IMG/VR virus record: IMGVR_UViG_3300023116_000165 | Coordinates: 1 to 33,802 of that record | Length of the DNA stretch: 33,802 nucleotides | Direction: 5' to 3' (one strand) | Origin: a virus | Shown here: positions 1 to 33,802 of the stretch, piece by piece | Layout: each line of letters starts with the position of its first letter | Numbering within the stretch: the stretch's first letter is position 1 | The notes under the pieces: model-generated | Databases searched by the model: none | Told to the model about the DNA's origin: nothing | Seen by the model: the letters and a program-made list of their open reading frames with translations, nothing else | Program-made: the position numbers and the translations under genes

Positions 1-276
1 TATGGTGGCCCCGCTGATGGCGCTGATGCGCGCTCGCAACCGCAAGTGTGGGCCAGACACCTCACGCATCTCATTGCTGCCAGCTGTCATGCTCAGTGAC
101 TCCAGTTCATCCCATGTGCTGCCATCGTCAGAAGACTCAAGCACCACTGTGGCAGTGCCTCCAGCGCTGCGCACTCGGAACCTGTGCGCCAGGTGCTGCT
201 CACCGCTGATGTCAGTGCCATTGCCTGTGGTGGTTGCGTCAGACTGTAATGCTGTTGATTTGATTGGGAAGGCCAC
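1..276 (-). CDS. Small tail-tip/adhesin-region protein, 5' part (crosses the genome join)
   Basis: This is the 5' portion of a protein of about 108 residues that runs off the left end and finishes at 33625 on the right end of the window. It starts at a GTG at 276 with a clear AGGAG seven bases upstream. The first residues read MAFPIKSTALQSDATTTGNG, and the reading frame passes through the terminal repeat without a stop. The protein is rich in Ser, Thr and Gly, with beta-strand-like segments such as HLAHRFRVRSAGG and TVVLESSDDGSTWDELES, as in small virion beta-sandwich proteins. It follows the LamG-domain protein gene after about 45 bases and overlaps the next gene by four bases (GTGA). No family is recognised; a tail-tip or fibre role is inferred from position only. 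Confidence 0.75.
   Translation of the reverse strand, partial: MAFPIKSTALQSDATTTGNGTDISGEQHLAHRFRVRSAGGTATVVLESSDDGSTWDELESLSMTAGSNEMREVSGPHLRLRARISAISGATI
2..127. repeat. Terminal direct repeat, left copy (assembly overlap)
   Basis: These 126 bases are identical to 33677-33802. Base 1 (T) differs from base 33676 (G). In the gene that crosses the join this is a third codon position (ATA against ATC, both Ile), so it could be a population variant or an end artefact. The repeat lies inside a coding frame that continues across it, which fits a circular or circularly permuted genome assembled with an end overlap better than a true packaged terminal repeat. The unit genome is then about 33,676 bases. 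Confidence 0.95.
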
Positions 277-321
277 GCGCTATCTCCTATCTGTGGTCAA
301 GTCATCACTACCCATCTCAAG

Positions 322-1662
322 CTATGTGCTGGGTATGCCGTTACTGAGGTTTACACCTGCGCCACTGTTATAGACAGCAGTGACCTCATCTGCTGACAGC
401 TCTTTGCTCCAGATGGCGACCTCATCCATGTTGCCCGCGTATGGCAAGATGCGTGAGTTGGTGGTGGCGCTGTTGATGAACCCACCAAAGCACAGGTCAG
501 TTGCAGTGGTGATATCTGTGCCAGCGCTCAAGGTGTCTGGACTGGCAAGCCCTATGGTGACAGATGAGCCATCCACATACATGGTGACGCCATCAAGGTC
601 AGAGTTGCCATTGTACGTAACGCATATGTGGTGCCAGTCTGTGTCTGAATCCGCAAATGCCAGAGCGCTTGCTTGTACCCTTAGCTGCTCCACACCTGAC
701 ACCTGACGATATAGCAGGAAGGATGGCCGCCGCTGCTCAAAATCATTGAACCATAGAGCATATCCCTCATATGGCGAGTCTACACCAGACGATGCAGCTG
801 ACTTGGTCACAATGCCTGCCACGGTGCCTGAGTAGTCAGTTGAGCGCTTGATCCAACATGAGATCGTAAATGGGTCATCAGTGCTGAAGTCAAGCACATC
901 ATCGTCAGGCACAATCACCGCATCAAGGTCAGCCTGGTCAAAACGTAGTGACGCGCCACCCAACACGCTGGTGCTGGTGTCCCAGTATGGCTGACCTGCT
1001 GTGCTGCTTGCCTTGGTGCCGTCCAGCCCATTGCCTGCGCTTGACATATCACTGACCGTACTGCCATCCCAGTCATACATGCTCCAGTACCCGACTGGCA
1101 CAGAGTCAGCATAGTACGTGGCGACCCCTCCTGGCAGCGTAGTGTCAAAGCGCCTGGGCAAGAAAAACGGCACCACCTCCCAGACGTAGACATTGACTGG
1201 GCAGGTGTATGTGAGCGTGACCACATGCTCATGGTCCAGGTCATCTACATCCAGCGCGCGTGACTCAGTGTCAACTGTGACGCTGTCCATAGGCATGACC
1301 AGCTGATGCCAGGTTGCATTTTCATATTCTGGCGTTGCGGCTGTATCAATCTTGGTGTTGACCTCCACCTTGGCGCTGTAGGCGTCATCACTAGTGTCAA
1401 CGGTGATGGTGCCTGAGCCATTGGCTTTGATGTACAGCGCGATGTGCTCACAGAATTGAGGCACGTGCAAAAGCGTGCTGTACTCAATTGAGAAGTAAGA
1501 GATTGAGGTCATGGCCCTGCCAATATCCACAGGCACAGACAGCCTCTGAGTGGCGAGGTAGCAAGCAAACTGGTCAAGCTCGCCAGCGTGGGCACCGTCA
1601 GGCAACTGCCCATTGAGTGGCTCCCAGGTGCCTGGCTTGTAATATATAGGCGCTTTCTTCAT
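322..1662 (-). CDS. Tail adhesin-like protein with C-terminal LamG (concanavalin-like) domain
   Basis: A 446-residue protein, probably an exposed virion protein that binds host surface sugars. About residues 195-435 form a LamG/pentraxin-type jelly roll. The pattern ASLRFDQ, a strand pair around FTISCWIKRS, DTDWHHICVTYNG, MYVDGSSV and the closing GNMDEVAIWSKELSADEV is typical of the LamG_3 group. The first 190 residues are a different beta-rich module resembling segments of the upstream 357-residue protein. The gene overlaps its upstream neighbour by four bases (ATGA) and belongs to the tail block. The LamG assignment is read directly from motifs; host attachment is inferred from the tail-tip context. 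The ligand cannot be predicted. Confidence 0.8.
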   Translation of the reverse strand: MKKAPIYYKPGTWEPLNGQLPDGAHAGELDQFACYLATQRLSVPVDIGRAMTSISYFSIEYSTLLHVPQFCEHIALYIKANGSGTITVDTSDDAYSAKVEVNTKIDTAATPEYENATWHQLVMPMDSVTVDTESRALDVDDLDHEHVVTLTYTCPVNVYVWEVVPFFLPRRFDTTLPGGVATYYADSVPVGYWSMYDWDGSTVSDMSSAGNGLDGTKASSTAGQPYWDTSTSVLGGASLRFDQADLDAVIVPDDDVLDFSTDDPFTISCWIKRSTDYSGTVAGIVTKSAASSGVDSPYEGYALWFNDFEQRRPSFLLYRQVSGVEQLRVQASALAFADSDTDWHHICVTYNGNSDLDGVTMYVDGSSVTIGLASPDTLSAGTDITTATDLCFGGFINSATTNSRILPYAGNMDEVAIWSKELSADEVTAVYNSGAGVNLSNGIPST

Positions 1663-2732
1663 GCTTCCACCACCTCAAACCAGATACAAAGGCCATACAG
1701 ATACACAGTCTGGCTGCCATTGCTCTGGAGCTCGACTGTGACATAGTCTTGAGTGACAGCAAAATCAGGGTCAGTGGTTGCGCTCAGCGCGCTCTGCCCA
1801 ACGTCATCATACTTGACCAGGTTGCTGGTGTATGGGCTTGACCAGCCATTGACTGCATCTGCTGTGATTGCTGCTTGCCCATAGGCATCCATCGTGCTGG
1901 TGCGCATGCGCATTTTGCCAGTCCCTGAGCCAGTCTTGCGCAGAAAGGCAGACCACCTGAGTGATGTGGTGCCCTTGGGTATGAACACAGGAAAGCGAAG
2001 CACCTCCTCAAAGTTGCTGCTTGTGGTGCTAAATGCTTCGTTCCTGCGGTCGGCGTCATCGCTCCAGCCAACACATGCCCCTGGCCTGTTGCGATACACG
2101 TGCATCATGTTTGAGTGTGCCCTTCGCCTGAGCCTCACTGAGAGTGGCGCATCCTGGCTGACCTCATCATCATCAATCGGGACAAATGGCCAGCCATTGA
2201 GCGTATTGACTGAGCCCGCAATGGCATTGGCTGCGCGTGGCACAATCATAACACTGTGCACATGCAAGTCGCCTGTTGCGCCTTTGAGCGCCCACATCCT
2301 GATAGTGTCTGTGTCTTGGGTGTTGTCAATGTCCAGCACGCCAGAAACCTGGGTCCACTGACTGAGATTGGGTGCCACGTAAATGTCAGTGGATGTGCCT
2401 GGGTGTGGGTCGCTTGCCAGGTCAAACCGTAAGGACGCGCCATCTGTGGTGCTTGTGTTTTCCACTAGTGCATACACAGCCCACTGCTCAAATGGCTCAC
2501 CTGGTGGCTCAATACACCAAAGCGCTGAGACCTGTGCGCTTGATGGGTTGAAGCCTACTGTGTATGGCTGATCCTTGTCACGAAATGTGGTGCGCACCAC
2601 AGCACCCCTGTGCGCTGAATACAGGTAGTGTGTGTTGGCTGCCATGATGGCCTCAGTGTCGTCAATGGGTCTGGCTGTGCCTGTCTCTGCATAGTCAATC
2701 GGCACAAATGCACTGGGTACTGTTCTGGCCAT
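1659..2732 (-). CDS. Tail-tip beta-rich structural protein with internal repeat
   Basis: A 357-residue protein with no signal peptide or membrane segment, rich in beta-prone sequence. Two halves appear related: residue ~8 onward has FVPIDYAETG and later YLYSAHRGAVV, while residue ~182 onward has PFVPIDDDEVS and MHVYRNRPGACVGW. Each half ends in strands of the kind seen in carbohydrate-binding jelly rolls. The start ATG overlaps the stop of the preceding gene by one base (TAATG), and the end overlaps the LamG gene, so the three are translated together. It lies after the tail hub-like gene, where receptor-binding or baseplate accessory proteins are found. The exact family is not recognised, and the repeat is judged by eye. 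Confidence 0.65.
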   Translation of the reverse strand: MARTVPSAFVPIDYAETGTARPIDDTEAIMAANTHYLYSAHRGAVVRTTFRDKDQPYTVGFNPSSAQVSALWCIEPPGEPFEQWAVYALVENTSTTDGASLRFDLASDPHPGTSTDIYVAPNLSQWTQVSGVLDIDNTQDTDTIRMWALKGATGDLHVHSVMIVPRAANAIAGSVNTLNGWPFVPIDDDEVSQDAPLSVRLRRRAHSNMMHVYRNRPGACVGWSDDADRRNEAFSTTSSNFEEVLRFPVFIPKGTTSLRWSAFLRKTGSGTGKMRMRTSTMDAYGQAAITADAVNGWSSPYTSNLVKYDDVGQSALSATTDPDFAVTQDYVTVELQSNGSQTVYLYGLCIWFEVVEA

Positions 2733-3463
2733 TAGTCTACCACCGTCAAGTTGAGTGACACTTTGTACAGGTCGCCTCTCTGTATGTTGTCCACGGGCTC
2801 AGGCACAAGCTCAAGCTGTTTGGGGTTTGCCAGCCTGCATGTGTACTGGTCGTCATCTGTGGTGATGACAAATGGCTGGCCGTACTCAAGCAGACCCTCG
2901 ATAAAGTCACGCAGTGCCTCATAAAATGCGTACCCTGTGCCCACGTCATACCCAAACCAGAAGTCAGCGCGTGCAGTGTAGTGCAGCTCACTGTCAGTGT
3001 TGTGGTGTGGGTTGTTTGTGCTGATGGCTCCAGAGCCTGTCATCATGCGCTGTTTGTCCCATGGCTCCACAGAGGTCTGCAGGTTGCGCATGTCATACGA
3101 TGGAAACCAGGCCACAGCCAGTGGGTTGTCAAACATGTACCCATCAGGCTCACCAGACAGATCGCCAACCTCACCCAGAAAGTCACGCATTCTGGTGCCG
3201 TCACCTGCGTGGCTCCAGGTCACGTCAAATGTGCTGCCGCCTGTTTCAATATACACTGTGGCTGTGTGGCTGCTTGCGTTGATGTTGTAGCCAACTTTTA
3301 CGTGGATTGAACTGATGGCAGCGCCCCACGCAGCAAGTGCCTCATCTGCTGTCATGTATGTGGTGCCAGCTGCCACAACCCAGTCAGCAGTGCTGGCACC
3401 TTTGGTCATGCGCACAGTGAAAGCCTCAGACGTATAGAATGACCCTTGCAGGTTGGTTGCCAT
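2732..3463 (-). CDS. Minor tail protein, paralogue of the 6221-6922 product
   Basis: A 243-residue protein placed just after the large hub-like protein. Its central part (FDVTWSHAGDG, RMRDFLGEVGDLSG, then a hydrophobic aromatic stretch) matches the arrangement in the 233-residue protein at 6221-6922 (FDLTWDAVSL, RNWLGFSGNLSG). The two are therefore probably diverged copies of one tail-tip component. The C-terminal third has YKVSLNLTVVD at its end, a strand typical of subunits that assemble side by side. It starts at an ATG one base after the stop of the 918-residue gene. A baseplate or distal-tail role is inferred from position, as between tape measure and fibre genes in siphoviruses. Confidence 0.65.
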   Translation of the reverse strand: MATNLQGSFYTSEAFTVRMTKGASTADWVVAAGTTYMTADEALAAWGAAISSIHVKVGYNINASSHTATVYIETGGSTFDVTWSHAGDGTRMRDFLGEVGDLSGEPDGYMFDNPLAVAWFPSYDMRNLQTSVEPWDKQRMMTGSGAISTNNPHHNTDSELHYTARADFWFGYDVGTGYAFYEALRDFIEGLLEYGQPFVITTDDDQYTCRLANPKQLELVPEPVDNIQRGDLYKVSLNLTVVD

Positions 3464-3464
3464 C

Positions 3465-6221
3465 TTAGGTGTACCTCATGCCGTCGTCACCAGTTGACAG
3501 CTGATGTGCGCTGTCTGAGATGAAAGCAGCACCCCCACGCTGGCTTGTGATGGCGCTGGCGTAGTCATCAAAATCCATGGCGGTCCAGCTGCCCACAGTC
3601 AAGCTGACAGCGCTGCTCAGTGTGACTGTGTTGCCACTGATAGCGTCAATGGTTCTGGCCTCTCTGGTGGAATAGTCACCCTCATTGTGTATGACCACCC
3701 TGTCACCAGCTGAGAAGTAGTCAACGTCACTGCCACTCTCTGTGTACTCATTTGCAGCAAGCACAATGTCGCTGCCAGACTTGCTGACCACCTTGGCCGA
3801 TGGTGCGTATGGCATAAAGGCATCAGTCAATGCGCTGCTTTCAACCACCACAGTCAGGATGGCGCCGGGCTCATCACCGCTGTATATCTTCACGATATTC
3901 TCAACCACGCCATACCTTGTGACCAGACCTCTGCCACCATCTGGCGTGGGTATCTCTGGCACAGTCAGCTCAATGGTGTCACCGATGTTGGCCCACCATG
4001 CGCGCCGGTCTGCAGTCAGCCTGAGCACAACCTTGCCTCTGCCGTGGCGCTGCGCAAGCTGGCTGGCCCAGTTCTTGGTCAGGTCAAGCGCCTGCCCTGG
4101 GCCTATGGTGTAGCCTCTCAGATTCCACTCGATGACGTTTCTGTGGCCATACTCAGCCTCAGCGTCAGTGTTGAGGACAGAGACCTTGACGCTGTCTTTG
4201 CTCTCTTCGTTTGCAAAGTCCCAGACAGGGTACACCGTCACGCCTGTCACGATGTTTGATGTGCCCCGCTGATACGTGGCAGGGTCTGACCAGTGCATCT
4301 GTGTGGTATCCAAGCTCAACACGCTCTGTGATGCGATGGCTGGTTTTTGACGCCCCACGCCAATTGTATACTGCCCCTGTGAGTCAACGCGAGGAAACAT
4401 GAACCGCCCAACAGGGTTGAGCCAGTCCCTACACAGCTTTGACAGTTGCTCAGGCTTGCTCAGGAAATAGCTGACAGTCTGCTCAGTGGGCGTCATGTCA
4501 CTTGAGGCCTCAAGGAATGAGGCAGAGTCAAAGTGGCCAGGTGCCTGTGGCGTTCCTACGCCAACGCCAAAGAGGTCATAACCGCCATGATTGCCATCAC
4601 CAGTGCTCTGGGCCAGGTTGAGAATCGTTAGCAGGAATGAGTCATTGAGCACGCCAACACCAAAGCGCACGTCAGCACCGCCCTCACTGCCCTGGTCATC
4701 CTGAAAGCTGGTCCTGTGCACCTTGGCTGTGGTGCCCATCAGCCCACGTTGCACGCCATTCATCTGATACAGGCCAGACGCCACATCAGTTGCAATGCTA
4801 CTGATGGATTGGTAGCTGACAATCTCTGCCTCTTCGTCATCACCAATCACTGCAAAACCTGGCTCAATCGGAGCCATGGCTGTCATCAGGTCAGCGTCAT
4901 TGACGTATGTGAAAGGTATGGATGTGGCTGTTGCTGACACGTATGACGCTGAGGCATCTTGTGCAGCCACTGAGGCAAAGATGAGGAATGACCCATTTGT
5001 GACGCTGGTGCTAGTGCCCTTGAAGCCAAGCATGCTGCACACGCTGTCCTGCCCATCGTGGTTGATTTCAATGCTGTAGTTGATGGACGTATGCAGGCCA
5101 CTGTACTCATACCCACCGCCAGAGAATATGCGGTCAAGTCGTATCTCAAGGTTGCTGACTGTGGCCTGTATCACTTGGTTGACGTTCAAGAAAAACGCGC
5201 CAAAAAGCTGCTCCTCCGTGAGCACCTCTGTCACTGGTGGCACATCGGGCGTGCCTGTCCCTGTGAGTATATCAATGGCGTTAGGGCCAGACGCATTGAG
5301 CACCACAGCGCCAGCAGTATCACGCACAATAATGTGGAATTTGCGACTACTGCCACCCACAAGGAAAAATTTGCCCTGCTGAATCTCTGTATCGCTGGAC
5401 CCTGCAGCCCACTTTGCAAGTGGCTCAAGGCTAAGGTTGCCCTGCTTGAGCTCCGCTCCAACAGTGGTGCGAAGCAGGCTGTCAATGGCCTCAATCTCAA
5501 ACTCAATGCTTGACCAATCTGAGCCAGCCCTTGGCAACTCTCTGATGAATCCCCTGAAGCACTCAAAGCTGGCATCACCGTCAAAGGCATCGTCAACCGC
5601 ATACCCATCAGCAGTGACCCAATGGGCATATACCTGCACATACCTGCCGATGAAGTTGCGCGGATGGTCTGCCACCACTCGTGGCGCTGATGGCAGGTTG
5701 CTGTTGTGCCTGTATACGGTGTCACCATAGCCAACAGGGTCATACAGTGTGCGCGCTGTCACATTGAATGTGGTGGCCGTTTTGCTGGTGTAGGTCATCG
5801 TTTCCCTGCCCAGGTACAGCGTGCCACTGGATGCAACAAAGTCTGCAGTGCTGTCCACTGTCATGGTCCATGGGCCAGACCCTGTCTCATACGGAAAGTC
5901 ATCAGCCAGGTTGGCAAGCGCACCTGTCTGCTTGTCCCAGGCAAAGATGCCGCCATTGGTATACGCCCTGTCTTCAACCAGACGGATGAGCATGCTTGCT
6001 GGACTGGCGCCACCTGAGATGCGTGACAGGTTGCAGCCAATGTCCTGCACGTCTGACGCATCAAAGCTGCTAGGAACCAACGTATAGCTGCCACTGAGCC
6101 AGGGTGTGCCGTCCTGGGCAATGGGCACCTCACCACTCAACCAGATATATGGCAGCCCTTGGATCTTGACATAAAACCGCAAGCTCATGTCAGGATTGTT
6201 GACGTGCTCTTTGTATCCCAT
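3465..6221 (-). CDS. Large tail hub/tip protein
   Basis: At 918 residues this is the largest protein in the window. It lies in the siphovirus tail-tip position, after the tape measure and one minor tail protein. It is mostly beta with no membrane segment. Residues ~10-250 resemble a hub module with repeated short strands (MSLRFYVKIQGLPYIWLSGE near the start), followed by FIGRYVQVYAH and an IEFEIEAIDSLLRT stretch. The middle has LGFKGTSTSV and a segment typical of tail-associated proteins (EAEIVSYQSI), and the C-terminal part has a WASQLAQRHGRGKVVLRLT segment. The ATG overlaps the upstream stop by one base. The family is not identified with certainty; the function is inferred from length and gene order. 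No lysozyme or peptidase motif was seen. Confidence 0.7.
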   Translation of the reverse strand: MGYKEHVNNPDMSLRFYVKIQGLPYIWLSGEVPIAQDGTPWLSGSYTLVPSSFDASDVQDIGCNLSRISGGASPASMLIRLVEDRAYTNGGIFAWDKQTGALANLADDFPYETGSGPWTMTVDSTADFVASSGTLYLGRETMTYTSKTATTFNVTARTLYDPVGYGDTVYRHNSNLPSAPRVVADHPRNFIGRYVQVYAHWVTADGYAVDDAFDGDASFECFRGFIRELPRAGSDWSSIEFEIEAIDSLLRTTVGAELKQGNLSLEPLAKWAAGSSDTEIQQGKFFLVGGSSRKFHIIVRDTAGAVVLNASGPNAIDILTGTGTPDVPPVTEVLTEEQLFGAFFLNVNQVIQATVSNLEIRLDRIFSGGGYEYSGLHTSINYSIEINHDGQDSVCSMLGFKGTSTSVTNGSFLIFASVAAQDASASYVSATATSIPFTYVNDADLMTAMAPIEPGFAVIGDDEEAEIVSYQSISSIATDVASGLYQMNGVQRGLMGTTAKVHRTSFQDDQGSEGGADVRFGVGVLNDSFLLTILNLAQSTGDGNHGGYDLFGVGVGTPQAPGHFDSASFLEASSDMTPTEQTVSYFLSKPEQLSKLCRDWLNPVGRFMFPRVDSQGQYTIGVGRQKPAIASQSVLSLDTTQMHWSDPATYQRGTSNIVTGVTVYPVWDFANEESKDSVKVSVLNTDAEAEYGHRNVIEWNLRGYTIGPGQALDLTKNWASQLAQRHGRGKVVLRLTADRRAWWANIGDTIELTVPEIPTPDGGRGLVTRYGVVENIVKIYSGDEPGAILTVVVESSALTDAFMPYAPSAKVVSKSGSDIVLAANEYTESGSDVDYFSAGDRVVIHNEGDYSTREARTIDAISGNTVTLSSAVSLTVGSWTAMDFDDYASAITSQRGGAAFISDSAHQLSTGDDGMRYT

Positions 6222-6922
6222 CAGATGGCCACCATATGCACATCAAAGCTAAATGTGTGCTGTAGGTTGTTTGGGTTCTCAAACGCCTCATCATACGATG
6301 TGCGCCTTGGGTCAATACACACCTCAAGCTTGCCATGCCAATTGCTGTATGACCAAGCAGTGAGCGTGGCGCTGCGATACCATGTGGCTGGTGTGCCACG
6401 CAGCAGATGCCCCATCACTGAGCGAACCTGTGCGATGTTGCCAATCGTCTCAAAGATACGCACTGACCACAGGTCACGCCTGCTGACCTTGCTGATGTGC
6501 ACTTTGTGCTGCTGATTAATGCCCTTGAGCGACCAGAGCCAGCCATGTGCATCGTCAACCCATGGCAGCGATTCAATGAGCACACCAGGCTGAAGGCTGC
6601 CAGTGTACACGCTTGAGCCTGACAGATTGCCAGAGAAGCCAAGCCAGTTGCGCAGAGATACCGCATCCCATGTGAGATCAAAGCTGGCGCTTGTGCTGTC
6701 AATCGAGATGGTGCCGTCACTGATTGCACCCACCTCAAATGATGCGCTTGCACTCCACTGGTCATCAATCGCGGTCTGCACAGCAGACGCCAACGCCTTG
6801 CTGCTCATGTACAGGCCTGGGCTTACTGTGCAGGTCAGTGCACCAGCGCCATCATAATCAACGTCAAAGGTGTCATTGACGCCCTCAATGACCCTGTACG
6901 CAATGTCAATTCTCTGGGCCAT
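6221..6922 (-). CDS. Minor tail protein immediately after tape measure
   Basis: A 233-residue protein starting one base after the tape-measure stop. It begins MAQRIDIAYRVIEG and contains a beta-rich module, with FDLTWDAVSLRNWLGFSGNL around residues 80-100. That module recurs in the 243-residue protein at 2732-3463. Two genes of the same family bracket the large hub-like gene. In siphoviruses this position usually holds the distal tail protein, which forms the ring joining tube and hub, and that is the best guess here. No direct family match was recognised, so the name stays general. Confidence 0.65.
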   Translation of the reverse strand: MAQRIDIAYRVIEGVNDTFDVDYDGAGALTCTVSPGLYMSSKALASAVQTAIDDQWSASASFEVGAISDGTISIDSTSASFDLTWDAVSLRNWLGFSGNLSGSSVYTGSLQPGVLIESLPWVDDAHGWLWSLKGINQQHKVHISKVSRRDLWSVRIFETIGNIAQVRSVMGHLLRGTPATWYRSATLTAWSYSNWHGKLEVCIDPRRTSYDEAFENPNNLQHTFSFDVHMVAI

Positions 6923-9223
6923 CTAGCGTCTGTTCCCCATTGATTCTTGCACCAGCGCCCCCAGCTCATTGGCTGTCTTCTTACGGTTAGCACCTGCCAC
7001 AATTGCCCCAGACATATTGACCACCACCTGCGCTGGCTGTATCTGCTGGCCAGGTTGCTGCTGTCCTAGTTGCGGTATGTCCCTTATACCTGTTCTGGCA
7101 GCTGCTGCAGCACCTGCGCCACCACCTGAGCCACCACCCTTCTTGCCTCCAGCACCGCCAGCAATAGCAGTGAACATGGCAGCGTTGGCGAGGTGCATGG
7201 TACCAGCCACAGCATAATTGGCAGCAGCTGGGTTGGCTGCAAACTTGGCAAACATGACACCAGCCTGGGCCGTTTCCATCACTGCCATGATGGCTGCGCG
7301 CTCGCGCTCACCTTCTACAAATCCAAGCGCTGCCTGCCCTGCGCCACTGACAATGGCACCAGTAAGGTCAGCATAGGTGCCTGTGGTTTTCTTGTTAGTG
7401 TCCGCAAACTTCATGCTTGCCTTGGTAATATTGTTGACCTGCTGTGTCATGTTGGTGAATCCAGGGCTCAAGCCTAGACTGGCAACAGCCTTGTCCATTG
7501 CCCTGGCTGCGTCTGTAATGCCAACCATCGCATCAGCCAGCTTGATCATGCGTATCTCACTGGCATCCATCCACTGGAATGGGTCATCCTCGCCAACCCC
7601 ATCACTCAGGCCAAGGCTCAGCTCCGCATTGAGCGCTTCCATCTCCTCACGTACCGTCATGGCCACTGGCAAATACTTCTGCTGCGCCAATGTGGTGCGC
7701 TCATACCCTCTGCGCAGCGCCTCAAACCGCTTGTTTAGTTCTGCTTCTGTTGGCTCTTTCTTGCGCCTGCCACCACCCCTGCGCTTGGGTTTCTTTTTAC
7801 CCTTGTCGCTTTTCTTTAGGCCAAACAGTGACAGCAGTGCAGCCTGGTCACCCTCAAGCGCCTTGGCAAAATTTGGGTCAGTGATGAATGTGCTCAGCGA
7901 TGAGCGTGCCTCTGCAGCAAACTGCGCCACCAACCCAGTGGCCTGACTGATTGCCCTTGGCACCTGAGCACCAAAAACAGACGCCATCATCTGTGCGCCT
8001 GTCGTGAACTCTTTTTGCGCTACGTCAGCCAGGCCGTACTGGTCAGCCAGCTTGATGAGCGCCTGGTCAAATGCGTTGAGATTTTTCTCAGAGTCATATG
8101 CAGCCTCATTGACTGTGACAATCTTCTCACCCCACATCGTGTATGTGGTCTCAAGCTCACTGACTGCCTCTGCCTGCTCGCGTGCCTCTCTGGTCAGGTC
8201 TTGAAATATCAGCCTGCGAACGTCCTCACTGCTTTTGGCCAGCTTGCCGAGCTCCTGCTTGAGTCCGCTCACCTTCTTGGCAGTCAGGTCAACCTCAACG
8301 CCCACCTCATCAGTGCCCTTTGCAGTCAGGGTCATGACCTCTCTGTGGCCATTGGCAAACTTTTGAAGCTCTTTGTTAAGCGCAGCGTACTGGTCCATCA
8401 CTGCTTGGCCTGTCTTGGTGACGCCAAGAGCATCCATCACATCTTGCGCCAGGAATGCACCCGCCTTGCTAAGCTCATCCTTGAGCTGCTCAACCCTGCG
8501 CTGCGCCTTGCTCAACTCTTTGGAAAAGTCGTCAACCTTGATGTCCTTGAATTTGGCCCCAACCTTGCCGAGCACTACGTTGAGCGCTGCGCTGCTCTGA
8601 GTCGTTTTATCTATCTTATCTTTGGCGATGAAGTTCTTGCGCGCGTAGTTTTCGGTCTCCACACCAAGGTCAAACACAATGCCAAGCTGCTCAGTGTAGC
8701 TGTCTGATGCGCCAATAATGGTGTCAACAAAGAGACCCTCAAACACGTCAGCGAATTCCTTGCCTGTGCCTGCTGCTGCCTTTGTGGCCACCTGCAGTAT
8801 CTGCTCAAATTGAGCCATCGTGATGCCTGCATTTTTTGCCTGCAGCGCAAACTTCTTAATCTCAATGTCTGACATTTGAAAGGCAGACGCCGCTGCAAGC
8901 TTTTCAACGCTCACATTCAGCTGGTCTACAAATCGCTTCTCAACCTGCCTGGCGCGCGCTGTCTCTTTGACTGCCTCCTGTACAGCCTGCGCGCCTGCGC
9001 TCAGCTTGCCAAAAAGCTCAATCCCAGCATTTAGGCCAACTGTTACCTCAGACCAGTTGTCACGTATCTTGTTGACTGACGTGGCCAGCATGTTGCTTGC
9101 CTTCTGGCCCTTCTTCATTCTGCGCTCAAGCTTGAGCGCCTCAGTAGCTGCAGAGTCAAGCAGCTTGGTGACACCATCCTTGCCAATCAACTCAACCAGA
9201 AGCTGTACTTTATTTTGTGCCAT
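6923..9223 (-). CDS. Tape measure protein
   Basis: A 766-residue protein that sets tail length and is threaded through the tail tube. Its long N-terminal two-thirds is helical and charged (KLLDSAATEALKLERRMKKG near residue 20, then AKQAVQEAVKE-like helices). A very basic Lys/Arg-rich segment (KKKPKRRGGGRRKKEP) lies near residue 485. A hydrophobic, Ala/Gly-rich region around 640-715 includes a poly-Gly/Ala linker (KKGGGSGGGAGAAAAA) and could insert into membrane. It follows the tail chaperone pair and precedes the minor tail genes, the standard order. The start ATG has GGAGG about eight bases upstream. By the usual relation of about 0.15 nm per residue, the tail would be roughly 115 nm long. 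Confidence 0.85.
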   Translation of the reverse strand: MAQNKVQLLVELIGKDGVTKLLDSAATEALKLERRMKKGQKASNMLATSVNKIRDNWSEVTVGLNAGIELFGKLSAGAQAVQEAVKETARARQVEKRFVDQLNVSVEKLAAASAFQMSDIEIKKFALQAKNAGITMAQFEQILQVATKAAAGTGKEFADVFEGLFVDTIIGASDSYTEQLGIVFDLGVETENYARKNFIAKDKIDKTTQSSAALNVVLGKVGAKFKDIKVDDFSKELSKAQRRVEQLKDELSKAGAFLAQDVMDALGVTKTGQAVMDQYAALNKELQKFANGHREVMTLTAKGTDEVGVEVDLTAKKVSGLKQELGKLAKSSEDVRRLIFQDLTREAREQAEAVSELETTYTMWGEKIVTVNEAAYDSEKNLNAFDQALIKLADQYGLADVAQKEFTTGAQMMASVFGAQVPRAISQATGLVAQFAAEARSSLSTFITDPNFAKALEGDQAALLSLFGLKKSDKGKKKPKRRGGGRRKKEPTEAELNKRFEALRRGYERTTLAQQKYLPVAMTVREEMEALNAELSLGLSDGVGEDDPFQWMDASEIRMIKLADAMVGITDAARAMDKAVASLGLSPGFTNMTQQVNNITKASMKFADTNKKTTGTYADLTGAIVSGAGQAALGFVEGERERAAIMAVMETAQAGVMFAKFAANPAAANYAVAGTMHLANAAMFTAIAGGAGGKKGGGSGGGAGAAAAARTGIRDIPQLGQQQPGQQIQPAQVVVNMSGAIVAGANRKKTANELGALVQESMGNRR

Positions 9224-9253
9224 GGTGGTGCGCCTCCGCTCTCAGGTCAATCA

Positions 9254-9640
9254 CTACCCTTGCATTGCTTTTGCGTTGGCGCTGTCAATCTCACCATCCA
9301 GATACCGCACAGCGTCAACCACTGCAGCTGTGTGTGAGTCAGGCCAGCCTGTCACGTTTCCATACTTGTAGTCACGATATGTGCCCACCACATAACTCAC
9401 AAATGGATCAGGCTCTGCCAGCATCTTGCGTGGGCAATATGGGATCTCCCAATCACCAAACCTGCCAGGATAGCGTTCATGGAGTGGGCCTGCTTTTGGC
9501 GTCTTGCCATCACAGCCCCACAGCTGTGCATTGCACTTGCTTGGACACGTCAGCCATTCAAGGCGCTTGCCATCTTTCCTGCCTGCCTCATTCCAGTTGC
9601 CCTGATGCGCAATCAGCCACAACCTGCGCAGGCTGGTCAC
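9254..9640 (-). CDS. Tail assembly chaperone, frameshifted T part (gpGT-like)
   Basis: A 128-residue frame that begins exactly at the end of the upstream chaperone gene and overlaps its stop by four bases (GTGA). The two genes are joined by a CCCAAAG slippery heptamer. A -1 shift there would make a fusion of about 270 residues, as in lambda gpG/gpGT. The product contains several cysteines (LTCPSKCNAQLWGC, later PYCPRKML), possibly a metal site, and ends DSANAKAMQG. It could also be started separately at the GTG, but no ribosome-binding site lies close to it. Its place just before the tape-measure gene supports the chaperone role. The T-part sequence itself is not recognised. Confidence 0.75.
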   Translation of the reverse strand: MTSLRRLWLIAHQGNWNEAGRKDGKRLEWLTCPSKCNAQLWGCDGKTPKAGPLHERYPGRFGDWEIPYCPRKMLAEPDPFVSYVVGTYRDYKYGNVTGWPDSHTAAVVDAVRYLDGEIDSANAKAMQG

Positions 9641-10065
9641 TTTGGGTGTGACAACCTGTAGACTGCGTTAGCCAGCCACACCTGTGTCTCTGGCGGTATC
9701 GCGTCAATGGCCTGCTCAGGCCAATGCGATTGACCAAGGAAGCGCTCAGACTTGCTAAAAGTCCAATCATCGTGGGCCACTGATTGCAGCCCAAATTGCA
9801 GATATGACTTCTGGAGCTCAAGTATCCAACTGGTCTGCGCGCGCTCACTTACGGCCTCACCTTCTGGGTAGTCAGGAGCCTTGCCAGACGCTGCGCGGCG
9901 CTCGCTCTGTGTCAGCGCACGAATCTCAAACCAGGTGACGCCATCCACACCCTGTGGGCATGTCAGGTCATCACCAGACTTGTACTCATCTGGCATGTCT
10001 TGGTTGGGCTCGTAAGGGGAGAAAACGCGCAGCACTTCGCTGGTGGTCAGTGATAGGGCAATCAT
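9637..10065 (-). CDS. Tail assembly chaperone (gpG-like)
   Basis: A 142-residue soluble, helical protein between the tail tube and the tape measure, where siphoviruses encode the chaperone that coats the tape measure during tail assembly. The start chosen is the ATG at 10065 (MIALSLTTSEVLRVFSPYEP); longer readings would run back through the end of the tail-tube gene. The C terminus ends YRLSHPK followed by TGA. The last codons CAC CCA AAG contain the slippery CCCAAAG in the correct phase, so a fraction of ribosomes should continue into the next frame. Function is inferred from gene order plus the frameshift signal. No strong sequence match was recalled. Confidence 0.75.
   Translation of the reverse strand: MIALSLTTSEVLRVFSPYEPNQDMPDEYKSGDDLTCPQGVDGVTWFEIRALTQSERRAASGKAPDYPEGEAVSERAQTSWILELQKSYLQFGLQSVAHDDWTFSKSERFLGQSHWPEQAIDAIPPETQVWLANAVYRLSHPK
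9640..9646 (-). other. Programmed -1 ribosomal frameshift site CCCAAAG
   Basis: On the minus strand the zero frame reads CAC CCA AAG TGA. The heptamer C CCA AAG has the X XXY YYZ phase needed for tandem -1 slippage. The zero-frame stop follows at once, and the -1 frame continues as GTG ACC AGC for 128 codons. This matches the lambda G/GT arrangement (GGGAAAG) used by many siphoviruses just before the tape-measure gene. No downstream hairpin was worked out. Confidence 0.85.
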
Positions 10066-10075
10066 GCCCTGCAGA

Positions 10076-11380
10076 CTACACCCAGCAAATGCGCATGTCA
10101 CTATCAACAGGCTCAGTGTCAGGGTCTGGCGTACCAGCCACAACGTCACCTGTGTACACACATGGGTAGAATTCCACCGTGTTATAAATCGCGCTATTCT
10201 CATCCTCAGCGTTGGGCCGATTCATAACGCGCGCAACTGGGATTGCAATGCCCCACATGCGCCCTGGCTGCGTCCCAATCTGAATCTGCAGTGGCTCACC
10301 GTTTTGGCTCTCCCAGTCAGTGGGCTCATCCGCAAATACGCGTGGCACTTTGACTGTGACCATTGGGTCACGCTTGGCTGTAAAATAGTCCTCAATCCCA
10401 CCGCTGCTGTACCCACCAGCAATGGGGTTGACGGTCAGGCCAAGTGTCACCTCAACTGATGCCGTGGTCAGGTCTTTGACGCTTGACCCAGAACCCCAGC
10501 GCACAAGCCACTGTGTGACAGCCTCTGGGCCAGGCACTGCAGCCCCTGCGTTATTGTTCATGTCCTGCTGTGTCAGGGTGCCGCCTGTCGCCTCAGTCCA
10601 GCTGCCAACACCCCACTCAATGGTCATGGTGGGCAGCTCGCCTGCAGCGATTGAGAACGTCACCTGTGTTGGGCAGCAGCCAACCATTGTGCAGACCGTG
10701 CCATCATCGCGCGTGAACTTCACGCTGTAAGACTGTGGCGCACTAGCGACGTCTTTGTATGGGTCTCCAGTGGTTTTGAAGATATTGTAGCCACCCCAGA
10801 CCTTGGTGCCCTGTGGGTCATATGCTGGCGTCTGCAGCAGTGTGCCCTCATCTGGGCTGGTGCTAAGGTCAAGCGCTGTGACATATCCGATCTCATATGG
10901 CGTGAGCGCATCGCCAGTGGCCCAGGCTATAGCCTCGCCTACATTCCAGTTGCTCAGCCCATCGCCAGCATCTGCCACTGTGATGGTGTCAGTAGGTGTG
11001 CCAGATGCGCCAACGGTGTCAGTTCCGTTGTATGATCCAGCTACGATGCCACCAAGGCCACGCGCCATGATGCTCATGAGCACGTCCCAGCCTTCTGCAT
11101 TTGAAGTGGGCTGAGTGAACCCAGGTGCACCGCTTGGCACGCTGCCTGAGAACCCATGCAAGTAGTGCGTTGTGGTGATGGCACCTGTTTTGACGCCCAC
11201 AATGCGAGCAGCCTCTGTGTCAGCCTGGCGTAGTGCGTCATTCCGTAGGCTGGCAGCGGTCAGGCCACCAAGGTCTGCAGTAAGGCATTGGACAAATTCA
11301 TAGTTGCTGGTCTCGTCGCCAAATTCCGACTCACCACCAATCTCAAGCTGGCCAATCGTTGAAAGGTTGATTGTGGGCAT
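10076..11380 (-). CDS. Major tail tube protein
   Basis: A 434-residue beta-rich protein just before the tail chaperones and after the tail terminator, the usual place for the tube subunit. It opens MPTINLSTIGQLEIGGESEF, contains many Gly/Thr-rich strands and ends with strand-like segments (IYNTVEFYPCVYTGDVVAG). It is longer than most tube proteins, so the C-terminal half may be an added surface domain. Its ATG follows AGCAGGAGACAGACACG, which holds a good ribosome-binding site. Assignment rests on position and general character; the size could also fit a fused tube and decoration domain. Confidence 0.65.
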   Translation of the reverse strand: MPTINLSTIGQLEIGGESEFGDETSNYEFVQCLTADLGGLTAASLRNDALRQADTEAARIVGVKTGAITTTHYLHGFSGSVPSGAPGFTQPTSNAEGWDVLMSIMARGLGGIVAGSYNGTDTVGASGTPTDTITVADAGDGLSNWNVGEAIAWATGDALTPYEIGYVTALDLSTSPDEGTLLQTPAYDPQGTKVWGGYNIFKTTGDPYKDVASAPQSYSVKFTRDDGTVCTMVGCCPTQVTFSIAAGELPTMTIEWGVGSWTEATGGTLTQQDMNNNAGAAVPGPEAVTQWLVRWGSGSSVKDLTTASVEVTLGLTVNPIAGGYSSGGIEDYFTAKRDPMVTVKVPRVFADEPTDWESQNGEPLQIQIGTQPGRMWGIAIPVARVMNRPNAEDENSAIYNTVEFYPCVYTGDVVAGTPDPDTEPVDSDMRICWV

Positions 11381-11395
11381 CGTGTCTGTCTCCTG

Positions 11396-11863
11396 CTAGA
11401 AAGTCGGTCTGTATTGGTGCTCAATGGTGATGGTCAACACAGCTGTGCCACCTGCAACACTGTCCATGTCAACACTACTACCCAGAATCCTGCGCCGCTG
11501 GAGCGTGGCGTTGTCTCTGTCAAATAAGCTGGTCAACCGCAAGCGATGTGCAAGCAGGTCCAGATCCTCACGCATCACAATGTACAGCTCAGATGGGTCA
11601 TCGTTTTGTGCGTATGCGATGGCCAGAGTCACACTCTCTGTGACTTCTCCTGGCTCTGTGTTTTGCCTCATGGCTCCGCTGAGCTGGTATGACCCAGATG
11701 GGATGACTACAAAGCGCCTCGTTCTGTTGGCTTGGTCACCAATGCCCTCAATATCAACGCTTCTGCCTTGGTGCTTGAATGCCTTATTTCGAGCATACAT
11801 GGTGGTTGGGTCACTGCCCTCAACCACATCAATCAGGTTGGTGATGGCTGCGCGGTATCCCAT
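11396..11863 (-). CDS. Probable tail terminator (tail completion) protein
   Basis: A 155-residue protein after the connector-like gene, overlapping its stop. The pattern fits tail terminators: VTLAIAYAQND, ELYIVMREDLDLLAHRL, LFDRDN, then GTAVLTITIEHQYRPTF at the end. In this family an Ile/Leu-rich strand and a helix stack into the hexameric ring that stops tube growth and binds the head. The next gene is the tail tube. Family membership is judged from this strand/helix pattern and the order of genes, with no search done. Confidence 0.6.
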   Translation of the reverse strand: MGYRAAITNLIDVVEGSDPTTMYARNKAFKHQGRSVDIEGIGDQANRTRRFVVIPSGSYQLSGAMRQNTEPGEVTESVTLAIAYAQNDDPSELYIVMREDLDLLAHRLRLTSLFDRDNATLQRRRILGSSVDMDSVAGGTAVLTITIEHQYRPTF

Positions 11864-12777
11864 CAGGCCAGAACCACCCGCCGTGCGCCAATCTTCTTGG
11901 CTCGCTCATCATCTGTCACTGTGCCTGAATCATTTGCGTCATATGACTTGGCTGTATTGAGCGCCCTGGTGAGCGCTGTGATGTATTGCTCTTGGCGCTC
12001 ATCAAGCCACTCCTGTGGTGTGTCTTGGAACGTGTCAGGTATGTTGACGCCATCCTCTGCCCATTGCAGGCAGACACGGAGCGCCACCACTCGCCTGAAG
12101 CTGTCAAAGCTGCGGAACAAGTCAGGCCGATAGCCACGGTCAATGATATCCTCACGAACACGCTCTGTGGCGTTGGCAATCTCATCCGCAAACTGCAGGC
12201 CATCTGCGTCAGTTCGCTCCAGCCAGCTGCCTGCCAAGTTGGGCACCAGCTGCCGGAATTGATAAGGTGCCAGAATGGTCTCAGGCCAGGGGCTGCGCAC
12301 CACATCATATGTTATGTTTGCATAGTACGTCTCACCATCAATGACGTACTCAAGGCGCACCTCATACCCTTCATCAAGTGGGGTTGCAGCGCCTGCTGAA
12401 ATGCTGAGCTCCAGCCTGTTGCCCTCGAATTTGTCACCTGCCATAAAGTGTCTGGTGAGTGGCTCAAAGAGCGTGACTGTGGTGCCGTCGATACTCGCAA
12501 CACGCACCCAGTGCACAGGCCCGTCAGCGCTTGTGATGGTGTAATAGCGCCCAGCCTCCACATCAGCTGCAGAGGTCAGACGCACTGTGTACTGCCCAAC
12601 TGCCTCATCATGTGACAGCGTTGTGTCAACGCCATCAATGGTGACAGTCGGCGCAGGTGTGATGTGGACAGCGCCACCAGGGTCATACACAGCAGCAGTG
12701 GCAGATGTTGGATTGCCTGCCTGCGCTGGGTCGAACGTGATGACGCCGCCTACATCATATCGGACCTGCTGTATCAA
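11863..12777 (-). CDS. Head-tail connector-like protein, in the same frame as the capsid gene
   Basis: A 304-residue protein. Residues 1-130 are beta-rich and Ig-like (VGGVITFDPAQAGN, VTIDGVDTTLSHDE). Residues ~165-300 are helical, with YQFRQLVPNLAGSWLER and RVREDIIDRGYRPDLFRSF, as in head-tail adaptor proteins. It has no ATG at its 5' end: it starts at a TTG directly after the TAA of the capsid gene and in the same reading frame, with no good ribosome-binding site close by. It may be translated by coupling to capsid termination, or in small amounts by readthrough as a capsid extension. Connector is the likeliest role, between capsid and tail terminator. Confidence 0.55.
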   Translation of the reverse strand: MIQQVRYDVGGVITFDPAQAGNPTSATAAVYDPGGAVHITPAPTVTIDGVDTTLSHDEAVGQYTVRLTSAADVEAGRYYTITSADGPVHWVRVASIDGTTVTLFEPLTRHFMAGDKFEGNRLELSISAGAATPLDEGYEVRLEYVIDGETYYANITYDVVRSPWPETILAPYQFRQLVPNLAGSWLERTDADGLQFADEIANATERVREDIIDRGYRPDLFRSFDSFRRVVALRVCLQWAEDGVNIPDTFQDTPQEWLDERQEQYITALTRALNTAKSYDANDSGTVTDDERAKKIGARRVVLA

Positions 12778-13680
12778 TTAGGAGGTAGCCCCAAAGATAC
12801 CGCGCCAAGTGGTGCTGCCAGTCTCCTGGTCAATCTGGTCTAAGATCTGAGAATCATTGACAGTATTGGCCACGTTCTCTATGCGAGGAGCAGGTCCCAT
12901 GAACACGTTCTGCCGGAGCACACCGCGGCTGATGGCCTGCTCTGCCATGATGAACCATCCATTGCTGAGAGTCAGGTAGTCAGACACCACAGGAGCCAAC
13001 CCAAGTGAGCCAATGTAGTTGACTGCAGTCCGGTCATTTGCTGCATCAAACTCAGCGTTGGTCAGCTGATAGGCCAGAGGCGCAAGCGCTGACCCAACAA
13101 TCAGAACCGATGGACGCAAGCCAAGGCGCTGCCCATCGTGACCCTGCTGCTGTCGCATGGCAACAATCGCATCTTCCAGCTCTTGAAAGCTGAGCGCTGC
13201 GCTTGCTGCGTTTGACTGAGCTGCCACGTTGGATGGGTGATCACTCGCACAGAGAGACTTGCCATCACCTTTGAGGAAGTCAGAACTAAACGCATTGTTT
13301 AGGATGTTGTATGCGCTCGTGAGCAGCCGCCGCCGTGCAGAGTCTGCAAAGCTGCTGACGTACTCAGCCATGAGACCAGGATTGGCCGCATCCATCTCAC
13401 GCCGTACACGAGCAGAGAATGGCACGCGCAGGCCATGCGACTCATAGAGAAAGGTTTCGTTGTAGCCTTCCTCCATTGAGACAGCGTCAGCTGCTTGACC
13501 CTCGCTCATTGAGCGGAAGTCAGGAGCAGCGTGCAGCCCAGTCATTGACATTGGGCGTGGGCTTTGAGTCTGACGCAGCCAGCGCAGATCCTCTTGTGAC
13601 CCACCATAGAACGAATCAAGAAATGCAGCCTCTTCCGCTGGGAGTAGGTTGCTCAAGTTTGCTACTATAGAAAAGCTCAT
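12778..13680 (-). CDS. Major capsid protein (Mu gpT-like, HK97 fold)
   Basis: A 300-residue protein that forms the head shell. Several features match the Mu-like major head subunit. GDGKSLCASDHPSNVAA lies around residues 137-153 (compare the DGKSLF..THP motif of that group). LSFQELEDAIVAMRQQQG, LRPSVLIVGSALAPLAYQL and a C-terminal LILDQIDQETGSTTW-like stretch follow. It lies after the decoration protein and before the connector. The ATG follows AAGGGG. Length and position are as expected. The next gene starts in the same frame directly after its TAA. Confidence 0.85.
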   Translation of the reverse strand: MSFSIVANLSNLLPAEEAAFLDSFYGGSQEDLRWLRQTQSPRPMSMTGLHAAPDFRSMSEGQAADAVSMEEGYNETFLYESHGLRVPFSARVRREMDAANPGLMAEYVSSFADSARRRLLTSAYNILNNAFSSDFLKGDGKSLCASDHPSNVAAQSNAASAALSFQELEDAIVAMRQQQGHDGQRLGLRPSVLIVGSALAPLAYQLTNAEFDAANDRTAVNYIGSLGLAPVVSDYLTLSNGWFIMAEQAISRGVLRQNVFMGPAPRIENVANTVNDSQILDQIDQETGSTTWRGIFGATS

Positions 13681-13690
13681 TTTTTACCCC

Positions 13691-14137
13691 TTATGCCAGC
13701 GTTGCGTGGCCGCCAAAGACAACTTTGACACGGCTGTTGGCACCAATCTCATCAGCACCAGGCAGTGGATAGTGACCAAGGATGACAGCCACATCATTGG
13801 TGGCTCCGTTTTCGTCAACTTCCATGACTCCAGTGGTGCCCTCAAGGTCAACCGCTGTACCGATCAAAGTAGCAGCAAACGTGCCAGAACACTGCCCCTC
13901 AAATTCAGTGGCAAAATCATCATACACCTGGATCTCATCGCCACCGCTGCCACTTTCAGCAGCAACACCAATGACAGTGGTGTGCGTCACACCGCCCTCA
14001 TATGGCAACACCTTGCCAGACGCGATTGCAAGCGCATCACCCTTGGTCACAGTGGTCGCTGCTGTTACCTCATACACATTGGTCCGTGCTGGGAATGACA
14101 CAGGACGGAACCCATTCGGATTATCGTAGTTAGCCAT
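13691..14137 (-). CDS. Head decoration / capsid cement-like protein
   Basis: A 148-residue beta-rich protein placed ten bases before the major capsid gene. It begins MANYDNPNGFRPVSFPARTN, the NPNGFRPV opening common to capsid-stabilising proteins of Mu-like and other siphovirus heads. It continues with Gly/Ala/Val-rich strands (VIGVAAESGSGGDEI, VAVILGHYPLPG). The ATG has GAGGAG about six bases upstream. The 77 bases upstream contain a TATAAC at 14159-14164 that could be a weak -10, but no matching -35 was found. The role is inferred from the opening motif and its place beside the capsid gene. Confidence 0.7.
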   Translation of the reverse strand: MANYDNPNGFRPVSFPARTNVYEVTAATTVTKGDALAIASGKVLPYEGGVTHTTVIGVAAESGSGGDEIQVYDDFATEFEGQCSGTFAATLIGTAVDLEGTTGVMEVDENGATNDVAVILGHYPLPGADEIGANSRVKVVFGGHATLA

Positions 14138-14214
14138 CAGCTATCTCCTCATCACATAGTTATACCGGGCTCCAATCCTGCCCACTGTGTCACCACTACC
14201 CAACAGATCCAGGC

Positions 14215-14667
14215 CTAGTCACTGTATGGGTCACCGCCCACATTCACACTGACTTGCTCACTGCGGTATCTGGTCTCATGTTGGATGCCCTGCCCTGCCT
14301 GGCGTGCCGCGTCCTCTGCTGCGCGCACACGCTGGCCAACGTGCTTGGGTCGGTACATGTACACATGATGTGGCTTTTTGCCTGCCTGCAGCTCAACGTC
14401 ATGCTCACCCTCAAGCACTTTCCAGCCCTGGCGCTTGGCGCGCTCCAAGCCCATGCGGTCATCAGCGTTGCCGCAATAGAACTCTGTGTCAGGGTTTTCG
14501 CTGACTGTCTTGCCGACAAATGCAAACGGATCAACGCTATGGCTGACCAGACCAAGCACACGCTCAGTGTCTGTGTTTGCGTCCATGTCATAGCTTGCTG
14601 ACAGGTAATTGCTGGTGGCCTCTGCACGCTTGTTTGTTCGCTTTGCTGTTTTTTTCATCTCTGTCAT
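14215..14667 (-). CDS. Unknown head-region protein
   Basis: A 150-residue hydrophilic protein between the scaffold-like and decoration genes, with a basic N terminus (MTEMKKTAKRTNKRAEATSN) and several short beta/alpha segments (KRQGWKVLEGEHDVELQAGK, HHVYMYRPKHVG). Its ATG overlaps the scaffold-like stop by four bases (ATGA), so the two are coupled. It may help head assembly, but no motif decides the role and no family was recognised. The region 14138-14214 after it holds only the decoration gene's leader. Confidence 0.55.
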   Translation of the reverse strand: MTEMKKTAKRTNKRAEATSNYLSASYDMDANTDTERVLGLVSHSVDPFAFVGKTVSENPDTEFYCGNADDRMGLERAKRQGWKVLEGEHDVELQAGKKPHHVYMYRPKHVGQRVRAAEDAARQAGQGIQHETRYRSEQVSVNVGGDPYSD

Positions 14668-15263
14668 CGTGTCACCTTCCTATTCCTTCGAGCTGCCTTG
14701 ATTTTGTTGACCACTGCTTGTGGCACGTTCCGCTCCCACGCATCCACATCCTTGACGCCAACACCTGCAAGCATCAGCATTTGGTCATCATCCAGGTATG
14801 ATGCGCGCTCGCTCGCCTCAAATCCTGGCGTATTCCCACCAGCTGCTGCCTTGAAAAGCTCTGTGTGCTCTTTGCGCCAGGTGCTCAGTGCCTCTCTGCT
14901 CTCAGTAGTCAGCGCGCCAGACTCGTCAAGCTCAATATCAGGCATGAGCGCCACATATGACTCCTTGAGCAGCCCTGGCACTGCAGCCAGCTTTGCATTG
15001 CGTTTGGCGAGTTCCAGCGCTCGCGCTGCTGCAGCTGTGTGCTCAGCAAGCTGTGCCTGCAGCACTTCTGCCTGCTTTGCTGCCTGCTCTGCCAATGCCT
15101 TTGCCTCTGCATATCGGTCAGGGTCAACGCCTTGACGCTGCTGTGGCGCTGCTGGCGTGGTCACTTGTATCACTTGGGGTTGCTGCTGTGGTGCTGGCTC
15201 TGCTGCTACTTGTGCAGCAGGCTGGGCAACCTGCTCAGCAGGCTGCTGTTGCTCATCTGACAT
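14664..15263 (-). CDS. Scaffolding-like protein
   Basis: A 199-residue protein starting at the ATG at 15263, which has GGAGG about seven bases upstream; a longer reading begins at 15311 but lacks this. The first ~50 residues are rich in Gln, Pro and Ala (EQVAQPAAQVAAEPAPQQQP). They are followed by a coiled-coil (about residues 60-95, AKALAEQAAKQAEVLQAQL) and a charged C-terminal part with an end that looks able to bind capsid (KIKAARRNRKVTR). The position before decoration and capsid genes is that of an internal scaffold, which guides the shell and then leaves. This is inferred from composition and order. Confidence 0.6.
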   Translation of the reverse strand: MSDEQQQPAEQVAQPAAQVAAEPAPQQQPQVIQVTTPAAPQQRQGVDPDRYAEAKALAEQAAKQAEVLQAQLAEHTAAAARALELAKRNAKLAAVPGLLKESYVALMPDIELDESGALTTESREALSTWRKEHTELFKAAAGGNTPGFEASERASYLDDDQMLMLAGVGVKDVDAWERNVPQAVVNKIKAARRNRKVTR

Positions 15264-15314
15264 GGGGTGTGCCTCCAGACATATGGTCAGTCTGCGCGCA
15301 CTATACTCCACAAG

Positions 15315-15989
15315 CTATCTGTTGGCGAATTGGATTCCAGCGCTGATTAGCTGCAGCATGATGCCAACCTCGCCATCACTTGGCTGCATGAGCACAAAGG
15401 CCTGGTCATATGGCTTGCCGCGTGATGTGCGCCGCCTGTACTGCAGCATTTCTGCCTTTGTACGGTTTCTGACGCTGACAACCTTGGCCTTGCCTGACTT
15501 GGTTTTCTTTGTCTTATGCAGACCCACTCTCTGTGACTTTCTAAATTTGACGTCAATGACAAAGCTGTCAAAACCCATGGTCCCAGGCCTCACCTGGATG
15601 TCCATGTTTTTCCACATCTCACCTGTTAGGCTGGCACCTCGCCACGTCCTGCCACCATTCATCTTGCCCTTGAGCGCCCTGTACCCGCGCCAATAAACCA
15701 GCGCCACATCACCACCCTTGTATGGCGTGAACTGGTCCCACTCTGCCTTGCCATAAAATCGTGGGTCATATGCACCAGTCCAGTACCAGCCTGTGCGCCT
15801 CGTGACCTGTGGCAACTTCTGGCCTTTGTGGTCCTTGCCCTGCTTGTCAACTCTATCACGCACCATGTTGGCGATGCGCAGCGCTGCGCGCGTGACTGCT
15901 GGTTTCAGCTTGTCATTTGCAAGCACCAGCCTGTCAAACCCCCTGACAGTGTATTCAAACCGCCCATGTTCCTTGTCATACCAAGACAC
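15315..15989 (-). CDS. Virion morphogenesis / tail-completion-like protein
   Basis: A 224-residue basic protein starting with GTG at 15989 behind a clear GGAGGTG. It has an amphipathic helix (TRAALRIANMVRDRVDKQ), then KGGDVALVYWRGY and LTGEMWKNMDIQVRP. The pattern recalls the HK97 gp10 / Mu gpG morphogenesis family, in which an arginine-rich helix is followed by an LTG..xx strand before joining head and tail. It lies after the portal gene and before the scaffold-like gene, an unusual place for that family, so the assignment is tentative. A plain minor head protein is also possible. Confidence 0.45.
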   Translation of the reverse strand: MSWYDKEHGRFEYTVRGFDRLVLANDKLKPAVTRAALRIANMVRDRVDKQGKDHKGQKLPQVTRRTGWYWTGAYDPRFYGKAEWDQFTPYKGGDVALVYWRGYRALKGKMNGGRTWRGASLTGEMWKNMDIQVRPGTMGFDSFVIDVKFRKSQRVGLHKTKKTKSGKAKVVSVRNRTKAEMLQYRRRTSRGKPYDQAFVLMQPSDGEVGIMLQLISAGIQFANR

Positions 15990-16010
15990 AGCGCACCTCC
16001 AAGCAGTTGC

Positions 16011-16421
16011 TCAGAGAGTCACTACCGGCGGACGTGACCAGGCACCAAACCTGTTGCGTTTGTAGACGTGCACAGGCATTGCTTTGATGCGCTCAATGTG
16101 AGCAGCTGCCCACTCTGGGAATGCATCAAGCTCTGGCCGCTTGTGCTCATGGTTGCCAAATGTGCTGACAAAGCCACCACAGCCACAGTCACAGTCAGCA
16201 GGTGCCACAGCCACCAGCCTCCAGCTGTACGCGCCTGAGCCTGGCTTTGTCTCTGCCATCCTCTGCAGGTGCAGGCCGCCAAGCTGGTCACGTGAAACCA
16301 GATACTCATGGTGGCCCACTGGCTGCCCTGGCCTTGATATCAGGCACACATTGCCCTGCCTGCGGTCTAGTGATGGTGTCCAATGGTTCTGAATAGTGCA
16401 TTGCATGTGCCAATGGTACAC
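16011..16421 (-). CDS. Unknown cysteine/histidine-containing protein after portal
   Basis: A protein of up to 136 residues between portal and the morphogenesis-like gene. The central part has APADCDCGCGGFVSTF and FGNHEHKRPELDAFPEW, and there are several His. A Cys-rich, His-rich cluster like this may bind a metal. The start is uncertain: the GTG at 16421 gives 136 residues and an ATG at 16406 gives 131; neither has a strong ribosome-binding site. No family is recognised. Confidence 0.5.
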   Translation of the reverse strand: MYHWHMQCTIQNHWTPSLDRRQGNVCLISRPGQPVGHHEYLVSRDQLGGLHLQRMAETKPGSGAYSWRLVAVAPADCDCGCGGFVSTFGNHEHKRPELDAFPEWAAAHIERIKAMPVHVYKRNRFGAWSRPPVVTL

Positions 16422-16442
16422 ACTACTGACACAGCCTGCAAC

Positions 16443-17963
16443 TTACTCCTGCACATCCGCTGGCCGTGGCACACCTGCCGGGCTGGTTGGCAGTGGTGTG
16501 GCTCCTGGTGCGTCAACACTAGGGTCAACCAGTCGCTCAGCCTCGGCGCGCTCAATCCCGTCACGCCGCATGACCACATCAGCTGGCGTGGTGAGACCTG
16601 CGTTGATTTCAGCAATGTTCGCCTGCACGCTCTGAAAGCGATCCTCAACCTGTGGAATCGGCGCAAATCGTATGCCCAGATGCAGATCACCATACTCAAC
16701 ACGCGTGGTTGACCAGCCCATCTGCACAGCGTGGTCATTGATGACCTTGTGCCGCTTCCATGTGTCGCGCAGGTGCTTCCTGTAATGTGGCAACACTGCT
16801 GTGCGCTTGAGATGTTTGTCAGCCTGGCGCTGCTTCATTGCTGCCAGGTTTCGTGTGCTGCCTCCTGGTGTCCATGTCTCTGGGTCAAGCGACGCAGACA
16901 CACCACCAATCCGAAGCTCAAAGTCAATGTGCTGCTCAATGGCGCGCATGGTCTCTGTTGGTGGTGACAGCCAGTTGATGCTCATGTCAGGGTCTGGCAA
17001 GCAAAGCACACGCCCTGGGCCAACGGATATCTCACCAGTAATCTCAGAATCCACACCCTCACAGACCAGCATGCCATGAGCCTGATACCGCGCGCCATGC
17101 GCCAGGTCTGTCAGGCTCAGGCACAGTCCAATGTGGCGCTGTATCCAATCCTCATTGGGTGGCAGCCACAGCTCACCCTGAACAGGCTCGTCAACGCTCC
17201 ACATCGTGAATGGATACATGCCATAGCTGTTGGTCATGTCTGGGAAAAGCGGGTTGTCAATGACTCGCCCATTCTCAGTCATATACATGCGCCACTTTGG
17301 ATCAATGTCGCCCTCACGTGTCCAATGCACAAAGGTGTCAACGTGACCAGCCACCTGGTCAACCTCTCTGCTGGCCAGCAAGATACTGACTGACTCTGCC
17401 TGCTGGATGTCTGCTGTGTCGTATCTGTTAGGTACAGCCCATACGTCATAAGCAGGCACACACGTCCACTTGATTGAGTCAGTTGCCCTGATATACCTGG
17501 GCCAGACAATAGCCTGCCGCATGCACGTGACCCAGCGTTCAACTTTGGCCAGCTTGCTGTACAGGCCGCCATCATCAATGTCACGTTGCAGCTGCTCAGC
17601 CTGTGGGCCGTCTGTGATGGGCTCCCCATCGCCGTTGTGCAGGTATAACTCTGGCGGTCTGTGAAACGCCACAGCCAGCCTGTCACACATGGTGGCGATC
17701 CAAGGAATGTATCTGTATCCCGCATACCCGCCAGCAGCCCACTGCTCAGCGCGCTCTGCGCTGTACAATACGCGCGCAGCCTGGTGCACATAGTCACGAT
17801 GCGCGCCATCAAGCAGGCTGTGCAGCGTGGCCAGCTTTTCACGTCTGTCAACATCGTGCATGAGTTGCACGCGCTGCAAAGACCTGCGAACTGCCTCTGG
17901 AACCTTGGAATCAAACAGGCCCAAATTGGGCTGCGCTGTGTATCTTCGGATGTAGTCAAGCAT
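16443..17963 (-). CDS. Portal protein
   Basis: A 506-residue protein that forms the dodecameric ring through which DNA enters and leaves the head. It lies directly after the large terminase gene. It begins MLDYIRRYTAQPNLGLFDSK and has long helices, a basic HQAARVLYSAERAEQ segment and the WSVDEPVQGELWLPPNEDWI stretch near residues 255-275. Late helices (IAEINAGLTTPADVVMRRDG) end in a Pro-rich tail. The start ATG follows GAGGGG. Size and order support the call; no portal motif was scored. Confidence 0.8.
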   Translation of the reverse strand: MLDYIRRYTAQPNLGLFDSKVPEAVRRSLQRVQLMHDVDRREKLATLHSLLDGAHRDYVHQAARVLYSAERAEQWAAGGYAGYRYIPWIATMCDRLAVAFHRPPELYLHNGDGEPITDGPQAEQLQRDIDDGGLYSKLAKVERWVTCMRQAIVWPRYIRATDSIKWTCVPAYDVWAVPNRYDTADIQQAESVSILLASREVDQVAGHVDTFVHWTREGDIDPKWRMYMTENGRVIDNPLFPDMTNSYGMYPFTMWSVDEPVQGELWLPPNEDWIQRHIGLCLSLTDLAHGARYQAHGMLVCEGVDSEITGEISVGPGRVLCLPDPDMSINWLSPPTETMRAIEQHIDFELRIGGVSASLDPETWTPGGSTRNLAAMKQRQADKHLKRTAVLPHYRKHLRDTWKRHKVINDHAVQMGWSTTRVEYGDLHLGIRFAPIPQVEDRFQSVQANIAEINAGLTTPADVVMRRDGIERAEAERLVDPSVDAPGATPLPTSPAGVPRPADVQE

Positions 17964-17975
17964 GGTATCCCCTCA

Positions 17976-19394
17976 CTACCTCTGAGCGTCTGGCCGCGCT
18001 CTGCCCTGCACCTTTTCTCGAAACGTCATGAACCTGTAATGGTAACCGATATAATACCGCAAGGCATCCACAGCATGAGATGACCAGGCCTCTTGATTGA
18101 CCTTGTTGCTCACTGACTCTCTGCCATCAATCATGCGCTTTTTGTAGCTGTATGACTGCAGGCTCCTGAATATGCCACGCCCCTTGTCCTTGGTAAGCGC
18201 TGGCGCAAGGAACAACCTGCGCTGGCCGCTTGCATCGCGAAACCTGTGCTTGACTGCCTCAATGCCATCACGCTTGAGCGCTTCTGTCATGTTGCGCTTG
18301 CTGACCCTGCCTGGAAAAAACCTTGGGGAGTACGCCAGGCGGGCTGCAGTGTGTGGCCTGCTGTCACAGTACACCCTGGCCACATCGCGTCTGCTCAGAT
18401 TCCAGCGCTGCTTGAGTCTCTGACAGACTGCATCTAAAAATTCCACATCTTGGCAGCCATCAATGTACAGCTCATCAAAGATGGTGTCAGTGCCAGCATC
18501 AAGGTCACGCTCCACATACAAGCAGTGATAGTGCCCACCCCAGTCAATGCAAAGCACTATGTCAGTGTTGCGCTTGCCACGTGGGCCGTTGAACACATAT
18601 CCCCAGTCGATTGACTTACGCCTGCAAAATTCACTGGCAAACACTGTGCCTGATGGTGGCTGTGGATCACCTTCCAGAAGCGCCATGGCCTCTGACTCTG
18701 ACATGTTGGATTTCAATTCTTCGTAGTAGCTGGCATCAATCCCTGGGTTGTCCTTAGTGCTGCCCTGGATGATGACATACCCATTCTCTGTGCCTTGCTC
18801 CTCAAACAGTGCGCTGATGCCCTCGCCTGCCACTGTTGGCGTGGATGTGACCAGGTAAAACAGGTGGGGGCTGCGCGCATCGCGCAATCGCTTGCGTCCC
18901 AGCTTGAATGCTTCTCTTGGGTTTTCGCTCTCCTCGCCCTCATCCAGCCAGACACCTGCCACATTCTGCCCTGCAAAGCGCCAGGCATCTGTCGCAATAA
19001 ACTTGATGGTGTCACCTGTCTTGAGTCGTATCTGCCTGGGGTGTGTTTTCTGTGGCTTGCCTTTGACAAGGCTGAATCCATTGCGCACGGCAATGTCATC
19101 CAGAATGGTCAGCAGTGACTGCCAAGCGCCTGCGTCAATCAGCTGGTATGTTGGGCTCATCGCCAGATAGGTCAACTCACCTGTTTTGCCTCTGGCCTGA
19201 TACATGGCGCGATTGTGCAGAATGCGCCTCAAAAACTCCCAGCTGCCTGCATATGACTTGCCTGAGCCAAGGCCCCCACGAAAGTACACGAATCGTGTGC
19301 CCTTTGCTGCCTCGGCGTGAAAGGCAGCCTGTGCCTTGCTTGGTCTGCTGGGCCTGCCGTCAACCTCTCCGTATGGCGGAAAAATGATATTCAC
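17976..19394 (-). CDS. terL: Terminase large subunit
   Basis: A 472-residue DNA-packaging motor and nuclease. The ATPase half has Walker A GGLGSGKS (residues 40-47, Lys46), Walker B VAGVWLDE (145-152, Asp151/Glu152) and a TSTP coupling motif at 183-186. The nuclease half has acidic residues in CIDWGG (Asp284), YCDSRP (Asp344) and AVDALRYY (Asp443), the RNase H-like metal site. It starts with GTG at 19394, whose GTGA overlaps the stop of the 46-residue gene upstream. It is followed after 12 bases by the portal gene. All key motifs are present. Confidence 0.93.
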   Translation of the reverse strand: MNIIFPPYGEVDGRPSRPSKAQAAFHAEAAKGTRFVYFRGGLGSGKSYAGSWEFLRRILHNRAMYQARGKTGELTYLAMSPTYQLIDAGAWQSLLTILDDIAVRNGFSLVKGKPQKTHPRQIRLKTGDTIKFIATDAWRFAGQNVAGVWLDEGEESENPREAFKLGRKRLRDARSPHLFYLVTSTPTVAGEGISALFEEQGTENGYVIIQGSTKDNPGIDASYYEELKSNMSESEAMALLEGDPQPPSGTVFASEFCRRKSIDWGYVFNGPRGKRNTDIVLCIDWGGHYHCLYVERDLDAGTDTIFDELYIDGCQDVEFLDAVCQRLKQRWNLSRRDVARVYCDSRPHTAARLAYSPRFFPGRVSKRNMTEALKRDGIEAVKHRFRDASGQRRLFLAPALTKDKGRGIFRSLQSYSYKKRMIDGRESVSNKVNQEAWSSHAVDALRYYIGYHYRFMTFREKVQGRARPDAQR

Positions 19395-19531
19395 TGTGGG
19401 AGGTCAGACCATACCAGGCAATGTATGCGCCCCGTGACAAAGTACTGGCGCAGCGCAAAGCCTGCTGCACGTGCGCCAAAAAGCACCTCAATCGTGTGCT
19501 CAGTAAGCCCGAGCTCCAGATCAAGATCCAC
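19391..19531 (-). CDS. Small 46-residue protein between terminase genes
   Basis: A 46-residue frame that fills the gap between the small and large terminase genes. It starts with GTG at 19531, where the G also ends the upstream TAG, and it ends TGA inside the terminase start codon (GTGA). No ATG is available and there is no obvious ribosome-binding site, so translation probably depends on coupling. The sequence (MDLDLELGLTEHTIEVLFG at the start) is acidic, then short helix-like. It could be a terminase accessory peptide or an HTH fragment; no function is claimed. Confidence 0.55.
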   Translation of the reverse strand: MDLDLELGLTEHTIEVLFGARAAGFALRQYFVTGRIHCLVWSDLPQ

Positions 19532-20058
19532 TAGTGCACCACATCATCAGCCTCAAACGTGGTGCTGAAACCCTCGCCATCAAAGGCCTTGAGCGTCAAC
19601 TCACCAACTGCAGCATCAGCATCCAGCTTAGCTTGAGTATCCACCAGCTTGGCCATCACGCTGATGAGTGGGCGCAAGCTGCGCACCAGCTTGGCATGTT
19701 CGCCAAGCATTGCCTGAGCACCCTCAAGGTGCAACTCCGCGATTGCTGCAGCCTTGTCATCACCGCCAGTGGCTGCAGCGCTGAATGCCTCACGCGCTCT
19801 GGCCAGATTGCCAAAGATAGTCAGTCCCTCACTGACCAGCGCCAGGCTCAGCCCGCTAGCAACCTTGAGCAGCTCGCCATCAGGTGTGGTGCAGCCCTGT
19901 GTGAACACATCGCGATGTTTGTGCCTGAATTTCTCACGCAGCTGCATGTTGATGGCACCAAAATCAAGGCAGTCCATCTCAATGCCTGCGCTGGCCTGAG
20001 CGCTTTTGACCTCTTGAGCCAGCCTCTGCTTTTCGCCTCTGTGTGTCTTGCGCGCCAT
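19531..20058 (-). CDS. Probable terminase small subunit
   Basis: A 175-residue helical protein just upstream of the large terminase, the usual place for the DNA-recognition subunit. It starts MARKTHRGEKQRLAQEVKSA behind an AGGAGGG about ten bases upstream, and the Lys/Arg-rich beginning is fit for DNA contact. The middle is a long alanine-rich coiled-coil (AAAIAELHLEGAQAMLGEHA), as in the oligomerisation helices of small terminases, and the C terminus is acidic (TTFEADDVVH). The start overlaps the preceding 119-residue frame by 80 bases. Identity is inferred from position and shape; no HTH is clear. Confidence 0.55.
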   Translation of the reverse strand: MARKTHRGEKQRLAQEVKSAQASAGIEMDCLDFGAINMQLREKFRHKHRDVFTQGCTTPDGELLKVASGLSLALVSEGLTIFGNLARAREAFSAAATGGDDKAAAIAELHLEGAQAMLGEHAKLVRSLRPLISVMAKLVDTQAKLDADAAVGELTLKAFDGEGFSTTFEADDVVH

Positions 20059-20338
20059 ATGTCAGACCCTCCTGCTGCCCATCGTACTCATTGGCTGCCA
20101 CTGTCCTCCACTGAGGCACGTGGCGTTTCTCTATATCCTGCCCAGACTCGCCAGCGCTGTGCGCGCTCGCAAGGTCTCTGGCAAGAATGCCGTCAACTGC
20201 CTGCGCGCAGCGTATCCGCGCGCCAACTTCACAGAGGCCATCCACGTGCCTGCGCACATCTGAAAGCCCAACCTCATCAGCCATTGCACACAGGTGCTCA
20301 ATAACTGCGTCAACATAGTCAAAAGCGCTGCAAATCAT
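19979..20338 (-). CDS. Unknown protein overlapping small terminase start
   Basis: A 119-residue frame, the only one covering 20059-20338. It has an acidic helical first half (MICSAFDYVDAVIEHLCAMA, ADEVGLSDVRRHVDGLCEVG), then a Ser/Gln-rich basic end that overlaps the small terminase gene by 80 bases. The ribosome-binding site is weak. A shorter product starting at an internal ATG cannot be excluded. The large overlap is odd but found in phages. Function unknown. Confidence 0.5.
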   Translation of the reverse strand: MICSAFDYVDAVIEHLCAMADEVGLSDVRRHVDGLCEVGARIRCAQAVDGILARDLASAHSAGESGQDIEKRHVPQWRTVAANEYDGQQEGLTYGAQDTQRRKAEAGSRGQKRSGQRRH

Positions 20339-20380
20339 ACATCTTTGAACCTACCCCGCAGCCATAACTATGCGTAATGC

Positions 20381-21178
20381 TTACGGTTTTTCGACCTCAC
20401 TGTCCAAAAGTGGTAAATTTTGCGTTTTTTTGGTCATGGCCCCGCCGGAGAATTGGATCTGAGGTGGGGCAGGCCGGGGGTGCTCCGTGCTGGCCTCATT
20501 TATGGCCATTTTAGGCCGTTTTACGGGCTTTTGACGCACTGACCCCTCTGAAATTTGCCTCGCTTGTAGAGCCTTATTTTGGCCTTCCTGCTCATTGGCC
20601 TCTGTCTCTGCCAGTATCTGCCCTGTGGCTTTTCTACCACACCTGCATTGCTTGGCATCTGACAGCGCTGCATAGTTCACACAGCCCTCTGACCATCGTA
20701 TGCCTGCGCCGCGTTCAAAGTAGACAAAGCGCTGCGCTGCGCAATCACTGCCAACTTCAACCCCATCAGTCACCTGGCCAGCCAGTATCTCATCGCTTGC
20801 CTGCTCGCGCTCAGCTACCTGCACCAGCACCTTCCCTGGCGCTGCATGCCAAGCGCTGCCACCAGGTGCCTTGTACGCTGCCAGGTCTCTGCTTGTGTCC
20901 ACTGCCCTGCCACACTTGCATGGCTCAGACACCTTGACAAGCTGAACGCACATGCCCTGCCACTTGTACTGCTCGCCAAGGTCGCAAATGGTGACCACCT
21001 TGCTGCCCACAGGTATCTGCTGCACGCCAGACGCCACAACCACACCAATGGGCTGATGCACCTCTCTGCCAAGCAGCAACCCAGTCTCTGGGTCAACCAT
21101 GTGCTTGCCATCCTCAGTGGTGTCCTGGCTCAACATGCTGACCAGCAGTGTGCCTGTCCTCGCTCTCAGCTTTCTCAT
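20381..21178 (-). CDS. Unknown protein with two CxCGR motifs and GroES-like strand pattern
   Basis: A 265-residue protein, start ATG at 21178 overlapping the upstream TGA by four bases. The first ~100 residues are beta-rich: MRKLRARTGTLLVSMLSQDT, then PIGVVVASGVQQIPVGSKVV. This resembles the barrel of co-chaperonin 10 (GroES), though no clear match is proved. Two similar cysteine pairs, EPCKCGRAV and KQCRCGRKA, follow comparable strand stretches, so the protein may be a tandem duplication, possibly metal-binding. The last ~65 residues are charged and disordered-looking. It could be a small chaperone-like or DNA-associated protein; the role is not known. Confidence 0.55.
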   Translation of the reverse strand: MRKLRARTGTLLVSMLSQDTTEDGKHMVDPETGLLLGREVHQPIGVVVASGVQQIPVGSKVVTICDLGEQYKWQGMCVQLVKVSEPCKCGRAVDTSRDLAAYKAPGGSAWHAAPGKVLVQVAEREQASDEILAGQVTDGVEVGSDCAAQRFVYFERGAGIRWSEGCVNYAALSDAKQCRCGRKATGQILAETEANEQEGQNKALQARQISEGSVRQKPVKRPKMAINEASTEHPRPAPPQIQFSGGAMTKKTQNLPLLDSEVEKP

Positions 21179-21870
21179 CTGCTCTGCTCCATTTTGTGCC
21201 TGATGCCAAGTATACACATGGCAGCTGCCATCACATGCGCCAGATGCGCTGACCCATCCTCTGCTGCCCACTCGCCTCGTTGATATGCGTTCAGGCTGCT
21301 GCACAGCTTTGACTCATATGTTGCTAGAGTCGCGCCAGGACGCAAATGTGCGCGCTCACCATTAGCCTTGGCATCATCTGCCACAGCCACAGCAAGCGCG
21401 CGCATGGCCCATGGGTCAAACAGGTCAAAGCGTGGCTCACCAGCAGATGCACGCTGCTTGGCTTTTTTCTTCTCTGCTGCCATCTGTCTCCTCTCTGCCT
21501 GGGCCTCATCAGCCAGCTTTCCAAGTGGGTGCGGACTGTCAAGCTCAGCATAGCCCTGCGCAGCTGCTATCTGGCACAGCATGCCATGGTCATCGCACAA
21601 TGCCAGGTTGTACCATCTTCTACGCTTTCTCGCCATCCTGCCCAATGTCTGCCATGCCACGCGGTAAATGTATGGCTTTGGTCCGTGCCCTGCTTTTGGC
21701 TTGTAGGGACACTTGCCACGGTTTCTCACCTCAATAGCCATGGCCACCTGGTTGACCAGGTCGTCAGCCTCAATGCTGGCCTGTGCAGCTGCCTTGCCAA
21801 AGTATTTGAGGCAGATGGCTCTGATAAGCCCATAACTAGCCTGCACGTCAATGCCACGCCTCTCAACCAT
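21175..21870 (-). CDS. Sigma-region-2-like / DUF5664-like fusion protein
   Basis: A 231-residue protein starting at ATG 21870, eight bases inside the upstream gene. Residues ~10-90 match sigma-factor region 2: YGLIRAICLKYFGK, IEADDLVNQVAMAI, then KPYIYRVAWQTLGRMARKRR, with the helix-turn order and basic end that bind the -10 element. A charged linker follows. Residues ~147-222 match DUF5664 (dATP/dGTP diphosphohydrolase N-terminal type): RFDLFDPWAMRALAVAVADD, ANGERAHLRPG, NAYQRGEWAAEDGSAHLAHV. The two assignments come from pattern recognition. The protein could redirect transcription to phage promoters, change nucleotide pools, or do both. Confidence 0.6.
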   Translation of the reverse strand: MVERRGIDVQASYGLIRAICLKYFGKAAAQASIEADDLVNQVAMAIEVRNRGKCPYKPKAGHGPKPYIYRVAWQTLGRMARKRRRWYNLALCDDHGMLCQIAAAQGYAELDSPHPLGKLADEAQAERRQMAAEKKKAKQRASAGEPRFDLFDPWAMRALAVAVADDAKANGERAHLRPGATLATYESKLCSSLNAYQRGEWAAEDGSAHLAHVMAAAMCILGIRHKMEQSR

Positions 21871-22060
21871 TCTGCAGCACCTCAGCAATCAGCTTGGCTT
21901 GGTCTGTCCTCAACTCTGCACGTATCTGCAGCGCATCATTGTGCAGCGATTCCACATCAAGCAAAAGCTGCCCATCATGCTTGCGTATGACAATGTGTAT
22001 GCTGTTGTCAGTGTACAGCCTCAGCAATGGCGCTGGTGCCTTAGTACGAATCAACGCCAA
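21863..22060 (-). CDS. Small unknown protein (65 residues)
   Basis: A 65-residue frame beginning with TTG at 22060, or a second TTG at 22054; no ATG lies in frame. It overlaps the 49-residue membrane protein gene upstream by 20 bases and the fusion gene downstream by eight. The sequence alternates strands (APAPLLRLYTDNSIHIVIRK) with a final helix (AELRTDQAKLIAEVLQNG), like a compact alpha/beta subunit. Coupled translation with its neighbours is likely. No family is recognised. Confidence 0.5.
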   Translation of the reverse strand: MALIRTKAPAPLLRLYTDNSIHIVIRKHDGQLLLDVESLHNDALQIRAELRTDQAKLIAEVLQNG

Positions 22061-22190
22061 ACCCCAACCACCACAAAGGCCAGAGCGCTGTGGCTGCTGC
22101 CAGGTACAGCCAAGGCATGCCTGTGGTTCTGTTGCTGCTGTATATCATGGCGCATGTGATGAGCGCCCCTGCTGTGTATATCTCAATCAT
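22041..22190 (-). CDS. Small membrane protein (49 residues)
   Basis: A 49-residue frame found by reading the gap between larger genes. It starts ATGATTGAG at 22190, where the start overlaps the upstream TGA (AGATGA), and ends TAA at 22041. The protein has two hydrophobic stretches, IYTAGALITCAMIY near the start and WLYLAAATALWPLWWLGFG near the end, separated by a short polar turn, so it looks like a two-span hairpin in the membrane. It may be an accessory host-membrane protein or a superinfection factor. No function is assigned. Confidence 0.6.
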   Translation of the reverse strand: MIEIYTAGALITCAMIYSSNRTTGMPWLYLAAATALWPLWWLGFGVDSY

Positions 22191-23260
22191 CTCACCACCG
22201 TTGTATTGCTTGTGATGGTCTCAGCCTCTATCGCTGCCCCTGCCAGTGCCCTGTCAGACTTACTCAGATGTTTTGTCATCTTGGCTGCTGACTTGCTGTC
22301 GATGCTGAGCGCTGACAGTGGCAAGTCAACGCCATACCTGGCCAGAACCTTTGCTGCCTTGTCTGCTGGCAGTTTGCGTGAGCGCCTCACGCTGGGCCGC
22401 TTCTGGCCCTCGCCATGCAATGCCTGTGTGCGCTGCATGCCTTGCAGCTCTTTGAGTCGCTGCTTCGTGGCCATAATAGTGTCAGCCAGCGCCTGCTCAT
22501 CGTCTGCCAGCTGCAGTACATGCGTGGGCTGCTGGATGGCGTCAGTGTATGCGCTGCAGCTGTGGCAGTAGTCGCACCATGCACAGAATGTGTTGAGCCT
22601 TGCAGGGTACTGCTGAGCGCTCTGCAGCTGCGCTGCCAGCGTCTGCACCCACTGCAGGCACTTCTCAGCAATCTCATCTGTCATATCGCACACAACCAGC
22701 TGATTATGGCGCAACAGGTCAAACCCTACCTGCACGCGCTCAATGCCCTTGTACATCTGCTTTGCAGCCATGCCGTACAACGCAAGCTGCATTGAGTCGT
22801 CAGGCACCATCCAGGCCTTGCTGCTCTTGTAGTCAATGACCCTGATGGTGTGCTCATCAATGAGGTCAATGCGGTCTATGATGCCTGTGACAGTCACACC
22901 AGCCAGTTGCATCGTAAATTTGCGCTCAGTGTCCAACACCTGACCGTGAGTAAACACGCCCATCCTGGCAGCCCATTGAGACAGCAAGCGCTTGCCCTCC
23001 TCATACAGTGTGCGGTCAGTGCAGTCAGACGCGCGCCAAGCCTTCTCATACTCATCAAGCACCAGGCTCTCATCAATCTCACCTGTGTGGTTGGCCTTGA
23101 CGAGTGCGTCAACAGTATCCTCAAGCGCTGTGTGGAGCGTGCTGCCAAACGTCAGGCTGTCAGGCCTGTTGGCTGCAGCTCGCTCAATGTATCTCAGGCT
23201 GTACTGCTTAGGGCAGCGCTCGAATGTATCCAGACGCGTAAATGATAGTCTTTTGCTCAT
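22187..23260 (-). CDS. Cas4/RecB-like PD-(D/E)XK nuclease with Fe-S cysteines
   Basis: A 357-residue exonuclease-type protein. The start ATG at 23260 has AGAGAGGC upstream. Motifs: Cys16 in FERCPKQYSLRY, His43 in LHTALE, Glu112, Asp129 in GIIDRIDLID, Asp143 and Lys145 in RVIDYKSSKAW, and Gln158 in QLALYG. A four-cysteine group, CAWCDYCHSC (226-235), lies near the end. Together with Cys16 this is the arrangement of an iron-sulphur cluster in Cas4/AddB-type nucleases. It lies just after the presumed origin, with replication genes upstream, so it probably trims DNA ends or processes replication intermediates. Confidence 0.8.
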   Translation of the reverse strand: MSKRLSFTRLDTFERCPKQYSLRYIERAAANRPDSLTFGSTLHTALEDTVDALVKANHTGEIDESLVLDEYEKAWRASDCTDRTLYEEGKRLLSQWAARMGVFTHGQVLDTERKFTMQLAGVTVTGIIDRIDLIDEHTIRVIDYKSSKAWMVPDDSMQLALYGMAAKQMYKGIERVQVGFDLLRHNQLVVCDMTDEIAEKCLQWVQTLAAQLQSAQQYPARLNTFCAWCDYCHSCSAYTDAIQQPTHVLQLADDEQALADTIMATKQRLKELQGMQRTQALHGEGQKRPSVRRSRKLPADKAAKVLARYGVDLPLSALSIDSKSAAKMTKHLSKSDRALAGAAIEAETITSNTTVVR

Positions 23261-23359
23261 GGTTTTGCCTCTCTGTGACGATGGCGCGCACATGTGTGTA
23301 GATAGAATTGCCTATCGTCACGCTGTAAGCGCCTGTGATTATATGGCCTTTTTGCCTGT

Positions 23360-23378
23360 GTTGTAGATGTTGTCACAT
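23360..23378. repeat. 19-base direct repeat, copy 1
   Basis: GTTGTAGATGTTGTCACAT at 23360-23378 recurs exactly at 23513-23531. The second copy is followed at once by TGACGTTACATAG, the other arm version, so it looks like a join of the two forms. Confidence 0.85.
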
Positions 23379-23463
23379 AGATCCAAATCTAATGCGCGCA
23401 CGTGCGCGCGTGTGCGCGCCTGCGCGCGTGTGTGAGATTCAGATCTATGTAACGTCATCTACA
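23362..23463. repeat. Inner inverted repeat, about 29-base arms
   Basis: Left arm 23362-23390 and right arm 23435-23463 match in 24 of 29 positions when one is reversed: TGTAGATG, then five variable bases, then ACATAGATC, then a close to AATCT end. The differences sit mainly in the five-base insert (TTGTC against ACGTT). The centre between them is the alternating tract at 23392-23434. Confidence 0.8.
23392..23434. other. Alternating purine-pyrimidine tract with 16-base palindrome
   Basis: From 23392 to 23419 the bases alternate strictly purine-pyrimidine, mostly GC with a few AT and GT steps. After one break the alternation resumes from 23421 to 23434. GCGCGCACGTGCGCGC at 23394-23409 is a perfect palindrome. 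Such tracts favour Z-DNA or cruciform under negative supercoiling. It sits in the middle of both inverted repeats. Confidence 0.75.
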
Positions 23464-23512
23464 CACTTTGTGTTTTCCTGTTGCACGTCAAGCACTTACA
23501 GCGTGACGATGC

Positions 23513-23543
23513 GTTGTAGATGTTGTCACATGACGTTACATAG
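23513..23543. repeat. 19-base direct repeat, copy 2, fused with ATGACGTTACATAG
   Basis: Bases 23513-23531 repeat 23360-23378 exactly. Bases 23530-23543 (ATGACGTTACATAG) are the reverse complement of 23445-23458 in the right inner arm. This composite copy ends just before the stop codon of the primase-helicase gene. Confidence 0.8.
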
Positions 23544-23544
23544 G

Positions 23545-25908
23545 TCACTGTGACTGCACCTGCTCAACCAGCCACTCAGTGCCCTTGCGCCCTCTGCCAG
23601 CCTTCTTGAGCCTCAAACCGCCCACAATGCGCCCCTCCCAGCTTCTGAAGATATAGCCCAGCGCTCTGGTGCTCAGCTTAGCTGTGAAATGCTCCAGGCT
23701 CTCACGCATGGCAAAGTCATGCTCACTGACGCAGGTGGTCACTGCTGAGTATGCGTCAGACGTGCTCACAGCCTGCGCAAACCACTTGGAGCGCCAGGAC
23801 TGCATAAACACACGCCAGGCCACCAGACGCTCATCACCGCTGTCTCTGAGCCTGTTTTGCGTGCTGGCCACATCCAGATCAGACACCCACAGAATTGGCT
23901 CACGCACCCAAGCTGACCAGTCGTAGAAGGTGCCCAGTGTCGGCTGCCTTGATGGTCTGCCTGATGCGAGATGTGCGCGCATCAGTGTCAGCACAGCGTG
24001 CACCAGTTGTGGCCTCATTGCAGCTGCATGACGGAGTATGTCAGGGTACTTGAACCGCTCACGCTGGTCAGGACGCTCTGTCTGTGGGTCCAGATAGCAG
24101 CAAATCACGCGCCTCAGCATGTCACCAGCAAGGCGCACATTGTTCCCTGTGGCCATGACCATCAATGTGTTGGGCGCACTAAACACCTGATTGCCACCAA
24201 GCAAGCGCTGCGACCAACGCTCAGATGTGATGAGCGCATCCAGCGTAGGACCACCCAGCGCCTGAGTGTGGCCTATGTTATCGAGAAGAAGAAAGCGCTG
24301 CCCAGCGCTCAGCAAGCCTGTCACCTGCTTGGCCAACTCCTCATTGGTTGCGTTGGTCGCTGTGGGCTGACTGCTTGAGCCTGTTGCGATGCACATGGCC
24401 AGCTTTGCAAGCAATGACTTGCCACTGCCTGGCGTGTTGCCATCGTACAAGTACAGTGGCGCTGTGCGCATGCTCTGACGCAATACTGCGGTCATAATGC
24501 CTGACACCGCTGCAGCAAGCTCCAACTCACCAGCAAAAGGAAAGTCAGTCAGAATCTCACGCAGCAGGTTGTATGCAGCGTGTGCATCATCCTTTGTGGG
24601 CGCTGCCTTGACTGATGGAAAGCGCACACCCTGTGGGTCATACAGTGTGCGTGTGCTCGCATCATAACCAGGCTCATCCTTGACCTCACCAGATGGCGTG
24701 ACCACTGGGCTGCCAGCCAGGCCCTCAAGGTATCGTATGGGGCCAAACTGCTGCAGCTCGTGCAACATGACCACCACATCCTGTGGCACGTTGCACCGCT
24801 TCTGCTCCACAGTGTCACCATTGCTCACCAGCTTGTACCACTGAATGACCTGGCCCAGCCTGTGGCGCAGCCTGCCGCGCTTCACATCCACAATGGCCCT
24901 GCCTGTGGGTGTATCGTGAACTGTGCAAAGCAGGCCATGCCTCTGGTACAGGTCATCAGCATGGTCAGCCAAAAACTGCACAGCCCTGTCAACCACTTCA
25001 GCATGGTTGTCACCTCTCATGACAATGCGTGGCGCTTGCCGGTATGGGTTGGCCTGTCCGCTGTCAAGCGCGCTGCCAATGGTGCTGCGTATCTGTGCGT
25101 TGCCATCAGTCCAGCCCTTGTCACGTTGCTGCATAGCTGCAGCCCAGAGTGCCTGCTCTGCGTCCTGGCGCGCTATCTCACCGCCTGCCACATATCGGCC
25201 TATGTGATACGCTGCCAGGTTGAGATGGTGGTTTCTGTTTGATGTGCGCGCAGCAAATGACAAGCACTCAGCCTCCAGCTTAGCCCTGCCAAAGTCAGTG
25301 GTACTGTCCGTATATACAGGTTCCACATCAAGATGGTCAGCGTTGCGCCTGCGCTTACGCTCGACCAGTTGAAGCAGCCAATCTGGTGCATCACAGACCT
25401 CATCAGCGCTCTCAATCTCCCACTCATAATATCTGCCACAGCTGTGCACAGATGGTGGTGCCACGATGAAGCCACCAGAGCCACGCACATCCAGGCCCGG
25501 CGCTATGCTGTCGGCGCTGTTTTTGACCTTGGTGCCCTCTGGACATCGAAAGTAATAATGTGAGCCACCACTCCCAGTGATGGCGTGCATGGTCGCTGGA
25601 AGCTCGCCATGCGTAGACTCTAAGTCTGACAGGCTCTCATGCCCTGGCTTGTCATCTTTGACATCAACGTCCAACACCCAGATACCTGAGCGCTCACCTG
25701 TGGCGATGCCAATGTTGGCATTTGGCCAGGCCTGCCACCATGTGCGGATCTGCTCTGGGTTGGTGGTGGCCTTTTCTTGCCATTTTGCGATCTTTGGCCG
25801 CTTGCCATCCACAGGGTCAACTGGGAAAACTCGCCAGCCCTGATGTCTGGCGTATGAAAGAGCGGCAGACAGGAGCCTTGTGGCCGCGTTTTGAGTGAAT
25901 TGAGACAC
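23545..25908 (-). CDS. Primase-helicase (prim-pol plus AAA+ helicase)
   Basis: A 787-residue replication protein. Residues ~15-180 are a prim-pol domain: WVLDVDVKDD with Asp80 and Asp82, SGGSHYYF with His117, then LDVRGSGGFIVAPPS, the catalytic set of the bifunctional primase-polymerase family. Residues ~480-620 are an AAA+ helicase: Walker A TPGSGKS (492-498, Lys497), Walker B RFLLLDN (538-544, Asp543) and a sensor MATGNN (585-590). It starts with GTG at 25908 behind AGGTG. It would make primers and unwind DNA at the fork. The repeat-rich non-coding region just after it is the likely target. Confidence 0.9.
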   Translation of the reverse strand: MSQFTQNAATRLLSAALSYARHQGWRVFPVDPVDGKRPKIAKWQEKATTNPEQIRTWWQAWPNANIGIATGERSGIWVLDVDVKDDKPGHESLSDLESTHGELPATMHAITGSGGSHYYFRCPEGTKVKNSADSIAPGLDVRGSGGFIVAPPSVHSCGRYYEWEIESADEVCDAPDWLLQLVERKRRRNADHLDVEPVYTDSTTDFGRAKLEAECLSFAARTSNRNHHLNLAAYHIGRYVAGGEIARQDAEQALWAAAMQQRDKGWTDGNAQIRSTIGSALDSGQANPYRQAPRIVMRGDNHAEVVDRAVQFLADHADDLYQRHGLLCTVHDTPTGRAIVDVKRGRLRHRLGQVIQWYKLVSNGDTVEQKRCNVPQDVVVMLHELQQFGPIRYLEGLAGSPVVTPSGEVKDEPGYDASTRTLYDPQGVRFPSVKAAPTKDDAHAAYNLLREILTDFPFAGELELAAAVSGIMTAVLRQSMRTAPLYLYDGNTPGSGKSLLAKLAMCIATGSSSQPTATNATNEELAKQVTGLLSAGQRFLLLDNIGHTQALGGPTLDALITSERWSQRLLGGNQVFSAPNTLMVMATGNNVRLAGDMLRRVICCYLDPQTERPDQRERFKYPDILRHAAAMRPQLVHAVLTLMRAHLASGRPSRQPTLGTFYDWSAWVREPILWVSDLDVASTQNRLRDSGDERLVAWRVFMQSWRSKWFAQAVSTSDAYSAVTTCVSEHDFAMRESLEHFTAKLSTRALGYIFRSWEGRIVGGLRLKKAGRGRKGTEWLVEQVQSQ

Positions 25909-25944
25909 AAGGCACCTGCTGCGTTGTGGGGTTATCTCTAAGGC

Positions 25945-26454
25945 CTAAAAAGGGATGTCATCATCATCAAAGCTGCCAGCTGATGGCGTTTTTGATGCGC
26001 TGAGCTCCGATTCCAAATCAAATGAATCACGCTCAAATGCTACCTTGACCACATCCAAGTCCTCACCAACCAGTGGCGCAATGGCCTCCACATCGTACAC
26101 AGTGGCCTTGCCCTCACCGATGCGCTTGACCTTGAACACGTTGCCTTTGCCATCCTTGTTGACGGCACCCAGCAGGCTGACGAAGGTGCTTTTGCTCATC
26201 TCCCAAATCTGCATCTCACGTGACTCATATGACCACCAGTTGATGCCAAACTTCTGCGACGGGCGAAGGCCGCTGTGGGCTGGGTTCTTTGGGTCATAGT
26301 CCTCTGACTGCTGCCCAGTCCAGACGGTTTCACGCACATTGACCTTGGCGGTACCAGGCACGCCCTTGCACGATTCACCTGGCCCAAGGCGCAGATACTT
26401 GCCACCGCTGCCGCCACTTGTGTTGACCAATTTCGCTGCTTGTTCCCAATTCAT
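25945..26454 (-). CDS. ssb: Single-stranded DNA-binding protein
   Basis: A 169-residue protein whose end, SFDDDDIPF, is the acidic SSB tail that recruits partner proteins. The rest has an OB-like strand pattern (FGINWWSYESREMQIWEMSK, FKVKRIGEGKATVYDVEA) with aromatic residues fit for binding bases. The ATG follows GGAGGATG. It lies between DUF3310 and primase-helicase genes in the replication block. Its core differs from bacterial SSB, so it is called by the tail and context. Confidence 0.8.
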   Translation of the reverse strand: MNWEQAAKLVNTSGGSGGKYLRLGPGESCKGVPGTAKVNVRETVWTGQQSEDYDPKNPAHSGLRPSQKFGINWWSYESREMQIWEMSKSTFVSLLGAVNKDGKGNVFKVKRIGEGKATVYDVEAIAPLVGEDLDVVKVAFERDSFDLESELSASKTPSAGSFDDDDIPF

Positions 26455-26456
26455 TG

Positions 26457-26846
26457 CTAATCATCCTCCTTGCTATCACGCCAGTCAGTGCCAGCTGCCC
26501 ACATGGCAAACCGCACACACTTGGTCATGTCCTCTTTGAAATTGCCCTTCTTGCCTGCTCTCCAGGCATACTTGATGACATTGCCTCTGCAGTATTGCTT
26601 GAAACCTTCCTCACCCAGTGTGGTGCGAATCGCATCAATGCACTCAATTGTGGTCTCAGTGTAGTGCTGTGGCTTGTCGGTGACCTCAGCTGCTGCACAC
26701 AGCTTGCAATCATCGCCAATGTCATCATTGTCTCTTGGGTCTATCCAGATGCCGCACAGAGCCTCAACAGTGTACAGGTATCTGCCGTCATGCAGGCTCA
26801 TACGCTGCTTCTGCTCTCTGCCTGTCAGCTTGTGTATTATTCGCAT
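26457..26846 (-). CDS. DUF3310 protein
   Basis: A 129-residue protein. The start is the ATG at 26846 (MRIIHKLTGRE), with GGGAG six bases upstream; a longer reading beginning at 26861 overlaps the gene before it. Residues 58-62 KPQHY and 88-101 GNVIKYAWRAGKKG, then a DMTKC stretch, are the marks of DUF3310, often called a nucleotide-kinase-like phage protein. Its reaction is not certain. It lies between the resolvase and SSB genes, in the DNA-metabolism block. Confidence 0.85.
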   Translation of the reverse strand: MRIIHKLTGREQKQRMSLHDGRYLYTVEALCGIWIDPRDNDDIGDDCKLCAAAEVTDKPQHYTETTIECIDAIRTTLGEEGFKQYCRGNVIKYAWRAGKKGNFKEDMTKCVRFAMWAAGTDWRDSKEDD

Positions 26847-27175
26847 TTCAACTCCCACCACTCCTGTAATATGTCGAGCAGGTCATCCAGCTGCATCACT
26901 GCAAATGGCTGCTTTCTGTCCTCTTTGATGATGGCCATGGGATAGTGCCCCGCTGGGCAGTGCTCCACAGCTGTGTTGAGCGCTGTCCTGACTGGTGGTT
27001 TCTTGCCCACCTTGCACTCAATCGCAAATGGTCCAGCAGTCACATCAGGGCACTCTGCAGCGCCACCGCGTGTCTGCATTCCGCGCTTAGCATCGCAGCC
27101 CTTGAGCACTGCGTTGAACTCGCGTGCAACCTCGCGCTCAAAGCGCGCGCCTTTGTCTCTTTGCATTTTGCCCAT
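26837..27175 (-). CDS. PD-(D/E)XK nuclease, Holliday-junction-resolvase-like
   Basis: A 112-residue nuclease starting at ATG 27175 (MGKMQRDKGARFEREVARE). The helix FEREVAREF, then RGGAAECPDV with the first acidic residue, and PFAIECKVGKK with the E-x-K pair form the minimal PD-(D/E)XK core. Size and order match Hjc-like resolvases or small archaeal-type nucleases found in phages. It could resolve branched DNA before packaging. It overlaps the DUF3310 gene by 10 bases. It follows the foreign-codon island but its own codons are like the rest of the genome. Confidence 0.75.
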   Translation of the reverse strand: MGKMQRDKGARFEREVAREFNAVLKGCDAKRGMQTRGGAAECPDVTAGPFAIECKVGKKPPVRTALNTAVEHCPAGHYPMAIIKEDRKQPFAVMQLDDLLDILQEWWELKCE

Positions 27176-27177
27176 GG

Positions 27178-27465
27178 TTAGAACGTCCCGCTCTCGGCAC
27201 ACGCACAATCGGCAGCAGCCAATAATGCCTCCGCCAAATGTCTAGCTTGGTCTACATCAAGATTAGCCATTGCAGAGACTCCCACTAGACACTCACCGTT
27301 ATGTGTTTTCCAGACTTGCACGCTCGCCCTTCCACCACCATCCAAGCCTGATTGTCTCCAGACGCCAAAATCCCAAGAAGGCGAACCTTTGGAAAACACA
27401 CCACCCCCAATAGCCACCGAATGCTTAGGAGGCCACTCTGATTGATACCTTAAGTCACTCTTCAT
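27178..27465 (-). CDS. Unknown protein of the foreign-codon island (95 residues)
   Basis: A 95-residue protein, probably soluble. It opens MKSDLRYQSEWPPKHSVAIG, has a beta-like middle (WDFGVWRQSG, ASVQVWKTHNGECLVGVSAM) and ends in a helix (DQARHLAEALLAAADCACAE). Codons such as GGA, AGA and TCT are far commoner than in the neighbouring genes. It overlaps the 86-residue gene by 11 bases. No family was recognised; it may be cargo acquired from another source, for example an anti-defence or host-takeover protein, but this is only a guess. Confidence 0.65.
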   Translation of the reverse strand: MKSDLRYQSEWPPKHSVAIGGGVFSKGSPSWDFGVWRQSGLDGGGRASVQVWKTHNGECLVGVSAMANLDVDQARHLAEALLAAADCACAESGTF

Positions 27466-27715
27466 CTAGACTCTCCAGTTCTGTAGCCAACCACATCTCA
27501 GCAGACTTAATCGCCTCCGACATAGTTGGGTCCATGCTTGACATTGGCAGCTTGCAGTCGCCCTCGGCAGACCCTCTAAGCCACCATCCCTTAAGGCTAC
27601 AACCAACGACATCCATTCTTTCACCGGGGGTCATCCCTAAAACTCTTGCTAGGTTTCTCAGTCTTAGTTGTAGTAACTGGTACTCCGATTCTGCGGCCCA
27701 CTCTCTAGTACTCAT
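27455..27715 (-). CDS. Unknown protein of the foreign-codon island (86 residues)
   Basis: An 86-residue, largely helical, acidic-ended protein (LRNLARVLGMTPGERMDVVG, SEAIKSAEMWLATELESLDE). Six of seven Arg codons are AGA, against mainly CGC elsewhere, and Leu is spread over TTA, CTA and CTT. It starts at an ATG that overlaps the upstream TGA (ATGA). It is translated with the 22- and 95-residue genes. No domain is recognised. Confidence 0.65.
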   Translation of the reverse strand: MSTREWAAESEYQLLQLRLRNLARVLGMTPGERMDVVGCSLKGWWLRGSAEGDCKLPMSSMDPTMSEAIKSAEMWLATELESLDEE

Positions 27716-27780
27716 TTTGCCTCCAACGCTGATAGAAGAGCCTCGGCCTCTGACTGATAATGCTTTTGACTCATCGCCAT
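27712..27780 (-). CDS. Putative 22-residue peptide at the head of the island
   Basis: A short frame, MAMSQKHYQSEAEALLSALE then AK, starting at 27780 and overlapping the next start by four bases. It is too short to prove, and a start further upstream in the same frame cannot be excluded. It is listed because it shares the island's codon use and fills the space left by the RNase H-like gene. A weak GGAT lies upstream. Confidence 0.4.
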   Translation of the reverse strand: MAMSQKHYQSEAEALLSALEAK

Positions 27781-27805
27781 AAATCCAGATCCGTGATGAT
27801 GCCCA

Positions 27806-28255
27806 CTAGAACAACCCCATCTGTGCATCATCAGCCTGGCACACCCACTCAGTGGGCATATCTGGGTCACCCAGTGCGTCTGACCTCTTGAGCATTTTTC
27901 GAGCTCCGTCCCGTTGTGTGGCCACATCTGCACGATGGTGCACCTCAAGCCGATGCTCAAGCGCTGCAGCCCTGGCCTCACGGTACAGGTCATCACTCTT
28001 ACTCGTATCCTCTGGCCTGTTGGTCATCAGGCTCACCAGCCATGCAGCGTTGGTGTATGCAAGCACCACACATGGCCTGGTCAGACTGTTGAGACCCTCT
28101 ATCAGCGCGCGCCACAGCTGACGTGGCTGCGTGCTCTCTATGCTCCCGCCTGTCAACTCAAGGCGTTTGCCCTTGCTTGTGAGCGTTGCGCACCAAGCAC
28201 ATGGCCCACCAGCTTGGCCAACGCTCGCAATGGTCAGGATGACTGTGCTGCGCAT
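27806..28255 (-). CDS. RNase H-like protein without catalytic acids
   Basis: A 149-residue protein with the strand and helix order of RNase HI: VILTIASVGQAGGPCAWCAT, LELTGG, STQPRQLWRALIEGLNSLT, VVLAYTNAAWLVSL, then HRLEVHHRAD. The places of the metal-binding acids hold other residues: Ile9 for the first Asp, Gln46 for the Glu, Asn69 for the second Asp. It is therefore probably not an active nuclease and may instead bind RNA-DNA hybrid or a protein partner. This alignment is by eye. It overlaps the zinc-ribbon gene by 22 bases and has GAGGGC before its ATG. Confidence 0.6.
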   Translation of the reverse strand: MRSTVILTIASVGQAGGPCAWCATLTSKGKRLELTGGSIESTQPRQLWRALIEGLNSLTRPCVVLAYTNAAWLVSLMTNRPEDTSKSDDLYREARAAALEHRLEVHHRADVATQRDGARKMLKRSDALGDPDMPTEWVCQADDAQMGLF

Positions 28256-28446
28256 GATTTGCCCTCATTCTGCCCATTGTGGGCAGGTTTTTTGTGCGAC
28301 CGAAAAAACCCAACCCTGCCAAATACAAGCGCCCCACAGACGCTGCATGGCTCAGTTGGCACCACAGGTGCGCCACATGGGCACACCACCAGACGCTGCA
28401 CAGGCTCATCGAGGCAGCGCTCAACCCAATCGTCATGGCTCATCAT
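28234..28446 (-). CDS. Small zinc-ribbon protein
   Basis: A 70-residue protein with VCPCGAPVVPTEPCSVCGAL, a CxC..CxxC cluster that should bind zinc, flanked by an acidic start (MMSHDDWVERCLDEP) and a polar basic end. It overlaps the upstream regulator's end and the RNase H-like gene's start. It may bind nucleic acid or a host transcription factor. The plus strand of its 3' part holds a terminator-like hairpin. Confidence 0.6.
   Translation of the reverse strand: MMSHDDWVERCLDEPVQRLVVCPCGAPVVPTEPCSVCGALVFGRVGFFRSHKKPAHNGQNEGKSCAAQSS
28270..28293 (+). terminator. Terminator-like hairpin in plus direction, antisense to the zinc-ribbon gene
   Basis: CTGCCCA at 28270-28276, a TTG loop, TGGGCAG at 28280-28286, one G, then six Ts at 28288-28293. 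This is a good rho-independent form read on the plus strand. It lies inside a minus-strand gene and is not downstream of any known plus-strand gene in the circle (the regulator lies to the right). It could stop antisense transcription, or be chance. Confidence 0.4.
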
Positions 28447-29167
28447 ATGCCCTCAACAATCTTGCTTCTGCATGGTTTTTGTCACTGCCCTCTGTGGCCA
28501 CCTGCAGAGCGTCTCTGATGCGTTGCTTAGTTGGCTCCAAGTCATAGCAGTGACGCAGTCTAATGTGTGCGCCCTGTGGGCAACTCCAGCAGGCCGTGCC
28601 CTTTTTGCGCATCGCGTGCACCTCGCCGAAAAGCTCGACACAGTGCCTGAGCGTCAGTGTCTGTCGCTTGCGCTTGCATTTGAAGCTGTCAGAGCGGTCC
28701 TCTGTGTCATAGTCAATGAATGACACACATGACCAGTCAACCACATCATCATCACAGTATGTGCCACGCAGTGGGCTGGCCTCATCCTCTCTGGCGGTCA
28801 TCGTGCATGGCACACCACCGTTGATGGCAGACTTGTTGACGTACTTCTGCCCTGCCAGTGTGTACATGTACCCTCTGCCTGCTCTGTGCCTCCACACATC
28901 GCCAGCGTGTACCATCTGCGTGATTTTTTTGTATACCCAACTGACTTGCTTGCTCAGCAGGTCTGCCAAGTCTGCTGCTGACATTGCACCGCGCTCACGC
29001 AAAGCCTTGGTGATGTCATCACATATGTGCATGTCCAGCTTTCTGATGCCATGGCGCAAGCGCTGCCGCCTCACTGTGTGCACAGACACACCAAGGCGCT
29101 CAGCAAGCTCACTGTCAGGCATTAGGCCAAGCGGCTGCTTTGACCAGTCTGTGTGCGCTTTTGGCAT
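28433..29167 (-). CDS. HTH DNA-binding regulator, first gene of the main minus-strand run
   Basis: A 244-residue protein, start ATG at 29167 (MPKAHTDWSKQ), next to the divergent regulator. The first ~40 residues hold an HTH: LMPDSELAERLGVSVHTVRR. Then comes a second DNA-binding-like module (LADLLSKQVSWVYKKITQ, a winged-helix pattern). The C-terminal half has several Cys, including TACWSCPQG. It is the first gene to be transcribed from the divergent promoter, so it may control the order of the later genes. Its ATG overlaps the stop of a 14-codon leader frame; no strong ribosome-binding site was found. Confidence 0.7.
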   Translation of the reverse strand: MPKAHTDWSKQPLGLMPDSELAERLGVSVHTVRRQRLRHGIRKLDMHICDDITKALRERGAMSAADLADLLSKQVSWVYKKITQMVHAGDVWRHRAGRGYMYTLAGQKYVNKSAINGGVPCTMTAREDEASPLRGTYCDDDVVDWSCVSFIDYDTEDRSDSFKCKRKRQTLTLRHCVELFGEVHAMRKKGTACWSCPQGAHIRLRHCYDLEPTKQRIRDALQVATEGSDKNHAEARLLRAYDEP

Positions 29168-29211
29168 CAGAGCACCGCGCAAACAATCGCGTAGAAATAG
29201 AAAAGAGCCAT
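29167..29211 (-). CDS. Possible 14-residue hydrophobic leader peptide
   Basis: The frame MALFYFYAIVCAVL runs from the ATG at 29211 to a TGA that overlaps the regulator's ATG by one base. Coupled translation could start the regulator this way. No ribosome-binding site lies upstream, so it could be chance. The product is hydrophobic. Confidence 0.3.
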   Translation of the reverse strand: MALFYFYAIVCAVL

Positions 29212-29297
29212 GGTGAGAATTGTTTTGACTGCAGTGGTAAGGTGCTTCACTTATGTTCTCCTGTCTTCAGGGTTGTGTCAATGGTATAATATGAGGC
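29212..29297. promoter_or_regulatory. Divergent control region between the two regulators
   Basis: The only non-coding gap between oppositely directed genes. On the plus strand TATAAT at 29285-29290 lies 7 bases before the ATG of the small HTH protein. On the minus strand a perfect TTGACA lies at 29281-29276, with a weaker -10 (CATAAG or AACATA) near 29256-29261. The two promoters therefore overlap. CCTG..CAGG at 29260-29271 and AGTG..CACT around 29234-29252 are short dyads that could be operators. Confidence 0.65.
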
Positions 29298-29564
29298 ATG
29301 AGAAACATGCAAGACAATCAGCAGACTTTTTTTGTGGCCTTATCACTTTTAGGTCAAAAACACACCACTGCAGACCTGTCCGCTATGCTGGGTGTGCAGC
29401 CTTCTGTGTTGTCCAGATGGCGCACAGGTGCGCGCACACCTCGTGGCCCATCTCGCGCAGCTGTGCAGGTGCTGGCGCATCTGCAGCAGAATCATCCTGA
29501 TGTGTATGAGGAGGTCAGGCAAGTCAGGCTGAGGTCAAGACCCCAAAAAGGACAATTTGACTGA
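29298..29564 (+). CDS. Cro/CI-like HTH repressor (only plus-strand gene)
   Basis: An 88-residue protein. Its core TTADLSAMLGVQPSVLSRWR is a lambda-repressor-like helix-turn-helix with a recognition helix (SVLSRWR). The rest is basic at the end (QVRLRSRPQKGQFD). It lies alone on the plus strand, back to back with the main minus-strand run, as a Cro- or CI-type switch would. The TATAAT ends seven bases before the ATG, so transcription should begin at or near the ATG, giving a leaderless message, as for lambda cI. No integrase was found, so lysogeny is not proved. Confidence 0.75.
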   Translation: MRNMQDNQQTFFVALSLLGQKHTTADLSAMLGVQPSVLSRWRTGARTPRGPSRAAVQVLAHLQQNHPDVYEEVRQVRLRSRPQKGQFD

Positions 29565-29607
29565 CACAAAAGGTCCACACCCACAGCCAGGTGAGGTTGA
29601 TTTGCTC

Positions 29608-29883
29608 CTACCACTTGACCTTTGCTGACCAGTAAGACCCAGACATCTTGCCTTTTTTGATGCCTGCAGCGTGGCGCTTCTTGAACGCTGCGCGCCTGGC
29701 CTTGTCTGCCTTGCTCTCATTCTTGCGTGGTGGTGACGTCTTTGCCCCCTGTTGGCCAAACCGTATCAGCTTGACCTTGTCACCCTCTTTGGCCAGCACA
29801 GCATGGCTCTTGGTCGGATGGTTTGGCGTGCGCTTTGGCTTGTTGTATCCCTCAAATTTCTCACCTGCTCTCTCAACCGCCAT
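29608..29883 (-). CDS. Small basic DUF6321-like protein
   Basis: A 91-residue basic protein; the start chosen is the ATG at 29883 behind GAGAGGTG, not the longer reading from 30021. It has FEGYNKPKRTPNHPTKSHAV, KLIRFGQQGAKTS, and ends AFKKRHAAGIKKGKMSGSYW then SAKVKW. I recognise this as a conserved phage family (DUF6321-like) of unknown role, probably able to bind nucleic acid. It is the last gene of the minus-strand run, meeting the plus-strand regulator tail to tail with 43 bases between; no terminator was seen there. Confidence 0.7.
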   Translation of the reverse strand: MAVERAGEKFEGYNKPKRTPNHPTKSHAVLAKEGDKVKLIRFGQQGAKTSPPRKNESKADKARRAAFKKRHAAGIKKGKMSGSYWSAKVKW

Positions 29884-29893
29884 GGCACACCTC

Positions 29894-31162
29894 TCAGTAG
29901 GGGTAGTTTGTTTCAGCGCGCAAGCGCTCCACATAATCACTACCACATAGCTCTGTGCCAAGCACTGTGGCCCTGCCTCCTGACCTAATGCGCACAGGTG
30001 TTGGCTCAACCCACCCATCACTGCAGCGTGTCAGGATGCCCATGCCCTGCTGCCAGTTATGGTGTGGCTTATTGCTTGGCACTCTGCCATCAGTGTGACA
30101 GGTGCACCCGAATGTGGCAGAGAATATGTCAACAGGCTGGCCATCTACACCTGGCTTGGTAGACCAGGCCTGCTCCATTCTGTGAACGTGGCCATATATC
30201 TGACTCGTGCGCTCATTGAGGTATTTGCCAGCAGTCGCGCCGGCCTTGCCCACTTTGTCACCATGGTGGAAGCGTATGCCCCACCTGTGCAGCTCGCCTG
30301 CCTTGCTGCCGTATGGGCCAAGATACTGCACATCAATGGAGTCCAGGCCCATCATGCGTTGCATGCTCAAGAGTGGGCTGCCATTAGGGTCATCTGCTGG
30401 CGGTAGGTCCGCGAGCTCCGGCACAGAATCAACCAGAGTGCGCCGTATGCGTCCCTCATGGTTACCCTCAGCCCAGCACAGCAAAGCGTGTGGCGCTGCA
30501 ATCCGGAACTGCTCCAAAAGCCAGCGCCACTCCAACATGGCAGGCCACATGGTGCGTTGTGTGCTAGCGGGCTTGCTAAATTTGCGTGTGCTCTCCGCGC
30601 AGTCCAGCATGTCACCGCAGAAGTATATGAATGCCAGCTTATCACCCAGCAGCTTGGCAGCCTGCAGGCAGACATCAAGAGCCTGCCTGTCATGGTATGG
30701 CGTCAGATGCTCTCTCAGGCTTCTGCTGTACCCGATCTGGCTGTCAGGTATGACCAGGGCATACTGCTGCGCTGGCACTGTGGTAAATGGCTTGCGCGGT
30801 CTGGGTTGCCAATCAATCTGCTGCATGGCCTCAGCAGCTGGGTCAATGCGCTCAAATCGTGTGCTTGTGAGTGTCTTGACCTTGCCGTGCTTGGCTTGCG
30901 CCTCCCACTCACTGAAACGGACAGCGCGCCACTCAGATGGACTCAGGTTGTGGCGCTGCAACACCTCTGCTGGTGTGCCAATCTCGTCAATAACGTGCAT
31001 GGTGGGCTGCTTGCCACCACCATACTTGTGCATGAGCCTGTGCGCCTTTTGCTTGCTAATACCAAGGCGCTTGCCAATCTGCGAGAATGACAATCCGCTG
31101 GCCTTGAGCGCTGCAACAGTCGCCCCAACTTCATGCTCAGTCAGTGACACCAGACTGCGCAT
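29894..31162 (-). CDS. Metallophosphoesterase with N-terminal HTH
   Basis: A 422-residue protein from the ATG at 31162; a TTG at 31171 adds three residues. Residues ~25-45 look like an HTH (LSFSQIGKRLGISKQKAHRL). The rest has the calcineurin-type metal motifs: PDSQIG (Asp140), FCGDMLD (Asp184), EGNHEGR (Asn234, His235), FHHGDK (His300) and YGHVHRM (His326). It may be a DNA or nucleotide phosphatase or a nuclease. Its place after lysis genes and before the DUF6321-like gene is unusual for a replication enzyme. It overlaps the 70-residue gene by about 26 bases. Confidence 0.8.
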   Translation of the reverse strand: MRSLVSLTEHEVGATVAALKASGLSFSQIGKRLGISKQKAHRLMHKYGGGKQPTMHVIDEIGTPAEVLQRHNLSPSEWRAVRFSEWEAQAKHGKVKTLTSTRFERIDPAAEAMQQIDWQPRPRKPFTTVPAQQYALVIPDSQIGYSRSLREHLTPYHDRQALDVCLQAAKLLGDKLAFIYFCGDMLDCAESTRKFSKPASTQRTMWPAMLEWRWLLEQFRIAAPHALLCWAEGNHEGRIRRTLVDSVPELADLPPADDPNGSPLLSMQRMMGLDSIDVQYLGPYGSKAGELHRWGIRFHHGDKVGKAGATAGKYLNERTSQIYGHVHRMEQAWSTKPGVDGQPVDIFSATFGCTCHTDGRVPSNKPHHNWQQGMGILTRCSDGWVEPTPVRIRSGGRATVLGTELCGSDYVERLRAETNYPY

Positions 31163-31349
31163 CCAAGTCAATAAACTCTATGGTGTCAGCCTCAAAGCGT
31201 GTGGTGTACGCCTCCTCAATGGCTGCCTCAATCAAATCCTGCACAGCGTCCAGCGCTGACATATAAATTGGGCCAGCGTCCTCAATCAGTTGCGCCAGCC
31301 GATCTGTGGCCATGCCCGCGGCTGTCTTGATGAGTTGCTTGTCACTCAT
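31137..31349 (-). CDS. Small acidic unknown protein (70 residues)
   Basis: A 70-residue helical protein (DRLAQLIEDAGPIYMSALDA) with an acidic end. The start overlaps the lipoprotein's stop (ATGA), and the end overlaps the phosphoesterase start. No motif was recognised; it could help lysis or regulate the neighbouring enzyme. Confidence 0.5.
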   Translation of the reverse strand: MSDKQLIKTAAGMATDRLAQLIEDAGPIYMSALDAVQDLIEAAIEEAYTTRFEADTIEFIDLDAQSGVTD

Positions 31350-31549
31350 TCTGCTGGCTTCCAGCAGGCATCAAGGCAATCAGGTGTGTGCTTGACTGTG
31401 GCCTCAATGACCTTGTCAGAGCACTTGAACACCACCTTGGTGCGATTGTCTGCAAGCGTCTGCTTGGTGATTTTGATGCTGTCACACGTGGTGGCACATC
31501 CAGACAGGCAGAGCGCAGCCCATAGCAGGCCAATGTGTGCAATCTTCAT
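31346..31549 (-). CDS. Small lipoprotein, possible outer-membrane spanin
   Basis: A 67-residue protein with a short signal peptide and lipobox: MKIAHIGLLWAALCLSGC, with lipidated Cys18. The mature part has four more Cys, likely two disulphides, and is not Pro-rich, unlike lambda Rz1. Its place in the lysis cassette, after the two membrane proteins, suggests an outer-membrane spanin partner or a superinfection lipoprotein. An i-spanin gene was not identified unless the XhlA-like protein takes that part. Confidence 0.6.
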   Translation of the reverse strand: MKIAHIGLLWAALCLSGCATTCDSIKITKQTLADNRTKVVFKCSDKVIEATVKHTPDCLDACWKPAE

Positions 31550-31800
31550 TCTGAAAGCTCCTCTGTGAAAACTGCAGGCTGTTCAACTGGCACATCAGCC
31601 TGTGTGCGTGGGCTGACTGCAATCGCTGACCCACCTGACGGTGGAGGCAGAAACAAGGCAATCAATGTGCTGATTATGGTGCTGACGTGCGTGGCAACTG
31701 CCTGGTCAATGGTCAGGTCATACACCTGAGCCAGCACATACGCCAGCACACCAGTCAAAGCAGTGGCCAACACTGTAGCCTGTGTCTTTGTCGCTTTCAT
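31546..31800 (-). CDS. Holin-like two-span membrane protein
   Basis: An 84-residue protein with TM1 about residues 7-27 (TQATVLATALTGVLAYVLAQ) and TM2 about 36-53 (ATHVSTIISTLIALFL), and a Pro-rich, acidic C terminus. Class II holins have this shape. It follows the XhlA-like gene and lies next to the lipoprotein and lysin genes, so holin is the likeliest call. Confidence 0.65.
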   Translation of the reverse strand: MKATKTQATVLATALTGVLAYVLAQVYDLTIDQAVATHVSTIISTLIALFLPPPSGGSAIAVSPRTQADVPVEQPAVFTEELSE

Positions 31801-31803
31801 GTC

Positions 31804-32046
31804 TCAAACTCTCCCAAGGAAAAAACCAGCCACAGCGCCAACCACTATGGTGACAGCTGCGCCCATGACTGAGCGTGTAAACCATTGCACAGCAGCCATC
31901 TGCTGCTCAAGTCGGTCCAGCCTGGTCATGATGCCTGGCTTGGTGCTGTCAGTAGGATCGCCACTGATAGACGTGCGCACGTCGCGCAACTCCTGCCTCA
32001 TGGCAGCAAGCTCTGACAGAATTGTATGCTCAAGCGTCTGATTCAT
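31804..32046 (-). CDS. XhlA-like membrane-anchored lysis protein
   Basis: An 80-residue protein: a soluble coiled-coil (MNQTLEHTILSELAAMRQEL, then RLDRLEQQMAAVQW) followed by one C-terminal membrane span (about 59-78, MGAAVTIVVGAVAGFFLG). This is the layout of the haemolysin XhlA family, which in some phages works with the holin. It overlaps the lysin gene by 17 bases. Confidence 0.65.
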   Translation of the reverse strand: MNQTLEHTILSELAAMRQELRDVRTSISGDPTDSTKPGIMTRLDRLEQQMAAVQWFTRSVMGAAVTIVVGAVAGFFLGRV

Positions 32047-32803
32047 TGGCTGCCCTCAGTGCCTTGCCATATCGCTTGAGGCTACTGGCATGCCACCCAA
32101 TAGCGGTCTTGACGCCACAGGCCTTGAGCGCACAAAGCGTGGCCTTGATGTTGTCAGGCTCAGGCTGCCTGTACATGGCAAAGCTGCCAACCATCTCACG
32201 TGCACCCAGTTTGCGCTCACTCCTGGCCAGCAGCCTGGGCACAGAATCCTCAGTCAGGCCGCTTGTCTTGGTCAGGTATGTCTGCGGTATGGCATACGCT
32301 GCCCGTGACACAAATGGCTGCACAGTGTGCACTGGTGCATACCCAATGTGAGTGACGCCAAGTGGCTCGCGTATCATGGCAAAAAGGTGCTCAGCTGCCT
32401 CATCTGGGTTGCCACCATAGTCCACATAGCTGCTCTGAGTGATGGGCTCCTCTGCGTCAAGCACATGGCCAGACACGCCAACCGTCTCGGCAAACGTGTG
32501 CAGCCAGCAGGCAGCGCTGGTCAGCCCCTTGGGTGTTGGTACAGCCCAAAACAGGGTATGCACCTCAAGGCCTGCGTTGACTGCAGCCTTGGCAAACGCC
32601 TCAAGCTTTGACTCGTCATAGGTCTGCCAGTGCTTGCTGGTCTTATACCAGCCATTTGTGACCTTGCCATTCTGACGGACACGCCATCTGCTCAGGTCAT
32701 TGACGACCAAGTCAACACGCTCACACCCAGCCTGCTGGATGATATCAACCCAGCGCTCTGGGTCTCTGAGCTGCGCCTTGCCTGCCCACACTGACAGTTT
32801 CAT
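32030..32803 (-). CDS. Putative TIM-barrel glycoside-hydrolase-like endolysin
   Basis: A 257-residue protein with the repeated strand-helix order of a TIM barrel (RVDLVVNDLSRW, GLEVHTLFWAVPTPKG, GVSGHVLDAEEP, VTHIGYAP, GVKTAIGWHAS). The D-x-E pair in VLDAEEP on a strand end resembles the acid pair of glycosidases such as GH25-like lysins. It has no signal peptide and lies before the holin-like genes, so endolysin is the likeliest call, though no family match was confirmed. It follows the last tail protein gene. Confidence 0.5.
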   Translation of the reverse strand: MKLSVWAGKAQLRDPERWVDIIQQAGCERVDLVVNDLSRWRVRQNGKVTNGWYKTSKHWQTYDESKLEAFAKAAVNAGLEVHTLFWAVPTPKGLTSAACWLHTFAETVGVSGHVLDAEEPITQSSYVDYGGNPDEAAEHLFAMIREPLGVTHIGYAPVHTVQPFVSRAAYAIPQTYLTKTSGLTEDSVPRLLARSERKLGAREMVGSFAMYRQPEPDNIKATLCALKACGVKTAIGWHASSLKRYGKALRAANESDA

Positions 32804-32806
32804 CGC

Positions 32807-33628
32807 CTATACCTCGTGAAAGTTCAAGTCAGTGCAGCGCGCGGTCCAGAAGTCGCTTGCAAGGTTCTGGTTGGTGCCAAGCGTAAAGTACACAGCACGC
32901 CCATCATGAAACCGAGACCAGGTGTTTGGGCTGCTTATCGTTGCACTGGTGGTGTCTGTCACGGGTGACACATAGCCAGTGGGGCATGCCCCGGAACCGA
33001 GCTCCGTATAGGTTGACCCATCGTCCAAGCTGTAGAACGCCTTAAAACCACCCTCTGCAGCATCCCACTCAATGCGTAGTCTGAAACCAGCCTCAAGCTG
33101 CGCATCTGTCAATGTAGTGCCATCATCAATAACACGTGCGCTGCTTCCAGCCCTGCAGTGATATTTTGAGATCGCATAATCGGCGTCATTATAGCTCTTG
33201 ATGACAATGCCAAAGAACGTGTCATCAGTGTGCGTGCTGTTGCCTATTGCAAAATCCATATAATAAAATTGCAGGCTGCCCCGCTTGGCAGTGATGTTGT
33301 CAAGGCCAATGCTGACGTCAGTGGTGCCAAGGCCGATATTGTATGCAAAGCCAATGGGTGTGGCTGCGTTGGTGCCATCACCGTCAGACTGCTTGACACT
33401 GCAATTCATCGTCAGGCCTGCAGCGGCTGCTGAGTAAGATGTGCACGTATATGCACCGCCAGCGCGCTGGTCTTTGTGTGGTGGCAGATACTCCACACCT
33501 TTTGGCGCGTTGCTCCAGTCGTCAATGCTGCGCACCTCGAAGCGCTCAAGCGTTGCAGTCTGGGCAGTAGTCAGTGACGCACCACCAGAGGCAGCGCCTA
33601 CGGCTGGGTTGATACGTGAGAAGCTCAC
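32807..33628 (-). CDS. Beta-rich tail-tip/fibre protein (273 residues)
   Basis: A 273-residue protein with a concanavalin-like jelly-roll pattern (RGSLQFYYMDFAIG, FRLRIEWDAAEGGFKAFYSL). It starts with GTG at 33628, overlapping the previous stop by four bases (GTGA), behind a GAGGTG. It follows the gene that crosses the genome join and lies before the lysin gene, so it is the last of the tail-tip/adhesin block. Host binding is inferred, not proved. Confidence 0.6.
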   Translation of the reverse strand: MSFSRINPAVGAASGGASLTTAQTATLERFEVRSIDDWSNAPKGVEYLPPHKDQRAGGAYTCTSYSAAAAGLTMNCSVKQSDGDGTNAATPIGFAYNIGLGTTDVSIGLDNITAKRGSLQFYYMDFAIGNSTHTDDTFFGIVIKSYNDADYAISKYHCRAGSSARVIDDGTTLTDAQLEAGFRLRIEWDAAEGGFKAFYSLDDGSTYTELGSGACPTGYVSPVTDTTSATISSPNTWSRFHDGRAVYFTLGTNQNLASDFWTARCTDLNFHEV

Positions 33629-33802
33629 AGCACTGCACCTCGTGGGTCACTGTAGTACTGCTCACAGATGACGTTGATGGTGGCCCCGCTGATGGCGCTG
33701 ATGCGCGCTCGCAACCGCAAGTGTGGGCCAGACACCTCACGCATCTCATTGCTGCCAGCTGTCATGCTCAGTGACTCCAGTTCATCCCATGTGCTGCCAT
33801 CG
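33625..33802 (-). CDS. Small tail-tip/adhesin-region protein, 3' part (crosses the genome join)
   Basis: The remainder of the 108-residue protein that begins at 276. Bases 33677-33802 repeat the window's start; the unique part (33625-33676) encodes the end, NVICEQYYSDPRGAVL, then TGA. This stop overlaps the next gene's GTG. The continuous frame across the repeat shows that the sequence is circular. Confidence 0.75.
   Translation of the reverse strand, partial: DGSTWDELESLSMTAGSNEMREVSGPHLRLRARISAISGATINVICEQYYSDPRGAVL
33677..33802. repeat. Terminal direct repeat, right copy
   Basis: Exact copy of bases 2-127, see that entry. It should be removed once when the circle is closed. Confidence 0.95.

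Follow-up and report, generated by a model that had tools for sequence, protein, structure and literature searches.

A non-coding gap of 284 bp with nested inverted repeats, located directly 3′ of a prim-pol/helicase gene, raises the question of whether it is the origin of replication of the phage that carries it. The gap (positions 23261–23544) belongs to the virus record IMGVR_UViG_3300023116_000165, which was analysed over its whole length of 33,802 nucleotides and is called the window here. Positions 2–127 of the window are identical to 33677–33802, and these 126-bp identical ends make it most likely that the record covers the whole genome, about 33.7 kb long and probably circularly closed or permuted. 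The identified genes are on the minus strand, and no tRNA genes were found. An earlier remark that the genes leave almost no space between them is largely correct, with the reservation that some smaller gaps exist. DNA similarity to the window was not detected among phage records. The terminase large subunit gave no match in a tblastn search against 50,697 phage records (E 1e-5), which marks the phage as one of a poorly sampled lineage.

The gap extends from the stop of the prim-pol/helicase gene (23545–25908, minus strand, 787 residues) to the start of a gene for a Cas4/RecB-like PD-(D/E)XK exonuclease (22187–23260, minus strand; PF12705, E 1e-30; phrog_69). Its start at 23261 is supported by the relative L003 described below: the other possible start codon, an upstream ATG at 23291–23293, has no in-frame counterpart there, and L003 carries a 1-bp insertion in between. 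The sequence-only reading had placed the gap beside a primase-helicase gene, and a match to the archaeo-eukaryotic prim-pol domain (PF09250, E 2e-49) in the flanking gene, together with matches to phrog_29234 and to DNA polymerase/primase PHROGs, bears this out. The product is the candidate initiator. Its helicase half has P-loop ATPase-like motifs and matches to phage primase/helicase PHROGs, with no Pfam SF3 match and a poor structure model. At the C-terminus, the order helix-helix-helix-strand-strand appears in a low-confidence model (pLDDT 59) that has no significant match in the PDB; a sequence search of the PDB gave none either, and a C-terminal winged helix is only hinted at by the model. 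A replication module surrounds this gene, comprising the exonuclease, a RusA-like Holliday junction resolvase (26837–27208, minus strand; phrog_244, E 2e-17) and a nucleotide-kinase-like protein.

The symmetry of the gap has two levels. The outer arms, 23314–23329 and 23495–23510, are exact over 16 of 16 bases, and the inner arms, 23362–23390 (plus) and 23435–23463 (minus), match at 24 of 29, both as originally described; the two pairs are centred at 23412 and 23412.5, so that the proposed common centre near 23412 also stands. The outer arms can be extended to 23314–23335 (plus) and 23489–23510 (minus) with 20 of 22 positions paired, and the concentric arms span about 200 bp. Furthermore, the gap contains four features that the sequence-only reading had missed, namely two short repeats, a purine-pyrimidine run and a promoter-like site. 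TGTAGATGNNGTNACAT occurs in three exact copies, starting at 23362 (plus), 23447 (minus) and 23515 (plus), and hence in both orientations, with 0.29 expected even when up to two mismatches are allowed. These copies lie in iteron-like repeats: TGTAGATGTTGTCACATAG at 23362–23380 (plus), the inverted TGTAGATGACGTTACATAG at 23445–23463 (minus) and the compound TGTAGATGTTGTCACATGACGTTACATAG at 23515–23543 (plus), which is unchanged in L003. The third copy looks like a compound of both inner-arm versions. GTGACGATR is also present in three copies and both orientations in the gap, and nowhere else in the genome; this second short repeat, GTGACGAT, lies at 23275–23282 (plus), with further copies at 23314–23321 (minus), where the left outer arm holds it inverted, and at 23503–23510 (plus). 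TGTAGATGNNGTNACAT and GTGACGATR are candidate initiator-binding repeats.

The centre of the structure is a GC-rich tract of alternating purines and pyrimidines at 23392–23419, the longest such run in the genome. The AT content is 20% in the centre, and no 30-bp stretch of the gap exceeds 63%; the AT-rich unwinding region expected of a P4-like iteron origin was not found in the gap.

Is this anatomy more than chance would give? Compared with dinucleotide shuffles, the single-strand folding of the gap has z-scores of -5.5 as DNA, -6.1 as plus-strand RNA and -10.8 as minus-strand RNA, and the gap is the best fold among 240 windows taken genome-wide on both strands. It also ranks at the top of 1117 genome windows for repeated and inverted 8-mers, and does so with the GC tract masked. 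Cumulative GC skew makes a one-way run with no turn; since the main genes are all on one strand and the skew is monotone, it is uninformative about the origin.

The stronger folding of the sense strand would be expected if the arms acted in the minus-strand transcript, as an element for processing, stability or attenuation of an mRNA between two genes of an operon. Five of the six transition-type arm mismatches in the window are, in addition, G-U on that strand. This lean of 5 versus 1 is weak, however, and in the phages examined the arms are mostly exact and the wobbles divide 4 to 2 between sense and antisense. With roughly as many antisense as sense wobble mismatches in these phages, selection at the RNA level is not favoured, and the idea of strand-specific RNA selection was dropped as unsupported. 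Moreover, Rfam gave no match, no U-run follows the full stem, and the terminator-like calls in the gap concern a short central hairpin only. A role as mRNA structure is therefore unlikely. In a transcript, an alternative to the hairpin could form between the third iteron copy (23515–23543) and the inner 5′ arm.

Alternatively, the inverted repeats could be repressor or activator sites in an operator/promoter region for the exonuclease operon. A promoter-like site, TCTACA-18-TATAAT (23338–23367, minus strand), has its first hexamer within iteron 1 and an outer arm just past its second hexamer, and proteins with HTH motifs are encoded in the window. Such sites are, however, no more frequent in the gap region than in its shuffles, concentric arms of this extent would be unusual for an operator, and in other phages, too, such repeats turn up 3′ of prim-pol genes regardless of which gene comes next (see below). 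An operator as the main function is improbable; alongside an origin role, binding over the promoter-like site may regulate the exonuclease gene.

The origin reading would have been refuted by a related genome that keeps the genes and lacks the repeats. Scans of viral contigs, with five proteins and one alignment as queries, recovered only IMGVR_UViG_3300034375_008912 (L003), the sole close relative found, and the distant L004, and a scan of genome contigs for relatives recovered none. L003, the one close relative on which this could be judged, has retained the gap together with its repeats and their pairing. The gap differs from that of the window at 13 of 284 positions (4.6%) plus one insertion; the flanking genes have synonymous divergences of 0.28 (prim-pol/helicase) and 0.16 (exonuclease). 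Three substitutions fall in the 102 arm positions and no pair is broken by them. Two of the three, 23317 G>T and 23507 C>A, form a compensatory pair that leaves the outer arms exact, and the third, at 23441 in the right inner arm, adds one pair. When the same substitutions were placed at random, as many Watson-Crick pairs were kept in 0.6% of trials (P = 0.006), and a compensatory pair arose in 4.4%. Copying from arm to arm during replication could also yield a matched change, so the compensatory pair supports constraint on the structure and does not prove it. A degenerate pattern of the iteron matched 24 other viral contigs once each, and these single matches were read as chance; only L003 has two copies. 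L003 also carries a segment of about 630 bp (L003 1655–2287) that is missing from the window, where it would fall at 29249–29253.

There are more distant cases. In L004, whose helicase is 32% identical, outer arms GGGTTTATAGGGTTTATA and TATAAGCCCTATAAACCC (17 of 18 paired) enclose inner arms directly 3′ of the gene, and these nested arms have no sequence in common with those of the window. L004 is the most telling single case for a shared layout. A survey covered 28 phages that carry a prim-pol gene or a related helicase gene, the window and L003 being excluded. In each, the stretch from -6 to +4 kb around the gene end was scanned for the 300-bp window with the most repeated 8-mers. For all repeats, 10 of the 28 phages have this window 0–400 bp 3′ of the gene, and for inverted ones 12 do, compared with 1.7 expected; the windows elsewhere that enter the comparison are mostly coding rather than 3′ gaps of other genes. 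The binomial probabilities, 3e-6 for all repeats and 3e-8 for inverted repeats, overstate the evidence because some of the phages are interrelated, and the statistic was devised after several gaps had been read. Among six loci added after that (L057–L062), three rank first for inverted repeats, only one of them strongly. An earlier statistic, fold strength, put the 3′ region at rank 1 in 7 of 22 other phages. About half of the 28 sampled phages are without the pattern, including the large RpAliso and phiAsp2. In vir555 (L038), the densest repeats, seven copies of CAGTTGAA at about 5657–5957, are inside the annotated primase gene and not 3′ of it.

The recurrence beside prim-pol genes across phages also bears on a third possibility, that the gap is a packaging site, a recombination site or another structural DNA element unconnected with the initiation of replication. 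The window does encode a RusA-like resolvase, and palindromes can act as recombination hotspots. Against this, the association is with prim-pol genes, the terminase large subunit gene (17976–19394, minus strand) is about 4 kb away from the gap, and no integrase was identified among the window proteins searched. Such a function is very improbable.

The interpretation as an origin, by contrast, agrees in position and anatomy with known or proposed origins. Replication of the Sulfolobus plasmid pRN1 depends on a 100-nt stem-loop situated 3′ of its prim-pol/helicase gene, orf904 (PMC4234260, PMC3869888), and like the gap, the pRN-family element is a large stem-loop directly 3′ of such a gene. In this family, the integrity of the stem is needed for replication and the fold is kept while the sequence varies (PMC4234260, PMC3869888); the gap shows structure kept amid sequence change in one compensatory pair in L003 and in the same layout in L004, on few sequences. 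The two differ in that the pRN1 origin, on an archaeal plasmid, is one stem-loop of about 100 nt described without iterons, whereas the window has two concentric levels over about twice that length, with short repeats. The pRN1 replication protein has a known C-terminal winged helix, and specific binding by it was not found (PMC4234260). Berkner et al. (2014) proposed, with no experiment, a stem-loop 3′ of the prim-pol/helicase gene as the origin of phage BIP-1 (PMC4234260). In BPP-1, which is nearly identical to BIP-1, 48-nt arms at 83% lie 3′ of this gene and contain repeated GCCTCGTTT units in both orientations. BIP-1/BPP-1 and the gap thus have in common the position and the repeats in both orientations, and differ in sequence and in the single level of the BIP-1/BPP-1 arms.

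For Streptococcus phage Sfi21, a feature labelled “origin of replication, 302 bp non-coding region” is annotated in the record immediately 3′ of the primase gene, and this region contains nested inverted repeats (55 nt at 75%). A later paper, PMC6356513, refers to it as an independent origin that infection activates; Sfi21 is one phage of similar layout whose origin is experimentally supported. The Sfi21 region shares with the gap the position and the nested inverted repeats and shares no sequence; the Sfi21 centre is AT-rich, and, unlike in the window, prim-pol and helicase are encoded separately. Phage P4 is a looser parallel: its multifunctional primase-helicase, the alpha protein, binds the repeats of ori/crr via a winged helix (PMC4234260), the P4 primase is Toprim-type, and its origin has iterons and no large stem-loop.

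With the repeats kept in L003 and with these likenesses to pRN1, BIP-1/BPP-1 and Sfi21, the proposal of an origin is strengthened, and the gap at 23261–23544 is, judging from its sequence, probably the initiator-binding replication origin of this phage. The prim-pol/helicase would bind the inverted repeats, probably via a C-terminal DNA-binding domain, and their mirror arrangement would load two helicase rings in opposite orientations, or a structure stabilised by the protein. The helicase would then melt the DNA and the prim-pol domain would lay the first primers, after which replication proteins of the host or the phage would take over. The GC-rich, partly alternating centre argues against central melting and easy cruciform extrusion; opening may instead occur in the flanks between the inner and outer arms.

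For this uncultivated phage, the gap is a testable origin. Of greater interest as a lead is how widely inverted repeats may occur 3′ of prim-pol genes: inverted short repeats in this position, often as nested palindromes, may be a general, sequence-independent origin design in many unrelated phages and archaeal plasmids, a proposal towards which we remain slightly more doubtful than confident. The 2014 proposal, made for the pRN plasmids and one phage group, is widened here by two criteria, the position and the inverted short repeats, and the general design, if true, would unite the “stem-loop” type of pRN1 with the “iteron” type. In that case, origins of prim-pol phages would be readable from sequence alone, and the pairs of initiator and site would offer a natural series in which to follow changes in recognition.
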